Made by a program: the position numbers and the translations under genes. From an uncultured Clostridia bacterium (GTDB taxonomy: Bacteria; Bacillota; Clostridia; Christensenellales; CAG-917), in contig CANQBO010000004.1 in the NCBI GenBank assembly GCA_947589475.1, positions 1 through 64,000 of the forward strand: a DNA stretch of 64,000 nt, written 5' to 3'. This document shows, piece after piece, positions 1 to 64,000 of the stretch. The notes beneath the pieces are model-generated. The model saw nothing but the letters and a program-made list of their open reading frames with translations, made no database searches and was not told the origin of the DNA. Numbering within the stretch: the first letter of the stretch is position 1; each line of letters begins with the position of its first letter.

Positions 1-213
1 GGCATCCGCAGGATCACCGAGCCTGCGGATGGGTACAACGAGCCGAAAGGCGAGGAAGTACCAATGTTCCGTTTAATAGAAAATACCGACGGAACGTGCT
101 TGCACGAGCAGGAGAGTGTGAAAATGGGAGGCATCCGCAGGATCACCGAGCCTGCGGATGGGTACAACGAGCCGAAAGGCGAGGAAGTACCAATGTTCCG
201 TTTAATTCAATAA
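1..213 (+). repeat. Tandem 129-bp repeat, structured, cut by window start
   Basis: Positions 1-77 recur exactly at 130-206, giving a period of 129 bp. Each unit can fold into four successive hairpins: 3-12 with 22-31 (10 bp), 32-36 with 58-62 enclosing a GCC-GAAA-GGC tetraloop hairpin at 42-51, 66-72 with 89-95 (7 bp), and 96-99 with 102-105. The period is a multiple of three and one frame is open from the window edge to a TAA at 211-213, so it could also be the end of a protein made of 43-residue repeats. The density of perfect stems makes a structured RNA or a dispersed DNA repeat more likely in my view. The array continues to the left of the window. Confidence 0.6.
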
Positions 214-855
214 GTGCACTAAGCTTGTCCGAGGGTATCCGCATGACGAAGCGAAGCGGAGTATGACCGCGGGGACGTGCTTGCACGGACAACGGTATAG
301 GGAAAATAAAAGCGGTGGGGAGAAACTCCGCGCCGTTGTTGTCGAATAGCTTCTGTTGTTGTATAGTCTGTCCATATTTCTATTTTAGCATACAAAATGT
401 ATAAAGGCAATAGAATGCGAGCGAGGGACGTTTTGTTTGCTTGTCGAATTTTGTGACGAAGGCATGCTTCAAACGGAAAAATTTTTCATATGCTCAAATG
501 GAGATATGAGCAGTATATGCATTGATGAGAAGTTTTAGCGGCATTGACAAAGTACGCGTTTAGAATGCCGAAAAATTGCGGATTTTGAGAATATTGTCGA
601 AAAAAGAGAAAGTTGTCTATGACATTTTTCGCCCGTATCGGGGGCAGGGAAGCGATCGTTTGCGCATATGTATGAGTGAGGCGGAGTACGGCTTGCGCAT
701 ATGCGCGTGCGTGACAAGGGCGAAGAGGAACAAACGGGAACGGTTTTAGGGACAGAAGAGGGGGGAATCGAGAGCTTTAATATGCAAGGGTCCGCATTTC
801 AGGACGGCTGAAATGCGCAAAGGCGCATATGAGAGTGCTTAAAGGAGCGCAAATC
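214..855. other. Intergenic region, no supported gene
   Basis: No frame here has a convincing start, ribosome binding site and protein-like composition. Around 220-306 there is a degenerate echo of the upstream repeat: a GTCCGAGGGTATCCGC stretch followed by the same ACGTGCTTGCACG hairpin seen at 95-106. Otherwise I see only AT-rich spacer DNA. Confidence 0.5.
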
Positions 856-960
856 ATGTTTGTTTTACGAAAGATATTTCCGGACGCCCGCGATCTGCAA
901 AGTCCGACTGTAGCGGGGCTATATTTAAGTATATATTGCGCATGCGAGTATTATAAATAA
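856..960 (+). CDS. Possible 34-residue peptide
   Basis: An ATG at 856 lies 8 nt after AAAGGAG, a very good ribosome binding site, and opens a 34-codon frame ending in TAA at 958-960. The product starts MFVLRKIFPDARDLQ and ends CACEYYK. It has no recognisable domain. The only support is the ribosome binding site and the position just upstream of the promoter of the next gene. It could be a chance frame or a leader peptide. Confidence 0.3.
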   Translation: MFVLRKIFPDARDLQSPTVAGLYLSIYCACEYYK

Positions 961-964
961 ATAT

Positions 965-993
965 TTGCCTTATTCGAAGATGTGTGATAAAAT
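965..993 (+). promoter_or_regulatory. Predicted sigma-A promoter
   Basis: TTGCCT (965-970), 17-bp spacer, TAAAAT (988-993). It lies about 50 nt upstream of the gene at 1047 and probably transcribes the two small membrane proteins. Confidence 0.55.
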
Positions 994-1046
994 CATAAAT
1001 AACAGCAAAAATCAGAGGCATAAGGCAAATATAAAAGGGGTTTGAT

Positions 1047-1487
1047 ATGCTCGGCATTGAGTCAAAGACGGTGTACGATATTCTTTCGGAAATAGCGGGC
1101 GACACCGAAGTCTACAAAGTCATAGACGCGGAAGAGGTGATCGAAAAGTTGCCCGAAGGACTTTCGCTTACGAAAATCCAGCTTTCGACGATAATACGCG
1201 AGCTGAAGGACCTCGAATATATCGACGTCAAATATTTCACGCCCGACGAGTACTGTTTGCAGATCGTGAGGCGCATAGAGGTGTCCTCTCCGCAGGCGGG
1301 AGGTCCCCAAACGGCGACAGACGGCAGACAGGAGCGCGTCCTCTACGGCTCGAAGAAGGACAAGGAAGAAAAAAAACAAGTTTCCGTCAAGCGCGGCGCG
1401 GTGTTCTTCATGGCGTTTTTGGGCGCGTTTTTGGGTAGCGCTATAGTGGCAACGGCGACGGCGCTCATCATCAGATTTGTGTTGTGA
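1047..1487 (+). CDS. Membrane-anchored winged-helix-like protein (paralogue 1)
   Basis: A 146-residue protein of unknown function. Residues 1-75 are charged and helical with a pattern resembling a winged helix (ending RELKDLEYIDVKYF). Residues 76-115 are a polar, lysine-rich linker (GSKKDKEEKKQVSVKRG). Residues 117-146 form one hydrophobic C-terminal segment, so the N-terminal domain should face the cytoplasm. The start is supported by AAAAGGGG 6 nt upstream. The next gene encodes a protein of the same plan whose N-terminal half aligns with this one (for example LEYIDV against IDDYFDV), so the two look like a diverged tandem duplication. The spacing between them is 7 nt, so they form one operon upstream of uvrBA. 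A DNA-binding or protein-interaction role is only an inference. Confidence 0.75.
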   Translation: MLGIESKTVYDILSEIAGDTEVYKVIDAEEVIEKLPEGLSLTKIQLSTIIRELKDLEYIDVKYFTPDEYCLQIVRRIEVSSPQAGGPQTATDGRQERVLYGSKKDKEEKKQVSVKRGAVFFMAFLGAFLGSAIVATATALIIRFVL

Positions 1488-1494
1488 GGGGCTT

Positions 1495-1893
1495 ATGAAT
1501 CTTGAAAGACAACACGTTTTGACAAAAAAAGAAAAGGCGGTCATGCGCGTCATCTATCAGACGGCGGATCTTTCGGGCGGAAGTTGTCTCATCACGCCCA
1601 TCGAGATCTTCGAGCAGATACCTCTCGACCTCGACATCGCCGAAGAGGAGCTTGACGTCGCCATCAAAAACCTCGAGATAGACGACTATTTCGACGTCAC
1701 GCCCTCTGACAGGAAGGGCGAGCTTGTGTACTGCATCAACATGCACAAGAAGGGGCTTCAATTCGCGCGCGTGGAAAGGGCGTTCAAGTCCAACGTCACT
1801 TTCAGGATACTGCTTGCGGTCGCGACGGGACTCACGTCGGCGGCGGTAGGCTGGGGGCTTAAGACGTTGCTCACCGCGTTGCTCAACAAATAG
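1495..1893 (+). CDS. Membrane-anchored winged-helix-like protein (paralogue 2)
   Basis: A 132-residue protein from ATG 1495, which is preceded by GAGGGG. An in-frame ATG at 1477 lies inside the previous gene and lacks a site. Residues 1-90 resemble a winged helix (KKEKAVMRVIYQTADLSG, then EIFEQIPLDLDIAEEELDVA, then NLEIDDYFDVT). Residues 108-128 form a single C-terminal membrane segment (ILLAVATGLTSAAVGWGLKT). It has the same architecture as its upstream neighbour and similar spacing of helices, which supports paralogy. I do not recognise a named family. About 100 bp separate it from uvrB, so cotranscription with uvrB is possible but not shown. Confidence 0.75.
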   Translation: MNLERQHVLTKKEKAVMRVIYQTADLSGGSCLITPIEIFEQIPLDLDIAEEELDVAIKNLEIDDYFDVTPSDRKGELVYCINMHKKGLQFARVERAFKSNVTFRILLAVATGLTSAAVGWGLKTLLTALLNK

Positions 1894-1992
1894 GACAAGA
1901 CCTAAAGACAAAAGTCGCAAAGATAAAAGCCGTCGAATTCGGCAATACCGATATTATACCAAAACGCAAAGTAAACTTAGAGTTTTTGAGAT

Positions 1993-3948
1993 ATGGGGTT
2001 TGAACTTGTAAGCGGTTATAAGCCCACGGGAGATCAACCTCAGGCGATAGAGCGCATCGTCGAGGGGTTGAAGAGCGGGTTCAATACGGAGGTTTTGTTG
2101 GGGGTCACAGGCTCCGGCAAAACTTTTACTATGGCAAACATTATCGCGCAAATGAACAAGCCCACTCTCGTCATCGCGCACAACAAGACTCTCGCCGCGC
2201 AACTGTGCAACGAGCTGAAGGAGTTCTTCCCCAAAAACAGGGTGGAGTTTTTCGTAAGCTATTACGACTACTATCAGCCGGAGGCGTACATCCCGCGCAC
2301 GGACACCTATATCGAGAAGGACCTTGCCGTCAACGAGGAGATAGACAAGTTGCGCAACTCCGCCACGGCGTCGCTGTGCGAGAGAGAGGACACCATAGTA
2401 GTGGCGTCCGTGAGCTGTATTTACGGACTCGGCGCGCCCACGGACTACTTTGAACAGGCGATATCCATACGCGAGGGGGACGAGATAGACCGAAACGCGC
2501 TGGCGAGGCGGCTTGTGGACATACAGTACAAGCGCGCGGATATGGATTTTGTGCGTTCCACATTCCGCATGCGCGGGGACATAATCGACATCTTCCCCTC
2601 GACGAGTTCGGAGATCGCCATACGCGTGGAGCTGTTTGGGGACACCGTGGAGCGCATTTGCGAGATAGACGGCGTGACGTCAAAGCCCGTCAGCGAGCTT
2701 GAACATACCCTGATATTCCCCGCTACGCAGTACGTCATCAGCGGCGACAGGGAGGAGATACTCCGCCGCATAATGCTGGACAAGCAGGACAGAGTGAAGT
2801 ATTTTCAGGAGCGGGGCAAGCTCATTGAGGCGCAACGCATCGACGAACGCGTAAATTACGACGTCGAGATGATTCGCGAGGTGGGCTATTGCAGCGGCAT
2901 CGAAAACTATTCGCGCTATTTCGACGGCAGACAGCCGGGGCAGGCGCCGTACACTCTGCTGGACTTCTTTCCCAAAGACTTTTTGCTGTTCATAGACGAG
3001 AGCCATATGACCATACCGCAGATACACGGCATGTACAACGGCGACCTCGCGCGCAAACATAACCTTGTGGAATACGGCTTCCGACTTCCCAGCGCATACG
3101 ACAACAGGCCCCTCAAATTCGAGGAATTCGACAGCCACATCCGTCAAGTCGTGTGCATGTCCGCGACTCCCGCGAAGTATGAGTTGGACAGGGCGGACGA
3201 CGTTGTGGAACAGATCATACGTCCTACGGGACTGCTCGACCCCGAGATCGCGGTCAAGCCCGTGCAGGGACAGGTGGACGACCTCATCGGCGAGATAAAC
3301 AAAGTCGTCGAAAATAAAGGCAGGGTGCTTGTGACGACGCTCACCAAAAAGATGGCGGAAAACCTCACGGACTATTTGAAGGAACTGAACATCAAGGTCA
3401 AATATATGCACTCCGACATAGACACGCTTGAGCGTATGGACATCGTAAAGGGGCTGAGAGAGGGCGATTTCGACGTGCTTGTGGGCATAAATTTGTTGAG
3501 AGAGGGACTCGATTTGCCCGAGGTGCAACTTGTCGCAATTCTGGACGCGGACAAGGAAGGCTTTTTGAGAAGCGAGAGCGCGCTTATACAGACTATAGGT
3601 CGCGCGGCGAGAAACGACAAGGGCAGAGTGGTCATGTATGCGGATACGATTACGGACAGCATGCGCCGCGCAATAGACGAGACAAACCGCAGACGCGCGC
3701 TTCAGGACGCCTACAACAAGGAACACGGCATTGTACCCAAGACCGTGGTGAGCAAGATCAAAAACTCGCTTGAGATCACAAAAAAGGCGCCGAAGGGCGA
3801 GGCTATGAGCGCAAAGGAGATCGCAAAGGAAATAGAGCGGCTGAAGGGCATGATGAAAGTCGCAAGCGAACAGCTGGACTTCGAGCGCGCGATACTTCTC
3901 CGCGACGAGATGAACGAACTCAAGCGCAAGCTCAAAAAACTGAGCTGA
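1993..3948 (+). CDS. uvrB: UvrABC excinuclease subunit B
   Basis: UvrB is the damage-verifying helicase-like subunit of nucleotide excision repair. It is loaded on DNA by UvrA and recruits UvrC. The 651-residue length is normal. The start [19 protein letters not shown] is the family N-terminus. Walker A GVTGSGKT is near residue 37. The beta-hairpin region [20 protein letters not shown] follows near 90-110. DESH Walker B lies in [12 protein letters not shown] (about 335-346). The helicase C-terminal domain with [10 protein letters not shown] and QTIGRAARN is near 500-540. A C-terminal UVR domain ([20 protein letters not shown], about 620-640) is the UvrC contact. The ribosome binding site is weak. 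uvrA follows after 143 bp in the same direction, the usual pairing. No clear LexA box was seen upstream. Confidence 0.98.
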
Positions 3949-4091
3949 ACGGGGAAAAATGTAAACATATGATGAGTTTTGTCGAAAATTGCAAGATAAA
4001 GGCGGAAAAAAATTTCCAAACAATATAGGCAAAACTCAAGAATAATGACAAAAATGACTCAAACTATCTAAGACCTATCGAGGGTGTATAA

Positions 4092-6902
4092 ATGGACAAG
4101 ATAATAATTAAGGGCGCGAGAGAAAACAATCTCAAAAACATCGATCTGGAGATACCGCGCGACAAACTCATCGTGTTTACGGGGCTGAGCGGAAGCGGCA
4201 AGTCCTCGCTTGCTTTCGACACGATATTCGCCGAGGGACAGCGCAGATACGTCGAGAGCCTTTCAAGCTATGCGCGCATGTTTTTGGGACAGATGCAAAA
4301 ACCCGAAGTGGAGTACATCGAGGGGCTTTCTCCCGCCGTATCCATAGATCAAAAGACGACGTCGCACAATCCGCGCTCCACGGTGGGCACGGTGACGGAG
4401 ATATACGACTATCTACGCCTTCTCTATGCGCGCATAGGGCATCCGCATTGCCCAAAGTGCGGCAGACCCATAGAGCGGCAGACCGTGGACCAGATCTCCG
4501 ACCGCATAATGGAGAGGACGGGCGCAAAGTTGCAGATCATGGCGCCCATCGTGCGCGGCAGGAAGGGCGAATACAGAAAAGAACTTGAGCAACTTCGTCG
4601 CGCGGGATATGCGCGAGTGAGGGTGGACGGCATAAACTATACGCTGGACGAACAGATAGAACTCGACAAAAACGTCAAGCACAACATTTCCGTCGTCATC
4701 GATCGCATAGTGATAAAGGATGGCGTCGAGGCGAGGCTTGCCGAGGCGCTTGAGACGGCGATAAAGCTCAGCGAAGGGCTTGTCATCGCGGACGTGGACG
4801 GCGAAGAAACGACGTATTCCACGCGCTATGCCTGTCCCGATTGCGGCCTGTCCTTCGAGGAGTTGACTCCGAGGCTGTTCTCTTTCAACAATCCCTACGG
4901 CGCGTGTCCCGAGTGCAGCGGGTTGGGCTTCAAGGAGGAGATAGACCCTCAACTTCTCATCGCAGACCCCGAAAAGAGCATAAACGAGGGGGCTATAAAA
5001 GCGTCCGGATGGCTTGTGGACACGTCGTCGATGGCGACGATGCAATTTGCCGCGCTTGCGGACGCATACGGGTTTTCGCCGGATACGCCCGTCAAGGATC
5101 TGCCGAAAAAAGCGCTGGACATAATCTTTTTCGGCAACGGCGGCGAGCGCATACCCATGTCCTACAACTCGCGCGGATACAAGGGCTTTTATCAGGCGTC
5201 ATATGAGGGCATAGCCACAAACCTCATGCGTCGCTATCGCGAGACGGACTCAGAGATGATAAAGGCGGAGATATACAAATATATGAAAGAGGTGCCGTGC
5301 TCCGCGTGCAAGGGCAAGAGGCTGAAACCCGAAGCGCTCGCGGTCACCGTGGGCGGCAAAAACATCTTCGAGATGACAGAGATGTCCATAGACGCGCTGA
5401 ACAAGTTTTTGGGAAGCCTCGAGCTTACGCATACCGAACGCCTCATCGCGGACAGGATACTCAAAGAGATACGCGCGCGCCTCGACTTTTTGAACAACGT
5501 GGGGCTGGATTACCTCACGCTGTCGCGCTCCGCGGCTACGCTTTCGGGAGGGGAATCGCAACGCATACGCCTCGCAACGCAGATAGGAAGCGGACTTACG
5601 GGCGTGCTGTACATTCTCGACGAGCCGAGCATAGGTCTGCACCAAAAGGACAACGAGAGGTTGCTCGCCTCCCTCAAAAATCTCAGGGACATCGGCAACA
5701 CCCTCATCGTCGTGGAGCATGACGAGGAGACCATGCGAAGCGCGGACTACATCGTCGACATAGGTCCCGGGGCGGGCATACACGGCGGCGAGGTCGTTGC
5801 ACAGGGCACGGTGGAGGACATCATAGCCTCGCCGAGGTCAGTCACGGGCAAGTACCTGAGCGGCGAATACAAAATCGAAGTCCCCCTCGCAAGGCGGCAG
5901 GGAAACGGCAATTTTTTGACCGTGAAAGGCGCCGCTCAAAACAATTTGAGAGGAATAGATGTCAGAATTCCGTTGGGTACGTTCACCTGCGTGACGGGCG
6001 TGAGCGGAAGCGGCAAGTCATCGCTTGTCAACGAGATACTCTATCCGCGCGTTTCAAACATACTCATGAAGAGCAGGCTTGCCGAGGGCAAGTGCGACGC
6101 AATTTTGGGCGTTGAAAACCTAGACAAGATCATTTGCATAGACCAAAGCCCCATAGGGCGCACTCCGCGCTCCAACCCCGCGACGTACACGGGAGTATTC
6201 ACCCCCATACGCGAGCTTTTCGCCTCACTGCCCGACGCAAAGGCGAGAGGGTACAGCGCGGGACGCTTCTCTTTCAATACTTCGGGCGGCAGGTGCGAGC
6301 ATTGCTCGGGCGACGGCATAATCAAGATAGAGATGCACTTCCTCCCCGACATCTACGTGCCTTGCGAGGTGTGCAAGGGCGCGAGATACAACCGCGAGAC
6401 GCTCGAGGTGCGCTATAAGGGCAAAAATATTTCCGAAGTGTTGGATATGACCATAGAAGAAGCCGTATCTTTCTTTGAAAATATCCCCAAAATACGCAAC
6501 AAGATCCGCACCCTCAACGACGTGGGACTCGGCTATGTCAAACTCGGTCAGTCCTCGACTACGCTTTCGGGCGGCGAGGCGCAGAGAGTCAAGCTTGCGA
6601 CGGAACTTTCCCGCCGCTCCACGGGCAAGACGCTGTACATCCTCGACGAGCCTACCACGGGTCTGCATACGCACGACGTCAGCAAACTTTTGAGTATTCT
6701 GCAACAGCTCGTCGAGCAGGGCAATACCGTCGTCGTCATCGAGCATAACCTCGACGTGATCAAGGTCGCGGACTACATCGTCGACCTAGGTCCCGACGGC
6801 GGAGACCGCGGCGGACGCGTCGTCGCAGAAGGCACTCCCGAATATGTCGCCACCGTAAAAGACAGCTACACGGGCGAATTTTTGAGAAAAGTTCTCCCGT
6901 AA
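4092..6902 (+). CDS. uvrA: UvrABC excinuclease subunit A
   Basis: UvrA is the DNA-damage sensor ATPase that loads UvrB. The 936-residue length is typical. It has two ABC ATPase modules. Walker [10 protein letters not shown] is near residue 31 and GVSGSGKSS near 636. Signature sequences are [12 protein letters not shown] (about 485) and [12 protein letters not shown] (about 825), each followed by a Walker B ILDEP. Zinc-binding cysteine pairs are visible: CPKCG (about 119), CPDCG and CPECS (about 250-278), and CEHC with CEVC (about 735-762). The start has GAGGG 8 nt upstream. Transcribed behind uvrB. It is followed by a gene-free repeat region. Confidence 0.98.
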
Positions 6903-6939
6903 GCTAAGAAAAACGCAACTCCCGTAAGAAGAAAATATA

Positions 6940-7955
6940 CATTTCACAATTCTGCATTTGACAAGAAGCGAGCCTATGATGTCAGAAATGCTCATGGGGA
7001 CGCGGGCTTCGCCCGCTGGTTTATTACGGGACCCCCACCACCGCCTCTGGCGGAGCCTCCCCCTAAACATCACCCCACAAAATCACTACGTAATTTTGCG
7101 GGGACCCCGATAGCGTTCCTACACTCACGCTGTAAAGGGGTATGCCAAAATCGGGAAAGATGCAAGTCTGAGCTAAACGGGGTCCCCATAGAAATGAGCG
7201 TAGTGAATTTTATGGGGTATATGATCGGGGTCCCCACGAAAAGTACTTCTCATGGGGTAAATAAAGGGGTATGCCAACAAATTGATAAAAATGAAAGTTT
7301 GTCTGAGAGTAGGCATCTCCCTTCAATAACATTAGTGTAGAAATTTAACATGTGTATAGGGGGAGGCTCCGCCGTAGGCGGTGGTGGGGGTCCCGACTTA
7401 TAACGAAAACTTTGTCTGAGCGTACTTATACTCGTAATTTGCCGTGTCCGAGCGACGTCGCGGAGCGAGCGGGATACACTTACGTACGCAGTGAGGGCGG
7501 GGCTTCTGATTTTTTCCGCCCGAACAAGTGGCATAAATGCGCACAGACAAGATAAAGGGAATAAACAAAGTAAAAATCAACAGCCTTAGATAAAGGCTGT
7601 TTGTATTTTAATTAAGTGCGCACGATGTAACGCGGTGAGCGAGCGAAGCTTTTCCCCGACCCTGCCGCGCCGCTAAGTTGGGGATATGTTTGCGCGTAGA
7701 GCGCAAACAGTTAGTGTGTTCGGATAGGTCGGGGAACGCCGTGAGGCGAGGGTGGGTCATTTAAATAAGTTTGTCCGAGATACCAACGTATATCCCTAGT
7801 GCGCTCAAGCGCAGACGTAAAGCTAGTCCCCAAACTCATCGCTGCACGTAACGAAGGGAGAGGTCGGGTCTTTCAATAACGCCATGTCCGAGCCGCCGAC
7901 GCTTTTCATGCTTGAGTTTGGATGTGCGGACAAAGTTTGAAAAAATTCGACGTTA
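6940..7955. repeat. Composite dispersed repeat region A
   Basis: About 1 kb without a plausible gene. It contains several recurring modules. Segment 6945-7160 recurs in inverted orientation at about 35700-35955, including the AATTCTGCATTTGACAAGAA and AGAAATGCTCATGG blocks and the sequence around CCTTTACAGCGTGAGTGTAG. Segment 7210-7275 (GGGGTCCCCACGAAAAGTA) recurs directly at about 35604-35655. Segment 7440-7500, with TGTCCGAGCGAC and the CTTACGTACGCAGTGAGGG block, recurs inverted at about 52205-52265. Paired GGGGACCCC and CCCGC/GCGGG arms could form hairpins. No transposase is present, so these are non-autonomous or intergenic repeat modules of unknown function. Confidence 0.7.
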
Positions 7956-7958
7956 TGC

Positions 7959-7987
7959 TTGTGTTTGCAGGGGGCGTATGATATAAT
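7959..7987 (+). promoter_or_regulatory. Predicted sigma-A promoter of ftsK
   Basis: TTGTGT (7959-7964), 17-bp spacer, TATAAT (7982-7987), about 90 nt upstream of the preferred ftsK start. Confidence 0.65.
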
Positions 7988-8076
7988 GTTTGAGCTAATA
8001 GTAAATATTGCATAATTATATTAAATCACATATGCGTGCGCGGGAGCGTTGTGCGGCGCGCGTGAGAGAGGAAAAA

Positions 8077-11000
8077 GTGACGGATACGAGACAGGCAAGA
8101 GCAAATAAGGGCAATCGGATCGCGATAGGGGTGCTTATCGCAGTCGTTTCTTTATTCTGTTTTTTGTCGGATATCGGCGCATTGGGCGGCGTGGGCAGGA
8201 TGGTTTACGGCTTTTTGGTGGGATTTTTCGGTTTGGCGTCCTATGCGTATGCTTTGATGGGGATAATTTTCGGCATTGCGATCGCGTTCGGCGTGAAAAT
8301 AAGACAACGTCTCGCGCGTTCGGCATATCTTTTCGGAATGTTGCTTTTGGGTATTTTGGCGCTTCACATCTATACGTCCAGCGGGCACATTATCGGCGCG
8401 AATTACGGAGAATATCTGCTCAGGTGCTATCATGAGACGAATACGGCGGGCGGAATGCTCTTCGGGCTTCTTGCGTACCCGCTTATGAAAGTCGTCACGG
8501 GCGTGGGAGCGCTTTCCATCGCCTGCGCCGCGTTTTTGATCATGGCGGGTTGCGGGCTTATACCGAGCCTCAGGCGCAACGTCGTATACAAAGCCGCCAC
8601 TCCCAAAGAGAGAAAAGAAGAGAGCGAGAAAGAAAAGGCTCCGCGCAAGAAAAGAAAACGCAAAGGGGACAAAGTCACCGCCGTGGACGAGCCTGTCATC
8701 ACGGACTTTTCGCATACTTCAAACGGCACGAGACTGTTTGTTGTGGACGTGGAAGGCAAACCCGAAAAACCGCGCAAGGGCAAAGGCTCCTACGGCTATG
8801 TGCCCCTCGGCTTCGACCCGCTCTATCCCAACAGGGACGGCGGATATGAGGACGAACAGCGCATGACGGCAAGCTCGCCGTACACCGCGCCCGCTCCCGA
8901 AAGGGCGACGTATGCGCCCATGAAGGACACCGCGAGGGAAATACTTTTCGGAAGCGGTCCGAGCGATGAAAATATCGCGAGATATGAGGCGGCGCGCAAG
9001 GGCAGGATGGAGCCTATGTCGGACGTCGGGCGCACATATTCCACTCCCGCTCAGCGCAGACAGGATATGATGGACACTTTGGGCGGCGGAGGAGACCCGC
9101 AGTCCGAATTCATCGCCCGCCATCGCGCGGAAAACGAAGATCGCGCCGTCTCTCCGAGCGGCGAAGTGGATTTCGAGACGTTGAAAAACGAGAGTTTGAG
9201 ACAGTGGCGCACTTCTCCCGCACCCATATTCGAGGCGGACGCAAGCTCTGCTCCGAGCGGACGGGAAGTGCTCAGAGCCGCACCCGCGGAGGAAGAGAAG
9301 AAAGAAGTCGCGCGTCCCACGAGGCATATGCCGAAAGCGGAGGATAAAGCCGCTTCGCATCCGCAGGATAGGCCGTCTACGGAAAACGTCAATGTCGGCA
9401 TGCTCGGCGCGCTGAATATGGCAAAGACAAATCAAAGACCCGCCGAACCCGTCGAGGAAGAGGACAAAGAGACCGTCGTCGACGCGTACAGGACGCCGCA
9501 AAGCTCCACTCCCGGGGCTGAGATCGCGAGGAGCGACGGACAGAGCGGGTATACTCCCGTGCAGAAGCAGGGGCTTGACAGCGTGAGATATATGCCGTCG
9601 ACAGGCACCAAATTGCCGCGCGCATTTCAATCGAGCGCCGTGGATCAGACTCCCGCAAGACCCGCGGGACCCGCAAAACCCGCGGAACCCGCATATCAAC
9701 CGCCGGAGAAACTCACCTATCAGCCCGTAAAGAAGGTGGAGCCGTATGAGCCTACGCCCGTGAAGCCGCTCGAGGAGGAAAAACCCGTCGAGGAGGCTCA
9801 AATTCCGTCCGAACCCATAAAGGCGCCGAGAGAGGTCACGGGGGACAAGATGTCCGCTTCCGCGATACAGAGCGCAACGGATATTGCGCACATGAGCGCA
9901 AGAGAAGTTGAGAGCGCGGAAATGGACGCGCGGATAGAGAATATCAAAAAGAGCAAGGGGCTTACTCCCGCGTTTGCGGACGAGCCGAGCATGAAAGAGA
10001 AAAAGGCGAAGGAGGCTTCGCGCAGAGCCGCCGCTCCCGTCGAAGAGGGCGCGCATGTGCATCAGCCTACGGTCGAGCAGGTGATAAAGAAGGCGGAAGC
10101 GCCCGTGAAGCCAAAGCGCCCGTACGTCGCGCCGCCGTTGAGCTTGCTTGAACCGCCGACGGAAAAACTCGCTCCCGACGACGATATAGAGGAAAAGAAG
10201 GAGAGGCTTGTCAGCACTCTTATGGACTTTGACATCATCGGCGATGTGGAAAGCGTAGACGTAGGTCCCACATTTACGATGTACAGGGTGAAGGTCACTC
10301 TGAAGAAGGGCATTTCCGTCGCGACCATACTCAAATATTCAAAAGATATTGCGATGAAGATGGAAGTCGAAAGCGTGCGTATCCTGGCTCCCATACCGGG
10401 AAAGAACGCGGTCGGCATAGAGGTGCCGAACAAGAGGCGGCGCACCGTCAATATAAGCGAGATATTGCAGTCGAGCACATTCAACTCCGCTTCCGATCCC
10501 GCGACGTTCGCGCTGGGCGTGGACTTGTACGGCAACAGTCATGTGGCAAGAGTGACAAAACTTCCGCATCTGCTTGTCGCGGGCACGACGGGCAGCGGCA
10601 AGAGCTGTTGTATCAATACGTTGATCGTGAGCTTGCTTTATAAGGCGTCTCCCGACGATATAAGGTTTATACTCGTTGACCCGAAGAGGGTGGAGCTGTC
10701 CGTTTACGCGGGCATTCCGCACCTGTTGATGGACGAGATCATATGCGACGTGGACAAGGCGATAAAAGCGCTCGCGTGGGCGGAAAAAGAGATGGAGCGC
10801 CGCACCAGATATTTTTCGGAAACGGGATACCGTGACATCGCGGAGTACAACTCCGACGTCAAAAACAGCGGGCTTGAAAAGATGCCTCTCATCCTCATAA
10901 TCATCGACGAGTTCGCGGACCTCATGACTATGGGCAAGAAGGCGGTGGAGGTGTCCGTCGGCAGGATCGCCAGCCTCGCGCGCGCCGTGGGTATACACCT

Positions 11001-11619
11001 TGTGCTTGCGACGCAACGCCCCTCCGTGGACGTCATCTCGGGCACGATAAGAAACAACATCCCCTCGAGAGTGGCGTTCAGAGTGTCCGACAGCGGCTCC
11101 AGCCGCACCATACTGGACACCGTAGGCGCGGAAGATCTGCTGGGCTTGGGCGACATGCTGTATATGGAACCCGGTACGTCCGATCTCAAGAGGATACAGG
11201 GCGCTTTCATCTCGAACCCCGAAGTCAAGAAGGTGGTGGAGTTTGTAAAGAGCCACAACGACTGCTATTTCGACGAGCAGGCTAAGGACGCGATCTTCAA
11301 CGATAAGCCCGAAAAGAAGCCCGAAGCGGCGCAAAAGGAGAGCAAAGCCACGCGCGACGCTCCCGATCTTATCGCCGCGCTCGAGCTTGGAATACTGTTG
11401 CGAGAGACGGACGGAAATTCTTTCAGCACGTCGTATATACAGCGCAAGCTCGGATTCGGATATCAAAAGGCGGCGAGGATCGTGGATACCGTCAAGGATA
11501 TGGGCTACATCGGCGTGAGCGAGCGCGACTCCAAAAAGACCATCGTCACCATGACGAGAGAAGAATTCGAGGAGTTTAAATCGTCCGTAGAGTCGGATGA
11601 CGAGGGCGACGATGAGTGA
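8077..11619 (+). CDS. ftsK: DNA translocase FtsK/SpoIIIE
   Basis: A septum-located ATPase that pumps chromosome DNA through the closing septum. I prefer GTG 8077, preceded by GAGAGAGG, but the frame is open from 8008. Four to five membrane segments lie within the first ~170 residues. A long acidic/proline-rich linker (about 175-670) has many KP, EP and AP runs and is longer than in typical SpoIIIE. The motor begins near 690: Walker A GTTGSGKSCC near residue 836, then LVDPKRVELSVY, Walker B LILIIIDEFADLM, and LATQRPSVDVISGTIRNN. The C-terminal gamma winged helix (LLRETDGNSFSTSYIQRKLG) would read polar guide sequences. It overlaps the rimO upstream region and heads the conserved ftsK-rimO-pgsA-cinA-recA cluster. 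FtsK versus SpoIIIE role cannot be decided from sequence alone. Confidence 0.95.
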   Translation: MTDTRQARANKGNRIAIGVLIAVVSLFCFLSDIGALGGVGRMVYGFLVGFFGLASYAYALMGIIFGIAIAFGVKIRQRLARSAYLFGMLLLGILALHIYTSSGHIIGANYGEYLLRCYHETNTAGGMLFGLLAYPLMKVVTGVGALSIACAAFLIMAGCGLIPSLRRNVVYKAATPKERKEESEKEKAPRKKRKRKGDKVTAVDEPVITDFSHTSNGTRLFVVDVEGKPEKPRKGKGSYGYVPLGFDPLYPNRDGGYEDEQRMTASSPYTAPAPERATYAPMKDTAREILFGSGPSDENIARYEAARKGRMEPMSDVGRTYSTPAQRRQDMMDTLGGGGDPQSEFIARHRAENEDRAVSPSGEVDFETLKNESLRQWRTSPAPIFEADASSAPSGREVLRAAPAEEEKKEVARPTRHMPKAEDKAASHPQDRPSTENVNVGMLGALNMAKTNQRPAEPVEEEDKETVVDAYRTPQSSTPGAEIARSDGQSGYTPVQKQGLDSVRYMPSTGTKLPRAFQSSAVDQTPARPAGPAKPAEPAYQPPEKLTYQPVKKVEPYEPTPVKPLEEEKPVEEAQIPSEPIKAPREVTGDKMSASAIQSATDIAHMSAREVESAEMDARIENIKKSKGLTPAFADEPSMKEKKAKEASRRAAAPVEEGAHVHQPTVEQVIKKAEAPVKPKRPYVAPPLSLLEPPTEKLAPDDDIEEKKERLVSTLMDFDIIGDVESVDVGPTFTMYRVKVTLKKGISVATILKYSKDIAMKMEVESVRILAPIPGKNAVGIEVPNKRRRTVNISEILQSSTFNSASDPATFALGVDLYGNSHVARVTKLPHLLVAGTTGSGKSCCINTLIVSLLYKASPDDIRFILVDPKRVELSVYAGIPHLLMDEIICDVDKAIKALAWAEKEMERRTRYFSETGYRDIAEYNSDVKNSGLEKMPLILIIIDEFADLMTMGKKAVEVSVGRIASLARAVGIHLVLATQRPSVDVISGTIRNNIPSRVAFRVSDSGSSRTILDTVGAEDLLGLGDMLYMEPGTSDLKRIQGAFISNPEVKKVVEFVKSHNDCYFDEQAKDAIFNDKPEKKPEAAQKESKATRDAPDLIAALELGILLRETDGNSFSTSYIQRKLGFGYQKAARIVDTVKDMGYIGVSERDSKKTIVTMTREEFEEFKSSVESDDEGDDE

Positions 11620-11632
11620 TGTGAGGCAAGGC

Positions 11633-12937
11633 ATGAGGATCGGCGCGATCTCGCTCGGATGCGATAAAAACAGAGTGGACACCGAAAAGATGTTGGCAAG
11701 GCTCAAAGAGGGCGGGCACAGCATAGTTTCGCGCGAAGAGGACGCGGAAATACTCATCGTCAACACCTGCGCTTTCATAAAGAGCGCGAAGGAGGAGTCC
11801 ATTGCGGAAATATTAAGCGCGATAGATTTCAAAAAACGCGCCGAGGGCAGGCATGTCATCGTGACGGGGTGCCTTGCTCAGAGATATGAGGAAGAGCTGA
11901 AGGCGGAAATGCCGGAGGTGGACGCTTTCCTCGGCACGGGCGACTATGACAACATCCTCGAGGCGGTCGACAACATCGCGGCGGGGGAAAGATATTCTCG
12001 CAGAGAGGGTCTCGACAAGTTTTATGCGGGGCGTGTGCTCACAACGCCATTGCACACGGCATATCTCAAGATCGCGGACGGGTGCGACAACCACTGTACA
12101 TATTGCGCGATCCCGTCTATACGCGGCAAATATCGCTCCGAGGCGATGACAGACCTCCTAGACGAGGCGGGAAGGCTTGCGGACGACGGCGTAAAGGAGC
12201 TTATCCTTGTCGCGCAGGACGTCACGCGCTATGGCATGGACTTTGACGGCAAACCGCACCTGACGGAGCTTGTAAAGGAGCTTGAGGGGCTGAGTTTCGA
12301 GTGGATACGCCTCTTGTATCTCGAGCCGGAAATGGTTTCGGACGAGCTTATCAACTTCGTGGCGAGCGAGAAAAAAGTCGCAAAATATATGGATATTCCT
12401 CTCCAGCATATCTCGAGCGCAGTGCTCAAGCGCATGAACAGGCACACGGACGAGGCTATGACGAGGGCTATAGTAAAGCGCGTGCGCGAGGCGGGGATAA
12501 CGCTTCGCAGCACCTTCATTTGCGGCTTCCCGGGCGAGAGCGAGGAGGATCACGACAAACTTCGTAGCTTCATCGCCGAGGGAAATTTGGATTACGCGGG
12601 TTTCTTCGCCTATTCAAGGGAGGAAAATACTCCCGCGGACAGACTTGACGGGCATATCCCCGTCAAGGTCAAGCAGAGAAGGGCAAGGGAGCTTGAAAAA
12701 CTCCAGCAGAGCGTTACGGCGCAAAGACAGCGCGAGAGAATAGGACAAGTCGCGAGAGTTTTGTATGAGGATATAGATTTTTCGCGGCAAATGTTTTCGG
12801 GAAGGTCTGAGAGCGAAGCTCCCGACATCGATACCGAAATTTACTTCACGTCGGACTTTCCGCTCGAGGTAGGAAATTTCTACGACGTCGAGATCACGGG
12901 GACGCTGGGGCTCGACCTGTCGGGCAGGACCGTATAG
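11633..12937 (+). CDS. rimO: Ribosomal protein S12 methylthiotransferase RimO
   Basis: A radical SAM enzyme that adds a methylthio group to the conserved aspartate of ribosomal protein S12. I choose ATG 11633 because it gives the family N-terminus MRIGAISLGCDKNRVDTE. Upstream in-frame ATGs at 11597 and 11612 overlap ftsK. The N-terminal MTTase domain carries three cysteines (LGC, NTC, GCLAQR). The radical SAM triad is in GCDNHCTYCAIPSIRGKY near residue 149. A C-terminal TRAM domain (about 375-434, ending YDVEITGTLGLDLSGRTV) completes the enzyme. Length is about 434 residues, normal. It starts 13 nt after the ftsK stop, so translation is probably coupled. Confidence 0.95.
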   Translation: MRIGAISLGCDKNRVDTEKMLARLKEGGHSIVSREEDAEILIVNTCAFIKSAKEESIAEILSAIDFKKRAEGRHVIVTGCLAQRYEEELKAEMPEVDAFLGTGDYDNILEAVDNIAAGERYSRREGLDKFYAGRVLTTPLHTAYLKIADGCDNHCTYCAIPSIRGKYRSEAMTDLLDEAGRLADDGVKELILVAQDVTRYGMDFDGKPHLTELVKELEGLSFEWIRLLYLEPEMVSDELINFVASEKKVAKYMDIPLQHISSAVLKRMNRHTDEAMTRAIVKRVREAGITLRSTFICGFPGESEEDHDKLRSFIAEGNLDYAGFFAYSREENTPADRLDGHIPVKVKQRRARELEKLQQSVTAQRQRERIGQVARVLYEDIDFSRQMFSGRSESEAPDIDTEIYFTSDFPLEVGNFYDVEITGTLGLDLSGRTV

Positions 12938-12949
12938 GACTAAGAAGAA

Positions 12950-13621
12950 ATGAAAATTACGCTTGCAACAAAGATCACTATATCAAGGATGTTTCTCACC
13001 ATTCCGTCGGTGGCGCTGTATATCGCGGGACAGTTTACGGCGGGCGGCACGAGGATAGTGCTACTCAGCGTAGCGTGCGCGCTGTTTGCCATCGCCTGCA
13101 TCACGGATTTCGTGGACGGCGCCATCGCGCGTTCGACGCACTCCGTATCCGTGCTGGGCAGTTATCTCGACCCCATCGCGGACAAAGTCAATATCTGCCT
13201 CATGCTGTTTGCCATCGTGTGCTTCGGGGACGGGCTTAGTTGCGTCTATGCCGAAAACGTCGTAACTGTCGCCGTTTTGGGCGGGGCTATATTCGTAAGA
13301 GAGTTGCTTGTCGGCATGCTCAGGACGATCGCCGCAAAGATAGGAAAAGTAATCTCCGCCGACATATTCGGCAAGATAAAGACCATATTTTTGAACATCG
13401 CCGTATCGGTGCTGGTCGTCGCGGGTCTGCTTAAGCCGTGCGCGTATATCGGCACCGTACTGTACTATATCGGCGCTCTCGTCACCGTGATAAGCGGAGT
13501 GCACTACTTCATCAAAAACAAGGACGTGTTGACAGACGACGCAGAGAGCGGCATAGAGGTCGGCGCGTCCGATGGGGACGTCCGCGAGGCGCACGGGGAC
13601 GCGCATGCCGAGGAGGAATGA
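12950..13621 (+). CDS. pgsA: CDP-diacylglycerol--glycerol-3-phosphate 3-phosphatidyltransferase
   Basis: This membrane enzyme makes phosphatidylglycerol phosphate from CDP-diacylglycerol and glycerol 3-phosphate. The CDP-alcohol phosphotransferase signature D-x2-DG-x2-AR-x8-G-x3-D-x3-D is complete in DFVDGAIARSTHSVSVLGSY followed by LDPIADK (about residues 49-75). Multiple membrane segments are visible. The length of 223 residues is a little longer than usual because of an acidic C-terminal tail (EVGASDGDVREAHGDAHAEEE). The gene lies 12 nt after rimO and its stop abuts the start of cinA, so it is in the same operon. The neighbourhood is the normal one for pgsA in Firmicutes. Confidence 0.93.
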   Translation: MKITLATKITISRMFLTIPSVALYIAGQFTAGGTRIVLLSVACALFAIACITDFVDGAIARSTHSVSVLGSYLDPIADKVNICLMLFAIVCFGDGLSCVYAENVVTVAVLGGAIFVRELLVGMLRTIAAKIGKVISADIFGKIKTIFLNIAVSVLVVAGLLKPCAYIGTVLYYIGALVTVISGVHYFIKNKDVLTDDAESGIEVGASDGDVREAHGDAHAEEE

Positions 13622-14317
13622 ATGCAGCAGGAAGTCGTAAAGCTTTGCGGACTTACAAAGGAGGAGGTGCTTCGCCGCCTCGCTCCGTTTGCGGATAAGG
13701 GGTTGGAATTCGATATAAACGAGGACTGCCTCGACGTCACGCTCACCGTTAAGTCTACGCTGTCCAAACGCGAGTTCGACCCGCTTAAGAGCTGGATATA
13801 TCGATCGTTCGAGACCGAAGTTTACAGCGCTTTCGGGCAGGGACTTGCCGAGACTGCCGCCGCGCTCCTAAAACGGAACGGCAAGACGCTCGCCGTCGCC
13901 GAAAGCTTGACCGGAGGATTGATATGCTCCTCTCTCGCGGCGATCCCCGGCATCAGCAACAACTTTTTCGAGGGCGTCGTGTGCTACAGCAAGCAGTCCA
14001 AACAGGAAAGGTTGGGAGTCAAGGCTACGACGTTGTCCAACTACGGCGCGATAAGCGAGCAGACCGCCATAGAGATGGTGCGCGGACTGAACGTCCCGCC
14101 CGTCGATATAGGGCTGTCCACGACGGGGCTTGCAGGTCCCGACGGGGACGAGGGGAAACCCGTAGGACTCGTGTATATCGGCGTGGGCGCGGGGGACTTC
14201 ATACGCGCGTTCGAAAAGCGCCTGAGCGGGTCGAGAAACGAGATAAGGCGGCAGACCGCAAACCTTGCGCTGTACTACTTGATAAAATATCTGAGAGGGG
14301 AAGTATTTACGCTGTAA
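13622..14317 (+). CDS. cinA: CinA-like protein lacking the N-terminal domain (nicotinamide-nucleotide amidase domain)
   Basis: The C-terminal 150 residues are the CinA/PncC amidase domain, which deamidates nicotinamide mononucleotide in NAD recycling. Typical motifs are TLAVAESLTGGLICSSLAAI (about residue 88), then EGVVCYSKQSKQERLGV, TTGLAGPDG and KPVGLVYIGV. The first ~85 residues match the KH-like linker of full-length CinA (ending IYRSFETEVYSAFGQGLAET). The N-terminal molybdopterin-binding-like domain, about 170 residues, is absent. Full CinA is about 410 residues and this one is 231. The ATG directly follows the pgsA stop, so the gene truly begins here. Whether it lost pyrophosphatase activity is an inference from the missing domain. 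Confidence 0.88.
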   Translation: MQQEVVKLCGLTKEEVLRRLAPFADKGLEFDINEDCLDVTLTVKSTLSKREFDPLKSWIYRSFETEVYSAFGQGLAETAAALLKRNGKTLAVAESLTGGLICSSLAAIPGISNNFFEGVVCYSKQSKQERLGVKATTLSNYGAISEQTAIEMVRGLNVPPVDIGLSTTGLAGPDGDEGKPVGLVYIGVGAGDFIRAFEKRLSGSRNEIRRQTANLALYYLIKYLRGEVFTL

Positions 14318-14395
14318 ATGTGCCATTTTTGGGACAAACAATGCGTTAATATATAAACAAGATCAACTGCCCGAAAGGGGAAAGGAGAGAATATT

Positions 14396-15427
14396 ATGGC
14401 AGATAAGATCCAAAAGCCAAAGTCAAGAGAGGAAAGCCTTCAGGACGCCCTCGATAAGATAGAAAAGCAATTCGGCAAAGGCTCGATAATGCGCCTCGGC
14501 GACGACAACGTGCAACCCGTCGAGGCAATATCGACGGGCTGTCTCACCCTCGACATCGCGCTCGGCATAGGCGGCATTCCGAAGGGCAGGATAATCGAGA
14601 TATACGGACCCGAATCGTCGGGCAAGACTACGGTCGCCCTGCATTGCGTTGCGGAAGTGCAAAAGGCGGGCGGCACGGCGGCTTTCATCGACGCGGAACA
14701 CGCGATAGACCCCGTGTACGCGCAAAATCTGGGAGTGAGGCTCGAAGACCTCTACATTTCTCAACCCGACGACGGCGAGCAAGCTCTTGACATCTGCGAG
14801 ACGCTTGTGAGAAGCGGCGCGGTGGACATAATCGTCGTGGACTCCGTCGCGGCGCTCACTCCGCGCGCCGAGATAGACGGCGACATGGGGGACAGCCACG
14901 TCGGACTTCAGGCGAGGCTGATGTCACAGGCGCTACGCAAACTGACCGCCGTCTCGTCAAAGAGCAAGTGCACCATAATCTTCATAAATCAGTTGCGTGA
15001 AAAAGTGGGCGTCATGTACGGCAATCCCGAGACGACGACGGGCGGCAAAGCGTTGAAATTTTACGCTTCCGTTCGTATAGATATACGAAAAAAAGACTCC
15101 GTCAAGGACGGCGCCGACATCATCGGCAATCACGTCGCGGCAAAGATCGTCAAAAACAAGGTCGCGCCTCCCTTCAAAGTCGCCGAGTTTGACATCATGT
15201 ACGGAAAGGGCATATCGAATACCGCGTGCGTGCTCGACCTCGCCGTCGAAGCGGGCGTCGTGCAAAAGGGCGGCAGTTGGTTCAGCTACAACGACGAGAA
15301 GATAGGTCAGGGCAGGGACAAGACCGTCGCCTACCTCGAGGCAAACCCCGACGTATTCGCCGAGATCGACGCAAAAGTCAGAGCAAAATATTCCATCGGC
15401 ATGAGACCCGCCTCCGACGAGGACTAA
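14396..15427 (+). CDS. recA: Recombinase A
   Basis: RecA forms filaments on single-stranded DNA, performs strand exchange and triggers LexA self-cleavage. It is 343 residues long, as expected. Walker [10 protein letters not shown] is near residue 70, Walker [11 protein letters not shown] near 143, and the L2 loop region [20 protein letters not shown] near 198. AAAGGAGAG gives a strong ribosome binding site. A 78-bp gap follows cinA. No convincing GAAC-N4-GTTC LexA box was found in that gap, so SOS control cannot be asserted. An intrinsic terminator follows at 15500-15541. Confidence 0.98.
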
Positions 15428-15439
15428 GCAAATTTGTAT

Positions 15440-15631
15440 GTGGGGTTCCGCCCCACGCCCCGGCAAGGGACTTCGTCCCCTGCACTCCAAGCTAAAAACG
15501 CGCGAATGTGGCTCTTTTATCGCACACATTCGCGCTTTTTTGATTGTTTGCAAGGACAAACTCCTGCGTGAGAGCTTGTTATTTACGCTTGCATTGTCCG
15601 AGCGCGCTTATACACGCCGTGCGCCGTTTGT
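15440..15631. repeat. Terminator-plus-TGTCCGAGCG repeat module (copy 1)
   Basis: After recA comes a GGGGTTCCGCCCC hairpin block, a bidirectional terminator, the ACTCCTGCGTGAGA block, and one 32-bp TGTCCGAGCGCGCTTATACA unit at 15595-15626. The same order of modules recurs at 45865-46110, where the 32-bp unit expands into an array. Confidence 0.7.
15500..15541 (+). terminator. Intrinsic terminator of recA
   Basis: Stem of at least 11 bp (GCGCGAATGTG with CACATTCGCGC) followed by TTTTTT. The preceding AAAAA means it could also act for the opposing MATE gene. Confidence 0.85.
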
Positions 15632-17023
15632 TCAAATCTCGTGGGTATAGGCGTCGGTGTAGACGAGGCGGGCGATGTGGATGGGACGGAAGAGCTTCTT
15701 GTGGATGTAGGCGGTGTAGGCTATGGTGAGAATGAGCACGGCGGCTTCCGAGATGGGCAGGGCGAGCATTACTCCGTCGAGACCCATGCCGAGAGGCAAG
15801 GTGTAGATGAGCAAAGACGAGAGCGCGAAGCTTCTGAGCACGGATATTGACATCGCCATGCGGGAGCGGGATATTGACTGCAGATAGTAGACTCCCAGCA
15901 CGTTGAAACCCATCACGACAAACCACAGCGAAAAGAGACGCGTCATACGCGGAGTCGCGGCGACGACGTCGGGAGTAGTTGTCATGATGAGGCTTACGAC
16001 CTCTACGGGAGCAAGCTCCAAAACGGCTGTGAATATTGCCGAGAGGACGGCGGTGCAGACTACGCCCAAAGAGAGAGACCTGAGTATGCGATCGGGCTGT
16101 CTTGCGCCGTAATTCGCGGAGGATATGGGCTGTACGGCGAGGCCTACGCCCCCGAAAAGCGCCTGAAACAGCGCGGCGACGGTGGATATGACCCCAAACA
16201 CTGCGAGGTTAGCCTCCGTGCCGTATCGCATTATTTGATTGTTCATGAGCGTGGAAATGATGACAGTGCCGAGTTCCAGCACGCCCGCGCTGAAGCCTGC
16301 AAAAAGTACGACGCCCGTCGTATGGGGGAAGTCCGCGGGCTTTACGAAGCGCAAGTTGCACCGTTTTTTGAAGAAGTGCAAAAGCATTATCACCGTTTGC
16401 AGTCCCGCGCCCAGCACGGTGGCAAGCGCCGCGCCGCGCATGCCCATGTGCATGGGAAATACGAAAACTATGTCGCCGATGATGTTGACGACGCCGCCCG
16501 TTACGACGGCGGTCATTACGTGCGCGGGAGACTTGTCGTTGCGCACGAAACAGCCGAGGAAGTTGGGGATCACAAAAAGCGGCATACAATAGACGATCAG
16601 ATCGCCGTATTCTAGCACTTTGGGCAATATCGCGTCGTTTGCGCCGAAGAGACGGAATATCTGCTCCTTGCAAGTTATGCTCACAGTCCAGAATACCGCG
16701 AGAAGTACGGCAAGGATGATGACGGACACCGTGAAATAAGAGCGTCCCTTCTTCACGTTGCCTTCGCCGAAGGATTGACTCATCAGCACCGCGCCGCCCA
16801 TGCCTGAAAGCACGGCGAAAAAGCTCATTATACCAAAATAGGGCAACAGCACCGCCATAGCCGCCGCGCCCGCCTCGCTCTCGGACCTGCCGACCGCGAT
16901 GGTGTCCACAAAACTGTATATGGAAATGACCACCGCGCTTCCCATTGCGGTGACCAAAAACTTGAAGTAGAGTTTTGAAACGTTGTCCTTCAAAAGATCC
17001 ATATCGCTCATATATGATAACAT
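15632..17023 (-). CDS. MATE family multidrug/Na+ exporter
   Basis: A 463-residue polytopic protein with about 12 membrane segments. It has the MATE pattern in both halves. N-terminal residues include SVDTIAVGRSESEAGAAAMA-like sequence (VDTIAVGRS near 25) and GGAVLMSQSFGEGNVKKGR near 75. The second half has FGGVGLAVQPISSANYGA and RILRSLSLG. MATE proteins expel drugs or metabolites by cation antiport. The substrate here is unknown. In-frame starts at 17023, 17011 and 17002 are all possible and none has a strong ribosome binding site. MSDMDLLKD (17011) looks the most natural. It runs against recA, with terminator hairpins between them. Confidence 0.9.
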   Translation of the reverse strand: MLSYMSDMDLLKDNVSKLYFKFLVTAMGSAVVISIYSFVDTIAVGRSESEAGAAAMAVLLPYFGIMSFFAVLSGMGGAVLMSQSFGEGNVKKGRSYFTVSVIILAVLLAVFWTVSITCKEQIFRLFGANDAILPKVLEYGDLIVYCMPLFVIPNFLGCFVRNDKSPAHVMTAVVTGGVVNIIGDIVFVFPMHMGMRGAALATVLGAGLQTVIMLLHFFKKRCNLRFVKPADFPHTTGVVLFAGFSAGVLELGTVIISTLMNNQIMRYGTEANLAVFGVISTVAALFQALFGGVGLAVQPISSANYGARQPDRILRSLSLGVVCTAVLSAIFTAVLELAPVEVVSLIMTTTPDVVAATPRMTRLFSLWFVVMGFNVLGVYYLQSISRSRMAMSISVLRSFALSSLLIYTLPLGMGLDGVMLALPISEAAVLILTIAYTAYIHKKLFRPIHIARLVYTDAYTHEI

Positions 17024-17387
17024 ATCGGCGAAATATATGCAATCAAACGCGCTTGCAAGCGCAAGTTAAAATTTAAAGCGAGAGCAAGAAAAGTCATAAG
17101 CGCGACGCATCGATCAACTTGCGCGTCAAGCAACGAAGAGGCGGATACAGAGGCATTTGGGCATATCGGATGCGAACATATAAAAGGCTCATATTTTGTC
17201 GCGCGCGGGCATATCCGAGACGGAAAATGGCATATGTCCGGGGATATTCGCATTTAAAATACAAAAAATGCACAGATATATTGTAGAGATTTTAATATTT
17301 TCTCTTGATTTATTGCAGGATTATGTTATTATATTTCTATAAGGTAGACCGTAAAATAATACGGTATAACAAAGCGGAGGTAAATTT
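17024..17387. promoter_or_regulatory. Intergenic region with promoter for the downstream gene
   Basis: TTGATT (17305-17310) and TTATAT (17329-17334) with an 18-bp spacer (or TATTAT at 17327 with 16 bp) form a plausible sigma-A promoter. A small dyad, ACCGTA/TACGGT at about 17347-17366, lies downstream of it in the leader, before GCGGAGG. Nothing else was recognised in this gap. Confidence 0.45.
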
Positions 17388-18188
17388 ATGTCGAAATTTT
17401 TATGCTCGAATTGCAAAACTCCCGTCGAAGTGACTCCCGACGTCAAAGTTGTCGTGTGTCCCGGATGCGGAAAGAAGTACAGAAATCCCAAATATGCAGA
17501 GCCAACGCCTCAGGCGGAACTTGCGCCCGCGCAGGCGCCTACGCCGACGCCGGCACCCGCTCCCGCGCCTAAGCCTCAAGTGCCCAGTTTGGCGTGCCGC
17601 GGTTGCGGACATCCCATCGAGCTTACGCCCGATCTCGCGGTCCTCACATGCCCGGAATGCGGCAAGAAATATAAAAATCCGAATTATGCAGCGCCGACGC
17701 AAGCTCCCGCACCGTATGCGCCCGCACCTACGCCTACGCCCGCGACGGAATCGACTCCCGCATACGAGTCTGCTCCCGCGTATACACCCGCTCCCGAGGC
17801 AGGATCTGCTCCGTCCTACGATGCAACACCCTCTCCCGACGCGCCCGCCGCTCCCGCCGTTGCCCCGACGAGCAAGTTTACGGGCACGATGATAAGCTGG
17901 CTGGGACACCACCTCTTCAATATGTTGATGTTGGTCATCACGCTCGGCTTAGCGTATCCGTGGATCGTCTGCCGCAAATATCGTTGGAAGATAGACCGCC
18001 AGATCATAGACGGACACAAACTCAAATTCGAAGGCAAGGGCGGCTCTTTGTTCGGACATTGGCTGTTGTGGGCATTCCTCACAATCATCACAGTCGGCAT
18101 CTACGGTCTGTGGGTTCCCTGCAAGATCCAGCGTTGGATCACGGAGCGCACGCATATCGACGAGACATACGTCGCGCCTCAAGAATAA
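17388..18188 (+). CDS. Double zinc-ribbon membrane protein with DUF898-like domain
   Basis: A 266-residue protein. Two zinc ribbons open the protein: CSNCKTPVE...VVCPGCGKKY (residues 6-30) and CRGCGHPIE...LTCPECGKKY (about 68-90), an internal duplication. A proline/alanine-rich linker runs from 90 to 160. The C-terminal part has two membrane segments with the DUF898-like pattern: MLMLVITLGLAYPWIVCRKY, RQIIDGHKLKFEGKGGSLFG, LLWAFLTIITVGIYGLWVPC. Function is unknown. Zinc sensing or stress signalling at the membrane is only an inference. The start has GCGGAGG. The gene ends in a good terminator. Confidence 0.8.
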   Translation: MSKFLCSNCKTPVEVTPDVKVVVCPGCGKKYRNPKYAEPTPQAELAPAQAPTPTPAPAPAPKPQVPSLACRGCGHPIELTPDLAVLTCPECGKKYKNPNYAAPTQAPAPYAPAPTPTPATESTPAYESAPAYTPAPEAGSAPSYDATPSPDAPAAPAVAPTSKFTGTMISWLGHHLFNMLMLVITLGLAYPWIVCRKYRWKIDRQIIDGHKLKFEGKGGSLFGHWLLWAFLTIITVGIYGLWVPCKIQRWITERTHIDETYVAPQE

Positions 18189-18212
18189 CTTCTAAATTTT
18201 AGATCATCTTAA

Positions 18213-18241
18213 AAAACGGCTCCTTTTTGGAGTCGTTTTTC
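18213..18241 (+). terminator. Intrinsic terminator
   Basis: AAAACGGCTCC, loop TTTTT, GGAGTCGTTTT with trailing Ts. It ends the zinc-ribbon gene. Confidence 0.85.
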
Positions 18242-18427
18242 GTTTGCCTCGACGTGGAAATATGTAAATGTCGTGCTAGGGCGGCGCGGATAAGGTCAAG
18301 CCAAAATCAATTCGATTTTGATTGCATAATTTGCACGGTTATTCTTAAAAAAAAGCAGATAATCGGCACATATAAATTGTAAAAACGCTTTTGAGGCAAG
18401 CTTTTGTTCGTTTTGCGTATTTAGTTA

Positions 18428-18571
18428 GGGCGCAGGGGGTGAGATCTCTTGCCGCGGTGTAGGCGCGTAGCCCACATATGGCGGTGAAACCCTCCGACGG
18501 GCTGTAGGGTGGGACTACGCATAGTGAGAGCGTGGCAAGTAGAGGGATAAATATATAAGGGGGATGCGCTT
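18428..18571 (+). ncRNA. Candidate structured RNA of unknown class
   Basis: A 144-nt stretch without a gene has nested long-range pairing: GGGCGCA 18428-18434 with TGCGCTT 18565-18571 (two G.U pairs); CTTGCCGCG 18448-18456 with CGTGGCAAG 18531-18539 (9 bp, one G.U); GCGTAGCCCA 18465-18474 with TGGG-A-CTACGC 18510-18520; and CCCT 18490-18493 with AGGG 18506-18509. A weak promoter (TTGAGG 18391, GCGTAT 18415, 18-bp spacer) would start transcription near 18427, which matches the 5' end of the fold. I do not recognise a known riboswitch, 6S, SRP or RNase P consensus. The strand is not certain because a stem-rich region folds on both strands. Confidence 0.5.
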
Positions 18572-18582
18572 AGTCCACAATA

Positions 18583-19464
18583 TCACTTGAAAAAATTGTT
18601 CAGTGCGGTTTCAAAATCCTCGGGATGGGAGGCGCGGGAGAGGGGCGAGAAGCAAGCGGCGAGGGCGTCTGCCGCGATATCGAGAGAGAAGCAATGTTTG
18701 AGCATATGGGGAAGGGCGAGGACGAGGCAGGAAGAACAGACGACGGGCGAGTAGAGCGCGAGCGCGCTGTCGCCGAAGTATGCCTCGAAGCCGTCGTCGT
18801 CCGCGGCGGACCACGCTATATCTGCGAAAAGTCGGGATCCCAAAAGCAGATAGTCGTCGAGACATATCTTTTCGCCGTCCAAAAGAAGGGTGCGCGAAAT
18901 TTTATCGAAATTTTGCAAAAAGTCGCATATGTCGCACATTTTGAGGGGCACCGAGGGATAATCCTCGTTGATGTCGGACGTTATTTTGCGCCACAAAAGA
19001 GAGGTTGCAAGCCGTCCGCCTCTGTCAAGCAATATGACGCCTTTGTCCTTTTGCATTGCAAACTCGTAGGCGACTCGTGCGACGCGCTCTATCTCAAGTT
19101 CCGAAAAATATTCCACATCGTAGGCGGCGCGCCCGAAAGTTGCGTTTTCTTCATATCCGCTCCTGTCGCCGTAAATGCCCGACGTCGCGTTTGTCACAAG
19201 TTCTATTTCTCCCGCTCGCAGGGAAGTATGCAGTCCCAGCTCCTTTTGAAGCGCCGCCGCCATGCCGCTCTCTTTTGCGTCCGCGCCCACGAGCACCGCA
19301 CCCGCGCTCTTCGCGGCGGACACGGCGCCGAGTTTGCCGCATATGGCGGGCAACGCCTCAAGTTTGAGGGGAATGTCAAAGCGCGCTTTCAGTTTGTCGA
19401 TGGCGAGTCGGGTGAGCTTGAGCGCGGGATCCCCGTCCATGAAAAACGCAACTATTTTATTCAT
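18583..19464 (-). CDS. Divergent LeuB/Icd-like protein without catalytic residues
   Basis: A 293-residue protein whose middle matches beta-decarboxylating dehydrogenases such as 3-isopropylmalate dehydrogenase: SGIYGDRSGYEE, YDVEYFSELEIERVARVAYE, and RLATSLLWRKITSDINEDYP are close to the LeuB segments GGIYFG, DTEVY...EIERIARIAFE and ILWREIVNEIATEYPDVE. The catalytic positions are changed. The SIDKAN lysine becomes LLDRGG, the RELTGG arginine becomes TNATSG, and the IDNATM and FGDILSD aspartates are lost. It is also about 65 residues shorter than usual. The most likely reading is a pseudoenzyme or a repurposed fold. ATG 19464 has AAAGGAG 7 nt upstream. It overlaps the end of the ClC gene by 8 nt, so translation is coupled. 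Confidence 0.7.
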   Translation of the reverse strand: MNKIVAFFMDGDPALKLTRLAIDKLKARFDIPLKLEALPAICGKLGAVSAAKSAGAVLVGADAKESGMAAALQKELGLHTSLRAGEIELVTNATSGIYGDRSGYEENATFGRAAYDVEYFSELEIERVARVAYEFAMQKDKGVILLDRGGRLATSLLWRKITSDINEDYPSVPLKMCDICDFLQNFDKISRTLLLDGEKICLDDYLLLGSRLFADIAWSAADDDGFEAYFGDSALALYSPVVCSSCLVLALPHMLKHCFSLDIAADALAACFSPLSRASHPEDFETALNNFFK

Positions 19465-21247
19465 CGTTGTCTCCTTTGTCCGATGGCGCGCCGACATCTT
19501 CGGCATGGTCTGCTGAAGGCGCGGAGTCTATTTCGTTCTCTGCGTCGTCTGCCATAGACAAAACCGTTTCCATAAACTTTGTCGGCTCATTCTCCGCGTT
19601 TGCCGAGATCGCTTTGCGCAATCGACGAGGGAAATGCAGTTTGCCGAGATGGTCAAACGGGCTTACGATCTCCTCGACGTGCGCGTCGAAGTCCTCGGGG
19701 TCATCCACTTCCGCGCACAGCGTGAGCTTGTCGCCTACGTGCAGGACGGTTTCGGTTTCGGGCACGACGTTTTCGTTGCCTCTCTCCAGCAATTTGAAGG
19801 TCGTGCCTTCTTGCCAAAGCAGGTCGCCCAGCTGTTTGCCCGCGGCGAGGGACGCTTCGCCTATGCGCGCGGTATATTCGTGCAAGCCTCTCTTCAAACC
19901 GTGTCCGAAACGCTCCTCCATATCCTCGAGCAGGAAGTCATAGAGCGGCTTGACGGAGAATATTTCGCTCAGCATATAGCCTATAAACACGCCCAGCACG
20001 ACGGGCAGGAGCAGGGTGGACTGCCACGTGAATTCCACAACGAAGATCAACGCGGTGAGCGGAGCCTTGACCGTCGCGGCGAATATCGTCGCCATACATA
20101 TGAGCACGATGTAGTCCGTAAACGCCGCGTCCATGCCCATGAGGACGAGAAGGCGTGACATCAACGCGCCGACAAGCGCGCCCAAAGATATTATAGGCAC
20201 GAATATGCCGCCCGGTACGCCCGCGCCTATGCCGAGCACGAGGCTCACCAGCCTTAGGACGATTATGATGACGAGCGTCGCCGCTATGGGTGTGCCGAAT
20301 ACAAGACCCAGCGACATCTGTCCTTCGCCGCCGTTTGTGGCGAGCATATTGATGAGCGAGTGCCCGCCGCCCGTCGCGTACACCGTGACAAGTCCCGCCG
20401 CGCCCGCAAAGAGGAAGGGAATGAGATATCTGACGGCGCCTTTGAGCGCGGTGATCTTCATCATGCGTTTTCTGCCGAATTTGACAAGATAGAACAAAAG
20501 CACGCCGACAAGTCCGCTGACAAGCGCGGCAAGCGCGACGTACAAATAGCCAATCGCGGGCATCTGCACAAGTTTGAAACCTATAAGCTCGCTCTCTATC
20601 TCCAGCCCGAGCGCAAGGTGCAACAGGTTGCGCGTTATCACCGCGGATATGACCGCGGAAAATGAGCATATGAGTATGGACGGCGTAAAGCGACGATGCG
20701 CCTCTTCAAGCGCGAACACTATGCCCGTGAGAGGCGCGTTTGCCGCGACTGCCACGCCCGCGCACGCTCCGCCCGTAATCTGATAGCGTCGCTCCATATC
20801 CGTACTGCCAAACGGCCTGCTTACGGCGTCGCCGCACATGCCGCCTATGAACATGCTCGGACCCTCAGCGCCCGCGCTTAGCCCCATAAATATGCTGATA
20901 AGGCTCGCCGCCGCCATAGCGGGGAGCATTTGATACCACTTCATCTTGAGAAGCCCGCGGGTCACGCCCTCCGTCTGCGGAACTCCGTTGGAGCCGAGCA
21001 TGGGCAGAAAACGATTGAGCGTGCCCACCATAAACGCGCCTACCGCCAGCACCAAAAAAAGCAGAGGCACAAACGCGGGACGCGCCTGCACGCTCTCGTA
21101 GATGTTGTAGGAATGCTCGGACAGCACCTCCGTCGCCAGCGCGAAAAACGTGACGACCACGCCCACCGTCAGCCCCGTAAGTATGCCGACCAGCATGACC
21201 GTGACGCTCTTCCTGTACATGTTTTGAAGTATCTGCCTTTTTGTCAT
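19457..21247 (-). CDS. ClC-family chloride channel or H+/Cl- antiporter
   Basis: An integral membrane ClC protein followed by a TrkA-C-like cytoplasmic domain. Anion-path motifs are present: GSNGVPQTEG (the GSGIP region) near residue 87, GAEGPSMFIGG (GxEGP, with the gating glutamate) near 125, and GVPGGIFVPI (GxFxP) near 345. ALEEAHRRF keeps the glutamate position associated with proton coupling. The C-terminal ~130 residues (GKQLGDLLWQEGTTFKLLER through LHVGDKLTLCAEVDDPEDF) look like a ligand-binding RCK/TrkA-C domain, so transport may be regulated by a bound ligand. Start at 21247 (MTKRQILQ) is preferred over 21265 on family grounds, though neither has a strong ribosome binding site. It is the first gene of an operon with the LeuB-like protein. 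Confidence 0.9.
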   Translation of the reverse strand: MTKRQILQNMYRKSVTVMLVGILTGLTVGVVVTFFALATEVLSEHSYNIYESVQARPAFVPLLFLVLAVGAFMVGTLNRFLPMLGSNGVPQTEGVTRGLLKMKWYQMLPAMAAASLISIFMGLSAGAEGPSMFIGGMCGDAVSRPFGSTDMERRYQITGGACAGVAVAANAPLTGIVFALEEAHRRFTPSILICSFSAVISAVITRNLLHLALGLEIESELIGFKLVQMPAIGYLYVALAALVSGLVGVLLFYLVKFGRKRMMKITALKGAVRYLIPFLFAGAAGLVTVYATGGGHSLINMLATNGGEGQMSLGLVFGTPIAATLVIIIVLRLVSLVLGIGAGVPGGIFVPIISLGALVGALMSRLLVLMGMDAAFTDYIVLICMATIFAATVKAPLTALIFVVEFTWQSTLLLPVVLGVFIGYMLSEIFSVKPLYDFLLEDMEERFGHGLKRGLHEYTARIGEASLAAGKQLGDLLWQEGTTFKLLERGNENVVPETETVLHVGDKLTLCAEVDDPEDFDAHVEEIVSPFDHLGKLHFPRRLRKAISANAENEPTKFMETVLSMADDAENEIDSAPSADHAEDVGAPSDKGDNDE

Positions 21248-21401
21248 ATGCCCCGCCAAAACCAAATTATATCCAAATTATAATACGCCTATTGCGAAAA
21301 AGCAAGTTGATAGGGGAAGGACAAGAACATACACAATGCAAAAACCAGACGGGATAATCAAGCAAATCGCAAAATGCGGCGGTGCCAAATCGTCAAGGTT
21401 G

Positions 21402-21430
21402 TTGACTATGCGCGGGCAGGGTGCTATAAT
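21402..21430 (+). promoter_or_regulatory. Near-consensus sigma-A promoter of the LRR gene leader
   Basis: TTGACT (21402-21407), 17-bp spacer, TATAAT (21425-21430). Predicted transcription start near 21437, exactly at the first stem of the leader. Confidence 0.85.
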
Positions 21431-21435
21431 GACAC

Positions 21436-21602
21436 TGCCACAACTTTATAATTTACTACTTTTCTGCACTTACTATTGGGTAACAAGTGCATTTCTTGGT
21501 ATGCGGAAAGTAGTAGCATATTAAGGTTGTGGCAAATCGGCAAGAGTGCACTTGTTATATTTGACTGCTTCGTGAATGTGCGCCCTTGTCGGGCGCATTT
21601 TT
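21436..21602 (+). promoter_or_regulatory. Leader RNA with alternative folds and terminator (riboswitch-like)
   Basis: The predicted transcript starts with a long hairpin: TGCCACAAC 21436-21444 with GTTGTGGCA 21526-21534 (9 bp), TACTACTTT 21454-21462 with AAAGTAGTA 21507-21515 (9 bp), and TGCACTT 21465-21471 with AAGTGCA 21485-21491 (7 bp). A competing 11-bp helix is possible: TAACAAGTGCA 21481-21491 with TGCACTTGTTA 21547-21557, which excludes the last stem. An intrinsic terminator follows at 21579-21602. This arrangement fits a leader that controls readthrough into the LRR gene. Alternatively it is an independent ~165-nt small RNA. I recognise no known riboswitch class. Confidence 0.6.
21579..21602 (+). 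terminator. Intrinsic terminator in the leader
   Basis: TGCGCCC, loop TTGTC, GGGCGCA, then TTTTT. It lies 40 nt upstream of the LRR start codon. A second small hairpin CGGGC-GCAA-GCCCG (about 21615-21628) sits directly before the AAAGGAG ribosome binding site. Confidence 0.85.
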
Positions 21603-21641
21603 CGTATATCAAAACGGGCGCAAGCCCGAAAGGAGTAAAAC

Positions 21642-24600
21642 ATGAAACGTAAAGGCAAAATATTTATAGCCCTGCTTGCGGTGGCGCTTCTGCTGTGTAT
21701 CGCGGCAGTCACGCTTGCCGCATGCGATCCGAAAGAGCAATCGATTGTGGGTCATACAGGCAGATATTACGAGTATAATGGCGGCATCAAAGCCCCGAAT
21801 CTGTGGGTAGATATTCAAGCCGACGGGTGGGTCGATGACGCAGGGCTGAGAGGTACATACAAACTCAGCGGGAGCGCCATATCCCTATATTGTGATGGAG
21901 AACTTCTGTTTGAAGGCACTCTTGAAAACGGAGTGTTGACAATTTATATCTTAGGCGTTCCCACAAAGTACTATAAGGACGGCTTTGGCCCGTCAAGCGG
22001 GTCTCAAACGCCGACTACCCCCGACGAAAAGCCGGAAGAGAAACCGGAAAACACCAAATGTACCGTGACATATCATGCAAACGGCGGGATATTTTCGGGA
22101 GATAACGAGATTTACAGCATCACGGTGAATAAAAATTCCAAACTGACCGCGCCCACGTCCCCGACTCGCCTCAATCACACATTTTTCGGTTGGTCGAAAA
22201 AGTCAAACAGTTCGGACCTATGGAATTTTGATACAGACACTGTCGAGAGCGACCTCGACCTGTATGCCGTATGGCAACAGCGTTCCGCCGTCATATTCAG
22301 CGTTGAAGGCGCAAGCATAGACGGGACGGACATCTTCATGCTTGTTGACAGAAACACCACTCAAGTGTCTTTGTCAAATATGATAGTATGTAGCAACGAT
22401 AGCACGTGGGAGCTTTACTATGACAGCCTCGGACAGACAAAGATACCCACAAAGATAGCCGCAAGCAAAAACGGGCATCTCAATGACGGCGCAAATGATT
22501 TTTGGATCGTCGTCACATCAAAAGATAATGTCCAAACAAATGTATATCAGCTCACCGTGTATCGCAGTTATGCCGTCCCTGTCAATTATATGGACGGACT
22601 TTCGCTTTTGAAAGCGGAAACGGCATATACGGGATATGAATATTCTTTGCGTTATACTCCGAATATAAAAGGCTACAAATTTAATGGGTGGAAGATAGAT
22701 GGCGAAACAGCGACCACTGTCACGCCATGGGGCGCCGTAAATGTGGATGTGGACAAAACGGCAAATAAATATCAAGTAAATTTCAATGAAAACGGCGGCA
22801 CTTTGTCAAGCGGCGATAAAGCCCCTGTGACAGTAACTTATGATGACGAATTCGACTTTCCCATCCCGTCTCGCACGGGTTATTCCTTCAAAGGTTGGGA
22901 GTATGATGGCAAGCTTTTGTCCGATTTGGGCGGCAATTCGCTCACGGGTTGGGACATCGCTCAGTCTGTCACCGTAAAGGCGAAGTGGGAAGCAAATCAA
23001 TACAAAGTGACAATAAAGTCCGACAACGTCGAAATGGGCACAGTTTCTGATGAGGGCGACCATGAGTGGGACTATGACTCCACCCATACCCTCACAGCCA
23101 ACACAAATGAGGGGTGCACTTTCATGGGTTGGTATGATAATGACAAATTGCTTTCGCGTGAGCTGAATTATCAAATAACCGTGAGCACTACAAATCCGAC
23201 TTACACCGCGAAGTGGTATAAAATTCAAATTGCCCCCGAAGATAAAAGTCAAGGCATCACAGTGGAATTAAACAACACATACATAGTAGGACAAGAAGTT
23301 TATATTGAAGCAACACCATATCTCGGTTATGATTTTGCAGGTTGGTATGTTGATGGCAAAAACCTGTCTCAAGAAGAAGAATATATTTATATAATGCCTG
23401 AAAATGAAACAAAGGTCATTGCAAAATTCAGCGTTGTACCCGAAATGGCAAATTATACTTTTACATCATCTATGACAGAATGCAATATTACAGGAATTGT
23501 TGATACATCTGTTGAAGAGATCATCATACCCGACTATGTGACAGGAGTCTATTCATATGCATTTGATGAGTGTGACAATGTTACATCAGCCACTATACCT
23601 GCAATCGCGACGGAAGCCTTGCCTAAAAACAACTTGACCACAGTAACTATTACGAGTGGAGAAATTCACAAGAGGGCATTCTTTTATTGCACAAGTTTGC
23701 AGACGGTGACAATAGGCGAAGGCGTTACGAGTATAAGCACTGATGCATTCCATTATTGCACAGGTTTGACCGAGATTACTATATCCGACAGCGTGACCAG
23801 CATAGACTATCGGGCATTCTATGGTTGCACAGGTTTGACCGAGATTACTATTCCCGACAGCGTGACAGGCATAGATGATGATGCATTCGAAGGTTGCTAC
23901 AAGTTGGTTCATATACGCAATTTGAGTGGAGTTCAAATTTTATCTCCTGCTTGGATTGGAGAAGTTTTGACTACAAAGGACGCTGAATTTCAAAATAAAC
24001 TTGAACGAGACGACAACGGCATTTGGACTTATACTGTCGGCGATACTGTTTATGCAATAAGATATGACGGTGAAAGCACCGATTTGGATCTTCCTCTCAA
24101 CGAATCAATCGATGCGATTTATCTGTATGCGTTTTATAACTCTCGTCTTACATCTGTCATAATTCCCGACGGTGTGACAAGCATAGGTGATTATGCATTC
24201 GAGGGTTGCACAAGCTTGACCGAGATAACAATTCCCGACGGTGTGACAAGCATAGGTGATTATGCATTCGAGGGTTGCACAAGCTTGACCGAGATAACAA
24301 TTCCCGACGGTGTGACAAGCATAGGTTATTATGCATTCGCTAGTTGCACAGGTTTACAAACCGCAAATTGGAATGCTACAAATTGCAAAGTACGCGACTA
24401 TAGATATTCAATTTTCGCAGGGGATACACAGCTTACAACAGTAAATATAGGAGATAAAGTCCAAACTATTCCTTATTGGACATTCTGTGATTGCACGAGT
24501 TTGAAGACAGTCACAATAGGAAAAAGTGTGACAAGCATAGGCATTGGAGCATTTTCAGATTGCACATCACTTGAAACAGTCAATTGGAATGCTACAAATT

Positions 24601-26348
24601 GTACATCCGCAGGACATTCTCCTTATGCCATTTTTAATGGTTGTATTATACTTAATGCGGTAAATATAGAAAATGACGTTCAAACAATTCCCGGTTATGC
24701 CTTCTACGGTTGCACAGGCTTGACTGAGATAACAATTCCCGACAGCGTGACAAGCATAGGCGGTAGTGCATTCTCCAATTGCACAGGCTTGCAGACAGTC
24801 ACTATTGGCGACGGTGTGACAAGCATAGGCGGTAGTGCATTCTCCAATTGCACAGGCTTGCAGACAGTCACTATTGGCGACGGTGTGACAAGCATAGGCG
24901 GTAGTGCATTCTATAATTGCACAGGCTTGACTGAGATTACTATCCCCGACAGCGTGACAAGCATAGGCAAATATGCACTCTACGGTTGCACAGGCTTGAG
25001 TGAGATATCGATCCCCGACAGCGTGACAAGCATAGGCGAGTCTGCATTCTCCGGGTGCAAAGGCTTACAGACTGTCAATTGGAATGCAACAAATTGTACA
25101 GAGGTGGGTTCTGATTCCCATTATATTTTCTATGGTTGCACTCAACTCACAACAGTAAAGATAGGTGATAACGTACAAACAATTCCCGATTATGCATTCT
25201 ACGGTTGCACAGGCTTGACTGAGATTACTATCCCCGACAGCGTGACAAGCATAGGTTATTATGCATTCTACGGTTGCACAGGCTTGCAGACAGTGACAAT
25301 AGACGAAGGTGTGCAAAGCATAGGTTATAATGCATTCGAAGGTTGCACAGGCATAAAAGTTGCTACTATGCCAGCTTTGGCAATAGGCTATATCCCAAAC
25401 AAATATAGTCTAACCACTGTTAATATTACAAAAGGCGATATAGGCGGTAGTGCATTCTCCAATTGCGCAGGCTTGCAGACAGTCGCTATTGGCGACGGTG
25501 TGACAAGCATAGGCAAGTCTGCATTCTATAATTGCACAGGCTTGACTGAGATTACTATCCCCGACAGCGTGACAAGCATAGGCGGTAGTGCATTCTCCAA
25601 TTGCACAGGCTTGCAGACAGTCAATTGGAATGCAATAAATTGCACATATAATGGAAGTGAATATTATGTATTTACAGGTTGTAATAAACTTACGACGATA
25701 AACTTCGATGATAACGTACAAACAATTCCTGCTTCTATATTCTCTAAGTGTACAAACATAACTAGAGTAAATTATCTCGGAACTCTCAAAGGTTGGTGTG
25801 AGATAGAGTTAGGCAACGCATCATCAAATCCTTTGTATGTTGCAAACGCTACCAAAGTAGGAAAGGCAAAATTGTATCTAAAAAATGTCGAGGTAACAGG
25901 CAATGTGAATATTCCATTGGGAACAACAAAAATAGGCGATCATGCATTCTATGGACTTACAGGCTTAACCTCTGTTACTATTCCTGACAGCGTGGAAAGC
26001 ATAGGCGGTAGTGCATTCTCCAATTGCGCAGGCTTGCAGACAGTCACTATTGGCGACGGTGTGACAAGCATAGGCAAGTCTGCATTCTATAATTGCACAG
26101 GCTTGAAAGATATATATTATGCGGGAGATAAAACGCCGTGGGAAAATATCGAGAAAGGCGAGCGTTGGGACCAATACTGGGTTCAGTTAGATTATTATAG
26201 TGGTTCATACTATACCATCAATTATCAACTCCACTACAATTCCACGGGGCCCGAGGATGAGAGCTCGGCAAGCGAAGCGGCGGCGGTGATTTTACAAAAT
26301 GCGGTCGTGGATGTGGACGCTCCCAAAGAGTGGGCAAAAGAAAACTGA
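21642..26348 (+). CDS. BspA-type leucine-rich-repeat lipoprotein
   Basis: A 1568-residue surface protein. The signal peptide ends in lipobox LAAC (about residue 29), so it should be a lipoprotein. Around residues 140-580 are Listeria-Bacteroides (InlB B / Flg_new) repeats, with cores such as YHANGGIFSGDNE, NENGGTLSSGDKA and FKGWEYDGKL. From about 620 to 1500 lies a long array of 23-residue LRR_5 repeats of the form LTEITIPDSVTSIGxxAFxG-CTG. Some units are identical at DNA level (69-bp copies at 24162, 24231 and 24300), which points to recent expansion. Such proteins act as adhesins or surface scaffolds. No sortase signal or transmembrane tail is seen. Expression appears controlled by the leader upstream. 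Base composition is lower in GC than its neighbours. Confidence 0.92.
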   Translation: MKRKGKIFIALLAVALLLCIAAVTLAACDPKEQSIVGHTGRYYEYNGGIKAPNLWVDIQADGWVDDAGLRGTYKLSGSAISLYCDGELLFEGTLENGVLTIYILGVPTKYYKDGFGPSSGSQTPTTPDEKPEEKPENTKCTVTYHANGGIFSGDNEIYSITVNKNSKLTAPTSPTRLNHTFFGWSKKSNSSDLWNFDTDTVESDLDLYAVWQQRSAVIFSVEGASIDGTDIFMLVDRNTTQVSLSNMIVCSNDSTWELYYDSLGQTKIPTKIAASKNGHLNDGANDFWIVVTSKDNVQTNVYQLTVYRSYAVPVNYMDGLSLLKAETAYTGYEYSLRYTPNIKGYKFNGWKIDGETATTVTPWGAVNVDVDKTANKYQVNFNENGGTLSSGDKAPVTVTYDDEFDFPIPSRTGYSFKGWEYDGKLLSDLGGNSLTGWDIAQSVTVKAKWEANQYKVTIKSDNVEMGTVSDEGDHEWDYDSTHTLTANTNEGCTFMGWYDNDKLLSRELNYQITVSTTNPTYTAKWYKIQIAPEDKSQGITVELNNTYIVGQEVYIEATPYLGYDFAGWYVDGKNLSQEEEYIYIMPENETKVIAKFSVVPEMANYTFTSSMTECNITGIVDTSVEEIIIPDYVTGVYSYAFDECDNVTSATIPAIATEALPKNNLTTVTITSGEIHKRAFFYCTSLQTVTIGEGVTSISTDAFHYCTGLTEITISDSVTSIDYRAFYGCTGLTEITIPDSVTGIDDDAFEGCYKLVHIRNLSGVQILSPAWIGEVLTTKDAEFQNKLERDDNGIWTYTVGDTVYAIRYDGESTDLDLPLNESIDAIYLYAFYNSRLTSVIIPDGVTSIGDYAFEGCTSLTEITIPDGVTSIGDYAFEGCTSLTEITIPDGVTSIGYYAFASCTGLQTANWNATNCKVRDYRYSIFAGDTQLTTVNIGDKVQTIPYWTFCDCTSLKTVTIGKSVTSIGIGAFSDCTSLETVNWNATNCTSAGHSPYAIFNGCIILNAVNIENDVQTIPGYAFYGCTGLTEITIPDSVTSIGGSAFSNCTGLQTVTIGDGVTSIGGSAFSNCTGLQTVTIGDGVTSIGGSAFYNCTGLTEITIPDSVTSIGKYALYGCTGLSEISIPDSVTSIGESAFSGCKGLQTVNWNATNCTEVGSDSHYIFYGCTQLTTVKIGDNVQTIPDYAFYGCTGLTEITIPDSVTSIGYYAFYGCTGLQTVTIDEGVQSIGYNAFEGCTGIKVATMPALAIGYIPNKYSLTTVNITKGDIGGSAFSNCAGLQTVAIGDGVTSIGKSAFYNCTGLTEITIPDSVTSIGGSAFSNCTGLQTVNWNAINCTYNGSEYYVFTGCNKLTTINFDDNVQTIPASIFSKCTNITRVNYLGTLKGWCEIELGNASSNPLYVANATKVGKAKLYLKNVEVTGNVNIPLGTTKIGDHAFYGLTGLTSVTIPDSVESIGGSAFSNCAGLQTVTIGDGVTSIGKSAFYNCTGLKDIYYAGDKTPWENIEKGERWDQYWVQLDYYSGSYYTINYQLHYNSTGPEDESSASEAAAVILQNAVVDVDAPKEWAKEN
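23700..26110 (+). repeat. 69-bp LRR-coding repeats inside the surface protein
   Basis: Units of 69 bp (23 codons) recur with the core ATTCCCGACGGTGTGACAAG or ATCCCCGACAGCGTGACAAG. Copies at 24162-24230 and 24231-24299 are identical, and the third, from 24300, diverges after about 26 bp. Blocks around 24745-24960 and 25440-25625 are also near-identical. Gain or loss of units by recombination is likely. Confidence 0.85.
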
Positions 26349-26393
26349 CAAAAGATAGACAAATGATTTGAAAAACTAACGCTAAAATCACAA

Positions 26394-26426
26394 GGCGTCG
26401 CTCGGTTGGGCGGCGCCGCGGTTTTT
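26394..26426 (+). terminator. Intrinsic terminator of the LRR gene
   Basis: GGCGTCGCTC, loop GGTT, GGGCGGCGCC, then GCGG and TTTTTT. It lies 46 nt after the stop. Confidence 0.75.
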
Positions 26427-26477
26427 TATGATGGGAGTTGGCGACATTTTGCAGTCGAATTTTGGGAAAAGTAGGCG

Positions 26478-27458
26478 TCAGTCGTTTTGATACATTTTGA
26501 GGGTTTCTTTGAGTTTGGAGATTATTTTGTTGCGGAGGGAGGCGGGGGAGAGGACTTCGACGTTGGTGTTGTACTGAAGCGCCCAGTAGATCATAGCCTG
26601 TTCGCTTGCGCGCACGCGCACGGTGATGGAGTCGCCCTCCTGTTTGGTCACGGTGAAGCCGTCGCCGAACCAGTCCGTCAAGTCCTTGACGAAGTTTTTG
26701 TCGCACTTTAGAGTCGCGCGGACGGGCTTGTCGCTGAACATATAGGGCAAGCAGGTGGTGAGGTCGTGATAGTTCAAGCCGTGCTCGAAGCCCGCGTTGT
26801 CCGTGACGGGGACGGCGTCGGCGGGCAAGATTTCGGGGCGAGTGATCCTGTCTATCCTCAGATAGCTTATCTTTCCGCCCTTATTCTCGTTGCGGAAAAC
26901 CACATAATAGCGTTGATTGTTGAGTAGCATGCCATATGGCGAGCCGACATACCGCTCCTTAAAGAGCAACTTTTTGTCCGTGCCCACGGTGTTGTAGTCA
27001 AAGGCTATTTGTTTGCCGCCGTCTATCGCCTCGCCGATTATGTCGATGTTCAAAAAGAAATCTTTGTTTTCAAACTTGCCCCAATCGTTGACGGAGTGCA
27101 CGTGCTTGATGTGCTCGCCCACGTCGGGACCGCCCAGCGCGATGAGCTTGTCGATAAGATCGGAAGAGTAGCGCGTCCCTATATATTTGGAGCCTTGCAC
27201 GCTGTCTATGAGCCAGCGTATCTCGTACTCTTCAAGCGCGGGTTCGTCCTGTATGAGATACACCCCGCGCCGCCTCTCGGACAGCGGATAAAAATCTCTC
27301 AGGCGGGAGATGTTGCGCCCGACCGCCTTGCGCTCGCACACCACGCCGTATTCGTCGTACAGCAGGTCGATGATGCGCTGTTGCGTGAGCGGCTCGTCAT
27401 AGGACGAGTACTTTTTCAAAATGTTGTAGATTTGGATGAGCAGAGTTTTTGTCGCCAT
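26478..27458 (-). CDS. WYL-domain transcriptional regulator
   Basis: A 326-residue DeoR/YafY-type regulator. Residues 1-65 are an HTH domain (LIQIYNILKKYSSYDEPLTQ, LLYDEYGVVCERKAVGRNIS). Residues about 130-240 form the WYL domain, which senses ligands such as nucleic acid ends or small molecules (IAFDYNTVG, YGMLLNNQRYYVVFRNENKG, YLRIDRI). A C-terminal WCX-like extension (about 245-326) follows. The start MATKTLL at 27458 has a GAGG site; the frame is open further upstream but without a site. No neighbouring defence or nucleotide-second-messenger gene is evident, so its target is unknown. Confidence 0.88.
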   Translation of the reverse strand: MATKTLLIQIYNILKKYSSYDEPLTQQRIIDLLYDEYGVVCERKAVGRNISRLRDFYPLSERRRGVYLIQDEPALEEYEIRWLIDSVQGSKYIGTRYSSDLIDKLIALGGPDVGEHIKHVHSVNDWGKFENKDFFLNIDIIGEAIDGGKQIAFDYNTVGTDKKLLFKERYVGSPYGMLLNNQRYYVVFRNENKGGKISYLRIDRITRPEILPADAVPVTDNAGFEHGLNYHDLTTCLPYMFSDKPVRATLKCDKNFVKDLTDWFGDGFTVTKQEGDSITVRVRASEQAMIYWALQYNTNVEVLSPASLRNKIISKLKETLKMYQND

Positions 27459-27636
27459 ATTCGCCTCGCTTTGGGACGCCTCACGCCCCTTGTCTTGAAA
27501 TGAGCATATCAAATATGATGTCCCACTTACGGTACATATTATAGGCTATGATGTTGTCATAGGCAATACCTCAAACCGAATTTGCCGACGCAAATTTCTG
27601 AGGGGCGCAAATATAATCATAGCGGAGGTCCGAACT

Positions 27637-27699
27637 ATGTTGGTTTTGGCGGCAGGCGCGGCGGTCATCTTGTTTTTAATATCCGTTTTTAAACACTAA
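27637..27699 (+). CDS. Possible 20-residue membrane peptide
   Basis: ATG 27637 is 8 nt after GCGGAGG and opens a 20-codon frame ending at TAA 27697-27699. The peptide MLVLAAGAAVILFLISVFKH is one hydrophobic segment with a basic tail. TATAAT at 27612-27617 could serve as a -10 element. A terminator-type hairpin starts 12 nt after the stop. The size and shape fit small membrane peptides such as type I toxins or KdpF-like subunits, but there is no homology evidence and no antitoxin RNA was identified. Confidence 0.4.
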   Translation: MLVLAAGAAVILFLISVFKH

Positions 27700-27710
27700 T
27701 GAAAAAGCAC

Positions 27711-27743
27711 GACCCCTTATGAGAAAGCATACTCTAAGGGGTC
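27711..27743 (-). terminator. Intrinsic terminator, mainly for the aminotransferase
   Basis: GACCCCTTA with TAAGGGGTC (9 bp, extendable). On the minus strand the hairpin is followed by a CTTTTTC tract. Confidence 0.7.
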
Positions 27744-27766
27744 ATGCAAATGTTTCGATCTGTTTT

Positions 27767-28945
27767 TCAATAATATTCTCTCAGTGTTTTGAACAGGGGA
27801 AGGGAGCGGAGTATCCTGCCTTTGTCCACGCAATAGGCGACGCGGCAATAGCCCTTCGCGGCGAAGTCGTCCCCGGGCACTATGAGCAGACCGAGGTCGC
27901 GCGCGCGAAGCGAGAGCGCTTTGGAGTCGCCGTCGGGAGCTTTCATCAAAATGTAGAACGCGCCGTCGGGAGGCGCACATTCAAAGCCCGCGGCGATGAG
28001 TCCGTCGTACATCAGCTTGCGGTTTTGAGCATAGGCGGCGAGGTCGGGTGCGGCGTCTTCGCACTTTGCGACTACGCGCTGAGCAAGGGCAGGCGCGCAT
28101 ACATAGCCGAGCGCTCTTCCCGCGCCCTGTATCGCGCAGAACAGCTCCCTGCACATGTACGCTTTTGGCGAGACCGCGACGTAGCCTATGCGCTCGCCGG
28201 GCAGGGAAAGCGTCTTTGAATAGCTGTAGCAGACGACGGTATTTGCGTAGTAAAGCGGAATGTAGGGCACCGTCGCGCCGTCGTAGGCAAGCTCCCGATA
28301 AGGCTCGTCCGAAATGATATAGATATGGGTTTTAAGCTGTTCGCTTTTGCGCTCGAGCAGGGCGGAGAGCTTCTCTATCAAAGTTTGGGAGTATATCTTT
28401 CCGCTCGGATTGTTGGGCGAGTTGACTATGACGGCTTTGGTGCGCGGAGTTATCGCCGCCTCCATAGCGTCAAGGTCGATGTCGAAGTTTTGCGTAAAGG
28501 GTACGGATATGGGCGTGCCGCCCGCCGCTTTGACGTACACGGGATATTCCGTAAAATAGGGCGCGCACAGAATAAATTCGTCGCCGCTTTCGCAAAGCGC
28601 GTTTATGGATATGGCAAGCGCGGCGGACGCTCCGCAGGTCATGTATATGAGTTCGGACGGCAAGCGGAAGTCGAAACGCCTTTGTATGCCGCGCGATACA
28701 GCCTCGCGCGTCTCGTCAAGCCCGTGCGCCGATGTGTAGCCGTGTATGCTTATCGTATCGGGATCTTCGGCGAGCGCCGCTATAGTCTTTTGCACCTTAT
28801 GCGGGGCAGGGACGCAGGGATCTCCTATCGAAAAGTCGAAAACGTAGTCTTTCCCAAGTGATTTCGCGCGCTGTTTGCCGAAGTCGTTGAGTTCTCTTAT
28901 CACGGAGCCTTCGCGTCCGACATCAAACATAAATTTGTTGAACAT
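27767..28945 (-). CDS. PLP-dependent class I/II aminotransferase
   Basis: A 392-residue fold-type I aminotransferase, probably acting on aspartate or an aromatic amino acid. Motifs: SIGDPCVPAPHKV (N-terminal substrate loop), GYTSAHGLDETREAV, TCGASAALA (phosphate-binding region, about 105), NSPNNPSGKIYS (about 176), ISDEPYRELAYDG with the PLP-binding aspartate and tyrosine (about 211), and SYSKTLSLPGERIGY with the Schiff-base lysine (about 245). The C-terminal GAFYILM and FAAKGYCRVAYC are also typical. The start is supported by AAGGAA. It is monocistronic, with its own terminator. The exact substrate cannot be assigned. Confidence 0.9.
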   Translation of the reverse strand: MFNKFMFDVGREGSVIRELNDFGKQRAKSLGKDYVFDFSIGDPCVPAPHKVQKTIAALAEDPDTISIHGYTSAHGLDETREAVSRGIQRRFDFRLPSELIYMTCGASAALAISINALCESGDEFILCAPYFTEYPVYVKAAGGTPISVPFTQNFDIDLDAMEAAITPRTKAVIVNSPNNPSGKIYSQTLIEKLSALLERKSEQLKTHIYIISDEPYRELAYDGATVPYIPLYYANTVVCYSYSKTLSLPGERIGYVAVSPKAYMCRELFCAIQGAGRALGYVCAPALAQRVVAKCEDAAPDLAAYAQNRKLMYDGLIAAGFECAPPDGAFYILMKAPDGDSKALSLRARDLGLLIVPGDDFAAKGYCRVAYCVDKGRILRSLPLFKTLREYY

Positions 28946-29058
28946 TTCCTTGTCTCCTAATATTTTTATTATTATATCACCGCGACTCGGAGTTTGTAAA
29001 TATTTTTGATGACAAGCGGGACAAGCGGTGCTAAAATATATATGGAAAGGAGGGAGCT

Positions 29059-29814
29059 ATGGCTACTCTTAAAGATTCAAACGTTGAAGCGGTGAAAAGG
29101 CTCGCCGACGCGCTCAGAGGCGCGACGAGAGCGGTCGCGCTTACGGGGGCGGGCATATCCGTGCCCAGCGGCATACCCGATTTTAGAAGCGGCGGCGGAC
29201 TATACAGCACAAAGTTCGGCAAATTCGACCCCGAAACTATGCTTTCGCGTTCGTTTTTTGACGCGCACCCCGAGGAGTTTTTCGCGTTTTACAGGGAGAA
29301 AATGATATATGAGGGCGCAAAACCAAACCCCGCGCACCTTATGCTTGCCGAGCTTGAGAGGAGGGGAATACTCTCCGCCGTCGTCACGCAGAACATAGAC
29401 GGTTTGCATTTCGACGCGGGCAACAAGCGCGTTTTCGAGTTGCACGGCAGTGTGAGGCGCAACAGATGTATGAAGTGCGGCAAGAGACAGGACGGGACGG
29501 ACGTCGTCTTGAAATCGGACGGAGTGCCGAGGTGCGACTGCGGCGGCGTCATAAAGCCCGACGTGGTGCTGTATGAGGAACCGCTCGACAAGGACGTCTT
29601 TATGGGCGCGGAGAGGTGTATCGAGCATGCCGACGTCATGCTTGTCATAGGCACTTCCCTCAAAGTTTATCCCGCCGCGGGGCTGTTGTATTCCTTTTCG
29701 GGGGATACGCTCGCGCTCATAAACAAGGGCGATGCCATGACGGGCGGCAGGGCGGACATATTCATCGACGACGATTGCGCCGCCGTCGCTCAAGAATTGA
29801 TGAAACTGCTGTAA
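29059..29814 (+). CDS. cobB: NAD-dependent protein deacylase (sirtuin)
   Basis: A 251-residue sirtuin that removes acyl groups from lysines while consuming NAD. NAD-binding motifs are GAGISVPSGIPDFRS (about residue 33), TQNIDGLH (about 112) and the catalytic histidine in ELHGSV (about 132). The zinc ribbon is CMKCGKRQ...CDCGG (about 140-163). Later motifs are IGTSLKVYPAAGL and INKG. AAGGAGG gives a strong start. It lies divergently from the aminotransferase and upstream of the PH-domain protein, from which it is separated by 90 bp. Confidence 0.95.
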   Translation: MATLKDSNVEAVKRLADALRGATRAVALTGAGISVPSGIPDFRSGGGLYSTKFGKFDPETMLSRSFFDAHPEEFFAFYREKMIYEGAKPNPAHLMLAELERRGILSAVVTQNIDGLHFDAGNKRVFELHGSVRRNRCMKCGKRQDGTDVVLKSDGVPRCDCGGVIKPDVVLYEEPLDKDVFMGAERCIEHADVMLVIGTSLKVYPAAGLLYSFSGDTLALINKGDAMTGGRADIFIDDDCAAVAQELMKLL

Positions 29815-29904
29815 ACAAAGGTTTAAAACATCAAAACGCGCGCATGAAATGCCTTTTTCGCAAATATATGCGCATCGATGTAAACATATAAGGAGGCGAA
29901 ATGT

Positions 29905-30609
29905 ATGAATATAGACGAAAAATATTTCGCGCCGTCCGTGGCGGACAATTCTTTGGATGGCGTGCTCGAGCCGTGCGAAAAAGTGCTTTTCCGTTCAAAA
30001 CCGGACAAAAAATCGTACATTTTGGCGGCGGTGATCAAGATGTTGCCTATCGCTCTCATTTGGCTGTGCTTTGACGCAACTTTCCTCATTTTCATAGGGC
30101 GGGCACTAAGCAGAGGCGAAATGCCCATGTCAATGCTCGGCTTTGTCATCCCTTTTTTCATAATACATCTTGCGCCCGTGTGGATATGGCTGTACAGGAT
30201 AATACGCTCCACGGTTGAGATCAAAAACATAGAATACGCCTTTACGGACAGGCGCGTAATCGTGCGCAGCGGCGTCATCGGCATAGATTTCAAATTTTTC
30301 TACTACGACAAAATAGAAAGCGTCGTCGCAAAGGTGGGACTCATAGACAGAATGTGCAAAGTGGGCGACATCTACATCACCGCGGCGGGCACGGCGGGCG
30401 TCATCTTCGACCAAAAGGATCCCTACGGACTTGCGACCAAACTTCAAAAGCTTGCGACGGACATCCGCGCCGACATCAGCTATCCAAATGCTCTCCGTCC
30501 CGATCAAAACCCCGGCTACAACACGCAACTCGCCTCGGACGCGTTTGCGCCAACCGCCGACGGCGCACAGGCTCAAGAAACAGCCGAGGAAAATAAAGAT
30601 CAAGAATAA
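29905..30609 (+). CDS. Bacterial PH-domain (bPH_2, YdbT-like) membrane protein
   Basis: A 234-residue protein. Two hydrophobic segments (about 45-68 and 80-102) are followed by a bPH_2 domain: IEYAFTDRRVIVRSGVIGID, FYYDKIESVVAKVGLIDRM, GDIYITAAG (about 112-160). The C-terminal ~45 residues are a polar glutamine- and glutamate-rich tail. The function of this family is not well defined; it is probably a membrane-associated scaffold. AAGGAGG precedes the start at 29905, and an out-of-frame ATG at 29901 is ignored. It ends at a bidirectional terminator. Confidence 0.85.
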   Translation: MNIDEKYFAPSVADNSLDGVLEPCEKVLFRSKPDKKSYILAAVIKMLPIALIWLCFDATFLIFIGRALSRGEMPMSMLGFVIPFFIIHLAPVWIWLYRIIRSTVEIKNIEYAFTDRRVIVRSGVIGIDFKFFYYDKIESVVAKVGLIDRMCKVGDIYITAAGTAGVIFDQKDPYGLATKLQKLATDIRADISYPNALRPDQNPGYNTQLASDAFAPTADGAQAQETAEENKDQE

Positions 30610-30743
30610 ATTGTGAATGTATCCCGATATGAGGCACAAGGCGGGAAAATATTCCTGCGGGAGTGTGGACGAAAAAAGACTGAGACGCGGGGGTTTAAAC
30701 CCGCATATGACGCGCGGAGGGGAGTAAAATATATCATAAAAAG

Positions 30744-30769
30744 AAAGCGGGCTTGTCGCCCGCTTTTTT
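30744..30769 (+). terminator. Bidirectional intrinsic terminator
   Basis: AGCGGGC, loop TTGTC, GCCCGCT, then TTTTTT on the plus strand and a CTTTCTTTTT tract on the minus strand. It separates the convergent PH-domain and aspartokinase genes. Confidence 0.85.
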
Positions 30770-30792
30770 ATATCATCGTCGACAGGCGAAGC

Positions 30793-32103
30793 CTAATCGA
30801 CGGAAAATTCGGAATAGATGGCGTTTATCGCTTTTTCGTAGTCGAAGGAGTCCACTCCGACGATTATGTTCAACTCGGAGGAGCCTTGATCTATCATGCG
30901 GATGTTGATGTGTTTTTCGGCGAGCGCCTTGAATATCTTCGCGGCGGTGCCCTGTCTTGAGGTCATGTTGTGTCCTACCGTAGCGATGAGGGACAGTCCC
31001 GACTGCACGTCTATGCCGTCCGCTTTCGTAGCGCGCCAAAGCGAGGCGATGAGGGAGGGCAGTTTGCCCTCGAGATATTCGTCCCTCACGATTACGGACA
31101 GCGCGTCTATGCCGGATGGCATATGCTCAAACGACACGCCCTCCTCCTCGAGCACGGACAGCACGCGGCGCGCAAATCCTATTTCGCTGTTCATCATTTC
31201 CTTTTGGATGTTGATGATCGAAAAGCCTTTTCTGCCCGCGATGCCCGCGATCACGTTTTTCCCACCCATATGGCGCACGTTCGGCACGATTACGGTCCCC
31301 GCCGCGGACGGATGGAAGGTGTTTTTTATGTTTATTGGGATACCCGCGCGGCGCACGGGGAATATAGCCTCGGGATGAAGCACTTCCGCTCCCATGTACG
31401 CAAGCTCCCTAAGCTCGTCATAGCTCAGGCACTCTATCAGCTTCGGAGATCGCACTATGCGCGGGTCTGCGGAGAGGAAACCGTCGACGTCCGTCCAGTT
31501 TTCGTATACGTCCGCGCCCACAGCGCTTGCGACGATCGCCCCCGAGATGTCGCTGCCTCCGCGCGAAAAAGTCTTTATCTCGCCGTTGGGCAAAGCGCCG
31601 TAAAAACCGGGGAGCACCGCGCGATCCGCTTTGCTCAGTGCGGCGCGCAGACGCGTGAGGGAGTCCTCGAGCAGCAGTTCGCCGTCATTGGAAAACGCAA
31701 TAAGACCCGCCGTATCCACAAACGGAACGTCGAGGGCGGCGGCGAGGATGACGGCGCTCAAATACTCGCCGCGGGAAGCAGTAAAATCGCGCGAATGCGC
31801 ATTCAGGATGTCCTCGCGCACTCCGTCAAGTATCGCCGAGATGTCGATGTTCAAGCCGAGGTCGTCGCATATGTCGCAAAATCGCCGATATATTGCAGAA
31901 AATTTTTCGTCGAAATCTCCGCCGTCAAGCGCGGAAAAACAGGCGTACAGCGCGTCCGTGATCTTTATGTCGGCTTTGTTACGCTTGCCGGGAGCAGAGA
32001 CTACGACGTACTTGCGGCTCGCGTCCCGCCGCACGATCTCCATAACTTTTCTTATGCTTTCGCCGTCCGCCATGGACGTGCCGCCAAATTTGCATACTCG
32101 CAT
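30793..32103 (-). CDS. Aspartate kinase
   Basis: This enzyme phosphorylates aspartate, the first step to lysine, threonine and methionine. I choose ATG 32103, giving the family N-terminus MRVCKFGGTSMADGESIRKV and 436 residues; the longer frame upstream is unlikely. The kinase domain shows VVSAPGKRNKADIKITDALY, SRGGSDISGAIVASAVGADV, NWTDVDGFLSADPRIV and ELAYMGAEVLHPEAIFPVRR. Two ACT domains follow (about 290-436), including the second with HINIRMIDQGSSELNIIVGV, the usual site of feedback inhibition by amino acids. It stands alone, without linked biosynthetic genes. Confidence 0.95.
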   Translation of the reverse strand: MRVCKFGGTSMADGESIRKVMEIVRRDASRKYVVVSAPGKRNKADIKITDALYACFSALDGGDFDEKFSAIYRRFCDICDDLGLNIDISAILDGVREDILNAHSRDFTASRGEYLSAVILAAALDVPFVDTAGLIAFSNDGELLLEDSLTRLRAALSKADRAVLPGFYGALPNGEIKTFSRGGSDISGAIVASAVGADVYENWTDVDGFLSADPRIVRSPKLIECLSYDELRELAYMGAEVLHPEAIFPVRRAGIPINIKNTFHPSAAGTVIVPNVRHMGGKNVIAGIAGRKGFSIINIQKEMMNSEIGFARRVLSVLEEEGVSFEHMPSGIDALSVIVRDEYLEGKLPSLIASLWRATKADGIDVQSGLSLIATVGHNMTSRQGTAAKIFKALAEKHINIRMIDQGSSELNIIVGVDSFDYEKAINAIYSEFSVD

Positions 32104-32283
32104 ATCGGACACCCAACACCTTTTACTTCTGTTATATTCTATTGTTTCGCGCGCGAAGTGGTGAATTTTTAAGCGGGTCGCGCGACGAGTAGCTTCGCGT
32201 CCGAGCGACGTAGTCACTGACTGAGTTTGGAGCGTCGCTAAACGAGGGGCATGGCAGGGAATTCGCATTTCGGATAAAAGCAA

Positions 32284-32321
32284 ACCGCGAGGGAATATGT
32301 CATCTCATATTCCCTCGCGGT
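32284..32321 (-). terminator. Long perfect hairpin, probable GH3 terminator
   Basis: A 16-bp perfect inverted repeat (32284-32299 with 32306-32321) with a 6-nt loop. On the minus strand it is followed by a TTTGCTTTT tract. It lies about 210 nt past the GH3 stop. The perfect stem could also mark a processed element. Confidence 0.6.
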
Positions 32322-32533
32322 CGTTCTTTGATCAACGCTCATTCTATTTAGGAGCCGAGCGCCGCAACGCTTTTCATGACAAGCGCAGTATTTTGTCGAT
32401 ATCCGCGTTTTGTCAAGCGTCGCGCAACGATCGCCGTAAGTTGGCGCTTAGTTTTGTGACAAATGCCGATTGAAGCTCGGAGTTTGCGCAATTAAGGCAT
32501 ATAGTTCGGCGGTCCTTTTTTCGGGCAGGACGA

Positions 32534-35008
32534 TCATTCCGCCTTCTTTGCCTTCTTCTTGACGGAGTCGGGTTTGCGGTATTTCTTTTTGAAACCGCCG
32601 AGGAATTTGCAAAAGCCGCCGCGTTTGCCGTTTACCATATCCACGAGACCTTCGAGGGTGCGCTCGGAAATTATCGTAGGCGCCCATTGCACTGTGCACC
32701 TCAAAGGCATATCGAGGGCGGAGTTTATGATCATCTCGGGGTTCTCAGCGGACTTTGCCACAAGTTTGCAACCGAATTTGACGACGCCCGTGATGAATCT
32801 GCCCCACGGCGACACGCTGACTTGTCCGAGGCTGTTGTTGCAAGTAAGCTCGCCCTTCTTATAGGCGGAGTTGTCGGGAATTGCGTGAGACAGCAATGCC
32901 TCGAAATCCTTATCGGGGACCTCGCCGCCCTTAAGCGAATAATAGTAGGGCGCAGTCTTATGGTAGTCGGGGATGGGCGCGTCGGGGTTTGCGCTCTCGA
33001 CATAGACGCGTGCGGTGAGTTTGATGTCGCGCGAGGACGCTCCGACCAAAATGTCGAAGTCGCCGCTTTCGATGTGCCAATCGTTGATGTTGACGTTGTA
33101 ATATGCGAAGGCGCGGCTGTCGAGGTTTATGGAGATCTCTTTTTCTTCACCCGGTTTCAGATAGACTTTCTTGAAGCCTTTCAGCTCCTTGACGGGACGG
33201 AATATAGTGCTCTCGACGTCGCTAACATACAGCTCGGCGACTTCCGCTCCCGCAACTGTGCCCGTATTTTTGACCTTGAATGTCACGGTGAGTGGCTCGC
33301 CCTCCTTTATCCTGTCCGCGGACAGTTTGAGGTCGCCGTATTCAAACGTCGTGTAGCTCAAACCGTAGCCGAAGGGGTAGCGCACGGGCTTGTTCGCCTT
33401 GTCGAAATAGCGATAGCCGATGTACACGCTCTCGCGATACTCCACGGTGCGCGGACCCATGGGGAAGTATTTGGACACTATGTTGTCCTCGCCCTTGACG
33501 GGGAATGTCTCGGGAAGCTTGCCCGATGGATTGACCGCGCCGTACAGCACGTCGTACGCCGCCTCGCCGACGGCTTGTCCGCCTATGTAGAGGTTGAGTA
33601 TGGATTTGACGTCCTTCTCCCATTCGCCGAGTACGACGGGCGCGCCTATGGACAGCACGACTATGACGTTTTTGTTGACCTTGAGCAGTTCGCTCACAAG
33701 CAAGTTGTGCGCCTCGGGCATGTTGAGGTGAGAGCGGTCGTAGCCCTCCGATTCGTAGGCGTCCGTGAGACCTATGAACACCACGACTTTATCCTTTCCC
33801 TCCGCCGTTTTGAGCGCCTGTTTCAACAGTTTTTTGCTCATGCCGTCGCCATTGAGGGTGTAGCCGTCCGCATATTCGTATGCCTGTCCCGCCTCGTCGA
33901 GGGCGTCCGTAAAGGATACGATCTTTGTCGCGGCGATGTGGCTCGATCCCGCGCCTTGAAAACGCGCTTGCTTTGCGAGTTTGCCGATGACAGCGATCTT
34001 CTCCGTCTTTTTGAGGGGTAGGGCGCCGTCCTCGTTTTTGAGCAGTACCGCGCTGTTTGCCGCGGCTTTTCTTGCGATCTTATGATTTTTCTCGAAATCG
34101 GTCTTGTGACCCTCGACTTCGCGCTCTCTGTTTTCAAAGGCGAACTTTATCATTCTCAGCGCGATCCTGTCAAGATCCTCTTCCTTCAGCGAGCCGTCGT
34201 TGACCGCGGCGATTATCTTGCGGTCGTTGAGGCCCTTGTTGCCGGGCATCTCGAGGTCCAGCCCCGCTCTTACGCCCTCTATACGGTCGTTGACCGCGCC
34301 CCAGTCGCTGACTACGATGCCTTTATACCCCCATTCGTCGCGCAATACGTCCGTGAGCATGCGCTTGTTGTCCGAAAGATAGGTGCCGTTGAGACGATTG
34401 TACGAGCACATCACCGTTGTGGGCTGTTCCTCCTTAACGATGCGCTCGAAAGCGGGCATGTATATCTCGCGCAGTGCGCGCTCGTCCACGACGGAACTTA
34501 TGTTCATACGGATATGTTCCTCATTGTTGGCAAGGAAGTGCTTGAGCGATGTGCCGACGTTTTCCTTTTGTACGCCGTGTACCCACGCTCCGCCCATAAC
34601 GCCCGCAAGGTAGGGGTCCTCGGAAAAATATTCGAAGTTTCTGCCGCACAGGGGACTGCGCTTGATGTTGACGCCGGGACCCAAAACCGTGCAAACCTTG
34701 AGACCCTTTGCCTCGTCCGCTATAGCCGCGCCCACTTCCTCAAGCAGAGCGGGATCCCAGCTTGCCGCCGTCGCCGCCGCGCCCGGGAAGCATGTCGCGG
34801 GTTCGGACGAACCCATGATGTTGGTTCCGTTGGACTTCTGCTTTTCCTTCCTCAGACCGCTCGGCCCGTCCGACACCCAAACCGCGGGGATGTCGATGTC
34901 GTCGCGCTTGATGGGTTGCGTGAGCCAGTTGGTAGACCCCGAACAAAGCGACGCTTTTTCCTCAAGCGTAAGCTTTGACAGTATCGCCTTATAATCTTTT
35001 TCTGTCAT
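32534..35008 (-). CDS. Glycoside hydrolase family 3 beta-glycosidase
   Basis: An 824-residue GH3 enzyme, probably a beta-glucosidase acting on plant-derived oligosaccharides. Order: GH3 N-terminal barrel with LSGSTNWLTQP-like opening, KHFLANNEEHIRM (the KH catalytic/transition-state region, about 155), GIVVSDWGAVNDR with the nucleophile aspartate (about 249); GH3 C-terminal domain with AVIGKLAKQARFQGAGSSH; then an Fn3-like domain (LTVTFKVKNTGTVAGAEVAE, about 605-680). A ~120-residue C-terminal tail with basic and Lys-rich ends (ending SVKKKAKKAE) is an addition. No signal peptide is seen from ATG 35008, so it is likely cytoplasmic. GGAGG 5 nt before 35008 sets the start. Confidence 0.95.
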   Translation of the reverse strand: MTEKDYKAILSKLTLEEKASLCSGSTNWLTQPIKRDDIDIPAVWVSDGPSGLRKEKQKSNGTNIMGSSEPATCFPGAAATAASWDPALLEEVGAAIADEAKGLKVCTVLGPGVNIKRSPLCGRNFEYFSEDPYLAGVMGGAWVHGVQKENVGTSLKHFLANNEEHIRMNISSVVDERALREIYMPAFERIVKEEQPTTVMCSYNRLNGTYLSDNKRMLTDVLRDEWGYKGIVVSDWGAVNDRIEGVRAGLDLEMPGNKGLNDRKIIAAVNDGSLKEEDLDRIALRMIKFAFENREREVEGHKTDFEKNHKIARKAAANSAVLLKNEDGALPLKKTEKIAVIGKLAKQARFQGAGSSHIAATKIVSFTDALDEAGQAYEYADGYTLNGDGMSKKLLKQALKTAEGKDKVVVFIGLTDAYESEGYDRSHLNMPEAHNLLVSELLKVNKNVIVVLSIGAPVVLGEWEKDVKSILNLYIGGQAVGEAAYDVLYGAVNPSGKLPETFPVKGEDNIVSKYFPMGPRTVEYRESVYIGYRYFDKANKPVRYPFGYGLSYTTFEYGDLKLSADRIKEGEPLTVTFKVKNTGTVAGAEVAELYVSDVESTIFRPVKELKGFKKVYLKPGEEKEISINLDSRAFAYYNVNINDWHIESGDFDILVGASSRDIKLTARVYVESANPDAPIPDYHKTAPYYYSLKGGEVPDKDFEALLSHAIPDNSAYKKGELTCNNSLGQVSVSPWGRFITGVVKFGCKLVAKSAENPEMIINSALDMPLRCTVQWAPTIISERTLEGLVDMVNGKRGGFCKFLGGFKKKYRKPDSVKKKAKKAE

Positions 35009-35099
35009 AATTTCCTCCAAAAAAATGTATGAACATACAATTATAGATATATTATACATTAAATAAATCGCCCTTGCAATAGTCATTTGACCACTTTTC

Positions 35100-36243
35100 G
35101 CGATTTAGAGCGGGAAACGCCCTCGCTTGCATTTTGCTTGCCTTATGTCGAGCGTATAAGTGCTCGGACAGAGTTCCCATTATAAGTAGGGACCCCCACC
35201 ACCCGTTTGCATTTGCTCAATACCCTCGCCCATTACGAAGTAAGGGCGATAAGGGCACACTGCCCATTTACCCCGCAAAATCACTACGTAATTTTGTGGG
35301 GACCCCTTAGAGGCTCAGACATGCTTTGAATTTAGCACGCAAAAAACATAACGCTTCACAATTCTCTTACCCCATAAAATTCGTTCCACACGCTGTACAT
35401 TTCTGCACTGTTTTACATTGTCACTCATTATTATGGGGACCCCAAAACAGCTCGGACAAATGTTGCGTTAGAAATGCTCATGGCTCGCGCCTTTTGCGCT
35501 TGGGGACGCGGGCTTACGCCCGCTTATTTATTACGGGACCCCCACCACCCGCGAAATTTTCGCGGGAGCCTCCCCCTATACTCACGTTTGTCTGAGCGAC
35601 ATCGGGGTCCCCACGAAAAGTATTTTTCGTGGGGTAAATCAAGGGAGATGCCTACGCTTAGACAAAGTTTTCGTTATATGCTCGGATAAACTTCTCATTA
35701 TCCGCTTTGGGCATACCCCTTTACAGCGTGAGTGTAGGAACGTTATCGGGGGTCCCCATAATAATGAGTGACGATGTCACTTTTTAAATAATCATTACGC
35801 GAGTGGAACGAATTTTATGGGGTGATTTTAGGGGGAGGCTCCGCGTGAAAGCAAGCGGGCGTAAGCCCGCGTCCCCAAGCGCAAAAAATAGCAAGCCATG
35901 AGCATTTCTGTCTTCAAAGGCTAGCTTCTTGACAAATGCAGAATTGTGAAGCGTACATTTTTTGCGCGCGGAGTGGCGTAGCATTTGCGGTGGGCTTATA
36001 TAGCACCTTGCTCTGCAATGGTGCCCAGCCCTGAGCAAATGCAAGCGGGTGGTGGGGGTCCCGAGAAAACACTCGGACAGAGGATGCTTTATGGAAGCGG
36101 GCATGGCAAACGTAAATTATGAGTGCGTTCAGGCTAAGCGATGAGACCGGCGTAAATATTAAGTTCTCACGCGGGAGTTTGTGCCATACGCACAATAAAA
36201 AACGCAAGCGACGGCAAGAAATTGCCTAGCTCGCGTTTTTAGC
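35100..36243. repeat. Composite dispersed repeat region B
   Basis: About 1.1 kb without a supported gene. Much of 35700-35955 is the inverted copy of 6945-7160. Segment 35604-35655 matches 7210-7275 directly. TGTCCGAG-type motifs occur inverted at about 35147, 35452 and 36066. GGGACCCCCACCACC occurs at about 35189 and 35539 and inverted near 36050. Many blocks are flanked by GGGGTCCCC or CCCGC arms able to form hairpins. The region ends in a terminator block (36197-36240) related to those at 15494 and 45921. Confidence 0.7.
36197..36240. terminator. Terminator-like hairpin of the repeat family
   Basis: AAAAACGC...GCGTTTTT arms enclosing GGCAAG/TTGCC. T-runs exist on both strands. It lies beyond the 3' end of cdaA on the minus strand. 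Confidence 0.6.
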
Positions 36244-36403
36244 TTGGGACCCAAAGGGCAAATCGCCATATGCCGAGGCGCGGGGTGCATGTGGCGTGTG
36301 GGGCGAAAAGCCCCGCATAGAACGCAAAAAGCCCTGCGTGGAGCGATGAAGTCCCTTGTCGAGGGCGCGGGGTGGAACCCCGCATACGGCGCGGGTCCTG
36401 AAA

Positions 36404-37273
36404 TCAATAAAATCTGCCCGTCTTGCTGCGTTTTTTCTTTTTGTGGGAGTTGGCTTCGCGCATGGCGATGGCGGTGGGGGAGATTCCGTAGGCTTCCTCG
36501 ATCTCGTCCTTGAGTTTGTCCATGGTCATATAGCGTTTGATCTCGCCGTGTTTGACGACGGAAATTATGCCCGTTTCCTCGCTGACGACGATGGAGAGCA
36601 CGTCCGTTTCTTCTGTGACGCCGATGGCGGCGCGGTGGCGGGTGCCCATTTCCTTGTTGACGTTGCGCTGGGTGAGCGTGAGGAAGCAACCTGCGGCGAC
36701 GATCTTATTGCCGCGTACTATGACGGCGCCGTCGTGAAGGGGCGCTTTGGTGTTGAAGATGCTCTCGAGCAGGGGAGCGGAGAGGGTAGCGCCGAGGCGG
36801 GTGCCCGTGTCGAGGATATTATCGTGAATGTCGCCGACGGAGTCTATGATTATGATCGCGCCGACGTCCTGTTTTGACATATCCTGACATGCGGTGAGAA
36901 TTTCCGCGGTGGCTTCTCTAAGCTCGTCGTCGCTGGTGTGCATCTCAAATTGCCGCTGTTGGCTGGACACCTTTTGGAAGATGTTTTTGAAGTCGTTTTG
37001 ATAGACGACGCAGGCGCACACGATGTCGAAGATGACGACATAGTGCATGATGTACTTCGCCACCTCGAGAATGTGCTTTTCGGGGTAGTAGGCGGAGAGA
37101 GTCTGCACGGCTATTTCGAGCACGCAGCCGAGCAAGAGCAGACAGAGCACCTTGACGTTGCGCTTGTAGATGAAAAAGAGCAACATAACCACGAGCACTA
37201 CGACCAAAATGACCGCGTCTATGGCGGCAAAGGGGCCTATGTTTTTTGCAAATTCAACAAAATTGTAATCCAT
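36404..37273 (-). CDS. cdaA: Diadenylate cyclase CdaA
   Basis: Makes cyclic di-AMP from two ATP, a signal controlling potassium and cell wall homeostasis. It has three N-terminal membrane segments (about 18-100), a short coiled region, and then the DAC domain. The catalytic motifs are intact: LHDGAVIVRGNK (DGA, about 195) and TRHRAAIGVTEETD (RHR, about 228). The C-terminus is basic (KKKKRSKTGRFY). Length is 289 residues, slightly longer than usual. GAGAGGAAT supports the start. It follows a membrane protein and holA in one minus-strand operon. The usual partner cdaR (YbbR repeats) is not in this window. Confidence 0.95.
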   Translation of the reverse strand: MDYNFVEFAKNIGPFAAIDAVILVVVLVVMLLFFIYKRNVKVLCLLLLGCVLEIAVQTLSAYYPEKHILEVAKYIMHYVVIFDIVCACVVYQNDFKNIFQKVSSQQRQFEMHTSDDELREATAEILTACQDMSKQDVGAIIIIDSVGDIHDNILDTGTRLGATLSAPLLESIFNTKAPLHDGAVIVRGNKIVAAGCFLTLTQRNVNKEMGTRHRAAIGVTEETDVLSIVVSEETGIISVVKHGEIKRYMTMDKLKDEIEEAYGISPTAIAMREANSHKKKKRSKTGRFY

Positions 37274-37323
37274 ATATTCCTCTCATCCCGCAGTGGGAAT
37301 AAAACTTTTTCAAAAGTCTAAGC

Positions 37324-38193
37324 TCAGATGTCGAACTCGTCGAACACTTTGTCGTCGTCGTTATTATCCGAGCCGTCCGGTCGTTCGTTGCCAAAGACGT
37401 CCGCCGCGTCCGTGCGAACGGTGTAGGGTGCGTCGGTATGCACGTCATAGTAGCTCCCGCGAGTGGCGGGGTCGAGGAAGAGGTGCGCCTTTTTCTTGAG
37501 CAACTCGCCGAGCACGATGATCGCGACGAGATAGGCGACGTAAACCGCCATACCCGTGACGCAACCCGCCGTGAGCATGGTGAGGTTTGCAGTGATGTCG
37601 ACGTTGAACATCTCCGAAAGAAGCTCGGGCGTGTCCATAAGTATGAGCACGGCGCCGTTGCCGAGTATCGCCTTTATGCCGCCTCCTATCATAAACCACA
37701 TAGCCCACGAGCGGAAGGCGTTGTATTCCTCGGCGGGATTGAAGCGATAGACGCGTTTGAACACGACGAAGAACATTACGAGCATAGCCGCGCCGTTAAA
37801 GAGCGTGGACAAAAAGCCCGTCGTGCAAAAGAGCACATTCTCGTTGAGCAACCCGAAAATGCCGATAAAGCCCATGAGCAGACGGGAGCCTGCAATGAAC
37901 AGCATGACAAAATACATAAAGTCCGAGCGCGATATGCAACGCACATAGCGCATGAAACCGAAGTGATAGACTATAAATGCGAACAGCATGCAAAGAAGAG
38001 TCGGGACGATGACGTCCCCAAACAGCATCTCGAGGACGGTTATGACGATGTTGAGGCGCGTCATATCCGCCGCCGAAGCCGCGAGAAGCGCGCACGTAGA
38101 GTATATGTCATAAAAATTGCACACCAGCGTTGCGAAAAACAGTCCCAAAAGTATGGGAACATGATACTTTTTGTCAAGTTTGTTCGGTACCAT
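37324..38193 (-). CDS. Polytopic membrane protein of unknown function
   Basis: A 289-residue protein with about six membrane segments (for example VPILLGLFFATLVCNF, VIVPTLLCMLFAFIVYHFGF, GAAMLVMFFVVF, MAVYVAYLVAIIVLGELL). The C-terminal ~50 residues are cytoplasmic, acidic and aspartate-rich (NERPDGSDNNDDDKVFDEFD). I recognise no family. It sits 50 nt upstream of cdaA and 9 nt downstream of holA. AAGGAGG fixes the start. A role linked to c-di-AMP signalling is possible from position only. Confidence 0.75.
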   Translation of the reverse strand: MVPNKLDKKYHVPILLGLFFATLVCNFYDIYSTCALLAASAADMTRLNIVITVLEMLFGDVIVPTLLCMLFAFIVYHFGFMRYVRCISRSDFMYFVMLFIAGSRLLMGFIGIFGLLNENVLFCTTGFLSTLFNGAAMLVMFFVVFKRVYRFNPAEEYNAFRSWAMWFMIGGGIKAILGNGAVLILMDTPELLSEMFNVDITANLTMLTAGCVTGMAVYVAYLVAIIVLGELLKKKAHLFLDPATRGSYYDVHTDAPYTVRTDAADVFGNERPDGSDNNDDDKVFDEFDI

Positions 38194-38202
38194 AGCGCCT
38201 CC

Positions 38203-39171
38203 TTATTGCGTTGCCAAAAGCGTGAGTATCGCCTCGCTCAGAGCGCTCGCTTCGCTACGCTCGCCGCTGACGAACTCGTATTGCAGAGAGTGCAGAAGAT
38301 CCACGATGGCTTTTAGTCGCACCTGAGAATAATTTTCCGCGCTCTTTCTCAAAAAATACACCTGTCCCTGCTTTTTGAAGCCGAATATCTTTGCGAGTTG
38401 CTCGTTGCTCATGTCCTTGTTGAGGGAAATGTGGAGCATGCGCCTGTAGCGCTCGTATATCGCCGCAAGCAACACGTGCTCGGGTATTCCGCTCTTCAAA
38501 ATGGCGTCCGTGACCGTGAGCGCTCTCCCCGCGTCGCGGTTTGCGACCGCCTCGGACAAGATGTACGTCTGATATTCTATGTCCGACGCGACCATCTGCG
38601 TTACGTCTGCTCGCGCGACTCCGTCGGGCGAATAAGCCTTGAGCTTTTTTGCCTCGCCGACTATGCGCGCAAGCGAGCCTTGCGTGCGGGTGATAAGCTC
38701 CTCAACAGCGGCGTTTTCTACGGGTACGGCGGGAGGAGATGAAAACTGCTCGCGCACGAAATCTCTAAGCTCCTCGTCCGAAAGAGCGGCGCAGGACACG
38801 GACTCGATATTTTTGCCCTTGAAAAGCTTTGCGCCTTCCCTCACATCCGCGACAAGAATCGCTTCTGAGGCGGGAGAGTCGAGATATGCCTTGAGTTTTG
38901 CCGTTTCGTCCTCGTTCAAATCGTCCTTTTCAAGCACGCACACCCTGCGTATGTCGAAAACGGGGAAGGTGTAAAGCGTCTCTATCGCCTCGCCGACATC
39001 GGACGTCTTTGAAAAGTTCATGTCTTTAAATCCCGAGTCGAGCGTTTCGCCGAAGAGACGTTTCGCCTCGTGCAAAAGATATTCGTCCTCGCCCGTAAGG
39101 AAATAGGCGGCGGCAAATGTGCCTCCGTTGACGGCGTCGTTGAGATGCGTCTTAAGCTCGGAATACTTCAA
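38203..39171 (-). CDS. holA: DNA polymerase III delta subunit
   Basis: The clamp-loader subunit that opens the sliding clamp. It shows the delta N-terminal AAA-like domain (AAYFLTGEDEYLLHEAKRLF, near 25; TLYTFPVFDIRRVCVLE, near 70) and the DNA_pol3_delta domain with RTQGSLARIVGEAKKLKAY, then IYERYRRMLHISLN near 245 and KIFGFKKQGQVYFLRKSAEN. The frame extends to GTG 39180, but GAGGTGA lies 6 nt before the in-frame TTG at 39171, so I place the start there (about 322 residues). It is the first gene of the holA - membrane protein - cdaA operon. Confidence 0.92.
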   Translation of the reverse strand: MKYSELKTHLNDAVNGGTFAAAYFLTGEDEYLLHEAKRLFGETLDSGFKDMNFSKTSDVGEAIETLYTFPVFDIRRVCVLEKDDLNEDETAKLKAYLDSPASEAILVADVREGAKLFKGKNIESVSCAALSDEELRDFVREQFSSPPAVPVENAAVEELITRTQGSLARIVGEAKKLKAYSPDGVARADVTQMVASDIEYQTYILSEAVANRDAGRALTVTDAILKSGIPEHVLLAAIYERYRRMLHISLNKDMSNEQLAKIFGFKKQGQVYFLRKSAENYSQVRLKAIVDLLHSLQYEFVSGERSEASALSEAILTLLATQ

Positions 39172-39263
39172 CGCTTTCACCTCGATTTATTTATTATTAT
39201 AATATCATCATTTTGAATGTATGTAAAGGAAAAATAACTTAGGACATCTCAAAATTCGGGGCA

Positions 39264-39292
39264 TTTACTTTTGCGAGAGGGTGTGATATAAT
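39264..39292 (+). promoter_or_regulatory. Predicted sigma-A promoter with extended -10
   Basis: TTTACT (39264-39269), 17-bp spacer, TGATATAAT extended -10 (TATAAT 39287-39292). About 100 nt upstream of the flavoprotein gene. Confidence 0.7.
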
Positions 39293-39394
39293 GTTTTTAT
39301 CATAGGCAGTGCGTCGCCGCAAGCAAGCGCCAGATCGCAAAATAAGCGCTTTATACGGCAAAAAACGTGTCTAAAATGCCGATAGGAGGAAATT

Positions 39395-40726
39395 ATGTGT
39401 GCAAAGATAGCCGTTGTGGGTTTGGGACAAGGGGGCGCGTGCGCCGCGTATCACCTTGCGAGAGCGGGGCACGACGTCACGGTTTTCGAGAGGAGCGCAA
39501 GAGGCGAGACGGGCTATGAATGGCAGGACGACATACGTTCGGACATATTTTCGCTCTGTGATATGCCCATGCCGAGCGAGGACGTATACGAGCAAAAGCG
39601 CAAGTGGCTTTTCGTTTCGCCCAACCGACAACACTCTCTTCCCGTGCCGCCGCTTCCGCCCATGGAGGAAATATCCGTGCACAGGCGGGGTCTTTGCGAG
39701 TACTTCGCGAGGCAGATAGAGGGCGCGGGCGGAAAGCTGAGATTTGCCACTCCCGTGAGCGCGCTTCTCATCGAAAATGATAAGGTGGCAGGCATTAAGA
39801 CGGCTGAGGGCGAGGAGCGCTTCGACCTCGTCATAGACGCAAGCGGCATGAGATCGCCATTTCGCGGACAGCTCCCGAAGAAGTTTTGCGTGCAGGCTAT
39901 GCCCGAGGATGAGGGCGTACTTTACGGCTACCGCGCGTTTTTCCATAGGGTCGCGGGCGCGGATACGCGCGAGAAGGACATTGAGAGCACTATGGTCCTT
40001 AAGCATATGGGGAAGGCGGGCATAAGCTGGTGTAACCTCGTCGGCGAGGACAGAGTGGACGTGCTCATAGGCAGGCTTGGCGGCTTGAGCGACGAGGATA
40101 TTGCCGAGGCAATGGAGGATCTGAGGGCACATAACGCCATACTGTCAAGAGATATGTATTTCGGACAGCGCGTGCAGATTTGTTTAAGAGGCACTATACC
40201 CGTCGGCGTCGCGGACGGCTACGTCGCGGTGGGGGACAGCGCGTTTGAGACAATGCCACTCATGGGCAGCGGGATAGAGTCGTCCATGAAGGCGGGCAAG
40301 ATGCTGGCGGACTGCATAGCCGAAGGAAACGACTTTTCTGCCGTCGGACTTTGGGGCTATTGGACAAAGTGGATGAAGGAGTTCGGCGCGGGTTTCGCGT
40401 TTATAGACGTGCTTAAGAGATGGGCGCTCAACATAGATCCGAAACAGATAGATTGGGTGTTCGGCGGCGGGCTTATTGAGAAGAGCGACCTCGCGCTTGT
40501 AAGCACGGACACGAACGGAGCAAAACCCAAGATACCCGCGAAGTCAATATTCAAAAAGATAGGGCTGTTGCTCGGGCGGCCGTCGCTGACCTTCCCCGCG
40601 ATAGGGTGCGTAGTCAGGGCGCTTAAGGCGAAGAGCGTAGCCGCGCATATCCCAAAAAAGTATGACGAAAATAAGATCGCAAAATGGGCGAAAAAATATA
40701 CAAAACGCCTCTGCGCATGCGAGTAA
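39395..40726 (+). CDS. Geranylgeranyl-reductase-like FAD-dependent oxidoreductase
   Basis: A 443-residue flavoprotein. The N-terminal dinucleotide-binding motif is VVGLGQGGACAAYHLARAGH with VFERS after it. LVIDASGMRSPFR (about 146) and YVAVGDSAFETMPLMGSGIE (about 278) are the FAD-contacting motifs of the geranylgeranyl reductase / aromatic hydroxylase superfamily. Such enzymes saturate or oxidise isoprenoid or aromatic substrates; the substrate is unknown here. AGGAGG lies just upstream of the start. The radical SAM gene begins 40 nt after its stop, suggesting an operon of flavoprotein, radical SAM enzyme and pyrR. Confidence 0.85.
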   Translation: MCAKIAVVGLGQGGACAAYHLARAGHDVTVFERSARGETGYEWQDDIRSDIFSLCDMPMPSEDVYEQKRKWLFVSPNRQHSLPVPPLPPMEEISVHRRGLCEYFARQIEGAGGKLRFATPVSALLIENDKVAGIKTAEGEERFDLVIDASGMRSPFRGQLPKKFCVQAMPEDEGVLYGYRAFFHRVAGADTREKDIESTMVLKHMGKAGISWCNLVGEDRVDVLIGRLGGLSDEDIAEAMEDLRAHNAILSRDMYFGQRVQICLRGTIPVGVADGYVAVGDSAFETMPLMGSGIESSMKAGKMLADCIAEGNDFSAVGLWGYWTKWMKEFGAGFAFIDVLKRWALNIDPKQIDWVFGGGLIEKSDLALVSTDTNGAKPKIPAKSIFKKIGLLLGRPSLTFPAIGCVVRALKAKSVAAHIPKKYDENKIAKWAKKYTKRLCACE

Positions 40727-40766
40727 AAGAGCTAATTGGGGTCGATATTTTGAGGTCGTGACATCT

Positions 40767-41597
40767 ATGGAGATTACGTACAGAATTGCGAGGATGGGTC
40801 TGCACTACTTTGAGGAGCCGTGCATTTCGGGAGAGCGGGGCAGTGGCACCGTATTCTTTTCGGGTTGCAATTTGAGGTGCGCGTTCTGTCAAAATTTCGA
40901 GATCTCGCATGGCGGCAAGGGTATGGAAGTCGCCGAGGAAAAACTTATATTCGGCATGAAAAAGCTTGCGGCGGCGGGCGCGCACAACATAAACCTTGTC
41001 ACGCCGTCAAATTTCACAAATCAGCTGATTCATACGCTTAAAGTTGCAAAATCGACGCTTAAAGTGCCTGTTGTGTGGAATAGCAGCGGATATGAGACTG
41101 TCGAAAATCTGAAAAAACTCGAGGGACTTGTCGATATATTTCTGCCCGACTTCAAGTATAGCGACGACTCGCTCGCGTGGGAGTATTCGCATGCAAAAAA
41201 CTATAGTAATGTCGCGCGCGCGGCGATCGCGGAAATGAGGCGGCAACAGCCTTACGACGTTTTTGACGGGGACGGCATGATGAAGCGGGGCGTCATAGTC
41301 CGCCACCTCGTATTGCCGGGCGCGATCGAAAATACTCGGGGCGTGATACGCGACATAGCGGGTATAGACAAGTCCCTGTACGTCAGCGTGATGGGGCAGT
41401 ATTTTCCCACTCCCGCCGTCAAGGATCACCCTACGCTCGGGCGCAGGCTGTCGCAAGAGGAGTACGACGCGGCGACGGACGCTTTTTTTGCCGCGGGGCT
41501 TGCAAACGGCTTTTCACAGGAGCTTGACAGCGCGATAGAGGACTATGTGCCTTCTTTCGACCTCGTCGCTTTGCGCGAATTTTTGGAATTAAGATAA
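40767..41597 (+). CDS. Radical SAM protein, PflA/PflX-like
   Basis: A 276-residue radical SAM enzyme. The iron-sulfur triad is in FFSGCNLRCAFCQNFEISHG (about residue 31), after RIARMGLHYFEEPCISGERG. Downstream sequence (LVTPSNFTNQLIHTLK, LVDIFLPDFKYSDDSLAWEY, VSVMGQYFPT) matches the COG1313/PflX group of uncharacterised pyruvate-formate-lyase-activase relatives. Members often carry an N-terminal cysteine cluster (CxxCPRxCG type); this protein starts directly before the radical SAM core and lacks it. The frame is open from 40662 but that overlaps the flavoprotein. The chosen ATG has GAGG 11 nt upstream, rather far. Substrate unknown. Confidence 0.82.
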   Translation: MEITYRIARMGLHYFEEPCISGERGSGTVFFSGCNLRCAFCQNFEISHGGKGMEVAEEKLIFGMKKLAAAGAHNINLVTPSNFTNQLIHTLKVAKSTLKVPVVWNSSGYETVENLKKLEGLVDIFLPDFKYSDDSLAWEYSHAKNYSNVARAAIAEMRRQQPYDVFDGDGMMKRGVIVRHLVLPGAIENTRGVIRDIAGIDKSLYVSVMGQYFPTPAVKDHPTLGRRLSQEEYDAATDAFFAAGLANGFSQELDSAIEDYVPSFDLVALREFLELR

Positions 41598-41609
41598 TAG
41601 GAGGTCGCT

Positions 41610-42143
41610 ATGACAGACGGTATTGTTTTAATGGACGGCGTTATGCTTGAGAGAACGCTTAAAAGGATCGCTCATGAGATAGTCGAAAAAAACGGAGGGA
41701 CGGAGGATCTTGTGCTTGTCGGGATAAAGACGCGCGGAGTACCTATGGCTAGTCGCATCGCAAACAGCATCGAAACGATCGAAGGCGCGAGACCGCCTCT
41801 CGGGTCGCTCGACATCACCCTCTATCGCGACGATCTCTCTCAAATAGGAGAAGTGCCGACTGTAAAAGGCAGTGAAATTCCTTGTGATATAAGAGATAAA
41901 AACGTTGTTCTGCTCGATGATGTCCTCTTCACCGGAAGGACGGTTAGAGCGGCAATAGAAGCTCTGTTGCATTTCGGACGTCCGCGCACGGTACAGCTTG
42001 CCGTGCTTATCGACAGAGGGCACAGGGAGCTGCCGATAAGAGCGGACTATGTCGGTAAAAACGTACCTACTTCTTTGCATGAAAGCATTGCCGTGCACTT
42101 TTATGAAACGGACGGCGAAAATTGCGTAGCGCTTATTAAATGA
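41610..42143 (+). CDS. pyrR: PyrR: pyrimidine operon regulator / uracil phosphoribosyltransferase
   Basis: PyrR binds pyr mRNA leaders in a UMP-dependent manner to promote attenuation, and has UPRTase activity. It is 177 residues, normal. Motifs: [33 protein letters not shown], and the PRPP loop [20 protein letters not shown] (about 98). [19 protein letters not shown] follows. AGGAGG fixes the start, 12 nt after the radical SAM gene. A plausible target is the uraA-upp leader 0.6 kb downstream, but I could not find the classical PyrR-binding loop there. Confidence 0.95.
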
Positions 42144-42220
42144 CTTTTAGTATATTTAAAGTAATATTCAATAATAGCGCACAAGAATAGCGCACAAGCG
42201 GAAATTGGATAGGAGAGTTA

Positions 42221-42640
42221 TTAAAGTTCTTCCTCCGTTATAACTTCAAATCCTTCTGCGAGCAGGAGACGGGCGGTCATTCCGTTGCCTTCTGTTTTGG
42301 TGCCGCTGAAAGTGCCGTCGTAAATCTTTCCTTTGCCGCACGAGGGGCTGTTCGCTTTTAACACACATAGCGCCACCCGATTATTTTTTGCGATTTCAAG
42401 CGCTAAGCGGGCGCCGCGCAAGTATTGTTCGGTGACGTCGTCGCCGTTTGAAGCGAGTACTTTGTCTCCGACGATCTCCCCGGGGAGCCGCGGAGTAGGC
42501 AAGCCGCCGAGCACCTCGGGACATACGGGGATAAGCTCCGCCTCGCTTGAAAGAGCGAGCGCTTTTTCGTTTTTGCAATTGTCTCCTTTGTAGCGGCAGT
42601 TGTATCCTAAAAGGCAAGCGCTTACGAGTATTTTTTTCAT
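42221..42640 (-). CDS. DUF523 family protein
   Basis: A 139-residue protein with the DUF523 pattern: MKKILVSACLLGYNCRYKGD (cysteines at 9 and 15), PVCPEVLGGLPTPR (about 38), and LKANSPSCGKGKIYDG (about 95). The conserved cysteines suggest an iron-sulfur or zinc site. The function of the family is unknown. It converges with pyrR and diverges from uraA, whose promoter lies within 120 bp. Confidence 0.9.
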   Translation of the reverse strand: MKKILVSACLLGYNCRYKGDNCKNEKALALSSEAELIPVCPEVLGGLPTPRLPGEIVGDKVLASNGDDVTEQYLRGARLALEIAKNNRVALCVLKANSPSCGKGKIYDGTFSGTKTEGNGMTARLLLAEGFEVITEEEL

Positions 42641-42752
42641 TTTTTCACTCCAAAGACAGATAAATCAATTATACACGAAAGCCACATTTTTTGCAATATT
42701 CAACTTGATATGCCACGATGCGTGTTTTATGCGACATTTTGTCGGTTTTTGT

Positions 42753-42781
42753 TTGACTTTGCCGACCGAATATGGTATCTT
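42753..42781 (+). promoter_or_regulatory. Predicted sigma-A promoter of uraA
   Basis: TTGACT (42753-42758), 17-bp spacer, TATCTT (42776-42781). Transcription should start near 42788, leaving a ~135-nt leader. Confidence 0.75.
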
Positions 42782-42785
42782 TCTA

Positions 42786-42879
42786 GAAGAAAATCTTTAA
42801 GAGCGATACGGGATATCGACAAGATTGTGCAAATTCTTCGTAAACGTTACCTTGTCATATCCTATGGCAAGGTTTTTTT
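42786..42879 (+). promoter_or_regulatory. Attenuator-like leader of the uraA-upp operon
   Basis: Nested stems GAAGAA 42786-42791 with TTCTTC 42834-42839, AATCTT 42792-42797 with AAGATT 42821-42826, and CGATA 42804-42808 with TATCG 42814-42818 form a compact domain. An intrinsic terminator follows at 42849-42879, ending 42 nt before the uraA start. This suggests regulation by transcription attenuation. The ligand or protein is unknown. PyrR is encoded nearby, but its usual binding loop consensus is not evident. Confidence 0.55.
42849..42879 (+). terminator. Terminator upstream of uraA
   Basis: ACCTTGTCATA, loop TCC, TATGGCAAGGT (11 bp, one G.U), then an uninterrupted T-run. It lies between the promoter and the start codon. 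Confidence 0.9.
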
Positions 42880-42921
42880 AAAGGTTTTCACTACTCGGAA
42901 ATCAATTTAAGGAGATATTTT

Positions 42922-44499
42922 ATGAAACTTGTTTATGATGTCGGCGACAGACCGCCGATCAAGCAAAATCTGGTCTTTGCTTTGCAGCAGATCATAGCTA
43001 TTATGGCAGCGACTTTGCTCGTCCCGATACTTGTCAGCAATTTCGGGCTGGACTGCGATCCTGCCGCGGCGCTTTTCGGCGCAGGTGCGGGTACGATAGT
43101 ATATCTGCTTTTTACAAGGTTCAAAAGCCCCGTATTTCTCGGTAGCTCATTTACGTTTGTAGGCGCTTTGCAGGCGGTCGCGGCACAAAATTACGGATAT
43201 TGGGGACTCATCATCGGCGTTCTTTTCGCGGCGCTCGTATATGTTATCATAGGCGTTATCATTAAATATGTCGGATCGAAGTGGATAAATAAATTGCTTC
43301 CTCCCATCATAATCGGACCTATTCTCGCGATCATCGGTCTTTCTCTCTCGGGCACAGCGGGAAGCTGGTCGACGGGGAACGGCGGCGAAGCTTACAATCT
43401 CGTAGCGGTCATTGTGGCGCTGTTCACATTCTTTATGATCGTCTTTGCCTCCGTAAAAGGAAAGAAAAACATGAAACTCATCCCCTTCATCGTCGGCATA
43501 GGCGCGGGTTTGGCTCTTGCGCTTGTGCTCACCGGATTCGGATATATCAACGATTCGGCGGCGGCGCTCAAATTCAGACTTGTGGACTTCACTCCCATCG
43601 TGAATTGCTTCAAGCCCATTCGCGTTCAAAGCTTCTTAGATTATCCTAAATTCACGTTCCTCAAGGCTATTATGGACGACACGCCTCGCGCTCTCAACGG
43701 CGCCGCGGTCGGCAATCTTGCGCTCCTCTTCATGCCTATTGCGATCGTGGAGCTTGCTCAGCACATTTCGGATCACAAAAACATTTCAAACATCATCGGC
43801 AAAGACGTGCTTGAAAATCCCGGTCTCCACAACACGCTGTTCGGTGACGGCGTAGGTTCTGCGGTCGGCGCATTCTTCGGAGGTTGCGCAAACACGACGT
43901 ATGGCGAGTCCATAGGTTGCGTAGCGCTCACGGGCAACGCTTCTACATCGACGATTTTGATCGCGTCAATAGGTTGCTTGATCATATCGTTCTTCTCACC
44001 TTTTGTAGCGCTTATCAACATGGTCCCCAAATGCGTCATAGGCGGCGCGTGCATCGCTCTGTACGGTTTCATTTCCGTCAGCGGTCTCAACATGTTGCGC
44101 GGCGTCGATCTCAACGACCATAGAAATCTTTATCCCGTCGCGGCGATCCTCGTCATTGGCGTTGGCGGAATAACCCTCGATTTCGGTTATAACGCAATGG
44201 CAAACGGCGGTAAGGGCGGCGCGGCATTCCAACTTACATCTTTGGCGGTAGCGCTCATAGTAGGCGTGCTCATCAACCTCTTTACTCATAGCGGCAAATC
44301 CGGCAAAGCGGAAGAGGAGTCGGCAGACGGCGCGGAATGCGAGACCGACGCAAAGGATGGACAGACGGTGTTTGAGGAAGCGGCGGCGGACGATACGACC
44401 GAGCCGACTCAAGACGACGCTTGTGACAACGAGTCCGAGAGCAGCGATCCGCAAGAGGACGTTTCGGCAGATAAGCCCGCAACGGACAATAAGGAATAG
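42922..44499 (+). CDS. uraA: NCS2-family uracil permease
   Basis: A 525-residue nucleobase transporter with about 12-14 membrane segments. MKLVYDVGDRPPIKQNLVFA and LQQIIAIMAATLLVPILVSN are the typical UraA start. FLGSSFTFVGALQAVAAQNY (about 74), LLPPIIIGPILAIIGLSLSG (about 127), GGCANTTYGESIGCVALTGN (about 319; the NCS2 signature region with the substrate-binding glutamate) and VPKCVIGGACIALYGFI follow. The permease core ends near residue 455. The last ~70 residues are a hydrophilic, acidic tail (rich in D, E and A) not found in typical UraA. AAGGAG precedes the ATG. It is followed by two upp genes. Confidence 0.93.
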   Translation: MKLVYDVGDRPPIKQNLVFALQQIIAIMAATLLVPILVSNFGLDCDPAAALFGAGAGTIVYLLFTRFKSPVFLGSSFTFVGALQAVAAQNYGYWGLIIGVLFAALVYVIIGVIIKYVGSKWINKLLPPIIIGPILAIIGLSLSGTAGSWSTGNGGEAYNLVAVIVALFTFFMIVFASVKGKKNMKLIPFIVGIGAGLALALVLTGFGYINDSAAALKFRLVDFTPIVNCFKPIRVQSFLDYPKFTFLKAIMDDTPRALNGAAVGNLALLFMPIAIVELAQHISDHKNISNIIGKDVLENPGLHNTLFGDGVGSAVGAFFGGCANTTYGESIGCVALTGNASTSTILIASIGCLIISFFSPFVALINMVPKCVIGGACIALYGFISVSGLNMLRGVDLNDHRNLYPVAAILVIGVGGITLDFGYNAMANGGKGGAAFQLTSLAVALIVGVLINLFTHSGKSGKAEEESADGAECETDAKDGQTVFEEAAADDTTEPTQDDACDNESESSDPQEDVSADKPATDNKE

Positions 44500-44510
44500 A
44501 ACATTTATGA

Positions 44511-44552
44511 AGATGTGGTCCATAGATTTTTGGGCCACATCTATTTAATTTT
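44511..44552 (+). terminator. Terminator-like hairpin between uraA and upp
   Basis: AGATGTGGTCC with GGGCCACATCT (11 bp, one G.U) followed by ATTTAATTTT. The interrupted T-run suggests partial termination, which would lower upp expression relative to uraA. Confidence 0.55.
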
Positions 44553-44556
44553 GGAT

Positions 44557-45198
44557 ATGGAAGATTTTTTGAAAAATGTAACGATATTGCATCATCCGCT
44601 CATAGCGCACAAGATCACGCATCTTTGCGATATAAACACGCCCACAAAAGAATTCAGAGAGATCGTAAGCGAATTGAGCATGCTTATGGGATATGAAGCG
44701 TACAGGGATCTCAATACTAAACTTATTGAGATACAAGCGCCGCTTTCCAAATTCATGTCACCGGTTATAGACGAAAAGATAGCCATCGTCCCCATACTTC
44801 GCGCGGGTTTAGGTATGGTCGACGGATTGACCGCTCTTTTCCCGAACGCGCAGATAGGGCATATCGGACTGTATCGCGATGAAGAGACTCTCGAGCCGTG
44901 CGAGTACTATTGCAAACTTCCGCTCGATTGCGTCGACGGGCAATGTATAGTCGTTGACCCCGCGCTTGCTACGGGTGGTTCGGCGGCCGCGGCTGTGCAG
45001 ATGATCAAAAACCGTGGATTTAAAAACATCAAGCTTATGTGCCTTATTGCGGCGCCCGAGGGCATAAAAAAAGTGGTCTCTCAACATCCCGATATAAAAA
45101 TTTATGTCGCGCATTACGCTGACGCGCCCCTGAATGAAAAAGGCTATATTTTGACGGCATTCGGCGACGCCGGCGACCGTATTTTCGGAACTAAATAA
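44557..45198 (+). CDS. upp: Uracil phosphoribosyltransferase, paralogue 1
   Basis: Converts uracil and PRPP to UMP. The start is placed at ATG 44557 (MEDFLKNVTILHHPLIAHKI), about 213 residues, because the frame upstream runs through the hairpin. Motifs: IVPILRAGLGMVDGLTALFP, GLYRDEETLEPCEYYCKLP, the PRPP loop VVDPALATGGSAAAAVQ and the uracil-binding C-terminus LTAFGDAGDRIFGTK. It is about 50% identical by eye to the next gene, with PALATGG for PMLATGG. The ribosome binding site is poor. It is less GC-rich than paralogue 2, so one copy may have been acquired or diverged separately. Confidence 0.92.
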   Translation: MEDFLKNVTILHHPLIAHKITHLCDINTPTKEFREIVSELSMLMGYEAYRDLNTKLIEIQAPLSKFMSPVIDEKIAIVPILRAGLGMVDGLTALFPNAQIGHIGLYRDEETLEPCEYYCKLPLDCVDGQCIVVDPALATGGSAAAAVQMIKNRGFKNIKLMCLIAAPEGIKKVVSQHPDIKIYVAHYADAPLNEKGYILTAFGDAGDRIFGTK

Positions 45199-45209
45199 GA
45201 GGTGAAATT

Positions 45210-45848
45210 ATGCAAAAATATGAAAACGTAACGATTTTCGATCATCCGCTCATAAGACACAAGGTCGCCATCCTGCGCGACAAAAATACGGGCATGAAGG
45301 AGTTTCGCGAGCTTGTCGAGGAAATTACCACGCTCATGGTTTTCGAGGCGTTTAAGGACGTGCCCACAAAGACAGTTATGGTGGAAACTCCGCTTGAGAC
45401 GACAGAGCAGACTATGGTCGCGGACAATGCCGTCACCATAGTTCCCATTCTGCGCGCGGGCTTAGGCATGGTCAACGGCGTGCATACGCTGTTCCCGACG
45501 GCACGCGTAGGGCATATCGGCCTCTATCGCGACGAGGAAACGCTGGAGCCGCACGAATACTATTGCAAACTTCCCGACGGCATTGAAAACAGCGTCGTCA
45601 TCCTGCTCGATCCCATGCTCGCAACGGGCGGCAGCGCGGTAGGAGCGATAGACCTTCTAAAGAAGCGCGGATGCAAAAACATCCGCCTCATGAACATCAT
45701 AGGCGTGCCGCAGGGCGTCGAGACCGTGCATAAGGCGCACCCCGACGTCAAGATCTACGTGTCCACCCTCGACCGTCAACTCAACGACGTCGGCTACATC
45801 CTCCCGGGACTCGGCGACGCCGGCGATCGTCTCTTCGGCACGAAGTAA
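45210..45848 (+). CDS. upp: Uracil phosphoribosyltransferase, paralogue 2
   Basis: A 212-residue canonical UPRTase. Motifs: VTIFDHPLIRHKVAILRDKN, IVPILRAGLGMVNGVHTLFP, GHIGLYRDEETLEPHEYYCK, the PRPP loop LLDPMLATGGSAVGAI and the C-terminal GLGDAGDRLFGTK. It lies 11 nt after paralogue 1, with GAGGTGAAA upstream. Both copies keep the catalytic motifs, so both are probably active. With uraA this makes a uracil uptake and salvage operon. Confidence 0.96.
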   Translation: MQKYENVTIFDHPLIRHKVAILRDKNTGMKEFRELVEEITTLMVFEAFKDVPTKTVMVETPLETTEQTMVADNAVTIVPILRAGLGMVNGVHTLFPTARVGHIGLYRDEETLEPHEYYCKLPDGIENSVVILLDPMLATGGSAVGAIDLLKKRGCKNIRLMNIIGVPQGVETVHKAHPDVKIYVSTLDRQLNDVGYILPGLGDAGDRLFGTK

Positions 45849-45864
45849 TATCGGTTATTATACG

Positions 45865-46078
45865 TGTGGCTACTCGCCCCACACCCTCGGCAAGGGGTTT
45901 CACCCCCTGCACCCAAAGCTAAAAACGCGCAAACTCAAGCTCTTGCATCGCTTGGTTTGCGCGTTTTTGATTGATTGTAAACGTCAAAACTCCTGCGTGA
46001 GACCTTGACATAAACGTTAGCATTGTCCGAGGGCTATTTATTTTACCTGTCATTTCGAGCGTAGTCGAGAAATCCCCT
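45865..46078. repeat. Terminator-plus-repeat module (copy 2)
   Basis: Same order of blocks as 15440-15631: a CGCCCCACACCCTCGGCAAG block, the terminator at 45921-45968, the ACTCCTGCGTGAGA block, then a TGTCCGAG unit at 46024. At about 46047-46075 is a TGTCATTTCGAGCGTAGTCG segment, the widespread intergenic repeat motif also seen in altered form near 61675-61770. Confidence 0.7.
45921..45968. terminator. Bidirectional terminator after upp
   Basis: AAAAACGCGCAAAC with GTTTGCGCGTTTTT (14 bp), inner CAAGC/GCTTG stem. Confidence 0.85.
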
Positions 46079-46415
46079 TGTCCGAGCGTCCCCATACCCG
46101 CCGTTCGCCTTGTCCAAGCTTTAACATTCCCTCTGTCCGAGCGTACCTGTTCACGGACGTTTGCCGTGTTCGAGCTTGAACGCAAACCATGTCTGAGTTC
46201 TGCTATACTCGCCGTCTGCCGTGTTCGAGCTTTAACATTCACTTAGTCAGAGCGTTCTTATACATAGACGGACGTTTTGCCCGAGCAATTAACGCACCCT
46301 CTGTCCGAGCGTCCTTATACCGCCGTCCGCCATGTCTGAGCGTCCCTATACATGCCGTCTGCTGCGTCCAAGCCGAAACATCCTTTGTCCATGCGCATTT
46401 ATACTCCGACGGCAG
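46079..46415 (+). repeat. Alternating 32-bp/23-bp compound tandem array
   Basis: Twelve degenerate units in a row, each opening with TGTCCGAG or a near variant. Long units (about 32 bp, TGTCCGAGCGTCCTTATAC then a GCCGTCYGCC end) lie at 46079, 46134, 46190, 46245, 46302, 46333 and 46386. Short units (about 23 bp, TGTCCAAGCTTTAACATTCC type) lie at 46111, 46167, 46222, 46278 and 46365. Long and short units alternate, giving a compound period of about 55 bp, except for two adjacent long units at 46302 and 46333. It ends exactly at the promoter of the TPR gene. It is not CRISPR: units are contiguous, with no unique spacers. Confidence 0.75.
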
Positions 46416-46444
46416 TTGCGTTTGGAGGAGGAGTGTGCTATAAT
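46416..46444 (+). promoter_or_regulatory. Predicted sigma-A promoter of the TPR gene
   Basis: TTGCGT (46416-46421), 17-bp spacer, TATAAT (46439-46444). Confidence 0.75.
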
Positions 46445-46481
46445 TTTTGAGGTCGCGATATGGCGCGATCTGTGAGGGCGT

Positions 46482-47288
46482 ATGAAAAATCAAAATACAT
46501 GTACAAGTTGTTCAAAGGAGCCGCAGGGGTATGTGCCCGTCGCGAGGGTGATAGAGCGGCTTGACGAGCTTGCCGCGCGGAATGACAGCGCGGGGCTGGA
46601 GCGCGTGCTCGACTATTGGGAGAAGGAGGCGAAGGCGCTCGGCGACGACCGCGGTTTGCTTGTAATTCTCAGCGAGGAAGTGGGGCACTACCGTCGCGAG
46701 GGCGACGAGAAGAAGGGACTGTCCGCGTGCGAGCAAGCGCTTGCGCTTTTAGCCGTCGAGGAGGAGATCACCGTCGCGGACGCCACGGTATATTTGAACA
46801 TTGCGACGACTATGAAAGCATTCGGAAGGGCGGAGGAAGCCCTCAAATATTATGACGTCGCGCGAGAGGTGTACGAGAGAGAACTTGACGAGGGCGACTA
46901 TCGTCTGGCGGGATACCACAACAACTATGCGACCGCGCTTGCGGACCTCGGCAGATTTGACGAGGCTAGGGCGCATTATATGAAGGCGCTCGACATTCTG
47001 AAGGCGCAGGGAAACGTCAACGAAGCGGCTATAACATACGTCAATCTTGCTAAGCTGGCGGACGACGAGAGAGAGGCGCTCGGCGATGAGGACGACGGCA
47101 GGGCGGACGAGTATATCGAGCTTGCTTATGCCACCCTCATGAGCGATGACGCAGAGCAGAACGGACCCTATGCGAGCGTGTGTATGAAGGTCGCGGACGC
47201 TTGCGGCTATCACGGATATTTCCTTTACAAAAATGAACTTGAGGAGCGCGCGAAGGCGATATATCGCGCAAACGGCGGCGAGGCGTAA
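46482..47288 (+). CDS. Tetratricopeptide repeat protein
   Basis: A 268-residue soluble protein. It has three or more TPR units, for example ATVYLNIATTMKAFGRAEEA (about 100), YHNNYATALADLGRFDEARA (about 145) and NEAAITYVNLAKLADDE (about 180). The first 15 residues hold a CTSC pair. TPR proteins mediate protein contacts. It is followed after 93 bp by the DUF4037 gene, a pairing I recall from clostridial genomes; the two may act together. GAGGG precedes the ATG. Confidence 0.85.
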   Translation: MKNQNTCTSCSKEPQGYVPVARVIERLDELAARNDSAGLERVLDYWEKEAKALGDDRGLLVILSEEVGHYRREGDEKKGLSACEQALALLAVEEEITVADATVYLNIATTMKAFGRAEEALKYYDVAREVYERELDEGDYRLAGYHNNYATALADLGRFDEARAHYMKALDILKAQGNVNEAAITYVNLAKLADDEREALGDEDDGRADEYIELAYATLMSDDAEQNGPYASVCMKVADACGYHGYFLYKNELEERAKAIYRANGGEA

Positions 47289-47381
47289 GTAACCTTGTCG
47301 CGACAAGCAAAAAATTGCGGAAATCACGTAAATCATGGTTTATATGCGCAATATGTCATAATAAACCGCATGTTTTGAGAT

Positions 47382-48317
47382 ATGAAAGGACTTGAAGAAG
47401 CAAGAAAATTTTACAATGAAGCCGTCTCGGAAATGATAGACAGAGAGTTTTTGCCGTATGCAAAGCGCATCGCGGTGGGGCTTTGCGGGCATGGGTCGGA
47501 GTGCTTCGGCTTTGATGACGACATCTCGCGCGATCACGATTTCGAGACGGGAGTGTGCCTCTTTCTCACGCGCGAGGACGAGGCGAAGATAGGCTATCGT
47601 CTCACGCGCGCATACGACCGCGTAAAGTCCGATTATAGGGGAACGCAACTTGCGCACACGAGCGTTATGGGCGCAAATTCGCAGGGAGTACAGGTCATCG
47701 GCGACTTCTACCGTCGCTATACGGGGAGCGAGGGCGCGCCCGTCACGCTGAGGGATTGGCTGTTCACCGAGAGCGAGTACCTTGCGGAGGCGACAAACGG
47801 CGAAATATTCCGCGACGACCTCGGCGAATTCGGCAGGATAAGAAATGACATCTTGCACGGCATGCCCGAGGATGTCCGCCTCAAAAAGCTCGCCGCTATG
47901 CTCGTACGCATGGCGCAGACGGGACAGTACAATTATCCGCGCTGTCTTTCTCACGGCGAGGAGGGGGCGGCGATGCTCGCGCTCACGGAGTTTGTGAAGT
48001 GCGCCGCGCAGACGATATTTTTGTTGAATCGCAAGCATTGTCCATATTTCAAGTGGACGTTCCGCGCGCTTCGCGAGCTGCCCGTGATGTCCGACCTAGC
48101 GGATCCGCTCGAGTTTTTGCTCACCGCGGACAACGACAAGCAGGGGAGCAAGGTCAAGACGGAGATAATAGAGGACATCGCCCACGCCATCATAAAGGAG
48201 CTGGGCGTGCAAAACCTCGCGCACCTCGAGGGCAACTATCTTGAACCGTTCGGCTTCGCGCTGCAAAAGCAGATCAAAAATGCGGAACTGAGAAATATGC
48301 ACATTTTAGTCGGATAA
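47382..48317 (+). CDS. DUF4037 (nucleotidyltransferase-like) protein
   Basis: A 311-residue protein. The N-terminal part has AVGLCGHGSECFGFDDDISR followed by DHDFETGVCLFL (residues 31-62), a nucleotidyltransferase-fold pattern (GxGS...DxD-like acidic residues), as in DUF4037. The central DWLFTESEYLAEATNGEIF and the C-terminal helical part are typical of the family. Function is not established. The neighbouring TPR protein suggests a shared role. After its stop lies a remnant of an unrelated gene. Confidence 0.82.
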   Translation: MKGLEEARKFYNEAVSEMIDREFLPYAKRIAVGLCGHGSECFGFDDDISRDHDFETGVCLFLTREDEAKIGYRLTRAYDRVKSDYRGTQLAHTSVMGANSQGVQVIGDFYRRYTGSEGAPVTLRDWLFTESEYLAEATNGEIFRDDLGEFGRIRNDILHGMPEDVRLKKLAAMLVRMAQTGQYNYPRCLSHGEEGAAMLALTEFVKCAAQTIFLLNRKHCPYFKWTFRALRELPVMSDLADPLEFLLTADNDKQGSKVKTEIIEDIAHAIIKELGVQNLAHLEGNYLEPFGFALQKQIKNAELRNMHILVG

Positions 48318-48324
48318 AATTTAA

Positions 48325-48510
48325 AAAAAGTGCGGATATCGCGAGCAGCCGAGCGTAAAGCAATTTTCAGACGCGGCGCGCGAGTTGGGACTGTCGGAGC
48401 GCACTTTGCATACGAGCGGGCATGCCTCCGCACAGGACATCGAAAAGTTGAAACAGCATGTGCACGCGGACGAGACCGTAATAGTGCACACTTCCGCCGA
48501 GCAAAAGTGA
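48325..48510 (+). pseudogene. C-terminal remnant of an MBL-fold (RNase J-like) hydrolase gene
   Basis: The frame read from 48325 to TGA 48508-48510 has no start codon with a site but encodes KCGYREQPSVKQFSDAAREL followed by GLSERTLHTSGHASAQDIEK and a VIVHTSAEQK end. This is the C-terminal signature of metallo-beta-lactamase-fold exonuclease relatives (GY..., LHTSGHAS..DI, P/IHT). The rest of such a protein, several hundred residues with the HxHxDH zinc motif, is missing, and the DUF4037 gene ends 8 nt upstream. I conclude that a deletion or replacement left a gene fragment. Confidence 0.65.
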
Positions 48511-48517
48511 CAAAATA

Positions 48518-48538
48518 GTCCGCCCGATTTGGGCGGAC
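48518..48538 (+). terminator. Terminator hairpin after the remnant
   Basis: GTCCGCCC, loop GATTT, GGGCGGAC; the downstream T-run is weak (GTTTG). Confidence 0.55.
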
Positions 48539-48634
48539 GTTTGATGTCGCAGAGAAAAGAATTACGATTTGGTCATTCAGTTACGATCTGCCCATTTTGC
48601 ATGCATTGTTTCGTGCGGCAATATGTCGAGGGAT

Positions 48635-48770
48635 TTTCCTTTTCAAAGGCTCACGCTTTGACATTGAAAGCAAATTATTTTAATGTTTTAAGTTGCGCTT
48701 TTGCGCGTTTCACGGCGGCGCGCATTTTGAAATTTGTGTAGGCGCCGTTGGCAAAGTCGGCAATTTATCT
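48635..48770 (+). repeat. Dispersed repeat, left copy flanking the 949-aa lipoprotein gene
   Basis: Shares the AATTATTTTAATGTTTT, AGTTGCGC and CGGCGGCGC blocks with 51950-52085 in the same orientation. The short frames across both copies encode a similar peptide (FNVLSCAFARFTAA), but no start or site supports expression. Confidence 0.7.
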
Positions 48771-48860
48771 TGCTAAACAGTGGACGAAATAAATGTTCAT
48801 TGCGCGCTTTTTTCTCGTAAAATCAGTATAAATTTCGTCAAAATACCGCGAAATACCGCG

Positions 48861-48942
48861 AAATCATACAAAATGTTCGATTTATTAAAATTTCACAAAA
48901 TCATACAAAGTGTTTGACAACTCGCCTCAATAGGTGTATTAC
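48861..48942 (+). promoter_or_regulatory. Promoter with operator-like direct repeats
   Basis: TTGACA (48914-48919), 17-bp spacer, TATTAC (48937-48942). Two 17-bp direct repeats (AAATCATACAAAATGTT 48861-48877 and the same with one change at 48898-48914) lie just upstream, the second touching the -35. TACCGCGAAA is also repeated near 48844-48863. This suggests binding of a regulator. Confidence 0.6.
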
Positions 48943-49016
48943 GTAGTGCGGGTACAACAGGCGGCTCAAAAAAAAAAGCAGCTGAGAAAATCAACTTATA
49001 CCCGAAGGAGGACACT

Positions 49017-51866
49017 ATGAAGAAAAGGCAACTTGCACTTATGCTGGTTTTGGTCGGATGCGTTCTTTCGCTGACGTTAGGGCTTACTGCGTGTGCGAAA
49101 ACCGAACAACCCTCCGAAGAAGAACCGGACACTACGACGCCGTTCGCGGCGCTTGAAAGCGCGTTTGATAATGCGCTCGATGAAGAAGGCGATCTTTATT
49201 TGCCCGTTTCGATCGGGTTCGAAGCATTCGGAGCGACCGAGCCTTTAAAAGGCGAGTTTAGTCTGCATCTCAACAAAGAGGCGTCCGAAGCAGGCGAGTA
49301 TGCTGACGCTTTCAAACTTAGATTTGACGTGGATATTTCCGAGTTTCCGCTCATTTCGGACATCGCCGACACACTGACTCTGCGCTATCCGGGCGACGGA
49401 CTGTTGCTCGTTATGCTTTGCAGCCATTCTAACGGCAAAGAAGTAGATCTTGTGACGTACCCTGTCGACCTCGGCTCCGCACTAAAAATTCTTCAAAGCG
49501 TCAATTTTGACGATTCCGAACAACTTTACGACATTCTCGAGGGGTTGATCACTGTCAACAAGGACGCAGACGGGTTTACGGCGTCTCTGAACAGCGCCAC
49601 CGTCAAATTGATGAATTCCGCCTACAAAGGAATTCTTTCAAAACTAGAGACCACCATTTCGGACGATCGCGGTATGGTACGTTCGCTGTTTGAGGCGACG
49701 TTTACGGGCGTTTCCGTCAAACTCACGGGCGTCGACATGATCTCCGCGATCGACGTTGCAATCGAAGGCGAGCCTCCCGTCAACGTCACCAAGGGAGAAA
49801 AATTCGACGTGAGTTTCGACATCGGCTTGCTCTCATCCTCGGGTATGCTCACAGGAGCGTTTGAGGGAGATATGCAACTGCGTCTTACCCCTGCCGCAAT
49901 TTGGTCAAAGGACTATTTTGCGATCGCCGAGGCGGGGCTTCATCTCGACCTTACGCCCGCAGGTACAATATTGGGAATGGTTTCGAGGCTTGCGCCGGCA
50001 GGGAGCTTGCCCGAATTTGTCAACCCCACACTCAGCAGTCTGGACGTCTACTATACGGGCGACGGCGTGTTGACGCTTGCTCTCAACAATACGGCAGAAG
50101 ATCCCGTCACGGCAGAAGATCCCGTCACGGCAGAAGATCCCGTCACGGCAGAATATCCCGTCTTTGTCACGCAGGTAGATCTTAAGACGGTACAAATGCC
50201 AGAACTGCCCGAAGATGTGACATCTTCACTGCTCGCCGAGTTCAGATTCGAAAAGCAGGCGAAAGGGTATCTCTTCGCACTGGGCGACCCCATTGTACAT
50301 ACTGTAGACGAAGCGTATCAAGGGCTTGTCACAAAGGCAAAAGACTACATCACGCAATCCGCAGGCACTTTTGGAGCGATCGCGGGCGCACTAATCGAAA
50401 AGATGATTGGCGCAACGATCGATGACATCGAATTCTTCATCGGCACCGACGAAGAGGACAATTTGACGCTTGACTTTGCGGTGAAGGGCGTGCCCGTTTT
50501 CGACGCGGAGGACGATTATTATCAAAGGCGGCTTCTCTCTCTCACGCTCACCCACGGCGGGGAACTCACCGAAGAGGAAAGTAAGGCGCTTCTTGCGGGC
50601 AAGGATGAGGTCGCTCAACTTATGAAAAACGCGGAGACGGCGGCGGGATATACGGATAGAATACAAGACCTCGTCGACAATATGGACCTCACCGAGAGCG
50701 GTAAGGACGCATATCTCCAAAAGGTAAAAGAATTGATCAAAGAAATAAACGGTCTGCCCGCAAACGTACGCAGTTTGATTTCGAATACATCATATTTGGC
50801 GGATACGAATTACAACGACGATACGCTTGCAAAGCTTCTCGTCATGCATGAGCTGTACTCTGCGCGGGCAAAGGCATTTGAAGATCTGCTTCCCGCGGAG
50901 GACAACTACGAAGGTTTCGAGGGGTGGGACGCGCTCAACGCGCTTTACGACAGCGAGGACACGACTCATCGAAATGATTTGGGTATCACCGTCCCCGCCA
51001 TCAAGGACAGCCCTGCCATACAGAAGGCGGTCGGCGAAGATCGCGTCAAAGCATTTGTTGAGGCAAGAGACAAATATGAAACCACTATAGTACAAAGCTT
51101 GAGAGAACGCATAACTAAGAACACGGAGAAATATAAAGACGTGACCGCGGACGTGACCGCGGACGCGACCGCGCGCGATGAACTGCTCGCTCTGCTTCAA
51201 GATTATTTGGAGGTCAAGCCCATATATGAGGCGCTCTCGGAAGAGAAGAGAAAGGAGCTCTCGGAAGAGTACAACGCTTATATGGCGCTTGCCTACACCA
51301 AAAATTTCGATGGTTTGAAGCAAGCGTATGAGGCTGTCAAAACCAAGATGCAAGCTCTGACGCAAGATGTCGACGCCACTGTAGATAATCTGTTGAAAAT
51401 CATGAAAGAGCTTGTTCCGGTGTACGAGTGGAAATCCGGCATGGACCTTTGGCAAAAAAGGGATGGCGAAAAAAAACCTTGGTTAAATTGGCTGAACAAT
51501 GTCCCTTCTCAATATAACGAACGATCGTGGGAAATAAGCGGGTTGGATTCCGAAGTCCATAAAGGGAAAGATAATATTGCAAATGCACTTGTCGACGCCT
51601 TAAAGGATAAGATAGCGACGGCGCTGAAGGCTTTGAATGACGAGCGTCAAACCTATGTAAAAGGCGATGGCTACGACTTTACAGTTTTGTCGGACGGCGA
51701 GACACTGCTTGAAAAGCTTCACGAATGGCGTTATTTCATCGACAGAGTTCTTCCGAATGCGGTAAAGAGTGAATTCCGCAACGATCAAGACCTTAATGAT
51801 ATTGTAGGCGGCATCGCGGCATATGAAAACGCGCTTTCCGCATATCTCGCCTCTCAAGGCGAATAA
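49017..51866 (+). CDS. Large surface lipoprotein of unknown function
   Basis: A 949-residue protein with a signal peptide ending in lipobox LTAC (about residue 26), hence membrane-anchored outside the cell. Residues 45-450 are beta-rich with no recognised domain. Residues about 359-382 hold four copies of the hexapeptide TAEDPV (18-bp DNA repeats at 50091-50162). Residues 500-949 are predominantly helical and charged, with coiled-coil-like stretches and a short DVTADVTADAT repeat. AAGGAGG precedes the ATG. A strong promoter and two direct repeats lie upstream, and a GC-rich hairpin ends the unit. Possibly an adhesin or binding protein; function unknown. Confidence 0.85.
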   Translation: MKKRQLALMLVLVGCVLSLTLGLTACAKTEQPSEEEPDTTTPFAALESAFDNALDEEGDLYLPVSIGFEAFGATEPLKGEFSLHLNKEASEAGEYADAFKLRFDVDISEFPLISDIADTLTLRYPGDGLLLVMLCSHSNGKEVDLVTYPVDLGSALKILQSVNFDDSEQLYDILEGLITVNKDADGFTASLNSATVKLMNSAYKGILSKLETTISDDRGMVRSLFEATFTGVSVKLTGVDMISAIDVAIEGEPPVNVTKGEKFDVSFDIGLLSSSGMLTGAFEGDMQLRLTPAAIWSKDYFAIAEAGLHLDLTPAGTILGMVSRLAPAGSLPEFVNPTLSSLDVYYTGDGVLTLALNNTAEDPVTAEDPVTAEDPVTAEYPVFVTQVDLKTVQMPELPEDVTSSLLAEFRFEKQAKGYLFALGDPIVHTVDEAYQGLVTKAKDYITQSAGTFGAIAGALIEKMIGATIDDIEFFIGTDEEDNLTLDFAVKGVPVFDAEDDYYQRRLLSLTLTHGGELTEEESKALLAGKDEVAQLMKNAETAAGYTDRIQDLVDNMDLTESGKDAYLQKVKELIKEINGLPANVRSLISNTSYLADTNYNDDTLAKLLVMHELYSARAKAFEDLLPAEDNYEGFEGWDALNALYDSEDTTHRNDLGITVPAIKDSPAIQKAVGEDRVKAFVEARDKYETTIVQSLRERITKNTEKYKDVTADVTADATARDELLALLQDYLEVKPIYEALSEEKRKELSEEYNAYMALAYTKNFDGLKQAYEAVKTKMQALTQDVDATVDNLLKIMKELVPVYEWKSGMDLWQKRDGEKKPWLNWLNNVPSQYNERSWEISGLDSEVHKGKDNIANALVDALKDKIATALKALNDERQTYVKGDGYDFTVLSDGETLLEKLHEWRYFIDRVLPNAVKSEFRNDQDLNDIVGGIAAYENALSAYLASQGE
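50091..50162 (+). repeat. Four 18-bp in-frame tandem repeats
   Basis: Unit ACGGCAGAAGATCCCGTC at 50091, 50109, 50127 and 50145 (the last with one change). The units code for TAEDPV. Length can vary by slippage without breaking the frame. Confidence 0.9.
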
Positions 51867-51897
51867 GAAATGAAAAAACCGTCCATTTCAAATCGAA

Positions 51898-51927
51898 GGG
51901 GGACCCCCGAAAGGGGGTCCCCCCTTT
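51898..51927 (+). terminator. GC-rich terminator hairpin
   Basis: GGGGGACCCCC, loop GAAA, GGGGGTCCCCC, then CTTT. The stem is very strong and the T-run short. Confidence 0.6.
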
Positions 51928-51949
51928 GCGGTTTGCAAGGGCGCATATC

Positions 51950-52310
51950 ATTTTTCAAAAAGCTCGCGCTTTTGACTCTTTGGAAGCGAAATTATTTTAA
52001 TGTTTTGAGTTGCGCCTTTGCGCGTTTTACGGCGGCGCACATTATAAAGCCCGTGTGTCTGCCTTTGCGAAGCTAGCAATTGATTTCTTAAAATAGGGAG
52101 TAAAATGCGCACTTGGGGTCGCGGGCTTTGCCCGCTTTTTTTACTAACGCTTGAGGAAGAGATTGCGGGATCCACATAAAATTGCGTAGCGATTTTATGG
52201 AGTGCAGACCACCCTCACTGCGTACGTGAGTATATCCCGCTCGCTCCGCGGAGTCGCTCGGACAGAGTGACGTTAAGCTAGGACAGGCGCTGTTATCCGT
52301 TTGCTCAAAG
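51950..52310. repeat. Right flanking repeat and inverted TGTCCGAGCG module
   Basis: 51950-52085 is the partner of 48635-48770. 52205-52265 is the inverted copy of 7440-7500, containing CCCTCACTGCGTACGTGAG and GTCGCTCGGACA. No gene was found between 51867 and 52316. Confidence 0.65.
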
Positions 52311-52316
52311 GATAAC

Positions 52317-52985
52317 TTACTTGGTGAGTTCGGCGGCGAGCAAAAGCTTGTAGAAGGGCGCTATGGCGGTGAATTGGGTCGCGAGATAGGAGGGTAGGGC
52401 GGGACTCATGAGCAAGTCATAGTCCGTGCTGTCCGCGCTTACGCCGATGTTGGAGCGGCACAGCAGCTCTTGCGCTTCGGGCGTGTAGGCGTCGTATTTT
52501 GACGTCTTGAGGACGTCGCCGTACACCTCGAATACGGGCGTGTTTTTCAGCGCGTCGCGGGCGGCGATGTATTCCGCGGAGTTTTGCGTGATGAGGCGGC
52601 GGAAGTTTTTCATCGCGGACGGGGACGCTTGATAATAGCCGCACCCATATGAGAATTTGTAGGGGGACACCTCGAAATAAAAGCCGGGCAAACCCTCGTA
52701 CATCTTCTTGTCGCGTGCGAATATCGCCCAGCAGTGGTCGCGGTATCTGTAGCCGTCCGTGGCGTAGCGCATGTCGCGATATATGCGCGATATGCTCCTG
52801 TCCACCTTCGGCTCGCAGATGAGCTGATCGTCTATGCCTTTGAGCGCGGGCGCGAGGGCGATGACAAGCTCCTTGAAAGGCTTCACCAAAAACTCCTCGT
52901 AGTCGGCTTTGTGATCCTTGTACCACTGAGGGGAGTTTTCCTTGTGATTGAAGTATAAAAAATCGAGAGTGCGCTGTGTGAACAT
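52317..52985 (-). CDS. DUF2461 family protein
   Basis: A 222-residue protein of the DUF2461/TIGR02453 family. It shows the family patterns TLDFLYFNHKENSPQWYKDH, KVDRSISRIYRDMRYATDG followed by YRYRDHCWAIF, then GFYFEVSPYKFSYGCGYYQA and an ITQNSAEYIAARDAL segment. Function unknown. Adjacent to the TetR gene with 78 bp between, same strand. Confidence 0.9.
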   Translation of the reverse strand: MFTQRTLDFLYFNHKENSPQWYKDHKADYEEFLVKPFKELVIALAPALKGIDDQLICEPKVDRSISRIYRDMRYATDGYRYRDHCWAIFARDKKMYEGLPGFYFEVSPYKFSYGCGYYQASPSAMKNFRRLITQNSAEYIAARDALKNTPVFEVYGDVLKTSKYDAYTPEAQELLCRSNIGVSADSTDYDLLMSPALPSYLATQFTAIAPFYKLLLAAELTK

Positions 52986-53063
52986 ATTGCTTATTTTTGC
53001 AAAAAGCGGAGTTTATCATGGTATTTTTGCATGTTAAATCCGTAATTTAGCGAATATCCCGTC

Positions 53064-53663
53064 TTAGACGAAAAGCGAAACGAGGGTATTTTCGACTATG
53101 TTGCGCATCGCGGCGTAGTCTATGTAGGGATGATGATCGAAAACATACTCGTGCGAGAAGGATTGCACGATGTCCATCGCGAAGTGCACGCGTTCGTTGA
53201 GGTTGGGCGCGTCCAGCCCCAGACTTGCAAGCTTGCCCGCTATTTGCAGGGTGATGTCGTCCTCAAGCCGAATGAAACGCGCGTTGACCTCCTCGTCGGA
53301 GTGGGACATGCTGTGCAACGCTTCGTGGATGTTGGCGTTTTTTTGATGTATCTGCGTCGCCTTTGTAAGCACTTCGCAGGCGAGGGCATGCAGATCGACG
53401 GGGGAGCGCAGTTTGTCCATAAGCTCCAGCACGGGCGAGAATGCATTCTCGACATATATGGAAAGCACGTCGAGCAAGATGTCGCGCTTGTCCTTGAAGT
53501 AGCCGTAAACTATGCCCGTGGACACCCCCGCGCGCTTTGCGATCTGCGCCGTATTCGTCGAATAGTAGCCCACCTCGCTGAAAAGCTCGTAGCCCGCTTC
53601 GACTATTCTGTTTTTCTTTTCGATGGAGCGCTCCTGTTTCGGCTCTCTTATATCCTTTGCCAT
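53064..53663 (-). CDS. TetR/AcrR-family transcriptional regulator
   Basis: A 199-residue regulator. The N-terminal HTH covers residues 10-55: KNRIVEAGYELFSEVGYYST, IAKRAGVSTGIVYGYFKDK. The C-terminal ligand domain has no specific signature. I choose ATG 53663 (MAKDIREPKQER) over the longer frame at 53696. It is divergent to the feo operon, about 350 bp away, and could control either itself and the DUF2461 gene or the feo promoter; the ligand is unknown. Confidence 0.9.
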   Translation of the reverse strand: MAKDIREPKQERSIEKKNRIVEAGYELFSEVGYYSTNTAQIAKRAGVSTGIVYGYFKDKRDILLDVLSIYVENAFSPVLELMDKLRSPVDLHALACEVLTKATQIHQKNANIHEALHSMSHSDEEVNARFIRLEDDITLQIAGKLASLGLDAPNLNERVHFAMDIVQSFSHEYVFDHHPYIDYAAMRNIVENTLVSLFV

Positions 53664-54112
53664 TTTCACCCCCGCGCCTGAATGCGTGACCGTCATCGTT
53701 TATTTTATTGTTTTATTCTATACAAAGTATTATTATATTTCCAAATATCAGCATGTGCGGCAACCGTATGCCGCGACAAGCGTGCGCCGAGACCGCGCTT
53801 GGCTCCTTTTTTTGCATCATGCTCAGCGACGACAGTACGTTGAGACGCGTTTTTAGTCCTCGCGGTCTCGCCGAGCATATTTCGTCCGCCGCTATTTTCA
53901 AGCGTAAAATAAGGACATACGCCTCTACATGCCTTTAGTATACAGTATTTTCGACTGTTTTGCAAGGCGAAAAATAAAATGTGAAAAAAATTTCGCATTT
54001 TTTGTTTAAATCGGTTGACTTGTTTAAATCGGAGTGCTATTATCATATCGCTAAAACATGAAATAAATTTCATATTCTTCGCATAGGATGAATATGGAAG
54101 TGGGAGAGACTT
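53664..54112. other. TetR-feo intergenic region
   Basis: No gene supported. Near 53977-54000 there is an imperfect inverted repeat AATGTGAAA/TTTCGCATT, and around 54002-54032 two 13-bp direct repeats overlapping the feo promoter. Confidence 0.5.
54002..54043 (+). promoter_or_regulatory. feo promoter with paired direct repeats
   Basis: TTGACT (54015-54020), 17-bp spacer, TATTAT (54038-54043). TTGTTTAAATCGG occurs twice, at 54002-54014 and 54020-54032, 18 bp apart, flanking the -35 on both sides. This spacing puts both copies on nearly the same DNA face and fits an operator, perhaps for an iron-responsive or the nearby TetR regulator. Confidence 0.65.
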
Positions 54113-54325
54113 ATGCCGCTTATTGTTGCGCCGATAGGAAGAGAGCTGAGGATCGTCAGGATCCTGACGGATGAGAAAACAAAGAAGCATCTTGAGAATT
54201 TGGGCATCACAATTTCCTCAACGATCAGCATCATTTCTCAGAGCGGAGGGAGCACCATCTGCATGGTCAAGGACGGAAGGCTTGCTCTCGACAAAAATAT
54301 CGCGACAAAAATATTAGTGGCATAA
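54113..54325 (+). CDS. feoA: FeoA-domain protein 1
   Basis: A 70-residue SH3-like FeoA protein (VAPIGRELRIVRILTDEKTK, HLENLGI, GSTICMVKDGRLALDKNIA). FeoA supports FeoB-dependent ferrous iron uptake. It is the first gene of the operon with GGGAGAG upstream, and 11 nt separate it from the second feoA. Confidence 0.93.
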   Translation: MPLIVAPIGRELRIVRILTDEKTKKHLENLGITISSTISIISQSGGSTICMVKDGRLALDKNIATKILVA

Positions 54326-54336
54326 AGGAGGCAACA

Positions 54337-54702
54337 ATGCTTAAACTGTTCAAAAAGAAGGAACAGGCCGTGCCCGAGGTCAAGACTTCGAGCGGGGAGC
54401 TTGTCACCGTGACGATGTCTCTCGACAAGTTCGAAATAGGGCAATCGGGCGTCATCAAGAGCATAGGCGGCGACGGCAAGATAAGGCGGCGTCTGTTCGA
54501 TATGGGCGTGACTCCCGGCGCGGAGGTCTATCTTCGCAAGAGAGCGCCCCTCGGCGACCCCATAGAGGTCACCATACGCGACTATGAGCTTACTTTGAGA
54601 AAGACGGAAGCGGCTGTAGTCATGCTCGAGACAAAGGTGCCAAAGGGCGCGGACGGTAAAGCGGAGGGCGCTTCCGATGCTTCGGAGGTGAAAGATGCTT
54701 AA
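54337..54702 (+). CDS. feoA: FeoA-domain protein 2
   Basis: A 121-residue protein. The FeoA core lies at about 28-103 (IGQSGVIKSIGGDGKIRRRL, DMGVTPGAEVYLRKRAPLGD, EVTIRDYELTLRKTEA). The N-terminus (MLKLFKKKEQAVPEVKTSS) and C-terminus (KGADGKAEGASDASEVKDA) are added tails compared with the usual ~75 residues. Its end overlaps the feoB start by 8 nt, so translation is coupled. Confidence 0.93.
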   Translation: MLKLFKKKEQAVPEVKTSSGELVTVTMSLDKFEIGQSGVIKSIGGDGKIRRRLFDMGVTPGAEVYLRKRAPLGDPIEVTIRDYELTLRKTEAAVVMLETKVPKGADGKAEGASDASEVKDA

Positions 54703-57454
54703 ATTTGCACTTGCGGGCAACCCCAACTGCGGCAAAACGACGCTGTTCAATTCTTTGACGGGTTCGACCGCTCACGTCGGCAACTGGCCGGGCGTCACGG
54801 TGGACAAGAAGGAGGGCGTGTACAAAAAATGCGCCGAACCCATATCCATCGTCGATCTGCCGGGCATTTATTCGCTCTCGCCGTACACTCCCGAGGAGGT
54901 CATCTCGAGAAACTACATTCTCGACGAGAAGCCCGATTGTATCATCAACATCATCGACGCGACCAACCTCGAGCGCAATCTTTATCTGACTACGCAGATA
55001 ATGGAGATCGACGTGCCCATCGTCATCGCGCTCAACATGATGGACGCGGTGGAAAAAAACGGCGACAAAATAGACCCCGCCAAACTCGAGGAGCAGATAG
55101 GGCTTCCCGTCGTCGCTATATCCGCGCTCAAGGAAAAGGGACTTGACGAGCTTATGCAACGTGCCTACGAGGTGAGCAAACAGCCGAGGAAGGGCGCGAC
55201 GGTACTCAGCGATACGGCGCTCATGCACTTGATACGCGACTGTCAAATAGCGCTCGAAGGGCAGAAAGTCGAAAATTCGCTTTTCCACGCGATAAAGCTT
55301 GTGGAGTTGGACGAGATCGAAGTCGCGATGCATCCCGACAGCGCGAAGATGGTGGAGGAATTTAAACACACCTTCAACGACGACACATTCGGCAGCGATT
55401 TCGAGGCGATAGTCGCGGACAGCAGATACAAATATATTTCCAAATATTATTCGGGCGCGCTGGAGCGCAAAAAACGCTCGGACGGCTCGGACGGCGAGGC
55501 GAGCAAACTGTCCGTTTCCGACAAGGTGGACAAGGTGCTCACCCACAAGATATGGGGAATACCCATTTTCATCGTCGTGCTGTTTTTCATCTTCCATCTT
55601 ACGTTTTCCGAGGATCTGCTTTGGATAGGCGCGGCGGGCGCGTTTGACAAGGACGTGTTTGCCTACGACGCCGATGGCTATGCGATAACGGAATTCTACG
55701 ACGCGGAGGGCAACCTCCTCGACAGCCTTCTCGACGAAAACGGCGACCCCGTAGCGCTGTGCGACGCAAGCGGCAAACAGTATGACGTCTTTTATGACGA
55801 GGACGGCCATGAGGCGGAACTTGTCATAGGCGAGGACGGCGCGCTTGCCGAGCTTGAGACGGTGCCGTACGCGTACGCAACCAAAAACGGCGACAAACCC
55901 ATAAAGACATTCTACGACAAGGACAAAAACGAACTTACGTCGCTCGTGGACGAAGAGGGCAATTTGCTCGAACTGTACGACGCGGACGGAAGAAAATACG
56001 AGCGCTTTTACAATGCGGACGGCTACGAGGTCAACATCGTCGTAGACGAGGAGACGGGCGAGTTTGCGGACGTCGAGTTTGTCAGCGGCATAGACGAGTA
56101 TCTTTCCGAAATAACCGTGCACACATTCTTCGGATACGAAGAGGGCGTGTATTCGCCGGGCGTGATTTTGCAAAATACGCTCACCGTGCTCACCGACCTA
56201 ATAAGCGTGAGCATTGCCGAGGGTCTCAAGACAGCGGCTCCGTGGGTGAGTGGGCTTATCGTGGACGGCATATTCGGCGGTTTGTTCGCGGTGCTCAGCT
56301 TCCTGCCTCAAATACTGTTGCTCTTCTTGTTCTTCTCAATACTCGAGGACAGCGGCTACATGGCGCGCGTGGCGTTCATTCTGGACAGGATATTCCGCCG
56401 TTTCGGACTCAGCGGCAGGGCGTTCATGCCCATGATCATGGGCTTCGGCTGTTCCGTGCCCGCGATGATAAACACCCGCACGCTCGCCGACCAAAACGAG
56501 CGTACCTCGACGATACGCGTCATACCCTTCTTCAGTTGCGGCGCGAAGTTGCCCATTCTCACGGCGATAGCGGGCGGACTTGTTGAGCGCTTCGGGCTTG
56601 CAAACGCCGACCTCATCACGTACGGCATGTATCTTCTCGGCATAGTGACGGCGATATGTTGCGTGCTCCTCATGCGCAATACGACCATGAAGGGCGACGT
56701 CCCGCCGTTCATAATGGAATTGCCCGCATACCACGCGCCTCAATTCAAAAACCTTATGTTGCATCTGTGGGATAAGACAAAACACTTCGTCAAAAAGGCG
56801 TTCACGATTATTCTTCTCTCCACGATATTCATTTGGTTCATAAGCCACTTCAGCTGGAATTGGCAATATCTTGAAGACTCCGAGATGGGAGGCAGTATAC
56901 TTGCGGGGCTGGGAAGCATAATAAGACCGTTGTTTACTCCTCTCGGCTTCGGAAGCCAGCTCGATAAGCAGTGGGGCTGGGTGTTCGTCGTCGCGGCGAT
57001 AACGGGCCTCATCGCAAAGGAAAACGTCATCGCGACATTCGGTACTTTGGCGGCATGCATTTCCGGCGCGTTCGTTGCGGACGAGGCTCTCGAGGGCGTG
57101 GACAGCGTGGTGCAGATGATCTCGGCAACGGGCATTACAGCCCCCGCGCTCATAGCGTTTATCGCGTTCAACATGCTCACCATACCGTGCTTCGCGGCGG
57201 TCGCTACGGCAAAGGCGGAGTCTCCCTCGAAGAGTTCCTTCAGATGGACGCTGGTGTTCTGGGTGGTGACCTCGTACATCGTGTCGGCAATGATATACAT
57301 CATCGGCAGCTGGTGGTGGACGGTGTTCATCGTTGCGGCTCTGTGGGCGGCGGTCATTGCGCTCATAGTGCTCAACAACAAGGGCAAGATAGACGTCAAA
57401 GGCTTCTTCGATATGCTCAAAGAGAAGCTTCATCTAAAGCGTAAAAAGGCGTGA
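54695..57454 (+). CDS. feoB: Ferrous iron transporter FeoB with extracytoplasmic insert
   Basis: A 919-residue Fe(II) transporter, longer than the usual ~670-780. G domain: GNPNCGKTTLFNSLTG (about 7), GNWPGVTVDKKEG (G2), DLPGIYSLSPYTPEE (G3), ALNMMD (G4, NxxD). After the first membrane segment (about 290-306) comes an insert of about 157 residues (316-472), before the second membrane segments. The insert holds a duplicated ~57-residue unit (about 331-388 and 403-461), each with a FYD...G start, a SLxDExG centre and an acidic E-rich end. The conserved core resumes with VDGIFGGLFAVLSFLPQILL, then EDSGYMARVAF, GFGCSVPAM and SCGAKLP Gate motifs. The insert should be outside the membrane and may capture iron or bind a partner. 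Confidence 0.95.
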   Translation: MLKFALAGNPNCGKTTLFNSLTGSTAHVGNWPGVTVDKKEGVYKKCAEPISIVDLPGIYSLSPYTPEEVISRNYILDEKPDCIINIIDATNLERNLYLTTQIMEIDVPIVIALNMMDAVEKNGDKIDPAKLEEQIGLPVVAISALKEKGLDELMQRAYEVSKQPRKGATVLSDTALMHLIRDCQIALEGQKVENSLFHAIKLVELDEIEVAMHPDSAKMVEEFKHTFNDDTFGSDFEAIVADSRYKYISKYYSGALERKKRSDGSDGEASKLSVSDKVDKVLTHKIWGIPIFIVVLFFIFHLTFSEDLLWIGAAGAFDKDVFAYDADGYAITEFYDAEGNLLDSLLDENGDPVALCDASGKQYDVFYDEDGHEAELVIGEDGALAELETVPYAYATKNGDKPIKTFYDKDKNELTSLVDEEGNLLELYDADGRKYERFYNADGYEVNIVVDEETGEFADVEFVSGIDEYLSEITVHTFFGYEEGVYSPGVILQNTLTVLTDLISVSIAEGLKTAAPWVSGLIVDGIFGGLFAVLSFLPQILLLFLFFSILEDSGYMARVAFILDRIFRRFGLSGRAFMPMIMGFGCSVPAMINTRTLADQNERTSTIRVIPFFSCGAKLPILTAIAGGLVERFGLANADLITYGMYLLGIVTAICCVLLMRNTTMKGDVPPFIMELPAYHAPQFKNLMLHLWDKTKHFVKKAFTIILLSTIFIWFISHFSWNWQYLEDSEMGGSILAGLGSIIRPLFTPLGFGSQLDKQWGWVFVVAAITGLIAKENVIATFGTLAACISGAFVADEALEGVDSVVQMISATGITAPALIAFIAFNMLTIPCFAAVATAKAESPSKSSFRWTLVFWVVTSYIVSAMIYIIGSWWWTVFIVAALWAAVIALIVLNNKGKIDVKGFFDMLKEKLHLKRKKA

Positions 57455-57456
57455 AT

Positions 57457-57705
57457 ATGGGACCTATTGAAATAACAGTCATAGTGCTTGTCGCGGCATT
57501 CGTGCTTGCGATGATCATAGCGATGATCGTGAGAAAGCTCAAGGGAAAGCCGTCGCTAAGCTCGGATTGCGGTTGCTGTCCTTATAGCGGCGAATGTCAC
57601 GGCGCCTGCAAGGGCGAGGACGTATCCGACATCGTCGCCGAGGCGAAGGCAAGACGGAGGGATAGGAGCGCTTCGCAAGCCGAGGACGTCGGCGACGCGG
57701 AGTGA
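57457..57705 (+). CDS. FeoB-associated Cys-rich membrane protein
   Basis: An ~82-residue protein with one N-terminal membrane segment (ITVIVLVAAFVLAMIIAMIV) and a cysteine cluster CGCCPYSGECHGAC (about 38-51), the hallmark of the FeoB-associated family. ATG 57457 follows the feoB stop; GTG 57451 overlaps it and is also possible. The tail is charged. It completes the feoA-feoA-feoB operon. Confidence 0.9.
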   Translation: MGPIEITVIVLVAAFVLAMIIAMIVRKLKGKPSLSSDCGCCPYSGECHGACKGEDVSDIVAEAKARRRDRSASQAEDVGDAE

Positions 57706-57928
57706 GCAAAATTTCAAAGTATCGGGGCAACGCCCTACGGTATACTCTCTCTTTTAGCAACGAAAGGCGCGGAATTTCCGCGCTTTTCGTTTTATATGTG
57801 TTCAAAAGCGGGCAAAAGCGCGACGAATAGAGAAAAAACTTTGTAAAAAGACTTTTTTTTTCTTGAAATGTTTGATACTATATAATTTAAGCAATAATCA
57901 GTCGGGCGTACGCCCGTAGGAGTGAAAT

Positions 57929-59266
57929 ATGAACGAGGCAATAGTTGCAAACATAGCAAAATATGGGAAGATGCTCTTTGAAAAGAAGTACATCGAAAGC
58001 GGCTACATCGCCGTCAAAGAGGCGGACGGCATTTGCATCACGACCGCTACCGCCAAATTCGACGACATAAAGGCGGAGGACGTCGTCTTTGTCAACGACA
58101 AGAATATCGAGTCCTACGAGGGCAACTTCCGCGCGGCGGCGGTCATACTGTTCTGCGCCGTAAGACAGGACAAAAATTCGGGCGCGGCGGCCATAGTGGA
58201 CAGCGACAGCATACTAAAATATTCCGAGAAACACCTCACTCTGCAACCCATTTTGGACGACCTTGCGCAGGTGTGCGGCATAAGCATAAAGTGTGCGGCA
58301 AAAAACGTCGCGGCAGAGGTCGTGACCTCGCTTTCGGGGCTGAGAAACTGCTGTTTCCTTCCCGACGCGGGCGCGGTCGTCACGGGGCGCACCCTCGACG
58401 AAGTGTTTACGGCTACTCTCGTGCTGGACAAGGCTTGCAACGCGGAGTTGCTTGCGGAGGGCAAGGGCGGCACTCAGCACCTCGGCAAGGTGCAGGCTGT
58501 GCTTGAGCACGTCGTTTACAAGTTGAAATATTCAAAGAAAAATCAAGAACAGCAAAAGGACGCGGCGGAACATATCGAGGAGAAACCCGTTGAAGGCGAG
58601 ACAGCCGAGGCTCCCACGGAAGGCGAAACAGCCGAGTCCCCCGCTCAAGAGTCTAAGCCCGAGGATAAGAAGTCGGAGGCTAAGGAGGCGCGCGCAAGCG
58701 CGATCGTCACGGACAAGGAGAAAGAGATCGCGCAGGCGATAAAAGACGCCGGCATGACTATGCTGGAGGAAAACCTCGTGCAGGGCACGTGGGGCAACAT
58801 CGCCGTCAAGCTTGACGAGAAATATATGCTCGCCACTCCGTCGGGGCTCGATTATATGCTGTTGAAGCCCGAGCAGATCGCAAAAGTGGATATGGAAACG
58901 CTTGAGTGGACGGGCACGGACAAAGCGACAAGCGAAAAGGGCATACATGCGGTGTTGCTCGCGGGCGAGGGCATAGGAGCGACCATACACTCTCACCCCT
59001 TCTACGGCTGTATACTCGCCGCGATGGACAGACCGCTCCCCGTGCCCGACGAGTATAAGGATATTTTGGGGGAGGAGATACCTTGCGCAAAGGCGGCGCT
59101 CCCCGGCACGAAGGGACTCATCAAAAACGTAAGCGAGGCGATAGGCAACGCCCCCGCATGCTTCCTCGCGCACCACGGAGTCATCGCCCGCGGCAAGACC
59201 CTCGAGGACGCGCTGAACATCTGCCGCGCGCTGGAGAAAGCCTGCGAAGCGTATCTCAAGGCGTAA
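57929..59266 (+). CDS. Tandem class II aldolase/adducin-domain protein, degenerate N half
   Basis: A 445-residue protein with two related domains joined by a polar linker (about 205-260, with a repeated VEGETAE/TEGETAE motif). The C-terminal half (about 265-445) is a class II aldolase: WGNIAVKLDEKYMLATPSGL, the zinc ligands in HSHPFYG and the later HHG (AHHGVIARGKTLEDALN). Such enzymes are L-fuculose- or ribulose-phosphate aldolases/epimerases. The N-terminal half (residues 1-200) follows the same fold plan (KYGKMLFEKKYIESGYIAV, DDIKAEDVVFVND, GAVVTGRTLDEVFTATLVLD) but lacks the HxH and HHG zinc ligands. The gene stands alone between feo and a terminator. A CGGGC-GTAC-GCCCG hairpin lies before its ribosome binding site. 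Confidence 0.82.
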   Translation: MNEAIVANIAKYGKMLFEKKYIESGYIAVKEADGICITTATAKFDDIKAEDVVFVNDKNIESYEGNFRAAAVILFCAVRQDKNSGAAAIVDSDSILKYSEKHLTLQPILDDLAQVCGISIKCAAKNVAAEVVTSLSGLRNCCFLPDAGAVVTGRTLDEVFTATLVLDKACNAELLAEGKGGTQHLGKVQAVLEHVVYKLKYSKKNQEQQKDAAEHIEEKPVEGETAEAPTEGETAESPAQESKPEDKKSEAKEARASAIVTDKEKEIAQAIKDAGMTMLEENLVQGTWGNIAVKLDEKYMLATPSGLDYMLLKPEQIAKVDMETLEWTGTDKATSEKGIHAVLLAGEGIGATIHSHPFYGCILAAMDRPLPVPDEYKDILGEEIPCAKAALPGTKGLIKNVSEAIGNAPACFLAHHGVIARGKTLEDALNICRALEKACEAYLKA

Positions 59267-59285
59267 TGATATTAAAATCGCACGA

Positions 59286-59321
59286 GTGCGCGGCTCGATT
59301 GTCTAGAGCCGCGCACTTTTT
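59286..59321 (+). terminator. Strong intrinsic terminator
   Basis: GTGCGCGGCTC, loop GATTGTCTA, GAGCCGCGCAC, then TTTTT. Confidence 0.92.
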
Positions 59322-59461
59322 GGTATATGCCAAAAGCGCGGATGTGATGTCATTTGGAGAATTTAATCTGCCGAATTACATATTTATTCACAAAAATATG
59401 CGTATATAAAACAAAACTAAGCACTTTTATGCAATTTTTCAGTAAAAATATACGAATTTAC

Positions 59462-59489
59462 TTGCGTTTTATGCACATCATGTTATAAT
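59462..59489 (+). promoter_or_regulatory. Predicted sigma-A promoter with extended -10
   Basis: TTGCGT (59462-59467), 16-bp spacer, TGTTATAAT (TATAAT 59484-59489). Confidence 0.7.
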
Positions 59490-59537
59490 TATCAATATCA
59501 AATCACGCTCGAAAAATGATGAGCGAAAGGAGTAAAT

Positions 59538-61499
59538 ATGAATAAACATCATCAAATTCTACGGGGGGGGGTACATATTGCTTTAGTGCTTCTGTTGACT
59601 CTGTTGATAATATCCTCCTTCGTCGCATGCGGGCCTGCGAAAAATAAAGAGAGCAAGGTCGAACTTATCCCGCACGATGCCGAGACTCTGTTTGCGGAAA
59701 GTTATGATTATGTTTCCATGTTCGAGGCAACCATTGACGGCGGTCCGTTTGAGATCAAAGCGGAAAACATCGATGCGTCCGCTGTAAAATTGAATGAAGC
59801 GGGCATTTACGATGTAAAGTGCGAAATTGAGGTCGATGGCAAGAAATACAGTGCGACCGCAAAGCTCACAGTTGTCGCGCCAAGAGATTTCTCTGTCGAT
59901 GCAAAGTCAAGCGAGCTAAAAGTGGTCATCATCGGAGAACAGCTTGACGTCGCAACGCTGTTCAGCGCGACAGTGGCGTCTAAGTCGTACACGTTGAAAG
60001 CGGAAGATATCGATGCGTCGGGTTTGGATCTGACAAAAGAAGGGCTTTACGAAGTTACCGCAAGTCTCACGATAGATGGTGTGACAAAGAGCGCAACTCA
60101 AAAGATATATGTCATACCTGCCGCAAATTACGACATAAACGGCGCAATGGAATTCAACTACGCCAACTACAGCGCTAAAATATCCGTAGAAGAGGACGAT
60201 AACGGCAATAAAGCCTCCGAGACTATTACAGTCAAAGACGCTGAAGGAAAGTATCATTATGAGAGCAGGCTCCCGCTGTCAAACGGTGGCGAAAGTCATG
60301 TGACATATGAGTTCCAACTTGATACCGATTCAGGCGCGGTTCTCAAAACATATCTCTACAATGAGACATCAAAAGAATGGGAAAAGCGCGCTACGGATTC
60401 GGATACGAATGCGTATGTCAACCACGTAGAAGTCGATGAGGCATTTGCAAACTACTTCATCCTCGGCGAGGATGGAATGTTCGCGGCGGACGCAGACGCA
60501 CAGACATTGACGGATATTGCATGCAGCTTGCTTTGCTACAATACAAGTTTGATTGGCGATATTACGTCTTTGAAAGTGCGTGTTGAAAACAACAAAATCG
60601 TTAAAATCGTGGTAGAGTCGGCTTATGTGGGTGAAGACGATTATATCGACAAATATCTCATCACGGTCGAACTCAGCGATTTCGGCGCCGTGGAATTCGA
60701 TCTACCTTATTTTGAGCCTGAAGTCGAGATAACTCACGTTGATGCCGAAGTTTTTGTCGGTGACGAAACAGAGTATGATTTTCTTTCCATGTTTACGATA
60801 AAGGTTGATGGTCACAGCTACACCTTGGGCGAAGGCGACAAATACTCGATAGAGCAGAGCGTCGATTTCAACAAAGCCGACGAATATGATGTCACATTCA
60901 AACTCAAAGTAAAGGAGGGACTAGAAGAGCACACTGCCACAGCTAAATTCACCGTCAAGGAAAAACCCATCGAGAAAAAGACTTTCCGCGCCGCCATGGA
61001 GGAGATGATTGCCAACTGCACGATGACGAAGACATCTAATTCCGGTAGCAATACAACAATATTCTTAGTAGACGGCAATGCAACATACAATCAAACTTCA
61101 AAATTCTTGTTTGATACAAACAATATCAATGGGAAAAATACACAAAGATATACGGTCAATACCGATAATACTTTAAAAGATGATGGTTTGAAGAGCGGTT
61201 CATTTTTACGCTTGTGTGATTTATTGGCGATAATAGATGATTTTGTTGTAGGCGATGACGGCATCACCTACACATATACCGGAGACCAGCTCACTACTAT
61301 TTCAACTAATGCGGGTGCTTTAATGACCACAATGTATAAAGCCATTAATATAGAAATAGTTTTTCAAAATAACTCAATAGAGTCTATAAAATTTAATTTC
61401 AAGACGGGATCCAGTGCGACTGCAAAAGACGCTTATCATCTTTACACGATCTCCGCGATCGGGACGACGGAGTTGCCTGTACAATTGCCAAAAGCGTAA
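59538..61499 (+). CDS. Ig-like-domain lipoprotein with G9 tract in signal peptide
   Basis: A 653-residue protein. The signal peptide (MNKHHQILRGGVHIALVLLL) ends in lipobox VAC (about 33). Three Ig-like (DUF5011/bacterial Ig type) repeats are visible: about 45-110 (ETLFAESYDYVSMFEATIDG), 115-195 (ATLFSATVASKSYTLKAEDI) and 395-470 (DETEYDFLSMFTIKVDGHSY). The rest is unrecognised. A run of nine G (59563-59571) sits at codons 9-12. Loss or gain of one G would truncate the protein early, so expression could be phase variable. AAAGGAG precedes the ATG. Confidence 0.8.
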   Translation: MNKHHQILRGGVHIALVLLLTLLIISSFVACGPAKNKESKVELIPHDAETLFAESYDYVSMFEATIDGGPFEIKAENIDASAVKLNEAGIYDVKCEIEVDGKKYSATAKLTVVAPRDFSVDAKSSELKVVIIGEQLDVATLFSATVASKSYTLKAEDIDASGLDLTKEGLYEVTASLTIDGVTKSATQKIYVIPAANYDINGAMEFNYANYSAKISVEEDDNGNKASETITVKDAEGKYHYESRLPLSNGGESHVTYEFQLDTDSGAVLKTYLYNETSKEWEKRATDSDTNAYVNHVEVDEAFANYFILGEDGMFAADADAQTLTDIACSLLCYNTSLIGDITSLKVRVENNKIVKIVVESAYVGEDDYIDKYLITVELSDFGAVEFDLPYFEPEVEITHVDAEVFVGDETEYDFLSMFTIKVDGHSYTLGEGDKYSIEQSVDFNKADEYDVTFKLKVKEGLEEHTATAKFTVKEKPIEKKTFRAAMEEMIANCTMTKTSNSGSNTTIFLVDGNATYNQTSKFLFDTNNINGKNTQRYTVNTDNTLKDDGLKSGSFLRLCDLLAIIDDFVVGDDGITYTYTGDQLTTISTNAGALMTTMYKAINIEIVFQNNSIESIKFNFKTGSSATAKDAYHLYTISAIGTTELPVQLPKA

Positions 61500-61522
61500 G
61501 TCGTAAGATAAGACAACGCATA

Positions 61523-61553
61523 AAAAGCTCCGTTCTTCGGGACGGGGCTTTTT
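61523..61553 (+). terminator. Intrinsic terminator
   Basis: AAGCTCCGTTC, loop TTCG, GGACGGGGCTT, then a T-run. Confidence 0.85.
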
Positions 61554-61554
61554 G

Positions 61555-61975
61555 TATATGCGGCGGAGCAATACTATGGCAGAACAGGACTACGGCGGAG
61601 CAATACTACGGCGGAGCGATACGGCGCAGTCTGCTTGTATGGCATATTCGACGCGGCGGCGCATACGCGCACAGGGGATCCTTCGACTACGCTCAGGATG
61701 ACAAGGCGAGACGTAGGCGCTTGAGCGCATAGAGAATTTCTCGACGTTGCTCGGAATGACAAATAAAGCAAACAGCCCTAGGACAAAAATATGTCGCATA
61801 TGCGCGCGCGAAGGCAAGGCGAACCGCAAGCGGCAGTATGGGCAGGATACGTACACAATATGTTGTGGGTTGCGGGAATTTTGAACGCAAGATATGCAAT
61901 TTTCGGAAAATTGCGGGCGCAGGGAATACTATTTGTGTTTTTTTGAATTTTTTTGTCATAAGCCCCTCAAATTGT
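61555..61975. repeat. Short repeats in intergenic DNA
   Basis: GGCGGAGCAATACTA-type units occur three times (about 61562, 61598, 61612). At about 61676-61703 is CCTTCGACTACGCTCAGGAT, and at 61736-61762 a TTCTCGACGTTGCTCGGAAT segment; both resemble the widespread TTCGAGC/GCTCGAA intergenic repeat seen at 46047. No gene was recognised before xpt. Confidence 0.55.
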
Positions 61976-62005
61976 TTGACAGGAGCAAGGCGGATTTATT
62001 ATAAT
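61976..62005 (+). promoter_or_regulatory. Near-consensus sigma-A promoter of xpt
   Basis: TTGACA (61976-61981), 18-bp spacer, TATAAT (62000-62005). A small perfect hairpin CCGAGC-TAT-GCTCGG lies at 62059-62073 in the leader. I did not find a purine riboswitch consensus. Confidence 0.8.
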
Positions 62006-62095
62006 TCTCTCATCATTTTTCCCGAAAGGGGAGGATGACGGCAGGTCGTTTGTTTCAACCGAGCTATGCTCGGAAACCGCTATGGCGGAGGTCGT

Positions 62096-62668
62096 ATGAA
62101 ACTTCTTGAAGATCGCATCCTTAAGGACGGCAAGGTGTATCCGGGCGAGGTCCTGAATGTCAGCGGATTTCTGAATCATTTGATAGACGAGAGTCTGCTT
62201 GACGAGATAGGAAAGGAAATTTCTGCGCGCTTTGAAGGCGACAATGTCACAAAAATTTTGACTATAGAGGCATCGGGCATCGCAATAGCTTGTGCGGCGG
62301 CACACTATTTGCACGCGCCGATGCTTTTTGCAAAAAAGAGCAGGACTTCAAACATATCCGACAACTGCTATACGGCGGAGGTCATGTCCTATACTCACGG
62401 CTTGAAGAGCACCGTCTGCGTTGACAAGGAGTTTTTGTGCGCGGGGGACAGAGTGCTCATCGTGGACGACTTCCTTGCGCGCGGCGAGGCGGTCAAGGGC
62501 CTCATCAGCCTCATAAATCAGGCGGGCGCGACGCTTGTCGGTTGCGCGATCGCCATTGAAAAGGGCTTCCAGCCGGGCGGGGCGGAGCTTAGGGCGCATG
62601 GCATACGCGTTGAAAGCCTTGCCATCATCGAGTCCATGACGGACACGAGCCTCACATTCCGCCATTAA
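62096..62668 (+). CDS. xpt: Xanthine phosphoribosyltransferase
   Basis: A 190-residue enzyme converting xanthine (and possibly guanine) to the nucleotide. Motifs: MKLLEDRILKDGKVYPGEVL, LTIEASGIAIA (about 59), FAKKSRTSN, the PRPP loop VLIVDDFLARGEAVKGLI (about 123), and EKGFQPGGAELRAHGIRVES. ATG 62096 has GGAGG; the longer frame from 62066 runs through the leader hairpin. It is followed after 46 bp by a BMP-type lipoprotein, probably in the same transcript. Confidence 0.95.
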   Translation: MKLLEDRILKDGKVYPGEVLNVSGFLNHLIDESLLDEIGKEISARFEGDNVTKILTIEASGIAIACAAAHYLHAPMLFAKKSRTSNISDNCYTAEVMSYTHGLKSTVCVDKEFLCAGDRVLIVDDFLARGEAVKGLISLINQAGATLVGCAIAIEKGFQPGGAELRAHGIRVESLAIIESMTDTSLTFRH

Positions 62669-62714
62669 AAATCGAAACAAAATTAAGCCTAACGGCTAAA
62701 AAGGAGAATTATCA

Positions 62715-63986
62715 ATGAAAAAGAGAATTTTGTCGATAGTGCTCATTGTAGCGCTTGTGGCAACGCTCACGATCGGTCTTGCGATCGGGCTTACGGCTTG
62801 CAATCCAACCGAGGGCGAGTATGTCAATTCCGATTACTCAAACATCAAGGTCGGTTTCATTATGTTGCATGACCCCGCAAACTCGACATATGACAAGAAC
62901 TTCTACAACGCAATGGAAGAAGTCAGAAGAGGTCTCGGTCTCAGCGAGAGCCAAGTGCTGTACAGGCACACCATTCCCGAAGGACCCGAGTGCACACAGA
63001 CTGCGGATGACCTTGTCGAAGAAGGTTGCAACATCATCTTCGCAGACAGCTTCGGTCATGAGTCCTTCCTTTTGGCTTCCGCAAAGAAGCACCCGAACGT
63101 AGAATTCCTTCATGCAACAGGCACGCAGGCTCACACCGCAAATCAAAAGAATTTCCACAATGCATTCGCTTCCATCTATGAGGGCAGATACCTCGCAGGC
63201 GTTGCCGCAGGTCTCAAACTCAAAGAGATGGGCTATGGCGAAGGCGGTAGCAAGAATGTCAATAACCCCAAGGTCGGATATGTCGGAGCATTCACATATG
63301 CGGAAGTTATATCCGGTTATACCAGCTGGTTCCTCGGCGTTCGCTCCATAATCCCCGAAGCGACGATGGATGTCACATTTACAGGCAGTTGGTTTGATAT
63401 TGCTCTCGAGCAGACTGCGGCAGAAAAGCTCATCAGCGGCGGTTGTGTTCTGGTTTCTCAGCATGCCGACTCTCTCGGCGCACCTCAAGCTTGCGAAGCG
63501 GCGGGCATTCCCAACGTCTCCTACAACGGAAGCACAGAGGCGACAGGCCCCAACACCTTCATCATCTCTTCGAGAATCGACTGGGCGCCCTATCTCAAGT
63601 ATGCCATCAACTGCGTGCACACGGGTTCTCAAATCGCGACAGACTGGACGGGCACCATTGCAACGGGTTCCGTGCAAATTACAGCTCTCGGCAACAAGGT
63701 CTTTGCAGACAAGGCAAAAATTCAGGCAGAGCTTGACAAGGTGAGAGATCAGTTTATGGCGGGCACGCTTCATGTGTTTGCGACAGACAAGTTTACAGTA
63801 GATGGCAAAGAGCTAACCACTGACGAAACCCATGCAGATATAGATGACGACGGAAATCATAAAGACGACGAGCAGTATACGGTCGTAAGCGACGGATACT
63901 TCCATGAGTCCGAATTCCGTTCCGCACCTTATTTTGATAAGAATATCGACGGCATCACCTTGCTTGACACAAACTACGGCGACTAA
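62715..63986 (+). CDS. BMP-family (PnrA/Med-like) substrate-binding lipoprotein
   Basis: A 423-residue lipoprotein with lipobox LTAC (about residue 29). The BMP domain follows: IKVGFIMLHDPANSTYDKNF (about 44), ADSFGHESFLLASAKKHPNV (about 115), IYEGRYLAGVAAGLKLKEMG, VGYVGAFTYAEVISGYTSWF, GGCVLVSQHADSLGAPQACE. BMP proteins bind purine nucleosides for an ABC importer. The xpt neighbour fits purine salvage. The permease and ATPase genes would lie beyond the window. AAGGAG precedes the ATG. The TAA is at 63984-63986. Confidence 0.93.
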   Translation: MKKRILSIVLIVALVATLTIGLAIGLTACNPTEGEYVNSDYSNIKVGFIMLHDPANSTYDKNFYNAMEEVRRGLGLSESQVLYRHTIPEGPECTQTADDLVEEGCNIIFADSFGHESFLLASAKKHPNVEFLHATGTQAHTANQKNFHNAFASIYEGRYLAGVAAGLKLKEMGYGEGGSKNVNNPKVGYVGAFTYAEVISGYTSWFLGVRSIIPEATMDVTFTGSWFDIALEQTAAEKLISGGCVLVSQHADSLGAPQACEAAGIPNVSYNGSTEATGPNTFIISSRIDWAPYLKYAINCVHTGSQIATDWTGTIATGSVQITALGNKVFADKAKIQAELDKVRDQFMAGTLHVFATDKFTVDGKELTTDETHADIDDDGNHKDDEQYTVVSDGYFHESEFRSAPYFDKNIDGITLLDTNYGD

Positions 63987-64000
63987 TTTAGCTGTTAAAA

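Follow-up and report, generated by a model that had tools for sequence, protein, structure and literature searches.

An acidic, duplicated insert, probably of YD type, in the predicted outer loop of a clostridial FeoB

The window considered here (64,000 nucleotides, positions 1 to 64,000 of contig CANQBO010000004.1, assembly GCA_947589475.1, from an uncultured Clostridia bacterium) contains a feoB gene whose product carries a long additional stretch between its first membrane segment and its channel. This locus raises the question of what the stretch is, what history it has had in related genomes and which role it may play beside a ferrous iron channel. The transport mechanism of FeoB and its Fe2+-binding residues are themselves without consensus (PMC10647171). 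Titles and abstracts of the open-licence literature yielded no publication on a FeoB insert of this kind.

The transporter and its insert

The feoB gene (54695..57454, + strand) encodes 919 aa that comprise a G domain, a GDI region, a first membrane segment (TM1), the outer insert, a Gate/channel part and FeoB_C. For E. coli FeoB, 773 aa and possibly 8 helices are given in PMC10647171. The domains of the window protein are ordinary (Pfam FeoB_N 227 bits, Gate 109, FeoB_C 65, all above cut-off), and it scores 539 bits with the TIGR00437 feoB model against a cut-off of 315.65, the best stretch beginning at residue 472, which is model position 255. Two FeoA genes (PF04023) lie upstream, the first at 54113..54325 (+, 2.8e-12) and the second at 54337..54702 (+, 8e-22), overlapping the start of feoB; downstream is a small FeoB_associated-like gene (57451..57705, +), below the cut-off of its family. 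A divergent TetR-like regulator (53064..53696, - strand), all family matches of which fall under their cut-offs, is found next to feo in many relatives, whether or not they have the insert, and at least one FeoA adjoins feoB in 25 of 25 loci. By its domains and its operon with FeoA the protein is a FeoB, with Fe2+ as the predicted substrate.

The insert (55640..56110, +) covers residues 316-472, i.e. 157 residues between membrane segment 1 (55532..55630, +, residues 280-312 by hydropathy) and the channel; the whole loop, counted from FHLTFSE, where TM1 ends, up to the conserved SPGV, measures 180 aa. It consists of two copies, at 55661..55867 (+, residues 323-391) and 55868..56083 (+, residues 392-463). 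Their alignment, which pairs residues of about 331-391 with about 403-463, scores 132, a value reached by none of 2000 shuffled pairs (best 56), and the strongest self-similarity is found at a lag of 72 residues (z 7.5). Lags of 83, 11, 32, 43 and, weakly, 21 are also raised (z 5.0, 4.4, 3.8, 2.5 and 2.0), so that each copy of about 70 residues is itself made of YDxxG units of about 10.7 residues, such as YDADGYAITEF, YDAEGNLLDSL and LDENGDPVALC. A first-pass annotation had proposed about 157 extra residues after the first membrane segment, formed by two copies of one unit, and both points are borne out. Its unit of about 57 residues is retained as to the duplication and is here divided into the smaller YDxxG steps, which had not been spelled out. 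We regard this description of the anatomy as very probably correct.

An assembly or frame artefact was ruled out: the frame is open, insert-bearing relatives have no stop, and the dN/dS of the insert stays below 0.3 in 12 pairs. GC3 of the insert (0.726) is like that of the rest of the gene (G domain 0.723, channel 0.742) and therefore gives no sign of recent import; no second copy of the insert was found elsewhere in its own genome at E up to 1.

Elsewhere in the window, at 49017-51866, a lipoprotein-like protein of 949 aa contains three tandem TAEDPV hexapeptides (residues 359-376), and at 59538-61499 a secreted-looking protein of 653 aa is built of units of about 80 residues, with the motif KAE(N/D)IDAS occurring twice. 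At 57929-59266, a protein of 445 aa resembles class II aldolases (FucA-like, below cut-offs) over about 180 C-terminal residues; its N-terminal part, of about 260 residues and without a comparable match, is connected to this region through an acidic low-complexity linker.

Membrane side, predicted fold and type of the repeat

After the segment at 280-312, hydropathy reveals nothing hydrophobic up to about residue 489, the best 19-residue window within 312-480 reaching 0.59. Since the G domain is cytosolic and a single membrane segment follows it, FeoB topology would place the loop outside; the insert is accordingly predicted on the outer face, beside the channel. For a proteobacterial FeoB, predictors put outer loop 1, of nine residues, in the periplasm (PMC12147183). 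The insert had initially been described as extracellular and rich in D/E. The second half of this description is confirmed by composition (44 D/E vs 10 K/R in 157 residues; pI 4.05), and for the first half the evidence consists of hydropathy and FeoB topology.

The modelled loop is confidently predicted, as short beta strands (mean pLDDT 83.2, and 87-95 across loop residues 21-160). With this model, the first 20 Foldseek ranks are taken without exception by YD structures (Rhs, teneurin or Tc-type), none significant, in a search that also weighs amino acids. OspA-like proteins appear from rank 21 and MORN beta repeats in the viral library, again none of them significantly, and the viral structure library as a whole gave no significant match. 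With VIA-align the full model matched the G domain only, and the loop model returned no row.

A YD-type repeat is also suggested by curated sequence models. Pfam RHS_repeat scores 24.1 bits on the whole FeoB and 32.4 on the insert alone (cut-off 22). In a six-frame search of the genome it has one match per copy: 55733..55837 (+, 14.7 bits, E 0.109) in copy 1 and 55949..56026 (+, 16.8 bits, E 0.0248) in copy 2, each under the cut-off. The score above the cut-off is a sum over units that individually stay below it, and for this reason we use the label "YD-type" rather than claim firm family membership. NCBIfam YD_repeat_2x scores 17.9 bits on the loop alone (cut-off 15.8) and is absent for the full-length FeoB at E up to 0.01. 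Among the 20 aligned loops, RHS_repeat is listed for 10 (E up to 0.01), YD_repeat_2x for 10 (E up to 0.1), FibBindPlpA for seven and an HMW1 model for one (6.4e-5). Insert profiles also matched 24 non-FeoB loci; the match could not be placed in three of them (L058, L087 and L092), and 20 of the 21 readable at the match contain at least two YDxxG-like motifs, the exception being L093, with none. PDB sequence matches of the single insert (Tse15, E 0.0011; Tre23, E 0.0042) and of the loop profile (Tre23, E 0.037) are not significant enough to build on. In another genome of the order, a piece of a very large ORF (L057:1117-3372; open frame of 2793 aa) displays YDxxG-type repeats at a wider spacing, unlike standard RHS.

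These observations have to be weighed against an origin of the acidic beta repeat separate from RHS/YD repeats, its YDxxG look having arisen by convergence. Several results would suit such an origin: single units score weakly against RHS_repeat, no structural match is significant, and a strict home-made model (129 RHS units) gives the insert 6.6 bits, a score that at least 5 of 2000 shuffles reach (best 8.8), with 6 of the 20 loops scoring above the best shuffle. A resident RHS gene as donor was also rejected, which again suits convergence: a six-frame RHS_repeat search of the genome itself (1.89 Mb, E up to 1) gave two matches, one per copy of the insert and each under the cut-off, and no place besides FeoB; as a control, 8 of 14 other genomes give matches, 2 of them over the cut-off. 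Against convergence stand the curated models over cut-off for insert or loop, the prevalence of YDxxG motifs in the other profile matches and the YD structures heading the Foldseek ranking, with the reservation that repeats this short are unable to settle origin. We consider convergence unlikely and a YD-type repeat the probable identification, with a confidence slightly reduced because of the control-genome matches and the full-length YD_repeat_2x scan. "Resembles YD/RHS only loosely", as the resemblance had first been worded, looks too weak given RHS_repeat and YD_repeat_2x over cut-off, one RHS_repeat match per copy and the Foldseek ranking; the full-length YD_repeat_2x scan, the strict-model shuffles and VIA-align with the loop model do not help the stronger wording.

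The insert shares with the RHS/YD proteins (Rhs, Tc toxin C, teneurins) YDxxG units, a step of about 10.7 residues and curated models over cut-off. The period of about 21 residues (two YDxxG steps) by which YD/RHS repeats are recognized is present through lags 11, 21, 32 and 43, lag 21 being weak. The FeoB module differs from these proteins in being short, isolated, two-copy, more acidic and placed inside a membrane transporter; at 157 residues it forms no RHS or Tc-C shell, and no shell, core or toxin domain is among the 12 Pfam families listed. In our reading it is an isolated beta ribbon of YD type and not an RHS protein.

Distribution, history and selection

Loop profiles were run on three sets of genomes, with 396 from the order, 391 from the class and 398 from the phylum. 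Within the genus, 11 of the 20 genomes have the insert; the count is 12 of 43 for the family (plus one flank-only match) and 20 of 396 for the order (matches above 50 bits). Within the order the module is found solely in FeoB, and 201 of the 396 genomes match the TM1-loop-TM2 region of the window's FeoB type. At E up to 0.001, the 27 order genomes with matches comprise 20 with the insert in FeoB, two with flank-only FeoB matches (G029 and G265) and five with YD proteins; at the same threshold the matches in the class (9) and in the phylum (8) are in each case the genome itself and large non-FeoB ORFs. The relatives that have names come from assemblies labelled as uncultured Clostridia, Bacillota or Christensenella. 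In several of them the isolate name starts with "Lapin" or "RUG"; the one whose title mentions buffalo rumen has the short-loop form.

Both copies are full only in the genus of the window (11 distinct proteins), where the insert-bearing loop is nearly constant in length (175-181 aa); in relatives beyond the genus about 28-31 residues of copy 1 are missing. Among the nine genus members without the insert, the loop measures 31 aa in five and 43 aa in one; the other three gave only a distant FeoB or GTPase match, two of these genomes being less than 90% complete. Loop lengths were compared across 39 rows, each a FeoB of 600 aa or more; 17 duplicates and two fragments (L032 and L033) had been dropped beforehand, and L055 and L084 are also absent. 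In the 16 rows that lack the repeat the loop measures 31-52 aa, against the 157-residue duplicated insert of the window and the nine residues of the proteobacterial loop (PMC12147183). FeoB proteins of the clade with equal loop length and no repeat, which the first-pass annotation had named as grounds for refutation, were not seen among these rows. A distant FeoB of the same order and another family (L056:1414-1752) has about one YD unit, a 113-aa loop and a long branch.

A tree was built from FeoB with the loop removed (37 rows, after leaving out L056, on its long branch, and L072, the same protein as L011). Support is 99/97 for the genus clade whose members have both copies in full. L023, with a 52-aa loop, is sister to the insert-bearing L080 (100/99), and L061, with a 50-aa loop, groups with L050 and L076 (99/97). 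In AU tests, for which groups were named after the tree had been seen, forcing the 21 insert rows together was rejected (p 4e-70), and with it the insert as a mark of one FeoB clade; forcing them together with L023 and L061 was not rejected (p 0.239). The simplest reading is probably one gain and at least two losses of the insert within a single conserved feo locus, the free tree needing four changes. In L023 (1432-1587) and L061 (1444-1593), two genomes of different families, an acidic EEEVEYD linker replaces the YD module; these short loops could be a remnant, an older state or swapped loops.

The surroundings of feoB were surveyed by tblastn of 9 window proteins against 25 loci, where the members of the pairs L075/L116 and L086/L113 are apparently the same contig and some loci end nearby. 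The insert-less L107 and L108, of the same genus, have the same gene row as the window (TIGR02453-like, TetR-like, FeoA, FeoA, FeoB, FeoB_associated-like); elsewhere one or both outer genes of this row were often not found. The window's feo neighbours are present both with and without the insert over the 25 loci. The TetR-like gene lies next to feo in 10 of the 15 distinct loci that have the insert and in 6 of the 8 distinct loci that lack it, and was rejected as a co-travelling partner.

In 12 pairs dN/dS is 0.126-0.270 for the insert, 0.019-0.113 for the G domain and 0.033-0.121 for the channel part (ratios of insert to core of 2.2-10 and 2.2-6.1, respectively), these values being rough because synonymous distances are often near saturation. 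The linker at residues 251-284 ranges from 0.05 to 0.61 and is looser than the insert in several pairs. The insert is under purifying selection, looser than the core domains, and is not the loosest part of the protein.

The history bears on the view that the insert is tolerated as a spacer: a repeat would have entered a permissive loop and would stay folded only to spare FeoB harm. Its dispensability would agree with this view: L023 and L061 are without the module beside insert-bearing sisters, and relatives of the same genus do with loops of 31 to 43 aa. The occurrence of the insert in several families of the order, the near-fixed loop length in the genus, and the conservation, in 20/20 or 19/20 loops, of three acidic residues in a turn and of numerous aromatic and glycine positions argue in the opposite direction, and we judge a mere spacer improbable.

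A possible role at the mouth of the channel

The three acidic residues belong to a turn of copy 1, D368-E-D370-G-H-E373 (55796..55813, +); D368, D370 and E373 are identical in all 20 aligned loops, near-copies included, as are Y324, Y394, F406, G422 and others. Net charge per residue of the loop lies between -0.166 and -0.250 in all 23 insert rows, among which one protein appears twice, and the minimum over 596 overlapping windows from the YD proteins of 19 loci is -0.127. The loops of L023 and L061, which lack the module beside insert-bearing sisters, are as acidic as the insert rows or more so (-0.25 and -0.28). Two secreted proteins of the window contain stretches at -0.166 and -0.178, so that part of the acidity is general.

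We propose that outer loop 1 of a FeoB that is ordinary in all other respects has received a YD-type beta ribbon. Both ends of the ribbon would be anchored in the membrane part, and it would lie outside the cell, near the channel. Its extreme negative charge and its fixed D-x-D-G-x-E turn may raise the local concentration of Fe2+ and of other divalent cations, which would then be handed to the channel, making the ribbon a booster of uptake when free ferrous iron is low. It would be an accessory, since close relatives have the same transporter without it. A functional analogy is offered by Orai1, where cations become locally concentrated through acidic residues situated outside the pore (PMC8834118); the resemblance of this Ca2+-accumulating region is one of function only, Orai1 being an unrelated channel with three aspartates near the pore and not a folded repeat module.

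Ion gathering is preferred mainly because of the loop charge, and has to be compared with a surface facing proteins or glycans, which would dock a surface partner or cell-wall polymer or shield the channel from peptides, phages or bacteriocins, and whose sequence would drift as a consequence. Such a surface would be in keeping with YD shells and teneurins, extracellular structures that serve in interactions or as carriers, with the looser constraint on the insert and with its presence or absence within the same locus. A cationic host peptide has moreover been reported to bind a proteobacterial FeoB (PMC12147183). On the other side, the feo neighbours of the window, the only ones concerned here, occur with and without the insert, and there is no sign of an arms race, because dN/dS is well below 1, the linker 251-284 is looser in several pairs and each pair has 0-4 gap columns. 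An interaction surface appears to us rather unlikely.

The best explanation overall, which we hold tentatively, is that of a YD-type ribbon in the outer loop forming an ion-gathering acidic vestibule. That ion gathering, argued here from charge and from analogy, would be the role for which the insert was selected is possible and more doubtful. On the unlikely side is the fuller scenario in which a shell-type YD ribbon would have been recruited as a membrane-anchored ferrous iron antenna at the FeoB mouth, with a single gain, both copies complete in just one genus and repeated discarding where unneeded, among uncultured Clostridia apparently from herbivore guts, to judge by their names.

The insert is real and extends a known transporter in an unusual way, and a good natural experiment comes with it. 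As far as our searches show, a YD-type repeat would here be put to an unusual use. One genus supplies matched orthologues at the same locus, with and without a large acidic outer module, so that a role for ion capture on the outer face is directly testable.
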